Position numbers and translations under genes: made by a program. From Ilex aquifolium (taxonomy: Eukaryota > Streptophyta > Magnoliopsida > Aquifoliales > Aquifoliaceae), in the NCBI GenBank assembly GCA_951799425.1, contig OX637394.1, positions 15,876,001 through 15,940,000 of the forward strand: a stretch of DNA of 64,000 bases, read 5' to 3'. The notes beneath the pieces are model-generated. The model made no database searches and was not told the DNA's origin. It worked only from the letters and a program-made list of their open reading frames with translations. Shown here piece by piece: positions 1 through 64,000 of this stretch (the stretch's first letter is position 1; each line of letters begins with the position of its first letter).

Positions 1-287
1 GTTCCCTCTATGTGGGATTTGTTACGTCCAACCCCGACAATCGTCTCATAAGCAAGGTCCTATGCCAAGGAGATGTGTTTGTGTTCCCTATTGGTCTCAT
101 TCACTTCCAGCAAAATGTTGGAAACACACCTGCAGTGGCTATTTCCGGACTGAGCAGTCAGAATCCAGGAGTAATCACCATTGCAAATGCCGTGTTCGGG
201 TCGAAGCCACCTATCTCTGTTGATGTTCTCACCAAGGCCTTCCAGGTTGACAAAAATGTGGTTAATTATCTTCAAGCTCAGTTCTGA
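1..287 (+). CDS. Germin-like protein GLP0, 3' part of exon 2
   Basis: This is the C-terminal part of a GLP whose beginning lies left of the window. The first full codon starts at base 3 and the stop is at 285-287. It matches the second half of the cupin barrel of the complete copies: germin box 2 ([12 protein letters not shown] then N) keeps the third histidine ligand, and the tail ends YLQAQF as in GLP1 and GLP3. It differs from its siblings at a few residues (C for Y before the QGD turn, Q for L after HFQ, S for A in AVAIS). Nothing visible breaks it, but the exon 1 signal peptide and germin box 1 cannot be checked. The expected product is a secreted apoplastic cupin that binds manganese. 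Confidence 0.9.
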
Positions 288-992
288 TAACAATGGCCAC
301 TAAAAAGACATTTACATGATTGCTATTTCGAAGTTTATTAATTGTTTGAATAAACAAGTGCACACTTTGCACATCATAAAATAAAATGATTCTATTTTTA
401 TGACATACAGAATCTCTGTCTCTCTCCCTCTGTGTGCTTGTGTTTCAATACCATGGAATGAGTCTCAATGGTAAAGCAGGACATAACATGACTATGCAAG
501 CATACTTACATGTTTCTTTAGAAAAAAGCTCAACCAGTGGTCCCACATGCACCTAAAATATTTGGCCCCACAGAAAATAGGCAAATCTTCATGTAAACTG
601 GGCAAGGGCCGCACGAACGCAGGCCCCCACTGGAACAAATTATGACGTAGGCTCCACCACTTGGGTAGACCTTAGGCTGACACCCCTCCCGAGTGCAATG
701 GAAGTCACCAACCTAGGCCATGGGCCTTCTTGATCACTCATTGACCCCGTCCAGGTAAGTATGTTTTGCATCTTACTTTGTCTCTCTTCATAATCCCCTC
801 TGGTTTCCAACTCTACCATCTTCTTTCGATGTGGCAATAAAATCACAGCTCTGAGTGCACCCAATTGGCTAACTGGCCTCACCCACTAGTCCGTACCACT
901 CTTTGTAAAAGAGTTTGCAAGTTGCATTTCATGGGCAAGGTTGCAAATTGTTTTTAGATTTATGATACTTAGAATTTTTGAAGTGGATATTC
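288..992. other. Intergenic spacer type X after GLP0
   Basis: Non-coding DNA paralogous to the stretches after GLP1, GLP2 and GLP4. It begins with the GLP 3' UTR, which has AATAAA-like signals and a CT-rich microsatellite near 415-430, and contains one copy of the conserved spacer element at 600-773. The final part is interrupted by the LINE, and the same spacer resumes at 8710. I see no gene in it. Confidence 0.75.
600..773 (-). repeat. Conserved GLP-spacer element, copy 1
   Basis: A block of about 165 bp found in every GLP 3' spacer (also 14797, 16464, 20971, 46949, 49746, 54124 and 57702, with a partial inverted copy at 54681). It is GC-richer than its surroundings and far better conserved than the neighbouring DNA. 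Read on the minus strand it has a tRNA-like A box (TACCCAAGTGG, 657-667) and a B-box-like motif around GTTCG (609-619), about 48 bp apart start to start. That spacing fits an internal Pol III promoter or a SINE head. The Pol III reading is inference. Confidence 0.5.
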
Positions 993-1163
993 AATCCTAC
1001 TTGTAGTTTTTTTTTTTTTTTTTGAGAAACAACGATTTTCATTTATTTACTGAGCAACACATGATACATCATTGTGGAGATGAGATAACAGAAAAGACGG
1101 AATCTCCTCCCTCCACAGCGTAGAATTATTACAGTTAATAGCAAATTTGGTACAAAAAAAAAA

Positions 1164-2048
1164 TTAAAAAAAAATAGCAAATTTGGCTAAACTATGAGCA
1201 ACTATATTTCTTTTCCTGCTTACCCAAACCGCTGAGAAAACTTGAAAATTTGTCTTCAACACATTAATTTGATCAATAAAATTACCAACTTCAGATAAGG
1301 TCTCTTGCTCCCGTGATAAAGCTTCAATGAAGGACTTGGAATCACCCTCAAGAATAATGCTAGTAAAGCCATGATCCACCGCCAATTGCACAGCGGTAGA
1401 ACCAGCCAAAGCCTCCACACAATCTGCACTTAAAACACCTTCAACTTTCTGACTTAAACCTGCCAAGAAATTCCCAAAGCAATCCCTAATAACAACACCA
1501 ACTCCAGAACATTTGGAAGAGCGAAAAACATCCCCATCAAAATTCACTTTGCAAACACCAGATTGTGGCGGTTTCCATATGGTCCTCTTCTCAGACGCAG
1601 TTGGTACATGAGAGCACATCCTCGAACAATTAACAGCATGAAAATGATGGATATATTCCCTTGAGAACTGGACAATTTCCGCCAGTGATCTGGAGCAATG
1701 TTCAACTCGAATCTTGTTTCGATTGAACCACATAGCCCATGTAATAACAGCGATCAATACTACCCCTTCAGATGTTACCTTCTCAGAAATATATACAAGC
1801 CAGTCTTGAATATTCAATACACCCTCTGCTGGAAATTGAATTGCAGAAGCCTCCCATACCGCCTTTGCAAAAGGGCAAGTAACAAACAAATGGAAGGAAG
1901 ATTCACAAGGATACCCACATAAAAAGTATTCATTGTTTACCATCAACCTTCTTCTCTGTAAATTGCACAGAGTAGGTAAGATATCAATAAATAATCGCCA
2001 TAGAAAGTTTTTGACCTTGTTAGGCACATGAAACGACCAAATGAACAA
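1164..2048 (-). pseudogene. LINE ORF2, C-terminal zf-RVT and RNase H part
   Basis: An open stretch of about 294 codons with the layout typical of plant L1 ORF2 C-termini. First comes a zf-RVT region (KVKNFLWRL near residue 11, paired cysteines in CGYPC, then HLFVTCPFAKAVW). Then, from about residue 165, a plant-type RNase H domain (RVT_3) with FDGD, VEALAG, EGDS and a final AHSLA motif, the usual acidic and histidine catalytic positions. The endonuclease and reverse transcriptase that should precede it are missing, and the sequence switches within about 50 bp to the end of ORF1. It is therefore a deletion derivative, not a whole ORF2. The annotated start is only the first in-frame methionine. 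Confidence 0.85.
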
Positions 2049-2089
2049 ACCAGGCCATGATTTTCGGACTCAACTAAAGGTGAATCGGT

Positions 2090-3142
2090 TTAAGATATGT
2101 GCTTAATAGAAGCAACCTTATTTTCGTGAACCACTGAAGCCAGATCCGAATCTAGATTTGAAACCAGACCCGAACCGTAATTATTTTGCTTTGCCAGAAT
2201 AGACCTTGACACTGTAAGCACCAAAGAAACAGGGTTAGTTACAGAGTCCTCCTTTGATAACTGCTTATACGCTAACCGATCAGCAGTTGGCTCCGTAACT
2301 GCTGCCGTTGGCTCCATAACTGCTGCCGTTGGCTCCGTAACTGCTGCCGCCGGAGAAATATTCACGTCCACCATCGGAATATTGCACTTGACCAGAAGAA
2401 GGGATTTCATAACAGTTGCATTAAGCCAAGGACCAAACTCATTGCATATTTCCAATCCTTCAACTTCCTTACGACTTTCAGAGCAATGTTTCAAAACATG
2501 ACCCATACGACCACATTGAAAACACACATGAGGCAGTCGTTCATACTGAAAAATCGCAAAAAAAATTTCACCCTCAGGAATCCGAAACATGATTCCGCGC
2601 CGTAAAGGTTCCAGAATATTAATTCTTACCCTCATTCGGAAAAATTTCATACCGCCATCAATAGTAGCCCTAATTTCAACTGCCTCATATTTCTGGAAGC
2701 TATCTACAATCTTCAGAGCAACTTCCTTCGTACAACACTCCCTTGGAATTCCTAACACATGAATCCAAAAGTAAGTTGTATCAAAATCCATTTGCGAAAC
2801 TTGCCTATTCAGAGCCCATTGTTGACAAACTAAAAGTTGATTATCAAAACACCAAGGTCCCATATGATTAATTCTGGCAACATCCCTTTGGTCTTTGAAG
2901 AAGAACTGGAATAAGTTGGGGTTAATTTTGATCACTCGCAAATGCTTGCAACCCCAAACAGAGGACATAGTATTACGCAGGATAATAGGATTAACATGTT
3001 TTGCCGTGATTAGTTTACCAAAAAAACTCTTTTCACATTCAGCAATACCATCAACAATATCGGAAGTAACAATATCAACAACACTACTTTCCTCAACAGA
3101 GAGGGAAAAAGACTTCACCTGCTGAAAAAACTGTTCATCCAT
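2090..3142 (-). CDS. LINE ORF1: DUF4283 and CCHC zinc-knuckle RNA-binding protein
   Basis: This 350-codon open frame is intact from ATG (3142) to stop. The N-terminal half is a DUF4283 domain (recognisable in FFGKLI, MSSVWG, DVARINHMGPWCFDNQLLVCQQW). It is followed near residue 215 by a CCHC zinc knuckle of type C-x2-C-x4-H-x4-C (CFQCGRMGHVLKHC). A short threefold repeat of EPTAAV units lies near residue 275. Plant L1 elements encode such nucleic-acid-binding proteins as ORF1, which packages the RNA. An upstream in-frame extension exists, but it reads into the MITE inserted three bases before this ATG, so the internal ATG is preferred. Expression is unknown. Confidence 0.8.
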   Translation of the reverse strand: MDEQFFQQVKSFSLSVEESSVVDIVTSDIVDGIAECEKSFFGKLITAKHVNPIILRNTMSSVWGCKHLRVIKINPNLFQFFFKDQRDVARINHMGPWCFDNQLLVCQQWALNRQVSQMDFDTTYFWIHVLGIPRECCTKEVALKIVDSFQKYEAVEIRATIDGGMKFFRMRVRINILEPLRRGIMFRIPEGEIFFAIFQYERLPHVCFQCGRMGHVLKHCSESRKEVEGLEICNEFGPWLNATVMKSLLLVKCNIPMVDVNISPAAAVTEPTAAVMEPTAAVTEPTADRLAYKQLSKEDSVTNPVSLVLTVSRSILAKQNNYGSGLVSNLDSDLASVVHENKVASIKHIS

Positions 3143-3144
3143 AA

Positions 3145-3783
3145 AGGTTCGTTTGTTTAGTGGGAGAATGGTAAAAAATGCAAGAAAGATAAATTTTTTA
3201 AAATTTTCATATGTTTGGTTAGCATGAAAATGAAAATAATAGAAAAAATAATTTTCTTTCATCCTTGAATTTCTCACAAATAACCAACTTTTTTTTCTTG
3301 TAAAAAATACAAGGAAATGCAAGAAAAGTTGTGATCTATAACCAACTTTCTATTTTACCCTTATTTTTCTTAAAATATTTTATTGGTTATTAATTTAAAA
3401 AAATTTTGGTATGAATTTAATTAATCACATAATTTGGCCTAAAGACCTTTGTGTTGGTGACTATCTTAGAATTAAGTTTCGAGCCACTTTTTAAAAAAAT
3501 TTTAACTTTCAATTGTAATTACATATATTTTTTTCTTTTTTAGACCGATTTAATATAATTAAGGGTAATTTAGACAATTACAAAAAAATTCTTATGAATG
3601 TACTTTCTTTCAAACAATATAATGAAATTGTTTTAAAACTTTCCTGTAAATTTTTCATTCTAACCAAATACATTCATGAAAATATATTTTCTATCATTTT
3701 CTTTTCTTTCACTTCACTTTCTATCATTTTCTTTTCTTTCACTTCACTTTCTATCATTTTTTTCTTCCTAACCAAACGGACCC
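3145..3783. mobile_element. Tourist-like (PIF/Harbinger) MITE next to the LINE ORF1 start
   Basis: About 639 bp of AT-rich DNA. The outer ends are inverted repeats: the left reads GGTTCGTTTGTTTAG and the right, reverse complemented, GGGTCCGTTTGGTTAG. TAA flanks both sides (3142-3144, with one extra A, and 3784-3786). A three-base TAA target and GGGTCCGTTTGG-type ends are usual for Tourist MITEs. An imperfect tandem of about 30-bp CT-rich units lies at 3689-3760. There is no transposase. The insertion is in the LINE leader, just 5' of ORF1, so it is younger than the LINE. Confidence 0.65.
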
Positions 3784-3838
3784 TAAGGGAGACAATGTTC
3801 AAACAAAGGAAGAGAAAAATAACAGACTACACTAGACA

Positions 3839-4009
3839 TGTTAGAGTATTTATATTCTAGGTAGTTTAGGCATTTTACATTGTTTTGTTGTCTTACTATA
3901 TAAGGGCCTACATTGTGTATTCTAGGCTAAGCAGTATTACAGACTTGTTTAGCAATAATAATATTTTCTCTTTCTCATTTCGCTTTTCTTTATTTGATCA
4001 AAGTTTACA
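3839..4009 (+). repeat. Left LTR of the copia relic (171 bp)
   Basis: Starts TGTTAGAGTA and ends TTTACA. It carries one copy of the promoter-like segment with CTATATAAGGGCCTA near 3896-3910. It aligns to the right LTR over its whole length. Confidence 0.8.
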
Positions 4010-4379
4010 TGGTATCAGAGCATGGTTTTGATCCAAAATATATTGTAGCACCACAGTAATTTAGTTGGAGAAAGAATATATTCTTGGATTAGGACTAGTG
4101 ATTGGTGGGTTGCTGACTTTTTGTGGTTCTAAGGGATGTGAACAGTGCCGAAAATACCGTTCACTCGGTGAACAATGCCGAAATTACTGTTCATGCTGTG
4201 AACAGTACCGAACTCGATTTTTAGTGTCATTTTTGTTATTTTGTTGTGTAAGAAACCTCAATTTGTTATGAGTATTTGATTTACAAAATTGTTGTGTTGA
4301 TTTGTGGCGAACTTTGGATTGTTTAGCGTTTGGCTGCTTCTTTTGGTTCTAGTTTTTGCTCTTAGCTTCGCTGGTGGTT

Positions 4380-4798
4380 TTTGTTGGGCAACCCCAATCC
4401 TTTGGATTTGTTGATTTGGGCTGGTGCTGATTTGAGCTTCTCTCTGTTGGGCTGTTGGTTTGACTTTTTTTCTTTTCTTTGTTGGGCTTTGTTTTGTTGG
4501 GCATTGTTGCTGGTAATTTTTGTTAAGCAACCCCAACCCTTTGGGTTTGTTGATTTGGGCTGATGCTGATTTGGGCTTCTCTATGTTGGGCTGTTGGTTT
4601 GGCTTTTCTTCTTTGGTGGTTTTTGTTGGGCAACCCCAATCCTTTGGGTTTGTTGATTTGGGTTGGTGCTGATTTGAGCTTCTCTCTGTTGGGCTGTTGG
4701 TTTGGCTTTTCTTCTTTTCTTTGTTGGGATTGTTGCTGGTGGTTTTTGTTGGGCAACCCCAATCCTTTGGGTTTGTTGATTTGGGTTGGTGCTGATTT
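4380..4798 (+). repeat. Variable-length tandem repeat inside the copia relic
   Basis: Four imperfect direct units beginning around the sequence GGGCAACCCCAATCC at about 4388, 4526, 4629 and 4752, with spacings of roughly 138, 103 and 123 bp. The array is cut by the Tekay-like insertion at 4799 and continues after it at 7592. It is T/G-rich on the plus strand. No function is evident. Confidence 0.75.
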
Positions 4799-6052
4799 TG
4801 TGACGACCCGTATATAAATTAATCGTTGACACGCTAATTAGGTTGTCAATTATAATTTTATATAACTAAGGGTTATTTTTAAAACTTTTAATTAACTAAA
4901 TGGACTTCAAATATATAATGAGTATATGTATTTAATTGTTCAATGAACATACACAGTAAAACAAATTGAAAACGTGCAACAAAAAAAAAAAAAAGAATGG
5001 CAAGAAATGGACATTTGTCCATATGATGAACTAGGTGAGGCAAGCACATGGCATCAACCATGTGATTTCAAGCCAAGGCTTTGGCTATAAATAGTCAGCC
5101 TTTGGCTCTTCAGACGGCACACCAAGGAGAAGAAAGGAAGGGAGAGAGAGGGAGGGAGGAAGAAAGGAAGGGAGAAATAGAGAGAGAAAAACTTATGAGA
5201 TTTTGGGGTCAAAAATTTAGTAGTGAATTTTACTTTCGATCATTACCAAATTGAAGTGTCTTGTTCGGGGTACTTCGAATTTTTTATCTATTGAAGTTAT
5301 TAATTTTGAGGTACGGGGTAGTATACAATATCCTTCAGTCTTTTAAATCTCTTTGCAAAGAGTGTTCTTTGTTTATCTAAAATTTGTATTCCTATTGATT
5401 ATTCTGATTGATACAAAATTCTGTTATCGATTGACCTGTACGTTGTGCTAAATACTTTGGGATTGATTGGTACATGTACGAAGTGAACTTGGGGGCATAA
5501 TGGGTGAAATGTGATTATGGCCCTGCGGGGTGCGATTGTGATTACAGCCCTGAGGGGTGTAATGGTTCGATATGAGTACGGATTTTAAATGCCCAAGTGT
5601 CACTTGTCATGTCACCAAGAGGACCCGAGTATAAGACTACATTTGATAGAAATTGAGCTATGTGACTTATCGAATTGGATTCTTGGTTCTTTTACTTATG
5701 ATTGTCTATCGGTTGAATTATTTGGTATTTGATCATTCATATTCTTTTCTCGTTGAGCATATTGTTTCCTGTCATATTGTATACTTCCCCGCCTTTAATA
5801 TTTTTTTCAGGATTATCTCGGAGGGAATGACCAAAGTTGATATTTGAGGAATCGAAGACGAACGAATCTTGATATATATATTTTTTACTTTGTATATTGA
5901 GGAGATTATTTTTATTATTTGGAGATCAAAATGGAGATTATAAATTTATTGAGTCAGTTAGAGCTCTAGCCCTGTATTCGGAGTTTTATTTGTGGTTTAT
6001 TGTGATCGATCAATTTAATTAAGTAACGGGTCCGGGAAACCGGGGCGTTACA
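4799..6052 (+). repeat. Left LTR of the Tekay-like element
   Basis: 1254 bp, starting TGTGACGACCC and ending CGTTACA. It contains a GA-rich run near 5125-5190 and a promoter-like CTATAAATAG near 5083. It is nearly identical to 6340-7591. Confidence 0.85.
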
Positions 6053-6339
6053 AAGTGGTATCAGAACTTAGGTATTAGATCTTATATGGGTCTTGTGGGA
6101 AGTGAGACTATCATCTTTCGCTGTAGGTATAGAAGTTTCAAGTGTGCGGAGTAAGTTAACCAATTCCCATTAGACGAATGTATAAGTTGGAATTCATATC
6201 AAAATTTTGGACTATATAATAAAGAGTTGAAAAAGGTATCAGAGTGCGCAACGGATATTTGTGTAATCTATTCATACTTATTTTACTCTTGAGATTAGTA
6301 TCGAATTTCGGGGACGAAATTCTTTTAAGGAGGGTAGAT

Positions 6340-7591
6340 TGTGATGACCCGTATATAAATTAATCGTTGACACGCTAATTAGGTCGTCAATTATAATTTT
6401 ATATAACTAAGGGTTATTTTTAAAACTTTTAATTAACTAAATGGACTTCAAATATATAATGAGTGTATGTATTTAATTGTTCAATGAACATACACAGTAA
6501 AACAAATTGAAAACGTGCAACAAAAAAAAAAAAAAGAATGGCAAGAAATGGACATTTGTCCATATGATGCACTAGGTGAGGCAAGCACATGGCATCAGCC
6601 ATGTGATTTCAAGCCAAGGCTTTGGCTATAAATAGTCAGCCTTTGGCTCTTCAGACGGCACACCAAGGAGAAGAAAGGAAGGGAGAGAGAGGGAGGGAGG
6701 AAGAAAGGAAGGGAGAAAGAGAGAGAGAAAAACTTATGAGATTTTGGGGTCAAAAATTTAGTAGTGAATTTTACTTTCGATCATTACCAAATTGAAGTGT
6801 CTTGTTCAGGGTACTTCGAATTTCTTATCTGTTGAAGTTATTAATTTTGAGGTACGGGGTAGTATACAATATCCTTCAGTCTTTTAAATCTCTTTGCAAA
6901 GAGTGTTCTTTGTTTATCTAAATTTGTATTCCTATTGATTATTCTGATTGATACAAAATTCTGTTATCGGTTGACTTGTACGTTGTGCTAAATACTTTGG
7001 GATTGACTGGTACATGTACGAAGTGAACTTGGGGGCATAATGGGTGAAATGTGATTATGGCCCTGCGGGGTGCGATTGTGATTACAGCCCTGAGGGGTGT
7101 AATGGTTCGATATGAGTACGGATTTTAAATGCCCAAGTGTCACTTGTCATGTCACCAAGAGGACCCGAGTATAAGACTACGTTTGATAGAAATTGAGCTA
7201 TGTGACTTATCGAATTGGATTCTTGGTTCTTTTACCTATGATTGTCTATCGGTTGAATTATTTGGTATTTGATCATTCATATTCTTTTCTCGTTGAGCAT
7301 ATTGTTTCCTGTCATATTGTATACTTCCCCGCCTTTAATATTTTTTCAGGATTATCTCGGAGAGAAGGACCAGAGTTGATATTTGAGGAATCGAAGACGA
7401 ACGAATCTTGATATATATTTTTTTTACTTTGTATATTGAGGAGATTATTTTTATTATTTGGAGATCAAAATGGAGATTATAAATTTATTGAGTCAGTTAG
7501 AGCTCTAGTCCTGTATTCGGAGTTTTATTTGTGGTTTATTGTGATCGATCAATTTAATTAAGTAACGGGTCCGGGAAACCGGGACGTTACA
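6340..7591 (+). repeat. Right LTR of the Tekay-like element
   Basis: 1252 bp, starting TGTGATGACCC and ending CGTTACA. It is followed by the GATTT target duplication and then by the resumed copia tandem repeat. Confidence 0.85.
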
Positions 7592-7739
7592 GATTTGGGC
7601 TTTTCTCTGTTGGGCTGCTGGTTTGGCTTTTCTTCTTTTCTTTGTTGGGCATTGTTGCTGGTGGTTTTTGTTGGGCTTTGGTTTTCTGTTGGACCTCTCA
7701 TTGCTATTTGGGCCTCAATTTGTTGAGCCTACACTTGGA

Positions 7740-8235
7740 GTTTTGTTGAGTTTATTATTTTCTTCCTCATCGTCTCTGGAACTTCGTGTTTGCTCTGATG
7801 CGGACTGGGCTGGTGACTCTATGGATCGCAAGTTCATTACTGGTTTTTGTCTCTTCCTTGATGATTCTCTTATTTCGTGAAAAAGTAAGAAACAAACTGT
7901 TGTGGTGCGATCATCTGTTGAAGCTGAGTATCATGCTATGGCCTTCACAACAGCAGAGATAGTTTGGTTGCGTTGGCTATTTGCTGATCTTGGCATTTCC
8001 TTGTCTACTCATACTTCTATGTTTTGTGATAACACCAGTGCCATTCAGATTGTCCATAACTCAGTGTTTCATGAGCGCACAAAATATATTGAGATTAATT
8101 GTCACTTTGTGCGCCACCATCTTCAACTGGACACGATATCTCTCCAATTTCTTTCTTTTACTATGCAGCTTGCAAATTTCTTTACGAAATCTCACACCAT
8201 CGCGCGCTTCTTTTTTCTTCTTAGCAAACTCTTGA
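7740..8235 (+). other. Copia RNase H remnant
   Basis: The translated stretch shows the Ty1/copia RNase H signature: SDADWAGD, a serine-valine-glutamate segment (SVEAEYHAM), FCDNTSAI, and HERTKYIEI followed by HFVR. This is the last domain of copia pol and lies just upstream of the purine tract and right LTR, as expected. It is part of a broken element and is not a gene. Confidence 0.8.
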
Positions 8236-8271
8236 TATTTGATGTTACCACATCATGAGTTTGAGGGGGGA

Positions 8272-8536
8272 TGTTAGAGTATTTATATTCTGGGTAGTTT
8301 AGGCATTTTACATTATTTTGTTGCCCTACTATATAAGGGCCTAGTTTAGGCATTTTACATTGTTTTGTTGTCCTACTATATAAGGGCCTAATTTCGGCAT
8401 TTTACATTGTTTTGTTGCCCTACTATATAAGGGCCTACATTGTGTATTTTAGGTTAAGAAGTATTACAGACTTGTGTAGCAATAATAATATTTTATCTTT
8501 CTCCTTTCGCTCTTCTTTATTTGATCAAAGTTTACA
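8272..8536 (+). repeat. Right LTR of the copia relic, expanded (265 bp)
   Basis: Same ends as the left LTR. A segment of about 46-48 bp that contains TTTACATTGTTTTGTTG and CTATATAAGGGCCTA is present three times in tandem (about 8300-8440) instead of once, which explains the extra length. The repeated segment holds the likely TATA box. Confidence 0.8.
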
Positions 8537-8695
8537 CAGTCACAGAAAAATCAACACTAAAGAAATTGACACCACTCTTAACAATGCGAACACATACACC
8601 AGAGAACTAAAACCAGAGAGATAGAACCCGAAGGAAAACCACAAAGAAGACTCTCATAGGAAACCTAGAGAGAGACCGGGAATTTATACTCTTAT
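8537..8695 (-). other. 5' end of the LINE (leader)
   Basis: Sequence between the copia right LTR and the right LINE target duplication. On the minus strand it is CT-rich and lacks a long frame, as expected of a LINE 5' UTR that would continue into 3838-3787 without the copia insertion. It resembles nothing else in the window. Confidence 0.6.
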
Positions 8696-9334
8696 AATCC
8701 TACTTGTAGTTAATAACAGGGATGAGTCTACCGATTCGGTTCCATGCCGATGTAAAGGTATGGTACCCAATAAATATATTTTGGTACCGAAATCCGACCC
8801 GATAACAGTGGTGCATTTTAAAGGACATCTTTCCTCCAACATAATCATGGCAATTTGTGCATAACTATATCTTTTTTCTTTGCATTTCGTTGAATCCCTA
8901 AAAGAGTAGCATTTTATGGTAAAATCACTTGTTTAGTTACCACTGTCAATGAGAATTCAATTTCCACTCGGCTGCATCAAACTTTCTCTCGAGCCATGGC
9001 GTGTTTTTTTATTTTCTTTTTGTGTCACCTCCATGTTCAATAAGTCTGACAATTCTCGAAGCCCATCAATTAGTTGATCATAGACATATTTTAGTTTATG
9101 GTTATAGATATATCAAGTTATGGTCGTTGACCCTCAACTATTATCACGGCGAGGGATGAACAAAAATCCATAACTTAGATTCTATAAGTTTTCCATCCAC
9201 TCATGAGGAATTGCCAAAATAGTTGCTCTACAAAGTGTTGTTGATGAACCATAAAGCTATCATGAGTTTTGGTTGATTTTATTCCAAGTATAATGGCAAA
9301 TCTTCCACCATTAAGAGTGCAAAACAAAGTCAAG

Positions 9335-9485
9335 CATTGAGCGAAATGAGTTTGTTTGAGTGATTAAGGAGCTATTTACCTTTAGGCATAACTTGAGTTC
9401 GAGTCTCACCAGCTATATAGCAATCCCTTCCACTATACTCTCAAGATTTGATCAAATCTATCATCATACATAAATAAAATTAATG
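9335..9485 (+). repeat. tRNA-Ser-like SINE relic
   Basis: Contains GAGTGATTAAGGAG (like the tRNA-Ser A-box region) followed about 43 bp later by AGTTCGAGTCTCACC, which matches the B box GGTTCRANTCC at most positions. The following DNA is AT-rich. Related copies at 17845-17990 and 37762-37925 sit at the same place in paralogous spacers, so they spread by segmental duplication. The assignment rests only on the two boxes and their spacing. Confidence 0.4.
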
Positions 9486-10059
9486 TCAAGAACTTACACA
9501 CTCTATTTGCCAAAATAAAAAAAAGAACTTACATACTCAACTCAACAATCGAAGTTTTGTCTCAATTTTTATGGGATCAGCTTTATAAATTTTGTTATGC
9601 AAGATTAAGAGTTTAAAATTTACATAGTGACTGAAAATTTTATATAATTTGAAATTTCAAGATGACTTGATCGTTACCATAAAAAAAAGTATTTGGTAAT
9701 TGACATGTAGCAACTTAGTTATGAGTTTGTTTAATTACTCTAATACCTTTAATTATCTATTTACTGAATTAGCTAAACCGAATTAAGAAACAAAATCAAT
9801 TAATTAACTAAGTTGCTATTTCAATGGAGTTTCATTCAAACTCCAAACACAGAATGCTCATGCAAGATTCAAGGGGGAAACTTTGAAATTGATGCAATCC
9901 TTTTATAAAAATGTGCCACTCAAATTCTTTCCATGAAAAAAAGACAACTTTTTAGATTTCAAGAGTAACTATTTTCTTATATTAAAATATTATGATTTTC
10001 CTAAAAATTTCTTACTTATTAACACCCAAATCTCTAAAACATTCATAAACCTTATGAAT

Positions 10060-10315
10060 TTGGGTTCGTAAATAAAAGAGTGACATAATTAAGAAATAGC
10101 GTGACATCAAAAAAAGATATCAAATAGTGAATTCATACATTAAAGAGTGAGATAATTAAAAAATAGTGTGACATCAAAGAGTGATATAATTTTAAAAATA
10201 ATGTGACATCAAATGGTGACACAATTTTAAAAATAGTCTGTCATAATAAAAAAGTGACATAATTTTAAAATTAGTGTGACATCAAACAGTGAATTGACAC
10301 ATTAACCCATAATTA
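10060..10315. repeat. Degenerate short tandem repeat
   Basis: About six imperfect units built on GTGACATAATT, AAAAATAGTGTGACATCAAA and similar words, roughly 40-45 bp apart. The paralogous copy is at 43216-43480. No coding potential. Confidence 0.6.
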
Positions 10316-10704
10316 TACAATTACTAAAATAAGGTGATATCAAAAAGTGAATCTACAAAACACACTAAAAATAAAAAAAAAATGATACTTACTATCTGTG
10401 GATGACAAAGCACTAATATGCCGTTGGTACCTTCGAACCCATTTTTCTCGTTCTTTCTTTCTCTCTCTCTCAAAACGGACGAAAAGTTATGGAAGATCTT
10501 TTGGTGAAGATATGAATTCCTCCATTGTTCAGATGTCTCCAAGGAATTTATTACGAGTAGTATACATAATTACAAAAAGTGCCTCTTAATTTTATTGAAA
10601 TGACGATCTAGCTCCATTGTTTATCCTATAAAGTTTGAATCCTTCGTCGTTAAGGATGACAAAATAAATAGTTGTATACAGTGGCTTGCAGATTAGGAGA
10701 AGAA

Positions 10705-10743
10705 GGGGGGGGGGGGGGGGGGGAGAGAGAGAGAGAGAGAGAG
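10705..10743. repeat. Poly-G plus GA microsatellite
   Basis: Nineteen G followed by about ten GA units. The paralogous tract at 43781-43830 has a different mix (17 G, then AAA, then about 15 GA units), showing slippage after duplication. Confidence 0.9.
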
Positions 10744-11409
10744 TAACCACAAGGGTAAAGACAGAAGATAGCGAATCCCTTCAAAACTAATAGAATCATC
10801 TCAAAATTCAAATAGTTAATTATCCATTAATTTAGAAAATTACTCAGCCAATAAAACAGAATCAAAAAAAATAAAAAAGGGCTAATTATTGCATAAAATA
10901 AGTAAAGGGTAATTATGTACTACTAAAATATATAAATTTGAAAATATGTACGTTTAGGAAAAGGTGTACTTAATGACTAAAATGTCTGGGCTATGTATTT
11001 TAATAGGAATAAGTTTTAAAAAGTATACCTCTTCCCAATTTTTCCAAAAGAGTATCTAATAATTGACATGTAGGTACGAAACTAAGTTCGGTTTCAAAAT
11101 ATCCAAAATTCATTAGAACTGAAGTGATTGAATATGTAACTTCCTATGTTTTAAGGTGTTTCAACGTAGTTTAATATGTTTTGAAAACAAATATTCAAAA
11201 CTTTTTATTTGTTTTCATCATGCTTTTGAAATATTTTCAAAACATTTTTATTTTTAATTTCACGGAAACTATCTGTGGAAATGAATTTCAATCCTGGAGG
11301 GATTCTCATTTCAAAAGGATGCAGAAATCTACTTAAGAAATTAAAGCTATCCTATATCCAAATTAAAACTTCAACACAAATGTAAAATTATTGAACCCAT
11401 TGCTGGATG

Positions 11410-12516
11410 TAGGGGTGTCCATGGGCCGGGTTACCCACGGGTCCCGTTACCCGGCCCGAAAAAATAGGCCCGAAGCCCGATAGGCCCGATAGTTGGCCCG
11501 CCTGAGCCCGAGCCCAATATCCTTTAAGAAAGGGCTTGGGTTTACCCCTAAACTCACTACCCGGCCCGAAGCCCGGCCCAATAACCCGCCCACACACGCG
11601 AAGCCCGAAGCCCACATACCATATATATATATATATATATGTATATACATATCTATACTAATAATAAAAGTACACTATTAAGACAAATTTTTGATTGACT
11701 ACTTTAACTCTAAAACAATATATAAAGACAATACTAGTCTTATTTAATTTAGAACTCATATTAATAAGATTAGATTGATGTTAAACTTTTAATTGGACAA
11801 CTTGACTAACACAAGTCACAATACTAACATTATTAATATGGAATTTATATTAATAAAACTTCATTAATATTACACATAGTTAAACCTTTCATATTCTTTC
11901 TTTTAAAAGATAAAAATGAATTGTTAAAATAATTAAATTTATTATTATTTATTTCTAACTATTTTCATTAATTGATGACAAGTTTCTGAATTTTCAAATG
12001 AAATTGCATAAATACACTAGAGTTTTATTTAATATAAGATTTATTTCAATATAATTTGGATAATATTATCAAACTCTTACTTTTCATTTTGTTTTCTTCT
12101 ATGTTTTAGTTTTAATAAATCATCTTTAGTTATGTTTATTGGTAATACTAGAAGCCATTTTATTTGTATCAATTATCAATGCTGCGAATATGTTCAATAT
12201 TACATTAAATTACTTATTACAACTTAACTTTTTAAATTTGCTCAACCAATTTTTATAATTAAATGACCATCATAACTTAAATAGTTCGCTTCCAAAAGGC
12301 CCAACAAAGCCCGCCCAAATAGGCCCGCCTAGAAAGCCCGCCCGCAAAGCCCGCCCAATAGGTGACGGGCTGGGTTGCGGGTAGCTTATCCCTACCCGAG
12401 CCCGGCCCGGCCCGGCCCGCCACTCGCCTGAGTACGGGCTTGGGCCTACACTACCCAAGCCCGGCCCGAAAAAAAATTTCACGGGCCAAGCCCAGCCCGG
12501 CCCATGAACAGCCCTA
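11410..12516. mobile_element. Non-autonomous hAT element (MITE-like), 1107 bp
   Basis: The paralogous spacer near 44491-44501 reads straight through, defining the insert exactly. Both sides carry the 8-bp duplication GCTGGATG (11402-11409 and 12517-12524). The ends are inverted repeats: TAGGGGTGTCCATGGGCC at the left and TAGGGCTGTTCATGGGCC at the right when reverse complemented. An 8-bp target and TAGGG start are standard for hAT. Both subterminal regions are crowded with GCCCG and AGCCCG words on both strands, likely transposase-binding repeats. The core (about 11640-12290) is AT-rich and has no transposase. Confidence 0.85.
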
Positions 12517-12524
12517 GCTGGATG

Positions 12525-13501
12525 CCTAAAAAAAGCAACCCATTCTCATGGGTCTAATAGTAATGCTTGAGGTTAATTAATAACCTAGAATGTGTAGGTG
12601 CAAACTATCACCAAATCAAGTTCTACCTAGCAATTGGAATGGTCGGAGAATTATTAGAGTGAGAGGAGCTTAAAACTCATTATAACTTGCCAATAATAGT
12701 GAGTTCAACTCATTGCGAGCACTCGACTAAAAAGGTCATTGCCCAATTTGATTTCCGCTATACCTGGGTATATACACAAACTTGGACATTATAACTATTC
12801 TTAGGTTCAAACACACAGCCTCATAATTGTCGGTCCGACTACAATCCTAAACATGGAATCATGCTCAATGTCATGCAATATATGTGCATAATGAGATGTT
12901 AATAGTACATATCACCTATATTTTCAGATAAGCAAACGTCCTTGAGAAATGAGTAATGCTATACTTCCCAAATTGTATCCCAAAAAAACTCATCCTAAAT
13001 GAGTTGGCACCTTGCTCTTGAGAAATACATACGAAGAAGCTGTCAAAAATCGAAAATCCGACTTAGCCTTTCTCAGTCAATAACATTTCCAGAAAACATG
13101 GACTTCAGCCTTCCTCCATAAGAGTTTTTAACTAGCCAGTCTGTTTCTGGTACTATTGAATGAGACATAGTCAGAACCTCTAACCCTGAGAGCTTAGTCA
13201 CAACTGCTGAAAAAATAACTCAAATATGCAAAGGTCTGATACATTTGAACCCAACGGAAACTTCCTCTCATATCCACTGTTACGTATTGTTAGGTGTTTC
13301 TTTTGATCGGCCGTCCTGGATAGCCAAAAGAATTATAAGAAAGCAAAAGAGGAATTGATTAACAGAGCTTGAAATGGGGTTGTTCAGATTGACAATATAA
13401 AAATTTTGAAGACTTTGTAAGTTTAATTACCCTGGATGTGTACTGAATTTTGAGCATAATTAGACTGATTCAAGGTTCGAACATGTCAATGACTCTTGAA
13501 C
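12525..13501. other. Proximal upstream region of GLP1
   Basis: Non-coding DNA nearly identical to the region before GLP3 (44502-45471) and clearly related to those before GLP2 and GLP4. It carries a 67-bp insertion at 12951-13017. The high conservation towards the gene suggests the promoter lies here. Confidence 0.7.
12951..13017. mobile_element. 67-bp Mutator-like mini-insertion in the GLP1 promoter
   Basis: Flanked by the 9-bp direct repeat TTGAGAAAT (12942-12950 and 13018-13026). The GLP2-type promoter has the site once (18944-18952). The insert starts GAGTAATGCT and ends TTGCTC, giving short GAGYAA inverted ends. A nine-base target suggests the Mutator superfamily. The same insert is in the GLP3 promoter (44927-44993). 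Confidence 0.6.
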
Positions 13502-13509
13502 TATATAAA
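13502..13509 (+). promoter_or_regulatory. TATA box of GLP1
   Basis: TATATAAA 91 bp before the ATG, in a segment conserved in all GLP copies (GACTCTTGAACTATATA). Transcription would start about 30 bp downstream, leaving a leader of roughly 60 bp. Confidence 0.7.
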
Positions 13510-13592
13510 CAACATCACCATGCTTAGATTTTCACAAGCTAGCAAGATTAATCCTCTTGTTCCATAGCAATTACCTAAATAATCGAAGCAAC

Positions 13593-14365
13593 ATGAAGAA
13601 GACGGTAGCTGAAATTCTTGCATATGTCGCCCTATGGGCTGTGGTTGCCTCTCTTGCATATGCCTCTGATCCCAGTCCTCTTCAGGACTTCTGTGTTGCT
13701 GTCAATGATTCTAAAGCTGCTGGTACATGATGTTCCCCTCCATTTCTAAGCTTGCTAGAAATATTTGTATCAATCTAAATTTCCTTTTTATCGTCCGCTA
13801 ATGCTTGCCAATTTTACTGTTCTGTGCAGTGTTTGTGAATGGGAATTTCTGCCAAGATCCAAAGATGGCCACGGCTAATGATTTTTTCTTCCCCGGGCTC
13901 AATGTACCTAGTAACACGTCTAATAAACTTGGGTTCATGGTCAATCTAGTAACAGTTGCTCAAATTGGTGGACTAAACACCCTTGGCATTTCGATAGCAC
14001 GCCTTGATTTTGCACCATATGGCCTCGACCCTCCTCATACACACCCTCGTGCTAGCGAGATCCTCACTGTTGTGGAAGGTTCCCTCTATGTGGGATTTGT
14101 TACTTCCAACCCCGACAATCGTCTCATAAGCAAGGTCCTATACAAAGGAGATGTGTTTGTGTTCCCTATTGGTCTCGTTCACTTCCAGCTAAATGTTGGA
14201 AACACACCTGCAGTGGCTATTGCCGGGCTGAGCAGTCAGAATCCAGGAGTAATCACCATTGCAAATGCAGTGTTCGGGTCGAAGCCACCTATCTCTGTTG
14301 ATGTTCTCACCAAGGCCTTCCAGGTTGACAAAAATGTGGTTAACTACCTTCAAGCTCAGTTCTGA
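13593..14365 (+). CDS. Germin-like protein GLP1 (join 13593..13722, 13830..14365)
   Basis: Two exons with a 107-bp GT-AG intron give 221 residues. Residues 1-24 are a signal peptide ending AYA. Cys34 and Cys51 form the N-terminal disulfide of germins. Germin box 1 ([10 protein letters not shown]) supplies His113, His115 and Glu120, and box 2 ([12 protein letters not shown] then N) supplies His161, the four manganese ligands. NDS at 38 and NTS at 72 are glycosylation sequons. GLPs are apoplastic hexameric cupins, many with superoxide dismutase activity. Oxalate oxidase cannot be assumed. The start is the only methionine that yields the signal peptide and is conserved in all copies. It has a TATA box at 13502 and ends YLQAQF. 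Confidence 0.93.
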
Positions 14366-15223
14366 TAACAATGGCAAATAAAAAGACATTTACATGATTG
14401 CTATTTCGAAGTTTATTAATTGTTTGAATAGAGAAGTGCACACTTTGCACATCATAAAATAAAATGAAGCTATTTTTATGACATACAGAATCTCTCTCTC
14501 TCTCTCTCTCTCTGTAAGTGTGTTTCAAGACCACGGAATGAGTTTCAATTATAATGCAAGACATATCACAATCATTTTTTATTCCCAATCTCTGCAATGT
14601 TCAATCAACAGCAACCGGAAAAGTGTAATTGTTTTTATAAAAAGTCAAGTACTAATTGTTCCCTTTTAACATGCTAATAGCTTCAAAAGCCATGACTATG
14701 CAAGCATATTCACATGTTTCTTTAGAAAAGGGCTCAACCAGTTGACCCACGTGTACTTTGGCCCCGCAGAAAATAAATAAATCTTTATTTAAACTAGGCA
14801 GGGGCTGTGCGAACACAGGCCCCTGTTGTTACAAATTATGAAATAGGCTCCAACACTTGGAAGTGCAATGGAAATCACCATGCTAAGCCATGGGGCTTCT
14901 TGATAACCCATTGACTCAGTCCAGGTAAGAATGTTTCTCAACTTACTTTGTCTTCTTGATCACCCATTGACTCAGTCCAGGTAAGAATGTTTCTCAACTT
15001 ACTTTGTCTCTCTTCATAATCCCCTTTGGTGTTCCAACTCTGCCATCTTCTTTGATGTGGGAATAAAACCACAGCTCTGAATGCACCCAAGTGGTCTCAC
15101 CCTATAGTCTTTACCTCTCTTTTTGAAAGAGTTTGCAAGTTGTATTTCATGGGCGAGGTTGCAGATTGTTTTTAGATTTTATGAAACTTAGAATTTCTGA
15201 AGTGGATATTCAATCCTACTTTA
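14366..15223. other. Spacer type X after GLP1
   Basis: GLP 3' UTR with a CT microsatellite (14491-14513), a copy of the conserved spacer element, and a 57-bp direct duplication (14897-14953 and 14954-15010). It ends abruptly inside the sequence that precedes the LINE in the first spacer (GATATTCAATCCTACT), where it joins a headless GLP exon. Confidence 0.75.
14797..14933 (-). repeat. Conserved GLP-spacer element, copy 2
   Basis: A shorter copy that lacks the segment between the TTGG of the A-box region and the CAATGGAAAT word. It matches 49746-49870 best. See copy 1 for the motif description. Confidence 0.5.
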
Positions 15224-15506
15224 CCTCTATGTGGGATTTGTTAACTCCAACCCTGATAATTGTCTCATAAGCAAGGTCCTATATCCGGGAGATGTGTTTG
15301 TGTTCTCTATTGGTCTCATTCACTTCCAGCTAAATGTTGGAAACACACCTGCAGTGGCTATTGCCACGCTGAGCATTAAGAATTCAGGAGTAATCACCAT
15401 TACAAATGCAGTGTTCGGGTTGAAGCCACCTATCTCTGCGGATGTTCTCACCAAGGCCTTCCAGTTTGACAAAAATGTGATTAACTATCTTCAAGTTCAG
15501 TGCTGA
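15224..15506 (+). pseudogene. Headless GLP copy (second half of exon 2)
   Basis: Starts abruptly at the codons for LYVGF and runs to a TGA at 15504-15506. Exon 1, the intron, germin box 1 and the promoter are absent; the preceding DNA is spacer X. Remaining codons are open, but box 2 has serine for the conserved proline (GDVFVFSIG), and several other residues differ (IKNSG for SQNPG, QVQC at the end). The TGCTGATAAG end is shared with the broken copy at 56707-56975. It is most likely a dead product of unequal exchange. A fusion transcript from upstream is possible but unsupported. Confidence 0.88.
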
Positions 15507-15611
15507 TAAGAATGGCCACAAAAAAGACATTTTACGTGATTGCTATTTGGAAGTTTATTAATTGTTTGAATAAAGAATTTATTAATTGTATCAATGAAGA
15601 ACTACATACTT

Positions 15612-15964
15612 TTGGTTAGAGAATTATTTCATCGTATTAATGTTGAATAAGCAAAAATATCCTCAATCAGTGTTTGTTACATTGATGACAACTTGATTTT
15701 ATTAATTAGGAGGTTATAATAGCAAATGTGTAGAATAATACGTTTGAGTTGGATTATAATACCACCTCTCTTGGTGGTATTAAAAAACCTCTATAATACA
15801 GAGCTATCGTATAAAAAATATACGATAAGTATACGATCAATATACGTTTTTTAAATTAATACGGTATCAAATTTGCTTACCAAACAAAGTATTAGCCCCG
15901 ATTAAATAAAAAATAGTACAATCCAATATTTAATCCCCTCATAATACGTCTACCAAACGAGCCC
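15612..15964. mobile_element. MITE-like insertion in spacer Y
   Basis: About 350 bp absent from the paralogous spacers at 46430 and 57070. The right end, reverse complemented, reads GAGGGCTCGTTTGGTAGAC, typical of plant MITE ends. The left end is weaker (TTTGGTTAGAGAATTATT). The interior has ATACGATAAGTATACGAT-like palindromic words. No clear target duplication, so the boundaries are approximate. Confidence 0.4.
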
Positions 15965-16463
15965 TCTGTGTTTGTGTTTGTCTGTGTATTCCAAGATCAG
16001 GGAATTAGTCTCAATAATAATGCAGGACATACCACAAAAAACATGGTTCAATATCGACTAATTCAATTCATTTACTCGACACTTTTCGATCCAATACAGT
16101 TTTACCCTTCATATAAATCATGAGTTGAACACGACTCGACTGAACTTGTCCGAATGGTCACAGAGTCAACCCAAACTATCCAATCATCAGCACCAAAATG
16201 GCTAATACCGTTTCGCATTGCCACGTTTTGACATGAATTTTCTTCATCCAAATGTAATTTCTTTGATTAAAAATCAAGTCAATTCCTTTTTAACCAATAC
16301 TAATAGCTGGTAGCCTGGTATGACATACAATAGGCCTCAAAATGCCATGACAAGCAACCAAATTGACTAATTAATTTCTTTATAAAAGAGGTTCAACTAA
16401 TGGGATCACATGCAAGCCGAATGAGTTGATCCCACAGAAAGTGAGCAAATTTTCAGCTAAATT

Positions 16464-16635
<172 letters not shown>

Positions 16636-17662
16636 TCATACTCCATCTCTCTTCATAGTCCCTCTGCCTTCCAACTATGACATCTTTTGTCGATGTGGGA
16701 TTTCAAACACAGCCCTGAATGCACCCAAGTAGCCAAGTGGCCCCACCCACCATCAGTTTTTGCCTCTTTTCGTAAACAAGAGTTAGCAAGTTGTAATTCA
16801 TGGGCATCTTAGTTTATTCTGAAGTGGTTGTTCAATACTTCTTAGTTTATTCTGAAGTGGTTTTTAATCTTTCTTACCTTGGGAAGGGGTGGGGGAGCCC
16901 ATGGTTATTAAGAATATCATCCTTTTTTTTTTTTGATTGTGTATGGTTCCGACAATTCTCGGAGCAAGACGATTACTTGATCAAAGACATTGTTCAGGTA
17001 ATGATCGTATAGTAGATATAATAAGTTATCACTACAAATCCCGAGATAGCGAGGGATAAACAAAATTTTACGGGCTTGATTCAAAATTCCTTCGATTATT
17101 CCTTGATAAGGAATTGGTAAAACATTTGATTCTTCACACATTTCAAAATGAGGAACTAGTCAATCAAGTAAGCAAGAATAGTTTGAGTCTTCGTGATTCA
17201 CAATTATCCGCTCACATTGATTCAACTCGACCGAGTCTTAGCTGATTTGACACTTTTTATTCAGATAACGTTCTCTCATTCCACATAAACTATGAGTCTC
17301 ACGTAGCACAATTCGATTATGAGTCTCATACGACACAATTCTCAGCAAATCAACCAGCACCATTTCACAATACCACAATATAATTTGAATCTCTCGTTAT
17401 GTTTGAACTATACTGCTACCTTTAACCATATGGTTTTTTGAGCTGGTTTCCGAAACTAGCATTGCCGAGCCATTCACATATTCCACACAATAAAAATGCT
17501 AATAGACCCACCCATCATATGAACAAGAGTGATAAGGTTTTGGGGGGTTATATCTTTTTGAAAAGTAAAGTTGGTGTTGTTCCGAATCGGTTGGGTGGTA
17601 AGACAATGGTTAGAAGGTGTGGATGATTCTTTTTTTTAGATGGGATGATTCATTTTCTATGA

Positions 17663-19517
17663 CTAGAATCCATGACTCGGATTCTATATGTTTTCCATCC
17701 GCTCATGAGGAATTGTCAATATAGTTGCTCTACAAAGTGTTCTTGATGAACCATAAAGCTATCATGAGTTTTGGTTGATTTTATTCCAAGTACTACAAAA
17801 AATCTTCCACCATTAAGAGTGCAAAACAAAGTCAAGAATTAAGCGAAATGAGTTTGTTTGAGTGATTAAGGAGTTGTCTACCTTTAGGCATAACTTGAGT
17901 TCGAATCTCACCAGCTATATAGCAATCCCCTTCCATTATACTCTCAAGAGTTGATCGAATTTATCATCATGCATAAATAAAATTAATGTCAAGAAGTTAC
18001 ACACTCTATGTGCCAAAAAAAAAAAAAAACATGCATACTCAACTCAACAAACGAATGTGCAAGATTAAGAATTTAAAATTTACGTAGTGACTGAAAATTT
18101 TATATAATTTGAACTTTCAAGATGACTTGATCATTACCGTGAAAAACATTAGCTGATAATTGACATACTGGTACGAAACTAAGTTCCGTTTCGAAATATT
18201 CAAAACATTATCATTTCCATTAGAACCGAAAGTGATTGAATATGTAATTGCCTACATTTTTAGGTGTTTCAACATAGTTTAACATGTTTTGAAAACAAAT
18301 ATTCACATTTTTTTATTTGTTTTCATCTTGTTTTCAAAATATTTTCAAAACTTTTCTATTTTTAATTTCATCGAAACTATCAGTCGAAACGAATTTTCAA
18401 TCATGGAGGGATTCTCATTTCAAATGGCTTCAGAAATCTACTTAAGAAATTAAAGTTATCCTATATCCAAATTGTGTGAATGAACTCAACTCAAGTACGA
18501 CATAAAACTTCAACACAAATGTAAAATTATTGAACCCCGACTGCAGGAGACCTAAAAAAAACAACCCATTCTCATGGGTTTAGTAGTAGCTTTTGATCTT
18601 AATTAACAACCAAGAAAGCTTAGGTGCAAACTATCACCAAATCAAGTTCTGCCTTGCAATTAGAATGTGTAGAGAATTGCTACAGCCTATAATAGTGATT
18701 TCAACTCATTGCGAGCACTCGACTAAAATGGTCATTACCCAATTTAATTTCCATTAGTACATTGTAAAACTAGAACATTATTACTCAAAATAACTACTAT
18801 TAGATTCAAACGCACAACCTCATAATTGTCGGTCCAACTACTATCCTAATTAAACATGGGCTCATGCTCAATTTTATGCAATATATGTGCATAATTTGAT
18901 GTTAATAGTACATATCATCTATATTTCCCGATAAGCAAACGACCTTGAGAAATACATATGAAGAAGCTGTCAAAAATCGAAAATCCGAGTTAGACTTTTT
19001 CTATCAACAAGATTTTCCAGAAAACATGGACTTGAGCTTTCCTACATAGGAGTTTTTAACTAGCCAGTCTGTTTGTGGTGCTATTAAATGTAATATTACA
19101 CCTATGTTTTCAAAGCAACCTCAAGAAAAAACGGATGAAGAAGCTGTCAAATTCCAAATCTAATTTAAAACATTAAACATTTTTCTATCAACAAGATTTC
19201 CAAATGAGACAAAGTCAGAACCTCTAATCCTGAGGCTTAGTCACAACTGCAGAAAAAATAACTCAAATATGCAAAGGTCTGATGCATTTGAAGCCAACGG
19301 AAACTTCCTTTCATATCCACTCTCATGTATTGGTACGTGTTTCGCTTGATCTGCCGTCCTGGAAAGACAAAAGAATCGTAAGAAGCAAATGAGGTAGTTG
19401 ATTGATAGAGTTTGAAATGGCGTTGTTCAAATTGACAATAAAAGAGTTCTGAAGACTTGGTAAGTTTAATCACAATTAGACTGATTCAACATCTGAACAT
19501 GTCAATGACTCTTGAAC
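17663..19517. other. Spacer block Q, upstream of GLP2
   Basis: Colinear with 51420-52964 upstream of GLP4 and more distantly with block P. It contains a SINE-like relic (17845-17990), AT-rich DNA without genes, and a duplicated promoter segment at 18935-19205. Confidence 0.7.
18935..19205. repeat. Partial promoter duplication in Q-type GLP promoters
   Basis: The stretch with GAAGAAGCTGTCAAA and TCTATCAACAAGAT occurs at 18959-19018 and again, diverged, at 19136-19200. P-type promoters (before GLP1 and GLP3) have it once. The same doubling is in the GLP4 promoter (about 52400-52650). Confidence 0.65.
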
Positions 19518-19525
19518 TATATAAA
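19518..19525 (+). promoter_or_regulatory. TATA box of GLP2
   Basis: TATATAAA 91 bp before the ATG, in the same conserved context as GLP1. Confidence 0.7.
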
Positions 19526-19608
19526 CAGCATTCCCATGCTTAGATTTTCACAAGTTAGCAAGATTAATCCTCTTGTTCCATAGCAATTGCCTAAATAATC
19601 GAAGCAAC

Positions 19609-20403
19609 ATGAAGAAGATGGTAGCTGAAATTCTTGCATATGTCGCCCTATGGGCTGTGGTTTCCTCTCTTGCATATGCCTCTGATCCCAGTCCTCTTCA
19701 GGACTTCTGTGTTGCTGTCAATGATTCTAAATCTGCTGGTACATGATGTTCCTCTCCATTTCAAAGCTGGGTAGAAATATTTGTATCAATCTAAATTTCC
19801 TTTTTATCATCTGCTAATGCTTGCAAATTTTACTGTTTATGTGCAGTGTTTGTGAATGGGAAATTCTGCCAGGACCCGAAGATGGCCACGGCTAATGATT
19901 TTTTCTTCCCTGGGCTCAACATACCTGGTAACACGTCTAATAAACTCGGGTCCATGGTCACGCCAGTAACAGTTGCTCAAATTGGTGGACTAAACACCCT
20001 TGGCATTTCGATGGCACGCCTTGATTTTGCACCATATGGCCTCAACCCTCCTCATACACACCCCCGTGGTACCGAGATCCTCACTGTCATGGAAGGTGCC
20101 CTCTTTGTGGGATTTGTTACTTCCAATCCTGACAATCGTCTCATAAGCAAGGTCCTATACCAAGGAGATGTGTTTGTGTTCCCTATTGGTCTCATTCACT
20201 TCCAGCTAAATGTTGGAAACACACCTGCAGTGGCTATTGCCGCACTGAGCAGTCAGAATCCAGGAGTAATCACCATTGCAAATGCAGTGTTTGGGTCGAA
20301 GCCACCTATCTCTGTTGATGTTCTAACCAAGGCCTTCCAGGTTGACAAAAATGTTGTTAACTATCTTGAAGCTCAGTTCTGGACTGATAACAAAGGCCAC
20401 TAA
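19609..20403 (+). CDS. Germin-like protein GLP2 (join 19609..19738, 19847..20403)
   Basis: Two exons with a 108-bp GT-AG intron give 228 residues. The signal peptide is residues 1-24 ([15 protein letters not shown] at its start). Cys34 and Cys51 are kept, box 1 is [10 protein letters not shown] with His113, His115 and Glu120, and box 2 provides His161. It differs from GLP1 and GLP3 by about a dozen substitutions (for example PGNTSN, SMVTPV, GLNPP) and by a seven-residue extension ending WTDNKGH, caused by four extra bases before the usual stop. It is probably a secreted manganese-binding cupin of the cell wall. The GLP4 protein is nearly identical. Confidence 0.93.
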
Positions 20404-20670
20404 AAAGACATTTACGTGATTGCTATTTGGAAGTTGATTAATTGTTTGAATAAAGAAGTGCACATTTTGCACACCATAAAATAAAATGAAGCTATTTTTA
20501 TGACATACAGAATCTCTCTCTCTCTCTCTGTGTGAGTGTGTTTCAAGACCATGGAATGAGTTTCAGTGATAATGCAGGACATATCACAAGCATTTTTCAT
20601 TCACAATCTCTGCAATGTTCAATCAAAAGCAACCAGAAAAGTTTAATTGTTTTCATAAAAAGTCAAGTAA

Positions 20671-20813
20671 GAGCAATGCTAGATAAACTTAAAAAATAGA
20701 CTTGATAATTATAACCATTGATTTCACTTTGGGTTCAACATTTATTGAGACCCACTATTTTTTCTGTGGTTATGATTATCAAGTCTAATTTTTAAATCTA
20801 TATAACATTTCCC
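20671..20813. mobile_element. 143-bp Mutator-like MITE
   Basis: Starts GAGCAATGCTAG and ends ACATTTCCC. The inner parts are inverted repeats around ATAGACTTGATAATTATAACC. It is flanked by the 9-bp repeats GTCAAGTAA (20662-20670) and GTCAAATAA (20814-20822), one mismatch. The GLP1 spacer near 14640-14655 lacks it. It has the same termini as the MITE at 37503-37671. Confidence 0.65.
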
Positions 20814-20970
20814 GTCAAATAAATTCCATTTTAACCTACTAATAGCGCTTCCCATACTATGGCTATGCTAGCATATTACCATGTTTCTTTAAAAAAAGGC
20901 TCAACCAATTGGCCCACAGGTACCTAAATGATTTGGCCCCACAGAAAATAAGCAAATCTTCATCTAAACT

Positions 20971-21122
20971 GGGCAGGGGCCATGCAAACGCAGGCCCCCA
21001 CTACCACAAATTATGACGTAGCCTCCACCACTAGGCAGACACCCCTCCGAAGTGCAATGGAAGTCACCAACCTAGGCCATGGGCCTTCTTGATCACCCAT
21101 TAACCCCGTCCATGTAAGTATG
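20971..21122 (-). repeat. Conserved GLP-spacer element, copy 4
   Basis: Slightly shortened copy; the A-box region is changed by a small deletion (CCACTAGGCAGAC), so its Pol III potential would be weaker. Confidence 0.5.
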
Positions 21123-21214
21123 TTTTTCAACTTACTTTGTCTCTCTTCATAATCCCCTATGTTTTCCAACTCTGTCATATTCGGCTACGATTTGGTTCCA
21201 TGTCAATTTACAAC

Positions 21215-22035
21215 TGATAAGGGTGGAATTCTGGGCATGGGACGCCATGACATCGGAGCCCAATATACCTTGAGAACCCATAAGGTGGGCTTATTAGCCC
21301 AAAGGAAGTGCCTCCAATTAGCCCACGATAAAGGGCAGGAAGGGCCCTAAGATCAAGCCCAACAGCTACGGAAGATCAGCAGCCCAGGCCCGGCCCAATC
21401 CAGTAGCAGCCAAAGGACAATCTGGGAACAAGAAATCACCCCCTTGTCCTGGAAAGGGTCCCGACGCGCCACGTGTCCAAGGGACAAGGGGACCATCTCT
21501 GAAACCTAAGACAATTACGCTTCCCCGGAGATAGAAGGAGGTGATTCGTAACGATCCAGAGATCGTGGGCACAGGGGCGCCGGCTAGTGCAAGCTTTTGC
21601 AGGACAAGGACTGGAGGTCCCCACAAGGTCTGGAAAAAGGCAGGAGGAGCTGCCGGGAACCCTAGGATGAATGACCCGTATAATAGAACAGTGCTATGTA
21701 GCTGGGAGGGATCGGAGAAAAACTTCCTCTGAGGATCACCGCCTTCACCTCCCCCATTGTCTTGTCTATTCCTAGATATTCAGGAAGATAAGGCATATAC
21801 ATTTGTAAAGGTCTAGGGTCTGTAACCGACTGATACTCACCTGAAATCAATACACGACCTCAAAGAGCAAGAGACTCAATTGTAGTGGACGTAGCCTTAG
21901 TCCATCGACTAAGGTGAACCACCTATATCCTGTGTCCTTTACCCTAGATAAATCAACTTCTCACTCTAACAAACCTATTAAAACTCATTAGCGTCCCATC
22001 GATTGGGCTTGGGCTGTATTTTCCGAGGACCATCA
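21215..22035 (+). repeat. Left LTR of the Tat element
   Basis: 821 bp, TGATAAGGGTGG to GAGGACCATCA. Paired with 35415-36235. Confidence 0.92.
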
Positions 22036-22749
22036 GTTGGCGCCGTCTGTGGGAACGATTTTCATCGATTTTCTTTGAAATCTGAATTTGATGGTCTCAA
22101 TTAGGAACATGAGTAGATCTCACGCCAATCCCCAAGTTCACCAAAACCTGCCAGAGAACTATCCAGTCCCGGAGGTGGACGCCGAGGGTCACCCCCAGCG
22201 GTGAACCTCCGGTAACCTAACGAACTAGAAGCCTACCATCGAACCACGATGCAACTGATAAAGCATAACCAGGAGCTGATAGAGTGGATACAGACACATC
22301 AGCTCCCCTGGTGCCCACCGGCGCGTCAGGAACCTCCTTCACCCCCAGTAGAACATGATGCCCCTCCTCAAGAGTACCGAGCTCCACCTAATGGATCACG
22401 GAGCTTCATGAGCACAGCCATTCTGGGGAAAATCATCGGAGGAGGCACCAGGATGAACATGACGAGGACGAGGCCCACAGTCGGGCTAGGGCCGCTTACC
22501 GAGAAGACATACCACATCCCCTGTCGGATGCCATGGATCACCTATTGGAGCAAAGCTTCGCGAGCTCCAACATGAGTTGGGTAACATGAAAGAAGTGGTT
22601 AAAGGGAAAACCCCCGACACCATGGACGCTCTAGTCCAGCAAACCGAGTCGCCATTCACTCCGGAAGTCCTACATTTTCCTCTCCCCTAGAAATTCCGGA
22701 TGTCGTCGATAGAGGCTTTCGACGAAACCAAGGACCCGGTTGACCACTT

Positions 22750-23650
22750 GAACTCTTATAAGAATTAGATGGAACTCCAAGGATACCCAGATCCAATTTG
22801 CTGTCGGGCTTTAGCCATCACCCTCAAAGGATCGGCAATAGCCTGGTTCAACAGGCTACAACCAGCATCGATTTCCTCCTTCAGAGAATTATCCATACAG
22901 TTCGTATCACATTTCATCGGAGCAAGGACGTATAGGAAACCGTCCTACCATCTTCTAAGCGTTAAGCAGGGACCCAATGAGTCCCTCCGAGGCTATATAC
23001 AGCGCTTCAACCAGGAATGTCTGAAGGTGGAGAGTGTGGACAACAAGTTCGCACTGACCACTTTCATGTCTGGGCTGGGAGTACAGTCCAAGGACCTCTT
23101 CTTCTCGATAGCAAAAAACCCTCAAGCCACCATGGCCGAGGTGTTGGAAAAAGCCGAAAATACATCGACGGTGAAGAAGCCCTCCGCCTTAAAGGGGGCG
23201 CAACCCTGACGGAAGGGGAAAAGAAAAAGAGGGACCGCAGTCCCAGGAAGGAGAGGAAACATGAGCGGTCCCCAAGGAGAAATCGCTCACCAAGGAGACG
23301 AAGAGAGCCTTCTCCGAAAAGGAGAGGCAATGTCCGAGATCGCCTCGGACCCCCACCACAGGAGCTACAGCCCCGATATGCCTCGGTAAGGCTCCCGCCC
23401 TTGGTTGTCTCTATCACAGAAGTCCTGCATGAGGTTCAGAACGAGAGATTCGTTCGATGGCCACCGTGGATGAAATTCGACCCTAGGAAAAGGGATCCCA
23501 TGAAGTACTCTGAATACCACAAAGACACCGGCCATGAGACAAACGACTGTATTCAGCTAAAAAATGAGATAGAGTATTTGATCCAAAGAGGCCACCTACG
23601 ACAGTATGTGGCTGCAGAAGGAGGAGAACAGCATAACCAGAGGCGATGAG
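22750..23650 (+). other. Tat element: gag region
   Basis: Translation shows a retrotransposon gag capsid domain (AIAWFNRLQP, SIQFVSHFIGAR, YIQRFNQECLKV). It is followed by a strongly basic arginine/serine/proline stretch of nucleocapsid character and a final segment with YHKDTGHETNDC, a zinc-knuckle-like motif typical of Tat gags. Position and order fit. Treated as a fossil part. Confidence 0.75.
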
Positions 23651-23739
23651 ACCGAGCTGTGCCTCAGCCCCCACAACAACACCAGCAAGCTATAGGCAAG
23701 ATCAGAGTCATCTCGGGAGGATTTTCTGGAGGGGGTGAA

Positions 23740-24450
23740 TCCAGCTCAGCACGGAGGGCATATGCCAAGAAGGCCCGGTCAGAAGATTTCCTCGAAGTCC
23801 AGGCCATCCGGAAGTCACCCCGCCGAGAAGTGGAGATCACTTTTTTCTGATGCAGATCTCGAGGAGTGCCAGCATCCGCATGACGACCCTCTGGTCATAA
23901 AGGCGATTATCGGCAACAAAACCATACATCGGGTGCTGGTCGACAATGGGAGCTCAACAGACATCATTTTTTTGTCGGCATTTAACCAGCTCGGAATAGA
24001 GAGATCGAGGCTTAAGCCCGTGAAGACACATCTCTTGGGATTCTCGGGTGAGAGAGTCTTGCCGGTTGGCTCTATCCCTCTGGTTCTGACCATTGGGGAC
24101 CAACCCTGCCAAGTTACGACCACCGCCCGCTTCCTGGTGGTGGACGCCCCTTCTGCCTACAACGTCCTGTTGGGAAGGCCATCCCTCAATTCCATTAAGG
24201 CAATACCCTCGGCGTACCATTTGGTGATGAAGTTCCCCACCGAGAATAGGGTCGGTACGGTCAGGGGAAACCAACACCTCGCCAGGGAATGCTACGTGGC
24301 ATCAATGCGACAGAAGGAGGTGAAATCAGTCCAGCTAGAGGACTTAGACATGAGAGATGAAATGAAAACCCGGCCTACCCCTACAGAGCAGCTGGAGCCC
24401 GTGCAGTTGGACGAGGACCCAGAGCACGTAGTCTTTGTGGGCTCCATGCT
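23740..24450 (+). other. Tat element: aspartic protease region
   Basis: Shows VLVDNGSSTDIIF, the DxGSS active-site variant common in Tat proteases, followed by ARFLVVDAPSAYNVLLGRP, the conserved second half of the fold. Confidence 0.75.
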
Positions 24451-24579
24451 GCTCCCGCTCATTAAGAAGAAGCTCATTTTTTTCTGAAGGAAAATGTCAA
24501 TACTTTTGCTTGGAAGCAAAAAGATATGGAAGTGATAGATCCCGCGGTGATCGTGCACCGGTTTAGCGTGGATTCGAAC

Positions 24580-25860
24580 TACAAGCCTGTAAGACAGAAA
24601 ATGAGAAGCTTCGCGCCAGACAGGCAGAAAGCTATAAATGAGGAGGTGGCTAAGTTATTGCGAGCCAAAGCCATCCAGGAGGTCGATTACCTGACCTAGT
24701 TAGCGAATGTTGTTCTCGTGAAGAAGGTAAATGACAAATGGCGACTCTGCATCGACTTCACCGACCTTAACCGAGCGTGCTCCAAGGACAGTTTCCCGTT
24801 ACCTCGGATCGACCTAATCGTCGACGCCACAGCCGGTCATGAGCTCCGCAGCTTCATGGACGCCTTTTCCGGATATAACCAGATCAAAATGGATCCGAAC
24901 GACCAGGAGAAAACCTCGTTCGTCACAGAACAAAGAATCTTCTGCTATTAGGTGATGCCGTTCGGATTAAAAAATGACGGGGCCACCTACCAGAGGCTGG
25001 TTAACAGAATATTCCACGACAAGCTCGGCTCGACTATGGAAGTATATATAGACGACATGTTCGTGAAATCGCTAAAAGCGGAGTCCCACATTCAACATCT
25101 CGGGGAGTCGTTCGAAATTATGCGGAAGTACCGGATGAAGCTAAACCCGGCAAAATGTGCCTTTGGGGTATCAGCAGGAAAATTCCTAGGATTCATAGTT
25201 AATAGTAGAGGCATCGAGGCAAACCCGGAGAAGGTGAAGGTAGTCCTCGAAATGAAGCCCCCGACCAACACCCGAGAAATACAACGCCTCACCGAAAGAA
25301 TAGCGGCACTCAACCGATTTGTTTTGCGCTCCAGTGACAAGTGCCAGTCATTCTTCAAGGTCCTAAAGGTAGCTTTCCAGTGGAACGAAAGATGCGAAAA
25401 AGCTTTCCAGGCCCTTAAAACCTATTTAGCATCTCCACCCGTGTTGGTAAGCCCTCAGGAAGGAGAGGTCCTGACCCTTTACCTGGTTGTATCGGACTTC
25501 TCAATTAGTGCCGCCCTTGTGAAGGATAGGGAAAAAGTCCAACAACCAATCTACTTCTGCAGCAAAGACCTCCAAGGAGCCGAAGAGAGGTACCCAAAGA
25601 TGGAGAAGCTGGTGCTGGCCCTCTTAGTGGCAGCTCGGAGGCTGAGGCCCTACTTTCAAGCACACACCATCGAAATTTCAACTGACCAACCAATGAGACA
25701 GGTCCTGCATAAGCCGGAGGCATCCGGAAGACTAGTAAAATGGGCGATGGAGCTTAGCGAGTTCGACATCAAGTTCAAACCTAGGACCGCTATCAAGGGA
25801 CAAGTCTTGGCAGACTTCTTGGCCGAGTTCACCCCTCTATCCGAAGAGGGCACAGAAGAT
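24580..25860 (+). other. Tat element: reverse transcriptase and RNase H region
   Basis: Reverse transcriptase motifs include RLCIDFTDLNRAC, SGYNQI, a MPFGLKN box and the catalytic YIDDM. These are followed by the connection region and a gypsy RNase H (SKDLQGAEERYPKMEKL, then ISTDQPMR). Confidence 0.85.
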
Positions 25861-25889
25861 TAGGACAGTACCCCCAACATTCCGACCTG

Positions 25890-26320
25890 GAAACTATAAG
25901 TGGATGGGGCTTCGAACGCCCAGGGATGCGGGGCCGGACTTGTCCTGACGTCGCAAAAAGGGTATGACCTGGAGTATGCCCTGAGATTTAACTTCCAGAC
26001 ATCCAATAACGAGGCAGAGTACGAGGCCTTGATAGCGGGTTTAAGCCTAGCCTTGTCCATGGATGCGCAACGAATCGTGATCCATAGCGACTCGCAGTTG
26101 GTAGTGAGGCAAGTTGAAGAGGAATACACCGCTAGGGACGAAAAGATGGCACTCTATGTAATGAAAGTACGAAGCTTATTGGGAAAATTCGTATTGACTA
26201 AGCTGGTTCAAGTTCCCCGAGAAGCCAATGCTAGGGCTGACGCCCTGGCCAGGCTCGCTACCATCTCCTCCGACCACGACTTGTTGGGACAGGCACCAGT
26301 CGAAGTCCTCGTAGAGCCCA
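25890..26320 (+). other. Tat element: second, archaeal-type RNase H
   Basis: VDGASNAQGCGAGLVL, NNEAEYEALIAGL, IHSDSQLVV and ANARADALARLA are the four catalytic motifs of the extra RNase H found in Tat gypsy elements. It lies between the gypsy RNase H and the integrase, as expected for that lineage. Confidence 0.85.
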
Positions 26321-26549
26321 GCATAATCCTCGATGAGGAACAAGCCGACAGAGACCAAGTCGTGCCAGTCGAAGAGGGCACTTCGTGGATGGACCCCATT
26401 GTATCCTTCCTACAAGACGGGGTACTGCCAAACGACCCGAATGACGCATCCAAGCTAAGAGCCAGAGCGGCAAGATTTACACTAATCCAAGGTAACCTTT
26501 ACAAAAGAGGTTTTTTTTTTTCCATTAATGAAATGTGTGTCTGGAACGG

Positions 26550-27620
26550 AAGCAGATTATATTCTAAAAGAAATCCACGAAGGCATGTGCGACAACCACA
26601 TTGGTGCGAAAACCTTGGCAAGCAAGGCATTATGACAAGAATACTTCTGGCCAACCATGTCCAAAGATGCCAAAGAAATAGTGAAAAGGTGCCAAGCCTG
26701 CCAGATCCACGGGAACCTGCCCCACTACCCGCCCGAGCTACTCACCCCCGTGGTCAGCCCTTGGGCATTTCAACAATGGGGCTTGGATATCTTGGGGCCC
26801 CTACCAGTTGGGGTCGAACAGTGTAAGTTCGTCGTGGTCGCGGTGGATTACTTCACCAAGTGGGCTGAAGCCGAGCCTCTAGCTAAAATCACAGCGCAGA
26901 AAGTCAAGAACTTTGGCTGAAAGTCTATAATCTGTCGTTTCGGCGTCCCCAGGGCATTGGTTTCTGATAATGGGAAACAGTTCGATAATCCGATGTTCAC
27001 GAGTTTTTGCGACGAGCTAGAAATCAAAAATTACTTCTCAGCACCTACTCACCCGCAGTCTAATGGACATGCTGAGGTAACCATCAGAATCATCAAGCTG
27101 GCGCATATGACTAGGTTGGAGGCGTCTAAATCTCAATGGGTGGACCACCTCCCAGCAGTACTATGGGTGTACCGAACAACTACTCAAACCGCAAATGGTG
27201 AGACCCCGTTCAGCCTAGCATATAGAACAGAGGTCATGGCCCCCGTTGAGGTGGGTGTTTCCTCCGCAAGAGCTGAACTTTTTGATCCAATACAGAACGA
27301 AAGGTCCCTGCTGAAAAACCTCGATCTCCTGGACGAGAAGAGAGATGAGGAACTGCAACGAATCTTCTCCTACCAAAGGAGCACGGCAAGGTACTACAAT
27401 AAGCGGGTGAGAAGAAGGGGTTTCAAACCAGGCGATCTAGTGCTGAAAAAGCTACTCCCAGCCAGTAAGGATCCAGCCCATGGCAAGTTGGGGCCTAATT
27501 GGGAGGGACCATACGTTGTAAAAAGGATTGTCCGGCCTGGCAACTACGAGTTGCAAACAGAGGAAGGAAGAGGCCTACAACACTCATGGAACGCAAACCA
27601 CCTGAAACGCTACTGCCAGT
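26550..27620 (+). other. Tat element: integrase region
   Basis: A zinc-binding CQACQ follows the expected upstream histidines. The core domain shows DILGPLP, VVAVDYFTKWAEAEPL, VSDNGKQFDN and PQSNGHAE, and a GPYVVKRI-type C-terminal domain closes it. Confidence 0.85.
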
Positions 27621-27738
27621 AGAACCTCCCGAAAATCGTTGTACTTAGAGGAAGAAGAGAATTATTGTAAAAAATCCATGTTTTGTCAATGAAAGTTCCG
27701 AAAGCTTGCACTAAACAATACCTGTGAAAACCCCAGAC

Positions 27739-28110
27739 AGAAGCAACACGGCTTTTCAGCCTAAGAGCTCGTAACCTGGGAAGCGATAAGGTTTTTCAGC
27801 CTAAGAGCTCGTAAGCTCAAGAGCTTGTAAGCTCGGAAGCGACAAGGCTTTTCAGCCTAAGAGCTCATAAGCTCAAGAGCTCGTAAGCTCGAAAGTGACA
27901 AGGCTTTTCAGCCTAAGAGCTCGTAAGCTCGGAAGCAACAAGGTTTTTCAGTCTTAGAGCTCGTAAGCTCGGAAGCAACAGGGCTTTTTAGCCTAAAAGC
28001 TCACAAGCTCGGAAGCAACAAGGCTTTTCAGCCTAAGTGTTTAAGAGCCCATAAGTTGTCTAACTTTGCAGCTCAGAAACCATAAGGCTCTTCAGCCCGA
28101 AAAGGCATCC
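27739..28110 (+). repeat. Tandem repeat after the Tat integrase
   Basis: About seven imperfect units of 40-55 bp containing TTTTCAGCCTAAGAGCTCG and TAAGCTCGGAAGCAACAAGG. It separates the sense gag-pol half from the antisense half of the element. The repeated AGCTC words form many small palindromes. Confidence 0.8.
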
Positions 28111-28229
28111 CAGCGCGAAGGACAATAATATTCTCAATACACTGTCCAACAGAAAGTCCACATTTCAAGAAGCGGATATGTCAGTAGGGACCAAGAAGTT
28201 TCAAGGATTACAAGCAAAATGAAAAACGC

Positions 28230-29500
28230 CCTAGCTCCCCCCGGCGGGACCTTTCAACTTCAAATTCCCCTTCTCCAACTCAGCATTGACAGCTCTGAGG
28301 CGAAAATTCTCCTCTCTCAGTGCGTCCCTCTCAGCCTCGACTTCAACAAGCCACCTCATAAGGATCTCCACCACAGCATCATGAGAAGGCAGCAGCTGGG
28401 ATTCTGAGCTGCTCCTTGACCTCTTTCTGCTAGAAAGGGCCTCATCAGGCTCGGAGCAAGTAATGGTTTCATCAGACTCGGAAGATGAAGTGTCAGTCTC
28501 GTGGAAGGAGGAAGGCGCAAATATAATCCAACTCGAACTACCCCCTATATTAAATCGACCAAGATTCTGAGGGGTGACGAGGTCGAAAAAGCGGATCGGC
28601 GCGGCCTGCTCCACAAGACTGATCTACAACTCCTCGTTTAGAGTGAGGCTAGGGCGACCTGTTGCACAAACAAAGTCAACACAACATTTGCCAAAAAAAA
28701 GGGAGGGGGGGGAACGGTTCAATGGAAACCAGGAAGATTTTCATGTACATGCCTCGGTCACGAAAACTCCTCCAAGTGCGGGGAACCCGAACGCGATAAT
28801 TTTTTCTCATTGTGGACTCCTATGAGTCCCAAGAGACGAAGAAGAAACGCTGAGTCCACCCTTCGGGGGAACTAGGGAGACCCGAGATCAGGAGAGGGTA
28901 ACGGAACGGTCTCCAAGTGAAAGTACTAAAAATGGGAGGGTAGTCAAACGAAAGCTCGAAGAAGTAAAGGAATTGCCCAACGGTAGGGAAGTCGTCAAAA
29001 CCTTGAAGGCACCAAAAAATGAAGAAACTCACCAAGGTAGCCCAACCCTGAGGGGAAAGGCGAGAAGGGCACAACTCATAGTAAGAAAGAACCCAGGCAA
29101 AGTCTTGATGGATGGGGAAGCGAAGACCCATTTCGAATGAGCCTTCAAAAAATGGGACTTCCCGATGGGAAGAAAGACTGCAGGGCTCATCCAGGGTTGG
29201 GGCCCTGACCATAAGGTCCTCAAGGAAGTCATATTGCCTCCCTATTCCCCCCACGTCAGCGGCAGTAAGCAGAGAAGGGAGTAAGAACATGGAGTACCAA
29301 GAACCATCCAGGGCCTCCCGAGCCCGCTGTTTAAAAAGGGGAGAGGAAGAAGAAGCCATGAACTTACAAGGATGGAAGAAGGAATAAGAACAAGGTGCAA
29401 AGAAACTACCGAGAGCAAGCAACAAGAGGGTCTACGAAGGACAACGAGAATGGAAGGAGTTCTAAACACTGGGAAATAAATAGCATGCAGCAATGACGGG
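28230..29500 (-). other. Tat element: antisense module A
   Basis: Minus-strand coding DNA inside the retroelement. The N-terminal part resembles the plant gypsy-type transposon domain PF04195 (GLRFPIHQDF, CPSRLSPQGWATLV, then PEGWTQRFFFV). The second part begins IRFFDLVTPQNLGRF, continues as a serine-rich stretch with a basic RKRSRS signal, and ends in a coiled coil (EAERDALREENFRLRAVNAELE). The function of such antisense ORFs in Tat elements is unknown. A weak TATA-like word lies near 29473-29482. Treated as a fossil part. Confidence 0.6.
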
Positions 29501-29609
29501 CGACTGTTGGTTTTCTGCAATCATGACAACATTAATAATAACGACGCAAGGTAGGTGGAGGTTCACTGAAGTGAACAGCCGCTTGGTTCACTTTACAAGA
29601 AGTGAACAG

Positions 29610-32000
29610 TCGCACAGATTAATGGCTAAGGGAGCTTAACCCAAGCAAAAGATGCTCGAACCATAGAGCACAGATCGGGGGAATAGGCAGCACAAATAAT
29701 ACCCTTACTCCAAACAGACCAAGGCCTCTTTGAAGTAGGGGGCAAGAGAGAATATAGCACCAACAACCAACAACCACACCACTGCAGAAAGAAATAAAAA
29801 GTTCCATTACAAAATGAAAGTGTTTACAGGTATTGGTATTGCAAAAAAAAAACAACAAAACAACAAAAGAGTTCTGGTCTTCAAGATTGATCAGAAGGGG
29901 GAGTGGGAGGAGCAGCGTCAGGAGCACCGCCACCGGAGGGACATCAAACCGCTGCTGAAACTGCTCGAGATCCAAGCCAGGGAACCTCTCTATTGCTTGG
30001 TCAGCAAAATTGAAGAACCCGTCCACAAAAGCCTTAGTTGCCTCCAACCTAGCCTTCTCAATCTCTGTTCGCTGGTCTTCTACCAGCTGGCGCTCAGCAG
30101 CCAAGGATTTATTCAGTTCAGCAATAACAACCCGGGATTCTTTCAGCTGGTTCGCCAGCAAATAGCGGGTGACGACAGAACTCAACAGGTCCTCCATCTG
30201 GGCATCATGATCCTCTCTCGAGCGAGTCAGTTCTTCCCTAAGGGAAACCTCGGCTGAGATACTGGCAATCAACTGCTTAAAGGTCTGAGCCCGCTGCTCG
30301 AGGACCTGCTCCAATTCCTTCTCAGTGGTCAGACCCTAGCTCAAGAACTCGGAACTCCGCTGGTGAGCCTCAAGGACCTCAGCAGCCCTCCTTTGGACAT
30401 CATTCCTCAACATGTAAATCTCCCTCCCGAGTGCGCAGACATGTGTCGCCGACTAAAAACAAAGGGACGTTATAGGATGCTGAGAAGGTTGGAGCAAAGA
30501 GAAAAGCAGGACATACCTCAAGGAGGGCATGAAGCGCGTCGCGGCTTCGAACTTGGAAATGAAGGTCAACAGAACGCCGCAGGTCAGCTCGGGGGATCAA
30601 TTCCATCAGCGCACGGCTGCTCAAGCTCACATCCCTGAGCAGGCTCACCTCGAGATCAACGGCGGAAGCCGGGGGGGCACGAGTCGAGCTGGGACCAGCC
30701 GCACTGACCAATGAAGGGCCTCGCCGAACTGGCACTCCCACAAGGTCGACCACAACTGTACCCACAGTGGCTTCCCCAACATCAGGTCCTGATCGAGACA
30801 CCGAGACCTCGGCAATAGAGACAGGAACCTCGCCAACAGAAGCAATCTCACCAACAGAGGCAGAAGTCTCGGACTCTGCGACTACACCCAAGACCTGTTC
30901 AGAAACCGTTCTCCCCCAATCTGGCCCTCTTCGCCGGAGGCTCTGAGCTCCTAGTCCGCCTCCTCTCGTCCACGCGCTCCACGATCATGTGGCGTTGGGT
31001 AACCAGGTACAAAGGGACTGCACAAATAAAGCTGAAAACGGAGTAAGATTTCGAACGAGGAAACAGGGACAAGGTGTCAGATACTCACGGCCGCCTGGTG
31101 GCGAAATCAGCTCGGGATGCATCAACTCGAGATAAGAAAAAGGAAGGCGGGCCCGGGCTTGGTCGACCCGAGCCTACTCCCCGACAGTTAAAGGTGGGAG
31201 CTCGCCTACAACAAAGACAAATAATGCCGTTATTAGAAGCAAAGGAAAAAGGGGCAAAAACAAGCATCAACAAGCCGAGAAGTAAGGACTCACCTAAATT
31301 CCTGCGCTGTCCCCAAGCCGTGGGGACCCTAATCGATGCCGAAAATTGGGAACCAAACTCCCAGCCATCTTTAGAAACGAAGAAATATCTTCTCCTCCAT
31401 CCTTCAGGGCACGTCGGGAGGTCCCGAATAGGAATTTCACCCCCTCGCCTAGCGACGAAGTAATAGAATTCAGACACTTCCTTCGGGTGAAAAAAATGGA
31501 GGAATTCTGTCACGCTAGCCCCTAGATTGGGGGAATAACCTCCCCCACGCTACAGTGAAGGCCAACAACACCGCCCAACCTGACAGAAGAAGTATGACAG
31601 GACAGAGACTAAAGAAGTGCAGAACCTCTCGAATGAAAGAAGGGAGTGGGAACCGGAGCCCTAACAGGAAGGGGCCTCAAAGAAACAAGCCTCATCCCTG
31701 ACCAGGCAATGAAACCTACGCGAAGCGGCATGGCACACAACCACTCCTAGGGGAAACTCAAAGCGCCTAGCGATGGACTGAGCCTCTTCCTCATCAATTT
31801 CGCTGACTTCTATGTCGGGGAAGAGTCGTTCCATAACGTAGCGTGGAGAAGATGGGGTTCTAGCCATCAACGCAGAAATCAAATGGAGTTTCCTAAAAAT
31901 ACCAGGGAAAATGGAGCGTCACAACAAGAAGGAGAAGTAGAAAACCTGTTTCGTGCCCAGGACGAGGCAATCATTCTCCGAGAATGCCTATTTATAGATG
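29610..32000 (-). other. Tat element: antisense module B
   Basis: A second minus-strand module of the same plan. It includes a PF04195-like end (PEGWRRRYFFVSKDG), a serine/valine-rich middle, a coiled coil (ELNKSLAAERQLVEDQRTEIEK) and a tail KAFVDGFFNFADQAIERFPGLDLEQF. That tail matches the tail of module C. A TATA box reads TATAAATA on the minus strand at 31989-31996, about 107 bp before the first ATG of the module (31882). Confidence 0.6.
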
Positions 32001-32549
32001 CTACAGACAGGCCCCATCACTTTCGCTGGATGCATTTAATACACGTCCCTCGCATTTAAGGAGAGGGACACGTGGCACCACAGGGAGTTACGGGGCATCA
32101 CTTTCGAGGAGCCACTAACCCCACCGGAGGCGCACGTTCTCAAATGGATGAAACTGTCAAGTCTGGAATACGTGGAAAGAACTAAGAAAATACCAAAACG
32201 GCCCCAGGGAACCCAAACGTAGGTACCCGAAGAGGAACAAGATCGGGAAAGTGCCTGATTTGGACCAGCTCGGCTGAATGAAGGGGACAGCCCAAACAAG
32301 CCTCGTTTTCACCCACCACCATTACCTAACGACGACTTAAAAACCGCGAGCTCGGGCCTCAGGGTTAGTAGTAAAACCTACAACGGCATAGTCCGAAAAA
32401 TATACAAGTACATCACCCAAAAGGCACAACCATAGGAAATGAAAGACCAGCAATAGTATTCTCATTACACCTAAGAAACTTCAACGAAGTGTTTTTAGGA
32501 CAAAAGTCATCAGGGATTACAGGGAGAAATGAGAAGAAATAGCCACAGC

Positions 32550-35165
32550 CCGGCCTCAAAGAACAGTTTCAGTGCCACCATCGACTCCCCCTTTGGCAAC
32601 CTCCGCCGGGGCGCTGAGTTCCTCGGGTCCAGCCATCTTAGCCTCTTCAGCTACCACAGTCGCCTTCTTGAACCCGAGAAGAGACACGAAGGGATCCAGG
32701 TCAAGATCAGGATAGGCCTCCTCGAGTTGCTCCTGAAGATTCACAAACCCCTTCACGAAGGCAAAGGCACTCTCTTTCAGAAGCTCCGACACCTAGGCCC
32801 GCAGAGATGACAATTCGGAGTCCTTGGCCACCAAATCGACATCTTTAGCCCTGAGCTCTGAGTCTTTGGCTATCAAGTCGGCCTCTTTGGCTTTGAGCTT
32901 GTCCTCCTTGTCCTTCATTTGTGAATCCTTGAGCTTGACGAAGTCTCGGTGGCGAGCATCCATCTCATCATTAATCCTCTTCAGCTCAGTGGCCTCCACC
33001 GATAGAATCCTCACCTTCTCCTCGGCGGCCTCCTTGCCCACCAACACGGTGTCTAGGGACTCCCTAGCCTTCAAGAGCTCCTGCTCGTGGTGAAAGTCCA
33101 TCATCTTCATACAGGCAAACGACTGAGAAAGAAAGAGGTTAGTCCATACCAGACCCGTGAAAATCTCAGCAAAAAGCAGCACCGGAGAAGGAGAAAAATA
33201 TAGGCAGAAAGTACCTCGGACAGGCCCCAGATAGCGCGGTGGACCTTCCAATCGAAAGGAACCTGCATGGCCACCCTAGGATCTGACGTGGAAATCATCT
33301 CGGATAAAACAGTAATGGCGGCCTCAGGGTCACGAAGGAAGCCACCCCCTTGCGCCTTGGACGAGGAAGGAATGGTTTCCACCTTCCGGCCTTCTTGTGA
33401 GACAGACTGAGGAGGAGCTTCAGACACCCCGGGCTGTCCCCTCGAAGCTCCCTCAGTTGAAGATTTGCTCTCAGGTGTTTCAAGGGGGGACGAGAGGGCA
33501 GCCACACCTCCATGGGAAGAAGGATCCTCTTTCTTCTACCCCGAGGAAACAGGCAGGGGCCCGGATACCGATGCTTCCTTGGATGATGGCGGCAAGCCCT
33601 TCACCAGCTTCCTTTTCTTCCTCGATTTCTCAGTGTCCGAGAACATCGCCATGATTAAATCTTGATTCATGGGCTCAAGCGACAATGCAGTCACTGGAGC
33701 TTGATCAATGGGAGGCCCGAGCTCGTAGTTAGCAAGGTTCTCGTAGGTCACCAGGTCAAAAAATGATCGCAACCCCAAAGCCTCGGCCCTAGCGACTCTA
33801 GCAGCCTCCTCAATGTCAAGATCTGGACAAAAATCTGCAAACCAGAAGCTAAGTAAGACAGTAAGGAGAAAACAACAAAGAATAACATATTGAAGATCCT
33901 TAAGAGTATTCCTTGGAATCCCCCAAAACCTGGGGATGCGGGGAACGTTGCCAGGTTCCCCAAACAGCTCTCATGAGTCGCCTCTAACAAAGAAAAACCT
34001 GGGTTTCCATCCCTTGTTGGAAGAGGGAAGCCCGAAAATTAGGTTCTTCGCCTTAACCCTTTTCGCAAAGTACAAGAAACCCAAGGAGGGAGAAGACTTA
34101 AGTTGGAAAAGAGAGGCGAACTCCCTAATGGTGGGATGAGAGTCGTTCCCATTCATAATCCAATGGACAAGGAACCCGGTCAGAAGGCCCCACTCATTTG
34201 GAGAAAGTCGAGCGGGGTAGACGTTGTAAAAACTGAGAACATTCTGAATAAAGGGATGAACAGGGAACCGCAGACCAGCGCGGAATGCAGACTCATAGAA
34301 ACAGACCAGCCCGGGAATGGAAGAATTACACCTCTCATGATCCTCGAGAGAATATAAGACAACGGAGTCAGGAAAACGATACTCCCGCCTCAGTTAATCT
34401 AAATCCTCGTTCTTAAGGCAACTAGGAGTCGCCTCCGCACAATAGGCCAGGTCGTTTTGGTTATGACGGATTCTTTTCCTAGGAGTCGGGGGAGGAATCG
34501 GTTTGAATTTCCTCTTCCTCAACGGGATAAAAGAGGAAGGAGGTAAGGATGAAAGAGGGCGAGCCTCTACTAAAGGTATTGAAGCAGAAACTCTAGGGGT
34601 AGACTCATAAACTGCCTCACCGGCGGTAAAAGAGCAGTCGCTCGAGGAACCCGAGGTACTCTCCTCGACCTCCTCACCTACCTGGTCCTCAGAATTCGAC
34701 TTAGAAGAGGAAACGACGAACTTCCTTATCAAAGGTTCAGGTTGCAAACCAGAGAGTAAGGAAGGCAAATGTAAAGCGCAATCCGTTAGAAATGGAAGTC
34801 TTAGACACCAACCTCTGAGGAATGATACCCTAAGCAAAGTAGAATGATCCACGAAATACGAAAGGGAGGAAAGGTCGTCGGAATGACTCATAAAGTAGCT
34901 AAATCTCCATATCAAAAAGCGGAACCCAAAGCCCCACCAGGGAGTGTTGAAGGGATCCAGGTCGAGCAAGAAAGAAGAAGGGAAGAGAGACGTACCTAGT
35001 AAAGACGCTAGAGGCAGAAAGGAACCGGAAACGCAGAGACCCTAAAGTCGCCCAAAAGTCTGCAACAAGACGCCTCGGAAGCCGAAGGAAGAGAATGAGA
35101 CGCAAGGAGGAGTTTCGAAAAATGCAAAGTGTACAAGGCGAAGGGATTTCCCCTTTTTATACAAA
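32550..35165 (-). other. Tat element: antisense module C
   Basis: A third minus-strand module. It has PF04195-like sequence ending NKGWKPRFFFVRGDS, then RSFFDLVTYENLANYELG (the counterpart of FFDLVTPQNLGRF in module A), and a basic KSRKKRKLVK signal. A long coiled coil follows, with KDSELRAKDVDLVAKDSEL repeats, and then a tail AFVKGFVNLQEQLEEAYPDLDLDPF. A TATA box (TATAAAAA on the minus strand, 35154-35161) lies about 50 bp before the first ATG (35105). Confidence 0.6.
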
Positions 35166-35414
35166 GTATTTAAAGCCCTGACAGGCAGATGCCAGGACAC
35201 GCCAAAGAAACCGCAGCGTTGGGCTCACCTAATGGTGACACGTGCGCGAGCCGTCCCATCATAACTGGCAAACATCAACTCGGCCCAAATTAGAGCAGAG
35301 TCGACTACCAGACATCTCCGCCACATTAGGAGATAATGAAAAATTTAGAAAAGACATTTCCAAACCCCAGGTCAGAGATGACGTCATCCTCGTGACCAGG
35401 GGCTGGGGGGCAAC

Positions 35415-36235
35415 TGATAAGGGTGAATTCTGGGCATGGGGCGCCATGACATCGGAGCCCAATATACCTTGAGAACCCAGAAGGTGGGCTTATTAGCCCA
35501 AAGGAAGTGCCTCTAATTAGCCCACAATAAAGGGCAGGAAGGGCCCTAAGATCAAGCCCAACGACTACGGAAGACCAGCAGCCCAGGCCCGGCCCAATCC
35601 AGTAGCAGCCAAAGGACAATCTGGGAACAAGAAATCACCCCCTTGTCCTGGAAAGGGTCCCGACGCGCCACGTGTCCAAGGGACAAGGGGAACATCTCTG
35701 AAACCTAAGATAACTACGCCTCCCCGGAGGTAGAAGGAGGTGGTGCGTAACGATCTAGAGATCGTGGGCACAGGGGCGCTGGCTAGTGCAAGCTTTTGCA
35801 GGACAAGGACTGGAGGTCCCCACAAGATCTGGAAAAAGGCAGGAGGAGCCGCCGAGAAACCTAGGACGAATGACCCATAAAAATAGAACAGTGCTATGTA
35901 GCCAGGAGGGATCGGAGAAAAACTTCCTCTGAGGATCACCGTCTTCGCCTCCCCCATTGTCTTGTCTATTCCCAGATATTCAGGAAGATAAAGCATATAC
36001 ATTTGTAAAGGTCCAGGGTCTGTAACCGAATGGTACTCACCTGAAATCAATACACGACCTCAAGGAGCAAGAGACTCCATTGTAGTGGACGTAGCCTTAG
36101 TCTATCGACTAAGGTGAACCACCTATATCCTGTGTCCTTTACGCTAGATAAATAAACTTCTCACTCTAAAAAACCTATTAAAACTCATTAGCATCCCATC
36201 GGTTGGGCTTGGGCTGTATTTTCCGAGGACCATCA
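35415..36235 (+). repeat. Right LTR of the Tat element
   Basis: 821 bp, preceded by a purine tract (CAGGGGCTGGGGGGCAAC) and followed by the ACAAC target duplication. Confidence 0.92.
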
Positions 36236-37234
36236 ACAACCATTTTTAAAAAAAATAAAAGAATAAAAAAAATTGTTCCTGTCAAGTTTTAATTGGATAA
36301 AAAGTAAAGGTATGGTACCCAATAAATATATTTTGGTACCAGAACCCGACCTTGATAACAATGGTGCATTTTAAAGGACTTCTTTCCTCCAATATAATTA
36401 TGGCAATTTGTGCATAACTCTATCTTTCTTCTTTGCATTCTAGTGAATCCCTAAAAGAGTTGCATTTTATGGTAAAATCAGTTGTTTAGTTACCACTATC
36501 AATGAGAATTCAATTTCCACTCGGCTGCATCAAACTTTCTCTCGAGCCATGGAAAGTTTTTTTATTTTATTTTTGTGTCACCTCCATGTTCAATAAATCT
36601 GACAATTCTCGAAGCCCATCAATTAGTTGATCATATACATATTTTAGTTTATGGTTATGGTTATAGATATATCAAGTTATGGTCGTGGACCCTCAACTAT
36701 TATCACGACGAGGGATGGACAAAAATCCATAACTCAGATTCTATATGTTTTTCATCCACTCATGAGGAATTGCCAAAATAGTTGCTCTACAAAGTGTTGT
36801 TGATGAACCATAAAGCTATCATGAGTTTTGATTGATTTTATTCCAAGTATAACAACAAATCTTCCACCATTAATGTTCCGTTTTGTATGAAAGATGGAAA
36901 GTAGGAAGGATGGAAAGTAGGAGTGATACACTTTCTATCCTTCAAGGAAGGAAAGTAGGAATGATACACTTTCTTTCCTTTGTGTTTGGTTGGATGGATG
37001 GAAAATAAAAGTGACTAAATTTTTTTTTATTTTTTTTTTGTGCTGGCTAAGATTAGGGGTGACAATCGAGTCGTGTCGTGTCAGATTCGTGTTGAGTCAT
37101 TATGGATTTGTGTCGATCATTAGTCAAATCTAACTCAACTCATTTAACTAATTGTGTCGTGTCGAATTGCAAGTTGACCTGTTTATTTTTATTTTTATTT
37201 TTTATTTTTTATTTTTTTATTTTTAAAAATTTTA

Positions 37235-37350
37235 AAAAAAAAATATATATATATATATATATAAATACATATTTTATCATTGTATTTTTATATGAAATTA
37301 ATATATATACATATATGTATATATATATATATATACATATATTAAAAAAT
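37235..37350. repeat. AT microsatellite
   Basis: Two TA runs (about 37243-37262 and 37305-37340) separated by AT-rich DNA, within the Tourist-like MITE. Upstream, near 37055, a TAGGGGTGACAATCGAGTCG word resembles a hAT MITE end, but I find no partner end. Confidence 0.8.
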
Positions 37351-37502
37351 ATATAGACAAATAAGATACATCTCAACACAAATAATTAACTTTCCTTCCG
37401 ATTTTGGAGGGATTGATTTTAGTGAGTTGGAAAGAAAGTTAATCCATCCACTTTTCCATCATTCCTACTTTCTTTCCTTATCAAACATGATGTTTTATCT
37501 AT

Positions 37503-37671
37503 GAGCAATGCTATAGGGACCTTATTTGAGGACCTAATGATGTGGCTTTAATGCAACCATTGGATTAGTTGAGAGTTCCAATGTTAGATGGAGCCCACAA
37601 CCAATCCAATGGTTGTACATCATTAGGTTCCTAGATTAGGTCCTCAAATTAGGTTCAAATAACATTTTCCC
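37503..37671. mobile_element. 169-bp Mutator-like MITE
   Basis: Perfect 9-bp duplication TTTATCTAT (37494-37502 and 37672-37680). Starts GAGCAATGCTATAGG and ends ACATTTTCCC. Nearly palindromic, with arms around GAGGACCTAATGATG and AACCATTGGATT. Same terminal words as the MITE at 20671-20813. Confidence 0.75.
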
Positions 37672-38300
37672 TTTATCTATCCCTCCCACTTTCCATCCTT
37701 CTAACTTTCTATCCTTCCATTTTTCCATCGTACCAAACGGAGCATAAGAGTGCAAAACAAAGTCAAGCATTGAGTGAAATGAGTTTGTTTGAGTGATTAA
37801 GGAGCTATCTACCTTTAGGCATAACTTGAGTTCGAGTCTCACCAACTATATAGCAAAACCTTCCACTATACTCTCAAGAGTTGATCAAATCTATCATCAC
37901 ACATTAATAAAATTAATGTCAAGAACTTACACACTCTAGTTGCCAAAAAAAAAGAACTTACATACTCAACTCAACAACCGAAGCTTTGTCTCAATTTTTA
38001 TGGGATCAGCTATATAAATTTTGTTATGCAAGATTAAGAGTTTAAAATTTACATAGTAACTAGAAATTTTATATAATTTGAAATTTCAAGATGACTTGAT
38101 CGTTACCATGAAAAAGAGTAATTGGTAATTGACATGTAGCAACTTAGTTATGAGTTTGTTTAATTACTCTAATACCCTTAATTATCTATTTACCGAATTA
38201 GCTAAGCTGAATTAAGAAACAAAATCAATTCATTAACTAAGGTTGTGTTCGTTAAAACTGAAAGCTGAAGCCTAAAAGCTGAAGTCTGAAAGCTGAAAGT

Positions 38301-38940
38301 TGAATGCTGAATTTGTGTACTGTTTGATATCCACTGAAATTTAAGTACTGAATTAAAACAAACAGTTTGATAACTACACAAAGCTGACGTCTGAAAATAA
38401 ATTAATTTCCAGTTTTACACTTCCACTCTTTAATTTAAAAATATTTATAAAAAATGATTTTATCTAATAAAAAATGACAATATATAAAATCAATTTAATT
38501 AAAAGTTGAATGCTGAAAGTTGAATGCTGAATTTGTGTATTGTTTGATATCCACTGAAATTTAAGTACTGAATTAAACCAAACTGTTTGATAATTACACA
38601 GAGCTGACGTCTGAAAATAAATTAATTTCCAGTTTTACACTTCCACTCTTTAATTTAAAAATATTTATAAAAGATGATTTTATCTAATAAAAAATGACAA
38701 TATATAAAATCAATTTAATTAAAAGTTGAATGCTGAAAGTTGAATGCTGAATTTGTGTACTGTTTGATATCCATTGAAATTTAAGTACTGAATTAAACCA
38801 AACTGTTTGATAACTACACAGAGCTGACGTCTGAAAATAAATTAATTTTCAGTTTTACACTTCCACTCTTTAATTTAAAAATATTTATAAAAAATGATTT
38901 TATCTAATAAAAAATGACAATATATAAAATCAATTTAATT
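38301..38940. repeat. 220-bp tandem triplication inside the Harbinger element
   Basis: Three near-identical units starting TGAATGCTGAATTTGTG at 38301, 38521 and 38741, the last shortened by about 20 bp. The units contain CAGTTTGATAA and GACGTCTGAAAATAAATTAA. The array lies between the left end and the transposase 3' end. Confidence 0.92.
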
Positions 38941-39066
38941 CATAACATAAATCATAATCACTATTATCATATCATAGTCTACATTTAACAAACATGATAA
39001 TAAAATTAAATTAATTTAAACTAATCACTTATAGCTACCAATTGTCATAAATTTTAAAAATTACAA

Positions 39067-40424
39067 CTAGGATATAAATGAAGAGTTTAGTTGTCGTGCA
39101 ATTTGTTCACACAAATTGAGCATAAAAATTTGATCAGCTTGTGTCCTTCTTCTTCCAGCTTCCAAGCTAGTTGAAGTATGCAAATTTTGATGGGGATTGT
39201 CATAAGTAGCATTGACATCACTAAACTGCTCCAAAAAAATATCTGTGATACGGGTTCGTCGGATAAAATTATGTATGCTTATACAAACAATTACAATATT
39301 CCTTTGTACAACAAAAGAATATGATGACATCTTTTTTAGTATCGGAAAATGAGCTTTCATTACTCCAAAAGCACGTTCAATCACATTTCTTAACTTAGCA
39401 TGTGCTTGGTTGAATAACTCTTCTTTTGTTCTTGAACGAAGATTTTGAAAATCAGACAACCAATACCGCACATTACAATAGGGTAACCTAAATCCACGAG
39501 TATGTGTATATGCCGCATCGCATAAAAAGTATTTATCTGCATAAATAATATAAAATAAATTATCTACATAAATATTTTGTAACATTAATTAAATATTTTC
39601 ATCTAACCTGGAGGAAGAATTGAGAAATTATTAGCTAGATCACTCATTTTTTCTTTTAGAACTCTCGAGTCATGTGCTGCCCCTTCCAACCTGCCCAGAC
39701 AAATGTGAACACAAGGTCAAAATCACATATAGCAAGTACATTTTGAAAACATTCTCTTTTGCCTCTTCCTCTGTATGGAACTTGTTCGTCTGGTGGTATA
39801 ACAGCAGAAATAAGAGTTCCATCAAGTGCACCCACCGCACCCTTTCAAAAATAAATACGTTAGTATAAATGTGAGAATTTTAAAAAGCTATAAATCATTA
39901 TATATCCTATGAAATAAAAATAAAACGAAAAAAAATACCTTAAATATTCATCTGAGCCGACGGTGATGACTTATGTGATTAACTGAATTCGTAGTTGTTG
40001 GGACAATCATCTCTTTTGAAAAATGGAGCATAGCACATAATACTTTATGAAAGTATTTATGTATTGTTTGTGTTGAATGATTGAATCTTCATTTCACAAA
40101 ACGATTTCGTATGTTATGACTCAATGTTATGAGAAACATTGTCATCTTCTCTTCTATGGATACTTAACGATTATCTTCAAGCCACCCTCTATTTCGAAAA
40201 TGACCACATAAACTTATAAAAGCTTCTTTTTTCATCCTTAACATCTCTTGACAATGACTTGGATTTTCATCAAGTATTTCATTTAAATATCCAGACCCAC
40301 GAAGCAAACCATCAGTGTCTGGCCTCCGTCCAACACGTTTTTTCCTCAATATTTTGAATATCAAAGAAGTTACAACAACCTTCAATGCACACTTTTGTTT
40401 TTCAGACAACATGCTGTTGGACAA
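39067..40424 (-). pseudogene. Harbinger transposase (exons 40424..39939, 39841..39608, 39536..39067)
   Basis: HARBI1/ALP1-like DDE nuclease that would excise and reinsert the element. Exon 1 carries the N-terminal region (GSGYLNEILDENPSHCQEMLRM, then MFLITLSHNIRNR). Exon 2 has the first catalytic aspartate in GALDGTLISAVIPP. Exon 3 has the second in YFLCDAAY and the glutamate in NVIERAFGVMK. GT-AG introns fit. The copy is broken: exon 1 has three in-frame stops (one replaces the codon after EDNR, two look like arginine codons turned into TGA), and one base is missing in exon 2 just after FVWAGW. All three catalytic residues remain. Confidence 0.88.
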
Positions 40425-40786
40425 TATTAATAAAATCTAATCAGTCTAACATAAGACAATTTAACTATGTATGTCAGTTTTCAAAATAATTAATATTCAA
40501 AAATCTCTATAGATAATTTCAACAATAACAATGCCATCAATGCATGATATATTTATTGAAACTATTTCAAAAATTATAAAACAAATAAATTTAAACAATC
40601 TTTCACATTCAAAATATCCATAAATTCTTCCTATAAAAATAATACTCATAATTTCTAGTAATTCCTAAAATTCAAAGCAACTTTAGTTTATTGCCATTCA
40701 TTTCTATTCACGTCTTTCTAACTACTTCTGGTTTTTGACGTAATAACTTCCACTGTTCTCTGTATGCTTTACTCTCACAAAAAACA

Positions 40787-41559
40787 CTAATTACTCATTT
40801 CAAATAGTTGCATCTCATCCAAAATACGATTGCATTCTTCTATACTTGGTCCATCAACATTTTGTAATGTCTTAAGAGCTTCAAATAGTTGTTCATCAAG
40901 GTCACTATGTTTGCTTTTCTTTTGACGTTTATTGTCTTGTTTTGTCACATCCTTTGGTGAAGAAGGTGTCTCAACATATTCAAAGTCAAGATTAATCGGT
41001 GCTTGTGATTGCGAGCAGACCATATCCGTAGGCAACCCTACCTTCGATGGACCCCATGAATTTTTTCCAGTTGCTCTAAAACCATCAAACAAAACTTTTA
41101 ACTCATTTGCATACTGTAATTCATTATAGCGAAATTGCTTTGCATCTGGATTAGCCTGTGACATAAAAATATAAAAAATCTCAAGAATTATTTGTGTTAT
41201 AATTCTATAAGAATAATTAACAATGAATAAAGTAATACCTTTATATACTCCTCCCATTCTATTGAACTCCAATTTACAGTATTTGTTTCTGGATCGTAAC
41301 CATTTCCAGTTTTTGATATTATTTTTGACCATATTCCATATTTTGTTCTTAGATATTCCCACTGATTCTTCAATTGTTTATGAGAGAAGTCAACATTCTT
41401 CTGCTCCTTTAAAGCTACCCTCATACAATTCCAAGATTCTTTTTTCAAGCTACCTCCATTTCTTCCTTTATCAGATGATTCTTGCACACACATATCTATA
41501 AAGATTTTAAGCAAATCTGGATCCTTCCAATTTGCTCTAGCACCATCACTAGAAGTCAT
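40787..41559 (-). CDS. Harbinger MYB/SANT-like protein (exons 41559..41239, 41155..40787)
   Basis: Second gene of PIF/Harbinger elements. It gives 229 residues without a stop, with a GT-AG intron of 83 bp in phase 0. Residues about 8-107 form a Myb/SANT-like DNA-binding domain (Myb_DNA-bind_3: ARANWKDPDLLKIFIDMC, HKQLKNQWEYLRTKYGIW, WEEYIK). The C-terminal half is polar, with a basic KRQKKSKH signal. Such proteins bind the subterminal repeats and bring the transposase to the DNA and into the nucleus. The ATG at 41559 is chosen because the frame further upstream has no ATG. It is intact while the transposase beside it is not, and it could act in trans on relatives. Confidence 0.82.
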
Positions 41560-42952
41560 CCCTACATAACCATTTTTTAACAAAATATCAGACTATGTGG
41601 TGTTGTTTAAAATTGTCAAATTATTATTGTGACCCACTAGAATAGTTAACATAATACAAAAAAATTGATGATTACAAGAATTGAAGAACACAAGGCAATT
41701 AACCAATTAAAAAAAAAACAACAACAAATAAATAATCAAATCACATAGATATTATTATTTTTTATTAAAACTTAGAAACCAGTCGATAGTAGCTCTGTGT
41801 ATGCGGTTAGCTTATAGTTCAAGAACCTGTTCTAGTTGGTTGTATACGTTCTTTCATTCAGTTAAATATTCAAAACTTCAGCTAACATTCAGACTACGTA
41901 ATAAAAGAACTGTTAGGTCTATAATGCCTACAATTCAACCATCTAAATGATTGCATGTTAATTATGAATCTTTGGGCACAATCAACAACCTTAGAAAGTC
42001 AAGAAAATTTGTTTCTCCAACTCACTGTGTCTGTGCGCGAGTGTATTTTGGTGTGTTTCAATATGCACATTTATATATCAAACAACCTACACATTAATTC
42101 ATTTACATTAAATTAGACTATCCAAGATAAGGCCAGAACAATGCAAAAACCCTAATTCCCAAAGACAAATTATTTTCAAGAAAATTAATTAATTACCAAG
42201 GATTCCTTTGGATTCACTCACTTGATAGTTCTTTTTTATTGAACAGACTCACTAGATAATTCAATAACCCATAAATTAATTTAACATAAAAAAAAAACCT
42301 TGAAATTGTTGGCATCTATAAACACACTCAATAACAAAAATCATAATCTATGACCATTAACTTGAAATTCTTCGTTCACTCGATGGTTCAGTAACCCATA
42401 ATAAACTTAACAAACAAAAAAAATAAAAAATTCTTGAAATTCTTGGCATCTATATATACACTCACACACAAGTGATTTCGTTCTGTGTGTGTGTGTGTGT
42501 GTGTTTAATTTTGTGTGTATTTAATTATGATTGTGTGTGTAGTTGCATGTGTTAATTTGCTTGTGTGTTGTTGCATCAAGAACAAATGAGGAAGAATGGA
42601 AGAAAAAGATAAGAAGAACATACCCGCAGTTTGGAAGGCGATGGCAGAGGCAACGAAGAAGAAGTGTGAGATTGTGGAGAAGAGGCAAATGAGATGAAGG
42701 AGATATGTGTAAGGGTTGTGAAACAATTGGGGCAAATTTGTCAAATAAAATTTTATTAAAAAAAACTAATTGCCGAGCGTTTTCAGTCTTCAATATTAAG
42801 TAGGTAAGAGCTACTTAAAATTTTGCCTTGCATTTAGGTGGCACTTATTTTATTAAGGAGTTGTAATATTGGGTTATCAAACGAGCTTAATTCGTTAAGC
42901 ACTGAAAGTGTTCAGTTTTAAGACTTAAGTTAGCTAATCAAACACACCCTAA

Positions 42953-43794
42953 GTTGCTATTTCAATGGAGTTTCATTCAAACTCCAAACACAGAATGCTC
43001 ATGCAAGATTCAAGGGGGAAACTTTGAAATTGATGCAATCCTTCCATAAAAATGTGCAACTGAAATTCTTTCCATGAAAAAAGACAAATTTTTAGATTTC
43101 AAGAGCAACTATTTTCTTATATTAAAATATTATAATTTTCCTAAAAAGTTCTTACTTATTAACACCCAAATCTCTAAAACATTCATAAATCTTATGAATT
43201 TGGGTTCTTAAATAAAAGAGTGACATAATTAAGAAATAGCGTGACATCAAAAAAAAATATCAAATAGTGAATTCACACATTAAAGAGTGAGATAATTAAA
43301 AAATAGTGTGACATCAAAGAGTGATATAATTTTAAAAATAATGTGACATCAAATGGTGACATAATTTTAAAAATAGTCTGTCATAATCAAAAAGTGACAT
43401 AATTTTAAAATTAGTGTGACATCAAACAGTGAATTGACACATTAATCCATAATTATACAATTACTAAAATAAGGTGATATCAAAAAGTGAATCTAATATG
43501 CTGTTGGCACCTTCGAACCCATTTTTCTCGTTCTTTCTTTCTCTCTCTCTCTCAAAATGGACGAAAAGTTACGGAAGATCTTTTGGTGAAGATATTAATT
43601 CCTCCATTGTTCAGATGTCTCCAAGGAATTTATTACGAGTAGTATACATAATTACAAAAAGTGCCTCTTAATTTTATTGAAATGACGATCTAGCTCCGTT
43701 GTTTATCCTATGAAGTTTGAACCCTTCGTCGTTAAGGATGACAAAATAAATAGTTGTATACAGTGGCTTGCAGATTAGGAGGGGGGGGGGGGGG

Positions 43795-43831
<37 letters not shown>

Positions 43832-45471
43832 ACCACAAGGGTAAAGACAGAAGATAGGGAATCCTTTCAAAATTAATAGAATCATCTCAAAATTCAAATA
43901 GTTAATTATCCATTAATTTAGAAAATCATTCAGCCAATAAAACAGAATAAAAAAAAATCAAAAAAAAAAAGGGCTAATTATAGCATAAAATAAGTAAAGG
44001 GTAATTATGTACTACTAAAATATATAAATTTGAAAATATGTACATTTAGGAAAAGGTGTACTTAATGACTAAAATGTCTGGACTATGTATTTTAATAGGA
44101 ATAAGTTTTAAAAAGTATACCTCTTCCCAATTTTTCCAAAAGAGTATCTAATAATTGACATGCAGGTACGAAACTAAGTTCGGTTTCAAAATATCCAAAA
44201 TTCATTAGAACTGAAGTGATTGAATATGTAACTTCCTATGTTTTAAGGTGTTTCAACGTAGTTTAATATGTTTTGAAAACAAATATTCAAACTTTTTATT
44301 TGTTTTCAACCTGTTTTCGAAATATTTTCAAAACATTTTTATTTTTAATTTCACGGAAACTATCAGTGGAAATGAATTTCAATCCTGGAGGGATTCTCAT
44401 TTCAAATGGCTGCAGAAATCTACTTAAGAAATTAAAGCTATCCTATATCCAAATTAAAACTTCAACACAAATGTAAACTTATTGAACCCATTGCTGGATG
44501 CCTAAAAAAATCAACCCATTCTCATGGGTCTAATAGTAGTGCTTGAGGTTAATTAATAACCTAGAATGTGTAGGTGCAAACTATCACAAAATCAAGTTCT
44601 ACCTAGCAATTGGAATGCTTGGAGAATTATTAGAGTGAGAGGAGCTTAAAACTCATTATAACTTGCCAATAATAGTGAGTTCAACTCATTGCGAGCACTC
44701 GACTAAAAAGCTCATTGCCCAATTTGATTTCCGTTATACCTGGGCATATACACAAACTTGGACATTATAACTATTCTTAGGTTCAAACACACAGCCTCAT
44801 AATTGTCGGTCCGACTACAATCCTAAACATGGAATCATGCTCAATGTCATGCAATATATGTGCATAATTAGATGTTAATAGTACATATCACCTATATTTT
44901 CAGTTAAGCAAACGTCCTTGAGAAATGAGTAATGCTATGCTTCCCAAATTGTATCCCAAAAAAACTCATCCTAAATGAATTGGCACCTTGCTCTTGAGAA
45001 ATACATACGAAGAAGCTGTCAAAAATCGAAAATCCGACTTAGCCTTTCTCAGTCAATAAGATTTCCAGAAAACATGGACTTGAGCCTTCCTACATAAGAG
45101 TTTTTAACTAGCCAGTCTGTTTCTGGTACTATTGAATGAGACATAGGCAGAACCTCTAACCCTGAGAGTTTAGTCACAACTGCTGAAAAAATAACTCAAA
45201 TATGCAAAGGTCTGATACATTTGAACCCAACGGAAACTTCCTCTCATATCCACTGTTACGTATTGTTAGGTGTTTCTTTTGATCTGCCGTCCTGGATAGC
45301 CAAAAGAATTATAAGAAAGGAAAAGAGGAATTGATTAACAGAGCTTGAAATGGGGTTGTTCACAATATAAAAATTTTGAAGACTTTGTAAGTTTAATTAC
45401 CCTGGATGTGTACTGAATTTTGAGCATAATTAGACTGATTCAAGGTTCGAACATGTCAATGACTCTTGAAC
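42953..45471. other. Block P, second copy (upstream of GLP3)
   Basis: Colinear with 9812-13501, lacking the hAT insertion. It contains the degenerate repeat (43216-43480), the G/GA microsatellite (43781-43830) and the 67-bp insertion (44927-44993, TTGAGAAAT on both sides). I see no gene in it. Confidence 0.75.
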
Positions 45472-45479
45472 TATATAAA
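45472..45479 (+). promoter_or_regulatory. TATA box of GLP3
   Basis: TATATAAA 91 bp before the ATG, same context as GLP1 and GLP2. Confidence 0.7.
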
Positions 45480-45562
45480 CAACATCACCATGCTTAGATT
45501 TTCACAAGCTAGCAAGATTAATCCTCTTGTTCCATAGCAATTACCTAAATAATCGAAGCAAC

Positions 45563-46336
45563 ATGAAGAAGACGGTAGCTGAAATTCTTGCATATGTCGC
45601 CCTATGGGCTGTGGTTACCTCTCTTGCATATGCATCTGATCCCAGTCCTCTTCAGGACTTCTGTGTTGCTGTCAATGATTCTAAAGCTGCTGGTACATGA
45701 TGTTCCCCTCCATTTCTAAGCTTGCTAGAAATATTTGTATCAATCTAAATTTCCTTTTTATCGTACGCTAATGCTTGCCAGTTTTACTGTTTCTGTGCAG
45801 TGTTTTTGAATGGGAATTTCTGCCAGGATCCAAAGATGGCCACGGCTAATGATTTTTTCTTCCCCGGGCTCAACGTACCTAGTAACACGTCTAATAAACT
45901 CGGGTTCATGGTCAATCTAGTAACAGTTGCTCAAATTGGTGGACTAAACACCCTTGGCATTTCGATAGCACGTCTTGATTTTGCACCATATGGCCTCGAC
46001 CCTCCTCATACACACCCTCGTGGTAGCGAGATCCTCACTGTTGTGGAAGGTTCCCTCTATGTGGGATTTGTTACTTCCAACCCCGATAATCGTCTCATAA
46101 GCAAGGTCCTATACAAAGGAGATGTGTTTGTGTTCCCTGTTGGTCTCATTCACTTCCAGCTAAATGTTGGAAACACACCTGCAGTGGCTATTGCCGCATT
46201 GAGCAGTCAGAATCCAGGAGTAATCACCATTGCAAATGCAGTGTTCGGGTCGAAGCCACCAATCTCTGTTGATGTTCTCACCAAGGCCTTCCAGGTTGAC
46301 AAAAATGTGGTTAACTATCTTCAAGCTCAGTTCTGA
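45563..46336 (+). CDS. Germin-like protein GLP3 (join 45563..45692, 45801..46336)
   Basis: Two exons, 108-bp intron, 221 residues. It is closest to GLP1: it shares block P upstream, SNTSN, FMVNLV and the YLQAQF end. Differences include Thr for Ala at residue 19 of the signal peptide, Leu for Val at 46, Gly for Ala at 118 (HPRGSE) and Val for Ile in box 2 (FPVGLIH). Ligands His113, His115, Glu120 and His161 and cysteines 34 and 51 are present. Its downstream spacer is type Y, not X, so the gene sits on a recombination junction between the two unit types. A functional secreted cupin is expected. Confidence 0.93.
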
Positions 46337-48131
46337 TAACAATGGCCAATAAAAAGACATTTACATGATTGCTATTTCGAAGTTTATTAATCGTTTGAAT
46401 AAAGAATTTACTAATTGTATAAATAAAGAACTGCATACTTTGCACATCTTAAAATAAAATGGGCCATGTTTATGAATATGACACACCAAAACACTATCTG
46501 TGTGTGTGTGTGTGTTCCAAGATCAGGGAGTTAGTCTCAATGATAATGCCGGACATATCATAAACCAATTCAATTTATCTACTGACACTTTCCAGTCCAA
46601 TACAGTTTTACTCTTCAAATAAATCATGAGTTGAACATGACTTGACTGAACTTGTCCGAACTGTCATAAAGTCAACCCAAGCTATCCGATCATCAGCACC
46701 GAACTGTCATAGAGTCAACCCACGTTTTGGCATAAATTTTTCATCATGTTCAACTTCTTCATCTAATTATAATTTCTTTGATTAAAAATCAAGTCAATTG
46801 GTATGGCATACGATAGTCATCAAAATGCCATCACTAAGAAATCAAATTGACTAATAAATTTCTTTATAAAAGAGGTTCAACTAGTGGGACCATATGCAAG
46901 CCGACTGAGTTGGTCCCCACACACGGTGAGCAAACTTTCAGCTAAATTGGGCAGGGGCCGCGCGAACGCAGGCCCCTACTATCACAAATTATGACGTAAA
47001 CTCCACCACTTGGGTAGACCTTAGGCGGGCACCCCTCCCAAGTGCAATGGAAGTCACCAACCTAGGCCATGGGCCTTCTTGATCACCCATTGACCCCGTC
47101 CAGGTAAGTATGTTTTTCAACCGTACTCCATCTCTCTTCATAGTTCCCTCTGGCTTCCAACTATGACATCTTTTGTCGATGTGGGATTAAAATCACAGCC
47201 CTGAATGGACCCCAGTAGTCAAGTGGCCCTACCCACCATCAGTTTTTGGCTCTTGTTGTAAACAAGAGTTAGCAAGTTGTAATTCATTGGCACCTTAGTT
47301 TATTCTGAAGTGGTTGCTCAATCCTTCTTTCCCTGGAGGGAGGGGGGGGAGCCCATGGTTATTAAGAATATCATCCTTTTTTTTTTTTTTTTGATTGTGT
47401 ATGGTTCCGACAATTCCCGGAGCAAGACGATTACCTGATCATAGACATTGTTCAGGTAATGTTCGTATAGTTACTATAGTAGATATAATAAGTTCAATCA
47501 CTATAAATCCCGAGATAGCGAGGGATAAACAAAATTTTACGGCCTTGATTCAAAATTCCTTCGATTATTCCTTGACAAGAAATTGGTAAAACATTTGATT
47601 CTTCACACATTTCAAAATGAGGAACTAGTCAATCAAGTAAGCAAGAATAGTTTGAGTCTTTGTGATTCACAATTATCCGCTCATATTAATTCAACTCGAC
47701 CGAGTCTTAGCTGATTCGGCACGTTTTATTCAGGTAACGTTCCCCCATTCCACATAAACTATGAGTCTCACGTGGCACAATTCGATTATGAGTCTCACAC
47801 GGCACAATTCTCAGCAAATCAACCAGCACCATTTCACAATACCACAATATAATTTGAATATCTCGTTATGTTTGAACTGTACTGCTACCTTTAACCGTAT
47901 GATTTTTTGAGCTGGTTTCCGAAACTAGCATTGCCGAGCCATTCACATATTCCACACAATAAAAATGCTAATACCCCCACCCATCATATGAACAAGAGTG
48001 ATAAGGTTTTGGGGGGTTATATCTTTTTGAAAAGTAAAGTTGGTGTTATTCCGAATCGGTTGGGTGGTAAGACAATGGTTAGAAGGTGTGGATGATTCTT
48101 TTTTTTAGATGGAATGATTCATTTTCTATGC
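46337..48131. other. Spacer type Y after GLP3
   Basis: Colinear with 15507-17660. Contains a GT microsatellite (46499-46515), a conserved spacer element (46949-47112) and a poly-T run (47379-47393). It ends at the Helitron. I see no gene in it. Confidence 0.7.
46949..47112 (-). repeat. Conserved GLP-spacer element, copy 5
   Basis: Full-length copy. A- and B-box-like words are intact on the minus strand (GCGTTCGCGCGG in the B-box position). Confidence 0.5.
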
Positions 48132-49731
48132 CCAGCAATACATAACGTGTGTTGCACATAAATAAATTTAAATAATAGCTTTTATAAAAAAGGTGAATTA
48201 CATGTATAATTAAATAGAAAAATTTCAGCCACACCCCTCCTAGTTTACTATATCTTCAAGGACACCCCTTCTATTATCAAAAACATCACTGACACTCCTT
48301 CTAGTTTATATTTAAATATCACTAACACCCCTTACCATTAAACTATCATTTCTAACAAAAAAAATTAATCTAAAATACCAAAAATGCCCTTACATAAACC
48401 TCAATTAATTTTTCTACATAAAATTTTATTAAAATTCGAGCCGATTAAAATTTATTTTTCTACATATTAAAATTTGAACCAATTAAAATTCGATTGAAGC
48501 TGAATAAATTTTATTTTTTTTAACGTATTAAAATTTGAGTCTATTAAAATTTATTTTTTACATATTAAAATTTGAGTCGATTTGAACTCTACTCGAGTTG
48601 TTAGCGCCGATTAAAATTCGCTTTCGAGTCGATCAAAATTTGTATTTTTTTTCTTATTAAAGTTCGTGTCAATTAAAATTCGATTTATTAAAATTTGAGT
48701 CAATTAAAATTTATATTTTTTATGTATTAAAATTTGAGCTGATTAAAATTCAATATGAGTTGATTAAAATTTGATTTGAGTCGATTAAAAATAATTTTTA
48801 ATTGGCTCAAATAGAATTTTAATTAGCTCAAATTTTAATACGTAAAAAATATAATTTTTAATTGGCTCAAATTTTAATATGTAAAAAAATAAATTTTAAT
48901 TAGCTTGAATCGAATTTTAATACGTAAAAAAAATTAAAAAACAAAGGGGGTCTCATTGAAGATATGCTTATCTAGAGGGGGTCTCATTGAAGATATACTT
49001 ACCTAGAGGGAGTGTGGATGAAGTTTGTCCTTAAATATATCATCGGCAATTTAGTAAAATTACATTCTAGTTAATATTTCTAATCAGACAGTTGGTGTCA
49101 TTGAAGATTCAGAAAATAAAAGGGGTGTCCTTGAAGATATGGTAAACTAGAAGGGGTGTGGTTGAAATTTTTCCTAATTAAATTAAATAATAAATTTGAT
49201 GTTGAATAATTAATCCCAATTTTAACTATTATTAAATTTAGTTATTAGTTTATTCTATATAAGTCTTTTGAGTACTTTTTTCTTTTTGGGTACTTAATCT
49301 GTCATTTATTTCAGGTATTTGCACAGTTAATTATATATAAAATTATTAATTTTTATTTTGTTAAATAGATTGATTAGATCATTTATAATATTATTATACT
49401 ATTGTATGCTAAAAAATAAAATATAACATATATTTGACTGTAGAATTCAATCTGGTAACTACATGTGTATAATAATTTAACATGTACATGACTTTACTTA
49501 TTTATATAAATATAGAAGATCGTATGTAACTGCACTACTAATAAATGAGTTCAAAAGAATTTAGAAATCTTTATAAAAGAGTCCAAAATAAGTTGAAAGT
49601 CAAATAAGAGTAAAAAATAAAAATTATATGAAAATATATAGGTGAGTATAATTGACTTTATTATAATAATTAGGACTAAATTAATAAATTAAAAGTTTTT
49701 TAGATATACTGACATTTATAAATAGTATAGA
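48132..49731 (-). mobile_element. Short non-autonomous Helitron, interrupted by a MITE
   Basis: On the minus strand the element begins A|TCTATACTATTTATAAA (5' end at 49731), a start seen in many plant Helitrons, and ends CTGG at 48132, fitting the CTRR rule. Just before the end is a palindrome (GCAATACA-TAACG-TGTGTTGC on the plus strand). The spacer near 17662 lacks it, and a second copy of its 3' end is at 58907. Without the inserted MITE it is about 630 bp, AT-rich and without genes. The base after CTGG is G here and T in the second copy. Confidence 0.55.
48216..49174. mobile_element. Long-TIR Mutator-like MITE, 959 bp
   Basis: Perfect 9-bp duplication TAATTAAAT (48207-48215 and 49175-49183). 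The paralogous sequence near 58983 is uninterrupted. The inverted repeats are about 50 bp, with key words AAAAATTTCA, CCACACCCC, TAGTTTAC and ATATCTTCAAGGACACCCC. The interior is a maze of direct and inverted TAAAATTTGAGTCGATTAAAA words. No transposase is present. A long TIR with a nine-base target fits the Mutator superfamily. Confidence 0.8.
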
Positions 49732-49745
49732 TATAAATATAGACC

Positions 49746-49870
49746 AGGCAGGGCCATGCGAACACAGGCCCTGTTGTCACAAATTATGACGTAAGGTCCC
49801 ACACTTGGAAGTCACCATGCTAAGCCATGGGGCTTCTTGATCAACCGTTGACCCAGTCCAAGTAAGAATG
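49746..49870 (-). repeat. Conserved GLP-spacer element, copy 6
   Basis: Shortened copy like copy 2 (GCGAACACAGGCC), with the segment around the A box partly missing. It starts 15 bp from the Helitron 5' end. Confidence 0.45.
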
Positions 49871-50584
49871 TTTCTCAACTTACTTTGTCTCTCTTCATAA
49901 TCCCCTTTGGTGTCCCAACTCTGCCATCTTCTTTGATGCAGGAATAAAACCACAGCACTGAATGCACCCAAGTGGTCCCACCCTCTAGTCTTTACCTCTC
50001 TTTTTGAAAGAGTTTGCAAGTTGTATTTCATGGGCGAGGTTGCATATTGTTCTTAGATTTTATGAAACTTAGAATTTTTAAAGTGGATATTCAATCCTAC
50101 TTGTACTTAATAACAGGGATGAGTCTATCGATTCGGTTCCATGCCGAAATCCCATCCTAATCATTAATTTTAGTTTGGATGATTTACAATGATTTATTAA
50201 AAAAAAAATAATAGAATAAAAAAATTTGTTCCTGTCAAGTTAGATAAAAAGTAAAGGTACGGTATCCAAAAAATATATTTTGGTACCAGAACCTGACCTT
50301 GGTACCAGTGGTGCATTTTGAAGGGCTTCTTTCCTCCAACATAATCATGACAATTTGTGCATAGCTATATCTTGCTTCTTTGCATTCCGTTGAATCCCTA
50401 AAAGAGTGGCATTTTAGTGTAAAATCAGTTGTTTAGTTAACACCAACAGCATAAACTCAATTTCCTCTTGGTTGCATCAAACTTTCTCTCGAGCCATGGA
50501 AAGTTTTTGTATTTTGTTTTTGTATCACCTCCATGTCCAATCAATTTGACTATTCTCAAAGCCCGCCAATTAGTTTATCATAAA

Positions 50585-51326
50585 TGCACGGTTGATTTTC
50601 TACAATAGATTGAGATAGTTGAACCACGGTGGATGTTGTCCGATTTGCTACTGCAACAGAGAACTGTGTGTCCGACTTATCTCCTCTGATACCTAAGTCA
50701 GTAAGTGCACCAAGGGGAGGGATAAGGCCTTTTTTGTACTAGATTGCTCGCGAATGCGTACATGAGACCCAGCTCATTGGGTATTTATACCTTATAATAG
50801 GGTGATGTGGCAGTATAGGGGTCCAATCCCCCCGGTTGAGGGAGCCTTCATAGGTGTAATAATTAGTAACCACGTAATTACTAGGCTGTAGGAGGTCAAC
50901 GTCAACGCGAGGTTGAATCCTGCAATGATTAGCCTGCTCGGGATGCCGAGCACTTATTGCACATCCCCTCAATATTTAACGATCTCTGCAAGTCATTTAT
51001 TGAGCTATGTCGAGTACTCATCATGGTCCTTCCAATCATTAAATGTACTCTCTCCCGAGAGATCGGTGTTAGTCAGGACCATGCCTTTATCCACATCTCA
51101 TGGGATAGTGGTGTAGTCTGATTTGACCAGTTCAATTCTCTATGGCATGTCACGTCATGGAGGGCCCTGGTGTTAAATGCTTGGTCCTATGGACCTCCTT
51201 TTACCTTTCCCATGACGGGCAATATCTCCTCGGATCCTGACCTCGGGACTGATTCATATTCTCAATGCTCTAATTTTTGGGTCCACGTGCCAAGCTCTGA
51301 TACGAGTGTGACTTCATATCCCATCA
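50585..51326 (-). mobile_element. Solo LTR, 742 bp, probably Ty3/gypsy
   Basis: The paralogous spacer at about 9060-9110 lacks this segment. On the minus strand it starts TGATGGGATATG and ends CAACCGTGCA, with TG and CA ends. Flanking 5-mers are ATAAA and ATAGA, one mismatch. It contains a TATAAATAC word on the minus strand and a downstream ACTGACTTAGGTATCAGAGG word resembling the R/U5 part of Tat-type LTRs. No interior remains. It is unrelated to the LTR of the 15-kb element. Confidence 0.6.
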
Positions 51327-52964
51327 ATAGACATATTTTAGTTTATGGTCATAGATATATCAAGTTATGGCCGCGAACCCTGAAATATTATCACGACAAG
51401 GGATGAACAAAAATCCATGACTCGGATTCTATATGTTTTCCATCCGCTCATGAGGAATTGCCAATATAGTTTCTCTACAAAGTGTCTACCTTTAGGCATA
51501 ACTTGAGTTCGAATCTCACCAGCTATATAGCAATCCTCTTCCATTATACTCTCAAGAGTTGATCGAATCTATCATCATGCATAAATAAAATTAATGTCAA
51601 GAAGTTACACACTCTATGTGCCAAAAAAAAAAAAAAGAACTTGCATACTCAACTCAACATACCAATATACAAGATTAAGAATTTAAAATTTACGTAGTGA
51701 CTGAAAATTTTATATAATTATAACTTTCAAGATGACTTGATCATTACCATGAAAAACATTAGCTAATAATTAACATACTGGTATGAAACTAAGTTCCGTT
51801 TCGAAATATTCAACACGTTATCATTTCCATTAGAACCGAAGTGATTGAATATGTAATTTCCTACATTTTGAGGTGTTTCAACATAATTTAACATGTTTTG
51901 AAAACAAATATTCACACTTTTTTATTTGTTTTCATCTTGTTTTCAAAACTTTTCTATTTTTAATTTCATTGAAATTATCTGTTGAAACGAAATTTCAATC
52001 ATGGAGGGATTCTCATTTCAAATGGCTTCAAAAATCTACTTAAGAAATTAAAGTTATCCTATATCCAAATTGTGTGAATGAACTCAACTCAAGTATGACA
52101 TAAAACTTCAACACAAATGTAAAATTATTGAACCCCGACAACAGGAGACCTAAAATCAAGTTCTGCCTTGCAATTAGAATGTGTAGAGAATTGCTACAGC
52201 CTATAATAGTGATTTCAACGCATTGCGAGCACTCGACTAAAATAACCACTATTAGATTCAAACGCACAACCTCATAATTGTCGGTCCAACTACTATCCTA
52301 AACATGGGCTCATGCTCAATTTTATGCAATATATGTGCATAATTAGATGTTAATAGTACATATCATCTATATTTCCCGATAAGCAAACGACCTTGAGAAA
52401 TACATATGAAGAAGCTGTCAAAAATCGAAAATCCGAGTTAGCCTTTTTCTATCAACAAGATTTTCCAGAAAACATGGACTTGAGCTTTCCTACATAGGAG
52501 TTTTTAACTAGCCAGTCTGTTTGTGGGCTATTAAATGTAATATTACACCTATGTTTTCAAAGCAACCTCAAGAAAAAACGGATGAAGAAGCTGTCAAATT
52601 CCAAATCTAATTTAAAACATTAAACATTTTTCTATCAACAAGATTTCCAAATGAGACAAAGTCAGAACCTCTAATCCTGAGGCTTAGTCACAACTGCAGA
52701 AAAAATTACTCAAATATGCAAAGGTCTGATGCATTTGAAGCCAACGGAAACTTCCTTTCATATCCACTCTCATGTATTGGTACGTGTTTCGCTTGATCTG
52801 CCGTCCTGGAAAGACAAAAGAATCGTAAGAAGCAAATGAGGTAGTTGGATGATAGAGTTTGAAATGGCGTTGTTCAAATTGACAATAAAAGAGTTCTGAA
52901 GACTTGGTAAGTTTAATCACAATTAGACTGATTCAACATCTGAACATGTCAATGACTCTTGAAC

Positions 52965-52972
52965 TATATATA
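52965..52972 (+). promoter_or_regulatory. TATA box of GLP4 (variant)
   Basis: Reads TATATATA where GLP1, GLP2 and GLP3 have TATATAAA. Position relative to the ATG is unchanged (91 bp). Confidence 0.6.
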
Positions 52973-53055
52973 CAACGTTAACATGCTTAGATTTTCCACA
53001 GTTAGCAAGATTAATCCTCTTGTTCCATAGTGATTGTCTAAATAATCGAAGCAAT

Positions 53056-53850
53056 ATGAAGAAGACGGTAGCTGAAATTCTTGCATATGTCGCCCTTTGG
53101 GCTATGGTTTCCTCTCTTGCATATGCCTCTGATCCCAGTCCTCTTCAGGACTTCTGTGTTGCTGTCAATGATTCTAAAGCTGCTGGTACATGATGTTCCT
53201 CTCCATTTCAAAGCTTGGTAGAAATATTTGTATCAATCTAAATTTCCTTTTTATCATCTGCTAATGCTTGCCAATTTTACTGTTTCTGCTCAGTGTTTGT
53301 GAATGGCAAATTCTGCCAGGACCCAAAGACGGCCACGGCTAATGATTTTTTCTTCCCTGGGCTCAACATACCTGGTAACACGTCTAATAAACTCGGGTCC
53401 ATGGTCACGCCAGTAACAGTTGCTCAAATTGGTGGACTAAACACCCTTGGCATTTCGATGGCACGCCTTGATTTTGCACCATATGGCCTCAACCCTCCTC
53501 ATACACACCCCCGTGGTACCGAGATCCTCACTGTCTTGGAAGGTGCCCTCTATGTGGGATTTGTTACTTCCAATCCTGACAATCGTCTCATAAGCAAGGT
53601 CCTATACCAAGGAGATGTGTTTGTGTTCCCCATTGGTCTCATTCACTTCCAGCTAAATGTTGGAAACACACCTGCAGTGGCTATTGCTGCGCTGAGCAGT
53701 CAGAATCCAGGAGTAATCACCATTGCAAATGCAGTGTTCGGGTCAAAGCCACCTATCTCTGTTGATGTTCTCACCAAGGCCTTCCAGGTTGACAAAAATG
53801 TGGTTAACTATCTTCAAGCTCAGTTCTGGACTGACAACAATGGCCACTAA
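53056..53850 (+). CDS. Germin-like protein GLP4 (join 53056..53185, 53294..53850)
   Basis: Two exons, 108-bp intron (acceptor context CTGCTCAG), 228 residues. It is close to GLP2: shared upstream block Q, IPGNTSN, SMVTPV, GLNPP and the seven-residue C-terminal extension, here WTDNNGH. Differences from GLP2 include Met for Val within the signal peptide (ALWAMVSS), Thr for Met after DPK, Leu for Met and Tyr for Phe around [10 protein letters not shown], and Gln for Glu in YLQAQ. All metal ligands and the disulfide cysteines are present. It is probably a functional secreted cupin. Confidence 0.93.
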
Positions 53851-54123
53851 AAAGAAATTTACGTGATTGCTATTTCGAAGTTTATTAATTGTTTGAATAA
53901 ACAAGTGCACACTTTGCACATCATAAAATAAAATGATGCTATTTTTATGACATACTCTCTCTCTCTCTCTCAATACCATGGAATGAGTCTCAATGGTAAA
54001 GCAGGACATAACATGACTATGCAAGCATATTAACATGTTTCTTTAGAAAAAGGCTCAACCAGGGGTCCCACATGCACCCAAAATATTTGGCCCCATAGAA
54101 AATAAGCAAATATTCACCTAAAT

Positions 54124-54288
54124 TGGGCAGAGGCCGCGCGAACGCAGGCTCCCACTGCAACAAATTATGATGTAGGCTCCACCACTTGGGTAGACCTTAG
54201 GCAGACACCCCTCCTGAGTGCAATGGAAGTCACCAACCTAGGCCATGGGCCTTCTTGATCACCCATTGACCCCGTCCAGGTAAGTATG
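54124..54288 (-). repeat. Conserved GLP-spacer element, copy 7
   Basis: Full-length copy with an intact A-box-like word. It lies about 400 bp before an inverted partial copy. Confidence 0.5.
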
Positions 54289-54680
54289 TTTTGCATTTTA
54301 CTTTGTCTCTCTTCATAATCCCCTCTGGTTTCCAACTCTGCAATCTTCTTTCGATGTGGGAATAAAACCACGGCTCTGAATGCACCCAAGTGGCAAAGTG
54401 CCTCACCCAACTTGTAAAAGAGTTTGCAAGTTGAAATTCATGGGCAAAGTTGCCGATTGTGTTTAAATCTATGGAACTTAGAATTTCTGAAGTGGGAATT
54501 CAATCCTACTGGTAGTTGAAGACAGACGTGCATTTTGAGAGGTTTCTACTCTTTACTTGATGTTCAGTACTTGCAATTCCTCCAACATACTCATGGCAAT
54601 CTGTGCATAACTATATCTTGCTTCTCTGCATTCCAGTGAACCCTAGAAGAGCAGTATTTGGCATTTTCATTGCAATTTGG

Positions 54681-54753
54681 AGAGGCGCCCACCTAAAGTC
54701 TACCAAAGTGGTAGAACTTAAGTCATAATTTGTGAAAGCGGGAGCTCGTGTAC
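54681..54753 (+). repeat. Inverted partial copy of the GLP-spacer element
   Basis: Reads CACCTAAAGTCTACC, AAGTGGTAGAACTTAAG and TCATAATTTGTGAAAGCGGGAG on the plus strand, the reverse complement of the central part of the element. This is the only copy in this orientation. It could pair with copy 7 as a long hairpin, or mark an independent insertion. Confidence 0.55.
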
Positions 54754-56706
54754 ATGAAATAAGCATAAATATCCTATGAGTCTTGGTTGAGCTGGTTTTT
54801 GTAAATATGAAAAACCTCTTATGAGAAACAAGAATTATTAGGCTTTGAAGGATTAGATCTTGTTGAGGAGGAGGAGTGCATGTTGTTCAAAATCAGTAGG
54901 GTTGTAGGACACTGGTTGAGAAGATGTGAATAGCCTCTGTCCAGATTTTGCACCGACTACATTGACCTCAAATTCAGCCAGGGGAAGTCTACTAATATTA
55001 TGAGCAAACATCCACCCAAAAAAATTAACTTTGGTAGGAATAGTACACTGCTGCCTTCATTCCTATTCAGTAGCACACAATAATCATATGGTCAAGGTTC
55101 AAAATCTTGTTTTGACGCATTATTTCGGTCATCTAGAAAACACAAAGACGTTTTGGATGCAAAATGCAAATGGAGAAAAAAATTGAAAATTTGTTTTCTA
55201 ACATTGGTCAAAATATATCAAAACATCTCAAAACACCTTGGAACGTAAGAATTCAGTAGTCAATCACTAATTCGTTTCGGTTTCTATGGAAATGGAAATG
55301 ACTCGGCCATTTTGAAACGAAATTTGAATCCGGTGTACATATAGGTTTATACAAAGAAATGTTTACTTTTGCCCTGCAAAGTATTCTTGATAAACCCTAC
55401 AGCTATCATGAGTTTTGGTTGATTTTATTCCAAGGATTACAGCAAATCTTCCACCCATAAGAGTGCAAAACAAAGTCAGGAATTGAACAAAGTGAGTTTG
55501 TTTAGCTACATACCCCATTCCACTCTTTCCTCAAGAGTAGATCAAATCTATTGTTATACATAAATAAAAATAAGGTAATAAATTTAAATAGACAACTCAA
55601 CTCAATGAAGGCTTATCCCAATTTTTTATTGGGGTTCACTATATACTATTGGTTATGCAAGATTAAGAATTTAGGAGTTACATGATGGGGGAAATTTAAT
55701 ATGGGACAAGGGGCAGAACGACATCTCAAAGATAGATTGATCATTACCATAAAAAAAGAGTATTTGATAATTGAGATGGGGGGATTCTCATTTCAAATGG
55801 CTGCCAAAATTGAATTAAGAAATTAAAGCTATCGCATGTCCAAAATTGTGTGAATGAACTCAACTCTTCAAGTACAAGTACATAAAACTTCAGCCCAAAT
55901 GTAACAATGTTGAATCCAAATTGCAGGAGGCCTGAAATGATGAACACATTCTCATGGGTCTAATAGTATTCCTTGAGGTTAAGTAGAATCCTAGTAAGTA
56001 GCATAGGTGCATATCACCTATATAAGTACTCTAGATTCAAACGCGTAACCTCATAATTGCCGGTCCAACTGCACTCCTAAACATGAACTCATGCTTTATT
56101 TCATGCAATATATGTGTCATATGTTAAATGTTAAATTGTTAATTGTACCTATCACCTATATATTCCAGATAAGCAAATGAACTCGAAAATTACGGATGAA
56201 GAAGCTGTCAAAAATCGAAAATCCGAGTGAACATTTTTTCTGTCAATGGGATTTTCCAAATGAGACATTGTGAGTAATTCTAACCCTGAGGCTTGGTTAC
56301 AACTGGTGGAAAAATAACTTGAAAATTCATTGGTCTGAGCATTTGAATGCAATGGAAACTTCCTCTCATGTCCAATGTCGTACCAATGTTCATATTGTTA
56401 TGTATTTCTCTTGATCTGCCATCTTGGATAAGCCAAAGAATTGTAAGAAAACAAATGAGTTAGTTAATTGATAGAGCTTGAAATTGGGTTATTGAGATGG
56501 ACACCAAATTTTTTTTTTTTTTTTAGTACTTGGTAAATTTAACTACCCTGTATGCATATTGATTTTGGGCATAATTAGACTGATTCAAGTTTGAACATGT
56601 CAGTGATTCCTGAACTATATATACAGCATACGTTCGCTAAGATTTTCCCAAATTAGCAAAATTAATCCTCTCGTGTCATAGTGATTGGCTAAATAATCAA
56701 AGCATA

Positions 56707-56975
56707 ATGAAGAAGATGGTAGCTGAAATTCTTGCATATGTCGCCCTTTGGGCTATGGTTTCCTCTCTTGCATATGCCTCTGATTCTAGTCCTTTTCAGG
56801 ACTTCTTTGTTGCTGTCAATGATTCGGAATCTGCTGCTACATAATGTTCCTCTCCATTTCAGAGCTTGATTGAAATATTTGGATCCATATATCAATATAC
56901 CTAATAACACGTCTCATAACCAAGGCCTTCCAGGTTGATAAAAATGTGGTTAACTATCTTCAAGCTCAGTGCTGA
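56707..56975 (+). pseudogene. Broken GLP copy
   Basis: Exon 1 is present ([18 protein letters not shown]...), with a TATA-like TATATATA at 56616-56623. It is dead for several reasons. The disulfide cysteine is replaced (DFF for DFC). The exon end reads GCTGCTACATAATG instead of GCTGCTGGTACATG, so the splice donor is lost and the frame meets a stop. Almost all of exon 2 is deleted: sequence jumps near 56915-56920 from the words for PSNTS to the words for [18 protein letters not shown]. Germin boxes 1 and 2 are absent. The TGCTGATAAG end is shared with the headless copy at 15224-15506. Confidence 0.92.
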
Positions 56976-58906
<1,931 letters not shown>

Positions 58907-59194
58907 CCAGCAATGCATAACGTGCATTGCACATAAATAAATTTGAATAATAGTTTTTACAAAAAAAGTGAATTGTATGTATAATTAAATTAAATAATAA
59001 ATTTGACGTTGAATAATTAATCCCAATTTTAATTATTAGTTTATTCTATATAAGTCTTTGAGTACTTTTTTTTTTGGTACTTAATCTCTCATTTATTTCA
59101 GGTATTTGCACAGTTAATTATATTATAAAATTATTAATTTTTATTTTGTTAAATATATTGATTAGATCATTTATAATATTATTATATTATTGTA
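58907..59194 (-). mobile_element. 3' part of a Helitron, same family as 48132-49731
   Basis: Ends CTGG|T on the minus strand at 58907, with the perfect palindrome GCAATGCA-TAACG-TGCATTGC (58911-58931). It is colinear with 48132-49406 without the long-TIR MITE. It is interrupted at 59194/59195 by a second Helitron, so its 5' end is not in the window or is lost. Confidence 0.6.
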
Positions 59195-59561
59195 CTAGTA
59201 ATTGCCCGTACCTGAAGGCACTAAATGACAAAAAAATGAAAATTATAAACTTGTGCATTAGCAAGAGGCTTGTTTTCCTCTTTTTATTTTAATATAAAGG
59301 TAAAACAATTCTAATCTAATCACATAAGAAACATGCAAAGAAAAATCCAACCATAGCCCTTAAATATATGCACATGCAAAAGGGATAAATGCAACTGCTT
59401 TTACTTCGTAAATATGCTTAAAGCTACTTCATGGACAAATAAAACTTCATAAATTTTAAACTGATGTTAGTTAGTGGTTACAAAGATCACCTATTACAAA
59501 TATTTATTTTCCTATAATATTACATAGTCCAGACAAAAGCACGCTATTTATATTTTGAGAA

Positions 59562-59790
59562 TTATTTGGGAATCAACTCATTTAATTTGACTAGAAGGCT
59601 CATGATTAAGAAAACATAAGACAATCCACTCAAATAACCCGATGAAAGAGATATAGTAGCTGATTTTGTTTTCTTTGCTAGTCCATATGTTGATCCCACA
59701 AAATAAAGGGGACATGAATTGCCAGAAAAATCAGAAAACCTGTAACAAAATATGATGGACAAGTTAGCAAGCTCCACACCAATGTCACTA

Positions 59791-59822
<32 letters not shown>

Positions 59823-61960
59823 AAAACTAGCAAAATAGAATAAAATAGGCCAAGCAAGTTCTAGTTTATAGTAAGATTTGCAAAATACCCTACAAAACTC
59901 ATAAGCAATTACATTCTCTTTTGTTAAGCAGGATTTGAAGAGAAAAAATTCAATAAAGAGTCAGAAGAATCATATCAACAACAAATTAGCCAGAACAATA
60001 TGAATTCTTGAACTATTGAGATTGAAAGGTTAGAAAAAAAAAAAAAAAGAGCAATTGAACTTGGATTACCTCAAATGGCAAGGATTTATGAACTTTCAAA
60101 CTTTTCTCTCCATTATCTCAGTTTTTATCCCAATGTAAACATGCACATAGACACTTCACAATTTTTTTTTCAAAACATAATAGAACAAAAGATCTCTAAT
60201 TTTTCCACCCTCAACTTTCCATATCCCTGTAAACTCATAATTCCTTTTTGGCCAATTAGAAAATTTTCTTTTCCCAAAAAGAAAAAACACAGATTTGTAC
60301 GTCAAAAGAGACAACAAAAAAATGTAAATCTACATATCCAAGTCATTGAAGCAATACTTCAAACACTTTGTCATCACTGTCGCATATCTAGATCATTTCG
60401 CATAACTTAACGCTAATTATTTCAACTAATTCAAATTCCAAGGTCAAAGAACATAGCAATTACCTACGGGACATCATTCCCTTGGGATATTAGAGGCAAA
60501 TCAGATCAAAGACTTCAACCAACTTAAATGTATTCTGTCAACCTGATATGAAAAGTTAAGAAATCAGGAAAACCAATGACCATAAATATCAGAAGGCTTG
60601 CTCAGTTGTAGCTTTCAAATTCTGCAAAGGTACCTTTTATACATAGATTTAAGGAGTAGGACCAAAACAAAATTGAAAATTTCATTAACTAATAGCCATA
60701 GCTATCACGACCCTTTCTTTATGGATGACAAAATTTAAATAAAATACATAGCTAAAAGATCAACAATAGAAAGGAAGAGAAATTACCTTCCAAGAGCATT
60801 GTGTGGCATCACTGAGGTGTTTATCATGCATTCCTTTGACAAAATTATAGAACATGGTGTCTGCACAAACAAAAAACAAATTCGAGATTTCCACAAGTTT
60901 GAACGAATAAATAAATTATTGTAGCAAATACTAAGGTAAAGCCCGCAACATAATTCTTAATATTAAGAAACAAAACCCATAGAGGCCATAGTCAAGTTCA
61001 CATATTATTGCCCCGTACCTAAAGACACAGTGTAGCACAAAAAATAATTTTATTCTACAACATTTTAATAGAATTTTCAAGCAATTTCGAGCATATATCG
61101 TAGAAAGTAGACAATCACCCACACACTGCGAGCAAGTAGAACAACATTCCATGAGACAAACTGAAAAATAGAATTGCATAACTATATGAGCTACATGTTC
61201 TTTGCATTTTTTTTATTTTCCATAGTACCCATGCTTCTAAAACATGATCATTTACAGATGGCTATAACAGGCACTAAATAGGCTTATAAATAAAAATAAT
61301 AGGAATGCCTCTAGTTATCTTGGTTCGGGTGATGAAGAGAGCTATTGCCACCTGAGCATTTTATAAGTCCGTTTTGTTATGAAAATGACAGGTTCCAAAA
61401 GTTTTAAGAGACTGACATTTGAATTCTTGATGAAAAAGAAAAATTATACAATGCATGACACACAAATAGAAAATTACCCAAATTGATGACAATCCTTCAT
61501 TCAAGCAAGAACAGTTGATGAGTCCCACTGCCAAAAGAAAGCCCGTGGCTATGCTCGTGTGCAAGAAATATCCACAAAATGCTGGTGTGTAGGAAATAGT
61601 AGTTCCGGAACTATTGGCAACACAATCCACAACTTTTAAATGAGAAAATTGACCTTTTACTTAGTGGAGCAATTTTTTTAAAATAAACACAAAATTTAGT
61701 GAGACTGAAGAGAAAAACCGACTAAAAAGTACAAAAGCATAGTAAATTACGACAGAGCAACTTAGTTGCTTAATTTCTAGCCAAGTGAACCCTAAAGACT
61801 GGATTTGCGTAAGCAATTGTACAAAAAACCACAAAGTAATGCAGCAAAACATACCAACGAAAATTGAATCAACAACCATAGAATTCACCCAAGGCCAAAA
61901 CCAGAATTCGATAATTATCTCAAACCCAAAACCAACATACCCACCATTCAACATTAAAAA
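59562..61960 (-). other. Unassigned spliced sequence inside the Helitron (possible gene fragments)
   Basis: Several minus-strand segments are bounded by good splice sites: 61632-61478 (acceptor TTAAAAG, donor GG|GTAATT), 60860-60787 (acceptor TGTGCAG, donor AAG|GTAATT) and a segment entering at 59739 (acceptor TTGTTACAG). Their translations include CGYFLHTSIATGFLLAVGL, MFYNFVKGMHDKHLSDATQ and VGSTYGLAKKTKSATISLSS. I recognise none of them. The frames are short and hydrophobic in places. They may be captured exons of a host gene or a decayed host gene. No complete reading frame could be assembled. Confidence 0.3.
59792..59826. repeat. Poly-C/poly-A tract
   Basis: Twenty-one C followed by about fourteen A. 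Confidence 0.9.
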
Positions 61961-62093
61961 TATGGTGTTTCAATATATCAGAGAAAATTGAATCAACAAC
62001 CATAGAATTCACTCAAGACCAAAACCATAATTCGATAATTATCTCAAACCCAAAACCAACATACCCACCATTCAACATTAAAAATCTGGTGTT
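61859..62093. repeat. 124-bp tandem duplication
   Basis: Two units starting GAAAATTGAATCAACAACC at 61859 and 61983, nearly identical up to AACATTAAAAAT. On the minus strand it resembles intron sequence behind a CT-rich leader. Confidence 0.9.
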
Positions 62094-62262
62094 TTGGGGC
62101 ATTTTGTCAAACATATTGTGTGTGTAGTGTGTATGTCCAGAGTGTGTTGTTCATTGTGTATGTCCTATGCAGTCAGCGGAGAGAGAGAAGCAGAGAGAGA
62201 TACGGAGTGGGAAAGAAGCAGAGAGACGGACAAACAGAGTGAGAGATGAGCAGCGGTGAGAT

Positions 62263-63514
62263 TAGGGGTGGCTCAAGACAATTTGGGGCCTAAAGCGATA
62301 CTTCTAAATGAGGCCTTCTATGTTTAGTATTAATATTTTCTATTTAAAATTAATTTTTCTTGCTTTTTGAGTTGCACAAGTATTAATTAAGTTTTTATAT
62401 TCAAGTTTTGCTACCATATCTTTTTCAATTGATAGTATCGCTAATTCAGTTAATCTTTCTTGAGACATAGTCGATCTTAAGTAAGACTTTATCAATTTTA
62501 ATTTTGAAAAGCTTATTTCAATATTTTTTATTTTATTCTCTTCTATTTCATTATCTACTTGTTCATTTTCAAAATTTTCATCTAAATTTTTTTTTACATT
62601 ATTTTTGTTACTAGTAACAAATTTATCAAGAGATCCTTTTTGAGATTCTATTAGTTGATCTATTTTTTTTTTTTTTTTAATTTTTCGTATCCACTTGGTT
62701 GTCTTCTAGGTGTCATATTATTAATATATTATAACTATATAACAACCAAACAAACACAAACAAACACAATATATAGTATAGCTAAAATATATAACAAAAA
62801 AATTTAAAATTATGAAACAATAGAACCTAACTTGAATGATCTCAAATGTTGGCTTTTTGGTTCTAAACCATGTCCCTTATGTTGCAATGAAAACTCGAGT
62901 TGATGAATGATGATGGAGGATGGAGTGGAGGCCGAGTCACCGCCACTGAGTCAGTCACCGTGACACCGTCTTGGCGATCTGTTCACTGAGTTGAGACTTT
63001 TTTTTTTTTGATAACACTGAGTTGAGACTTGAGAGAACTGTGAGAGACAGAGAGAAGAAGAAGAGTTTGAAGAGTTATATGAATAATTGTTTCAATTTAA
63101 TGAGAGAAAAAGAAAAAGAATAATTATTTTTGTATTGGTTGGTTTGGTTAGTTTCCCGAGAGAGAGAGATGGAGAGTTAAAAGTAAGATATGAAAAATTA
63201 TTTTTGTATTGGTTGGTTTGATTGGTTGGTTTACCGAGGGAGAGAGAGAGTAAAAAGTAAGATATGATTTGACTTTTTAATTTTTTTTTTGATTTGATTT
63301 GACCTTTCAATTCAACTTTTTTTTTTTTTATTGTTTAATTTTTTTTAGATATTTAATATTTGGATTGAATTATGGGCCTAATGGTTGATTGGGCTTCTAT
63401 TTTTATAAGGCTTTTTTTACATAGATTATTTACAGAATTTAAAAATTTGTGGCCTTCCTTTGAAATGGGGCCTAAAACCCAGGCTTTTTTAAGTATGCTG
63501 TTGGGCCGGCCCTG
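62263..63514 (-). mobile_element. hAT element, Tip100/ZMYM-like, internally deleted
   Basis: Perfect 8-bp duplication GGTGAGAT (62255-62262 and 63515-63522). The ends are inverted repeats: TAGGGGTGGCTCAAGACA at the left and CAGGGCCGGCCCAACAGC at the right, reverse complemented. It carries both ends of a hAT transposase gene on the minus strand (62716-62340) without the catalytic middle. The remainder (62720-63510) is AT-rich, with GAGAGA tracts and a duplicated TTATTTTTGTATTGGTTGGTT word (63124 and 63199). 1252 bp in total, against several kilobases for an autonomous relative. Confidence 0.85.
62340..62716 (-). pseudogene. Truncated hAT (zinc-finger MYM/TTF type) transposase
   Basis: The start codon at 62716 opens with MTPRRQPSGYEKLKKKK, the typical N-terminus of this transposase family. 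A run of A that codes the lysines shifts the frame, and the expected SQKGSLDKFVT segment lies in a neighbouring frame. It is followed within about 60 codons by the C-terminal hAT dimerisation end (SFSKLKLIKSYLRSTMSQ, RLTELAILSIEKDMVAKL, QKARKINF, stop at 62340). The zinc finger, the DDE catalytic core and most of the protein are deleted. It cannot be active, though its termini could still be mobilised by an autonomous relative. Confidence 0.85.
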
Positions 63515-63522
63515 GGTGAGAT

Positions 63523-64000
63523 GAGAAAAAATAGAAAAAAAACTGAGATACCTGAGTAACTCTCTAGGTGTTGAGTAATGGGTGGTGGTGGTTGTCGTTT
63601 GGCAGTGGCTTTGCTTCTCAGAAGAGGGCTGCGATGGAGCTCTGGATGTGAGAGAGAACTGCGAGTGAGAGAGAGTAGTGGGTGGCGATGGCAGTCGTTT
63701 GGCGGTGGAGAGCTGGGCGTGAGAGATAGGGGATTCGGAATTGAGATTGATAGAAGATTTTAGATAGCATATAGAGAGGCGTAAGTGAGATTAAGATGGA
63801 TTTCATGAGAGAGATTTTGGGGATGAGTTTGGAAGGCAGGGGTTTCGGAGGAGAGAAAGAGAGAGGCGTGAGTCATGAAAATTGGGCTTGATCGGTGGCG
63901 ATAAAGGGATGAGTAAGAGAGATTTGGGGAAAGTTAAAAGCCTGATAATTAAAAAAGGAAACGTTATTAGGCGGGAAAACAAAATTCAGTATTCACTGTA
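63523..64000 (-). other. Exon-like CT-rich sequence at the right edge
   Basis: On the minus strand a leader-like stretch with CTCTCTC tracts and codons for MKSILISLTPLYMLSKIF leads to a candidate splice donor CTCAG|GTATCT near 63555. It could be a first exon (mostly leader) whose intron now holds the hAT element. No family is recognised, and it runs off the window. Confidence 0.3.

Follow-up and report, generated by a model that had tools for sequence, protein, structure and literature searches.

Three paralogous, intron-bearing antisense TRP28 genes in a Tat/Retand-type LTR retrotransposon of Ilex aquifolium

LTR retrotransposons are usually considered to need nothing more than gag and pol. 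The locus studied here, found in a 64,000-nucleotide stretch of Ilex aquifolium DNA (the window), raises the question of what the sequences carried backwards by such an element encode. An initial annotation had proposed that three minus-strand modules lie between the integrase and the 3' LTR of a Tat element, and both exon-1 profiles and PF04195 confirm it. These modules are three genes, here named A, B and C, and we hold their structure and the selection acting on them to be established with high confidence.

The element is a 15-kb Tat-type LTR retrotransposon bounded by a 5' LTR (21211-22035) and a 3' LTR (35411-36235) that share 94.9% identity, their ends being those of the BLAST match. Its plus strand encodes gag (PF03732, 22769-23206, Pfam 1.1e-14), part of the reverse transcriptase with its own RNase H (RVT_1, RT_RNaseH_2 and RT_RNaseH in Pfam, 24952-25860), a second RNase H (RVT_3, 25900-26520, Pfam 7.1e-20) and the C-terminal part of the integrase (26957-27619). 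The latter had no match in the Pfam scan and was named from its position and from its similarity between families (53.6-64.0% identity to the matching frame in four other elements), so that the Gypsy order of LTRs, gag, reverse transcriptase and integrase relies, for the integrase, on these two arguments. RVT_3 next to RT_RNaseH corresponds to the extra RNase H of the Tat clade, described as adjoining the native one (PMC10508981). A tandem array adjoins pol (27738-28040, no strand assigned) and consists of 40/56-bp units made of 5+4+5-bp inverted repeats, a 4-bp spacer that was picked after the data had been seen, in six arrays that represent three families and are not independent. The tandem arrays of related families differ from one another. 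The region between pol and 3' LTR, which holds the three minus-strand genes, reaches 7.8 kb; its length, an antisense TRP28 gene located there and the array are traits of the Retand lineage, and the element is classified from these sequence features as Tat/Retand-type.

None of the three genes is intact in the window copy, where reading frames are interrupted by stops and frameshifts, one splice donor is altered and the C start is missing. It is one of many: at least 65 C-B-A arrays occur in the genome (65 triples among the 150 B matches listed). Copy counts are lower bounds, as scoring covered 150 of 7157 B candidates, 150 of 7002 A candidates and 140 of 7872 C candidates. Among the matches listed, pairs on opposite strands within 9 kb number one for each gene pair, and 15 C-A pairs have no listed B, which is no evidence of B loss since the window and another copy (C18) do retain a frameshifted B. 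Exon 1 is open in A, B and C in two further arrays. For detailed comparison, 13 sites picked for length and coverage out of 62 matching pieces were aligned; the alignment is collinear, one copy lacking the end of A (C4b) and another stopping inside C (C10). The stops and frameshifts of the window copy could suggest that the ORFs arose by chance in decayed sequence, or that nested insertions or an assembly artefact produced the array, but this explanation is refuted by the array keeping its order and spacing at no fewer than 65 sites and by the collinear alignment of 13 copies, and its probability is negligible. Outside this family, the relatives sampled carry fewer antisense modules than these arrays of three: L049 has C and A in the same order without B, whereas L051 and L052 each have C alone.

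Comparison of the modules with each other reveals a clear similarity. The exon-1 profiles match with hhalign probabilities of 99.25% (A-B), 99.68% (A-C) and 99.41% (B-C), whereas four control pairs of unlike exons remain below 0.3%. For these profiles, rows with more than two stops or in another frame were dropped (7-10 of 12-13 kept per exon), the B profile including the row of the window, garbled between its two frameshifts. Beyond exon 1, the tails of B and C, already described as matching, reach 94%, the FFDLVT parts of A and C only 59%, and B exon 3 against C exon 2 3%. Between A exon 2 and the coiled-coil exons of either other gene, hhalign found no homology (<0.3%). Thus, the common order of parts attributed to the modules holds by position but, in the end of A, not by measured homology. 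The first intron has the same position and phase in the three genes, and an intron preceding the coiled-coil-like part is common to B and C (read by hand; coiled coils called by eye). In agreement with the initial annotation, a PF04195-like segment ending with GW..R.FFFV is present in every gene. The FFDLVT..NL motif does occur in A and C, as stated there, but B had been omitted although it carries FSYLELMHPEL. Basic motifs are kept in all three genes; they are short, and this may be coincidental.

Counts of codons, splice sites and TATA-like sites given below refer to the 13 aligned copies, window included, and all the features concerned lie on the minus strand. Gene C comes first in its own direction. 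Its exon 1 (33904-34729), which carries the TRP28 domain (PF04195, 9.1e-11; 42.3 bits for a cut-off of 26.2) and GW..R.FFFV as GWKPRFFFV in the window, begins with a conserved start codon present in 11/12 copies and missing from the window copy. A stretch upstream of it (34738-34996), in the C frame and without conserved ATG, is also codon-constrained (dN/dS of 0.30 versus 0.64 and 0.82 in the wrong frames, six pairs), so that the start assigned to C is tentative. Intron 1 (33835-33903, phase 1, placed as in A and B) has GT in 12/13 copies, the exception being that of the window, and AG in 13/13. It is followed by exon 2 (33215-33834, dN/dS 0.47), with FFDLVT..NL at 33763-33734 in the window and an RKKRK basic motif, and by intron 2 (33123-33214, phase 0, GT and AG both in 13/13), which is placed as B intron 3. 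Exon 3 (32556-33122, dN/dS 0.23) comprises a coiled-coil-like part and an AFVKGF.N..LDL tail (AFV.GF.N at 32762), and the terminal stop triplet is found in 13/13 copies.

Gene B starts with an ATG at 31867 present in 13/13 copies. Exon 1 (31294-31867, dN/dS 0.15) is frameshifted in the window copy, where it has GWRRRYFFV, and its TRP28 domain is recognised by the hhalign probabilities above 99% with A and C. The two pieces of the frameshifted B of the window gave no PF04195 match; among five B copies from elsewhere, one exceeds the cut-off (26.9 bits) and four fall below it (17.9-23.3 bits). Thus, in the profile search of each module, A and C pass, whereas B straddles the Pfam cut-off and only just belongs to PF04195. 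Intron 1 (31206-31293, phase 1; GT 13/13, AG 12/13) precedes exon 2 (31089-31205, dN/dS 0.26), in which FSYLELMHPEL (31140-31108) is, by eye, the apparent counterpart of FFDLVT..NL, at the same place past intron 1. Intron 2 (31018-31088; GT 12/13, AG 13/13) is seen in neither A nor C. Exon 3 (30517-31017, dN/dS 0.36) carries a KRARL-like basic motif, intron 3 (30453-30516, phase 0) has GT in 9/12 copies, GC in 3/12 and AG in 12/12, and exon 4 (29928-30452, right end approximate, dN/dS 0.13) combines a coiled-coil-like part and an AFVDGFFN..LDL tail (AFV.GF.N at 30032).

In gene A, exon 1 (28753-29359, dN/dS 0.13) carries the TRP28 domain (PF04195, 1.2e-7; 32.3 bits, above the cut-off of 26.2), with GWTQRFFFV in the window, and begins with an ATG at 29359 present in 12/12 copies. 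Intron 1 (28659-28752, phase 1) has its acceptor AG in 12/12 copies and a donor that is GT in 8/12 and GC in 4/12. Exon 2 (28231-28658, dN/dS 0.32) contains an F(F/S)DL(V/L)T..NL motif (FFDLVT..NL at 28590-28561 in the window), an SRKR basic motif and a short coiled-coil-like end. No AFV.GF.N tail was seen in this gene.

The codon-phase pattern across the 13 aligned copies forms blocks that mark separate multi-exon genes. The dN/dS of exons is 0.13-0.47 in frame versus 0.68-1.60 in the wrong frames. For nine matched pairs, used because integrase dS was saturated for some others, dN/dS is 0.18 for the integrase, 0.16 for B exon 1, 0.19 for A exon 1 and 0.21 for B exon 4. It is 0.28 for B exon 2, 0.29 for C exon 3, 0.31 for the core of C exon 1 and 0.35 for A exon 2, with spacers at 0.45-0.79; C exon 2 (0.44) and B exon 3 (0.49) do not improve on the B-A spacer in its best frame (0.45). 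The three genes are therefore under purifying selection, which in their best exons (0.16-0.21) is about as strong as in the integrase (0.18). Antisense transcription by itself could have been what matters, a minus-strand RNA forming double-stranded RNA or interfering with gag-pol RNA, as do the antisense RNAs of some retrotransposons (reviewed in PMC7264820 and PMC12786077). However, the low dN/dS, the codon-phase signal and the conserved splice sites show that selection acts on protein, which makes this explanation highly improbable.

TATA boxes had been proposed ahead of two modules, C (TATAAAAA, 35154-35161) and B (TATAAATA, 31989-31996). Both are there and that of B is present in 12/13 copies, but that of C is kept as TATAAAA in only 8/12 and is absent from the conserved 8-mers of its stretch. 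Furthermore, A too has an invariant TATA-like site (CTATTTATTT, 29474-29483, TATTTATT in 12/12 copies). The sites of B and A are among the few invariant noncoding 8-mers and sit in spacers with little codon signal. Since the three genes share one strand inside 7 kb, one might imagine a single antisense gene running through them all, or read-through transcription followed by splicing from one module to the next; this is very unlikely given the invariant ATGs of A and B, the C stop triplet and the TATA-like sites ahead of B and A. The description of a small multigene cassette carried backwards thus appears apt for separate genes with separate promoter-like sites, whose separate promoters, splicing and translation are predicted.

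Although the three modules of the proposed triplication are homologous, their duplications are old. Mean identities are 30% (A-B), 32% (A-C) and 29% (B-C), no higher than with the TRP28 of a distant family (28-32%). A recent triplication was rejected, both because the paralogues share about 30% identity and because a second family has an A-type gene. The guess of a host-gene capture followed by duplication is not supported: C groups with the single TRP28 genes of L051 and L052, with modest support (81.9/65), and TRP28 has no reported similarity outside TEs according to Vicient 2025 (PMC11963269). The search made here that bears on host homologues is a PF04195 scan, with host and element loci pooled among its 150 scored matches. 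The grouping of C, together with these identities and the weak branch of the distant family (SH-aLRT 0, bootstrap 47), would fit a native C, with A and B imported out of elements of other Retand lineages through recombination or through a switch of template between co-packaged RNAs. This is a possible scenario that we retain tentatively: the A-type gene of L049 adjoins C in the same order, so any import would be older than that family split, and a conserved array order is equally expected from in-place duplication. The copies would have arisen long ago, by duplication or exchange acting on unspliced sequence.

Antisense TRP28 genes are already known in Retand elements (Vicient 2025, PMC11963269). 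As here, these elements have an antisense TRP28 ORF in a long region between pol and 3' LTR, often tandem repeats by pol, and further antisense ORFs, some of them Smc-like. Antisense TRP28 is reported in 97% of clusters (61/63) and in 57/104 antisense ORFs, which suggests about one per Retand element, tandem arrays being reported in about half of the elements (PMC11963269). The longest region between pol and 3' LTR in Table 1 of that paper is 6,556 bp, compared with 7.8 kb here. A term search found no word beginning with "intron" in its main text, and no description of three paralogues with shared introns was found in the portion of PMC11963269 consulted. What appears new here is the intron-bearing array of three paralogues, not found in the literature searched, and not the antisense TRP28 gene itself. 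By its description, gene23 of the maize element Grande is similar, in that it is antisense and accessory, has a promoter of its own and encodes a nuclear protein, but it is described as one gene (PMC7264820). In the same way, HBZ of HTLV-1, named in PMC11963269, is an antisense retroelement gene for a nuclear regulator; it differs as a single viral gene, transcribed in antisense from a promoter within the 3' LTR (PMC7264820), and no homology is claimed.

As A, B and C have been preserved by selection across many copies, they are probably of benefit to the element. The likely reading, drawn from sequence, is that the three paralogues are accessory genes arrayed antisense in a Tat/Retand-type element, read as C, then B, then A along their own strand, and that each is expressed separately. 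Each gene would be transcribed from its own minus-strand promoter. The backward orientation would leave the introns unrecognised in the sense genomic RNA, allowing them to survive reverse transcription, and would make the genes readable independently of gag-pol; this suggests a simple reason for backward genes, whose introns and promoters would be invisible to the sense RNA. The proteins would most likely be nuclear, oligomeric and DNA-binding and could regulate transcription, silencing or targeting of the element, with split or combined roles and with the palindromic tandem array beside pol as one possible target. Such a regulatory nuclear role is plausible but uncertain. AlphaFold gave TRP28 a pLDDT of 45 (three-row alignment of window sequences) and a PDB sequence search found no solved relative (E up to 1), so that DNA binding rests on published prediction.

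A role as anti-silencing factors in particular is unlikely. The VANC anti-silencing proteins of VANDAL elements, whose targets are often tandem repeats, differing from one related TE to the next (PMC5735166), are similarly TE-encoded accessory proteins, and the arrays of related families differ here too; the analogy is one of function only. VANDALs are DNA transposons, unlike the LTR element described here. Quite doubtful is the still more specific proposal of a multi-protein system for sequence-specific control of, or escape from, silencing, in which nuclear coiled-coil oligomers of the three TRP28 paralogues would sit on the 5+4+5-bp palindromes of the array; if true, a retrotransposon would have come independently to a counterpart of VANC, with introns retained through antisense orientation. 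The role of antisense TRP28 becomes directly testable, since there are three proteins, conserved splice sites and predicted promoter sites to work with, as well as an array that may be their target. On its opposite strand the element carries three diverged accessory genes with introns intact; in their best exons, selection is about as strict as on the integrase.

The LTR retrotransposon of the window (about 21211-36235, LTRs 94.9% identical) encodes gag, a reverse transcriptase with its own RNase H and a second RNase H of RVT_3 type, all identified with Pfam, whereas the integrase, for which Pfam gave no match, was assigned from its position and from cross-family similarity. A plus-strand ORF that adjoins the element (19846-20403) is, by its look, presumably a germin-like protein gene. 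An additional RNase H is described as a mark of the Tat clade (PMC10508981). The region between pol and the 3' LTR reaches 7.8 kb and is thus longer than in the elements of Vicient 2025 (2,933-6,556 bp in its Table 1, 6,566 in its text).

This region carries the TRP28 (PF04195) genes A, B and C, which the comparison of genomic copies shows to be minus-strand coding units, all three of them conserved and interrupted by introns. Antisense TRP28 genes are already known in Retand-type elements (PMC11963269). Neither the presence of several such paralogues per element nor introns in them was found described in the open-access titles, abstract openings and text passages covered. Copies were searched in the 800-Mb genome (window: G000:C4:15876001-15940000), and 13 sites including the window were aligned over 28150-35450 (71-93% identity), the copy C4b lacking the end of A and C10 most of C exon 1. 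In the divergence between three subgroups, blocks of three-base periodicity coincide with the exons and fade in introns and spacers, although the signal is weak in parts of C exon 2 and B exon 3. The dN/dS is 0.13-0.47 in frame versus 0.68-1.60 in the wrong frames (44 or 54 pairs). In matched pairs, it is 0.18 for the integrase, 0.16 for B exon 1, 0.19 for A exon 1, 0.21 for B exon 4 and 0.31 for the core of C exon 1, the spacers giving 0.45-0.79; C exon 2 (0.44) and B exon 3 (0.49) are indistinct from the best spacer frame. Nearly all aligned rows have a GT or GC donor and an AG acceptor, the exceptions being two donors (one AT, one TT) and a single AA acceptor; the donor is GC in 4 of 12 rows for A intron 1 and in 3 of 12 for B intron 3. 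Codon periodicity, in-frame dN/dS and kept splice sites rule out that the three genes are debris. In one copy (C1b), a stretch is duplicated within A exon 2, over window positions 28283-28512.

In gene C, dN/dS by frame reveals codon constraint from about 34996, upstream of position 34729, where its first conserved ATG lies. This minus-strand stretch (34738-34996) makes a spliced or non-ATG start possible. By eye, a comparable stretch precedes the C-type gene of L049, another retroelement of this genome.

The initial annotation had proposed that the modules resemble one another, and the exon 1 profiles of the aligned copies bear this out: hhalign probabilities reach 99.25% for A-B (28% identity), 99.68% for A-C (37%) and 99.41% for B-C (24%), versus less than 0.3% for all four control pairs of unlike exons. 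On these profiles, the three modules are homologous. Among the other parts of the proposed common order, the tails of B and C match at 94%, but A and C reach only 59% in their FFDLVT exons, B exon 3 and C exon 2 reach 3%, and A exon 2 has no hhalign match with B exon 4 or C exon 3 (0.28 and 0.07%). In profile searches, the PF04195 segment ascribed to every module exceeds the cut-off in A, in C and, of five B copies from other sites, in one; the remaining four fall below it, and the frameshifted B of the window gives no match.

The first intron is in phase 1 at an identical position in A, B and C, directly after the VP..W...R motif, and B and C each have a phase-0 intron ahead of the coiled-coil-like part (both read by hand); B has one extra intron. 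Since introns are common to them, the copies are not derived from spliced RNA. Their history fits both in-place duplication and import from other lineages.

The C-B-A arrangement recurs in the genome. Among the 150 B matches listed, at least 100 have a C match 2-4.5 kb upstream, at least 92 an A match 1.5-4.5 kb downstream and at least 65 a match on each side. For every gene pair, a single opposite-strand pair within 9 kb stands among the matches listed. At least eight arrays lack stops in all three matched exons by eye (e.g., C8:8441165-8446864). Five other elements were sampled as 8.3-8.5 kb stretches, that of L049 without pol. L049 carries one C-type and one A-type gene, with no separate B match in its sampled stretch, L051 and L052 a single C-type gene each, and L050 and L053 a single distant TRP28 gene each, split over two overlapping frames in L053. 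A segment is repeated in or beside the possible coiled-coil part of the L050 gene (L050:3845-4123). In the L049 family, the A-type gene is present in abundance: all 150 matches scored show 91-100% identity. The tree separates A, B and C into three clades; the A gene of L049 falls inside clade A (95.9/97), its C gene and the single C-type genes join C (81.9/65), and the L050 and L053 genes are unplaced. The tree and the single-gene elements suggest that C corresponds to the gene common in Retand elements, and the position of the L049 gene dates A to the split from L049 or earlier. With five other elements sampled, B was found only in the wider family of the window.

Separate promoters had also been proposed, and as sequence sites they are better borne out for B and A than for C. 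TATAAATA lies upstream of B (12 of 13 copies), TATTTATT upstream of A (12 of 12); the former is among the 22 conserved 8-mers of 566 in B's spacer (11 of the 22 on 5 rows only), the latter among 11 of 464 in A's. The TATAAAA of C is present in 8 of 12 copies and absent from the 3 conserved 8-mers of 301 in the stretch before C. Of two further C-B-A arrays, L055 has TATA-like sites upstream of all three genes; L054 keeps that of C, those of B and A being altered. The most conserved noncoding sites include CACGTGTC (35244-35237, minus strand; 11 of 12 copies), which lies upstream of C's TATA and which we take to be G-box-like, as well as two sites ahead of B's TATA (32144-32114, minus strand), GAACGTGC (12 of 13) and GTGGGGTT (13 of 13).

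Each gene would be expressed from its own promoter. Being antisense, the introns would be hidden from the splicing that acts on the sense genomic RNA and could thereby survive replication. The three proteins are most likely nuclear regulators of the element, as suggested by the basic motifs conserved in all three genes (RKKRK, KRARL, SRKR), by the C-terminal parts of B and C, which resemble coiled coils by eye, by the DNA binding predicted for TRP28 (PMC11963269) and, by analogy, by Grande gene23, which has its own promoter and a nuclear product (PMC7264820).

The best lead to a candidate target of these proteins is a tandem array on the pol side of gene A (27738-28040). Other arrays adjoin pol at L049:8310-8501, L051:5675-6079, L052:2298-2647 and L048:6106-6552. 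Their units differ among the window, L049 and L051/L052 families and share an inverted-repeat design in which 5-bp arms flank a 4-bp spacer; these repeats may serve as palindromic binding sites or form tetraloop hairpins in RNA. The 4-bp spacer, picked post hoc, is the commonest in all six arrays, which come from three families (in L049 it ties with 8), and with this choice the shuffle P per unit is 0.0005 for the window, 0.0016 for L049 and 0.049 for L051. VANC targets often form tandem repeats, which differ from one related TE to another (PMC5735166) and to which these family-specific arrays beside pol are comparable by analogy.
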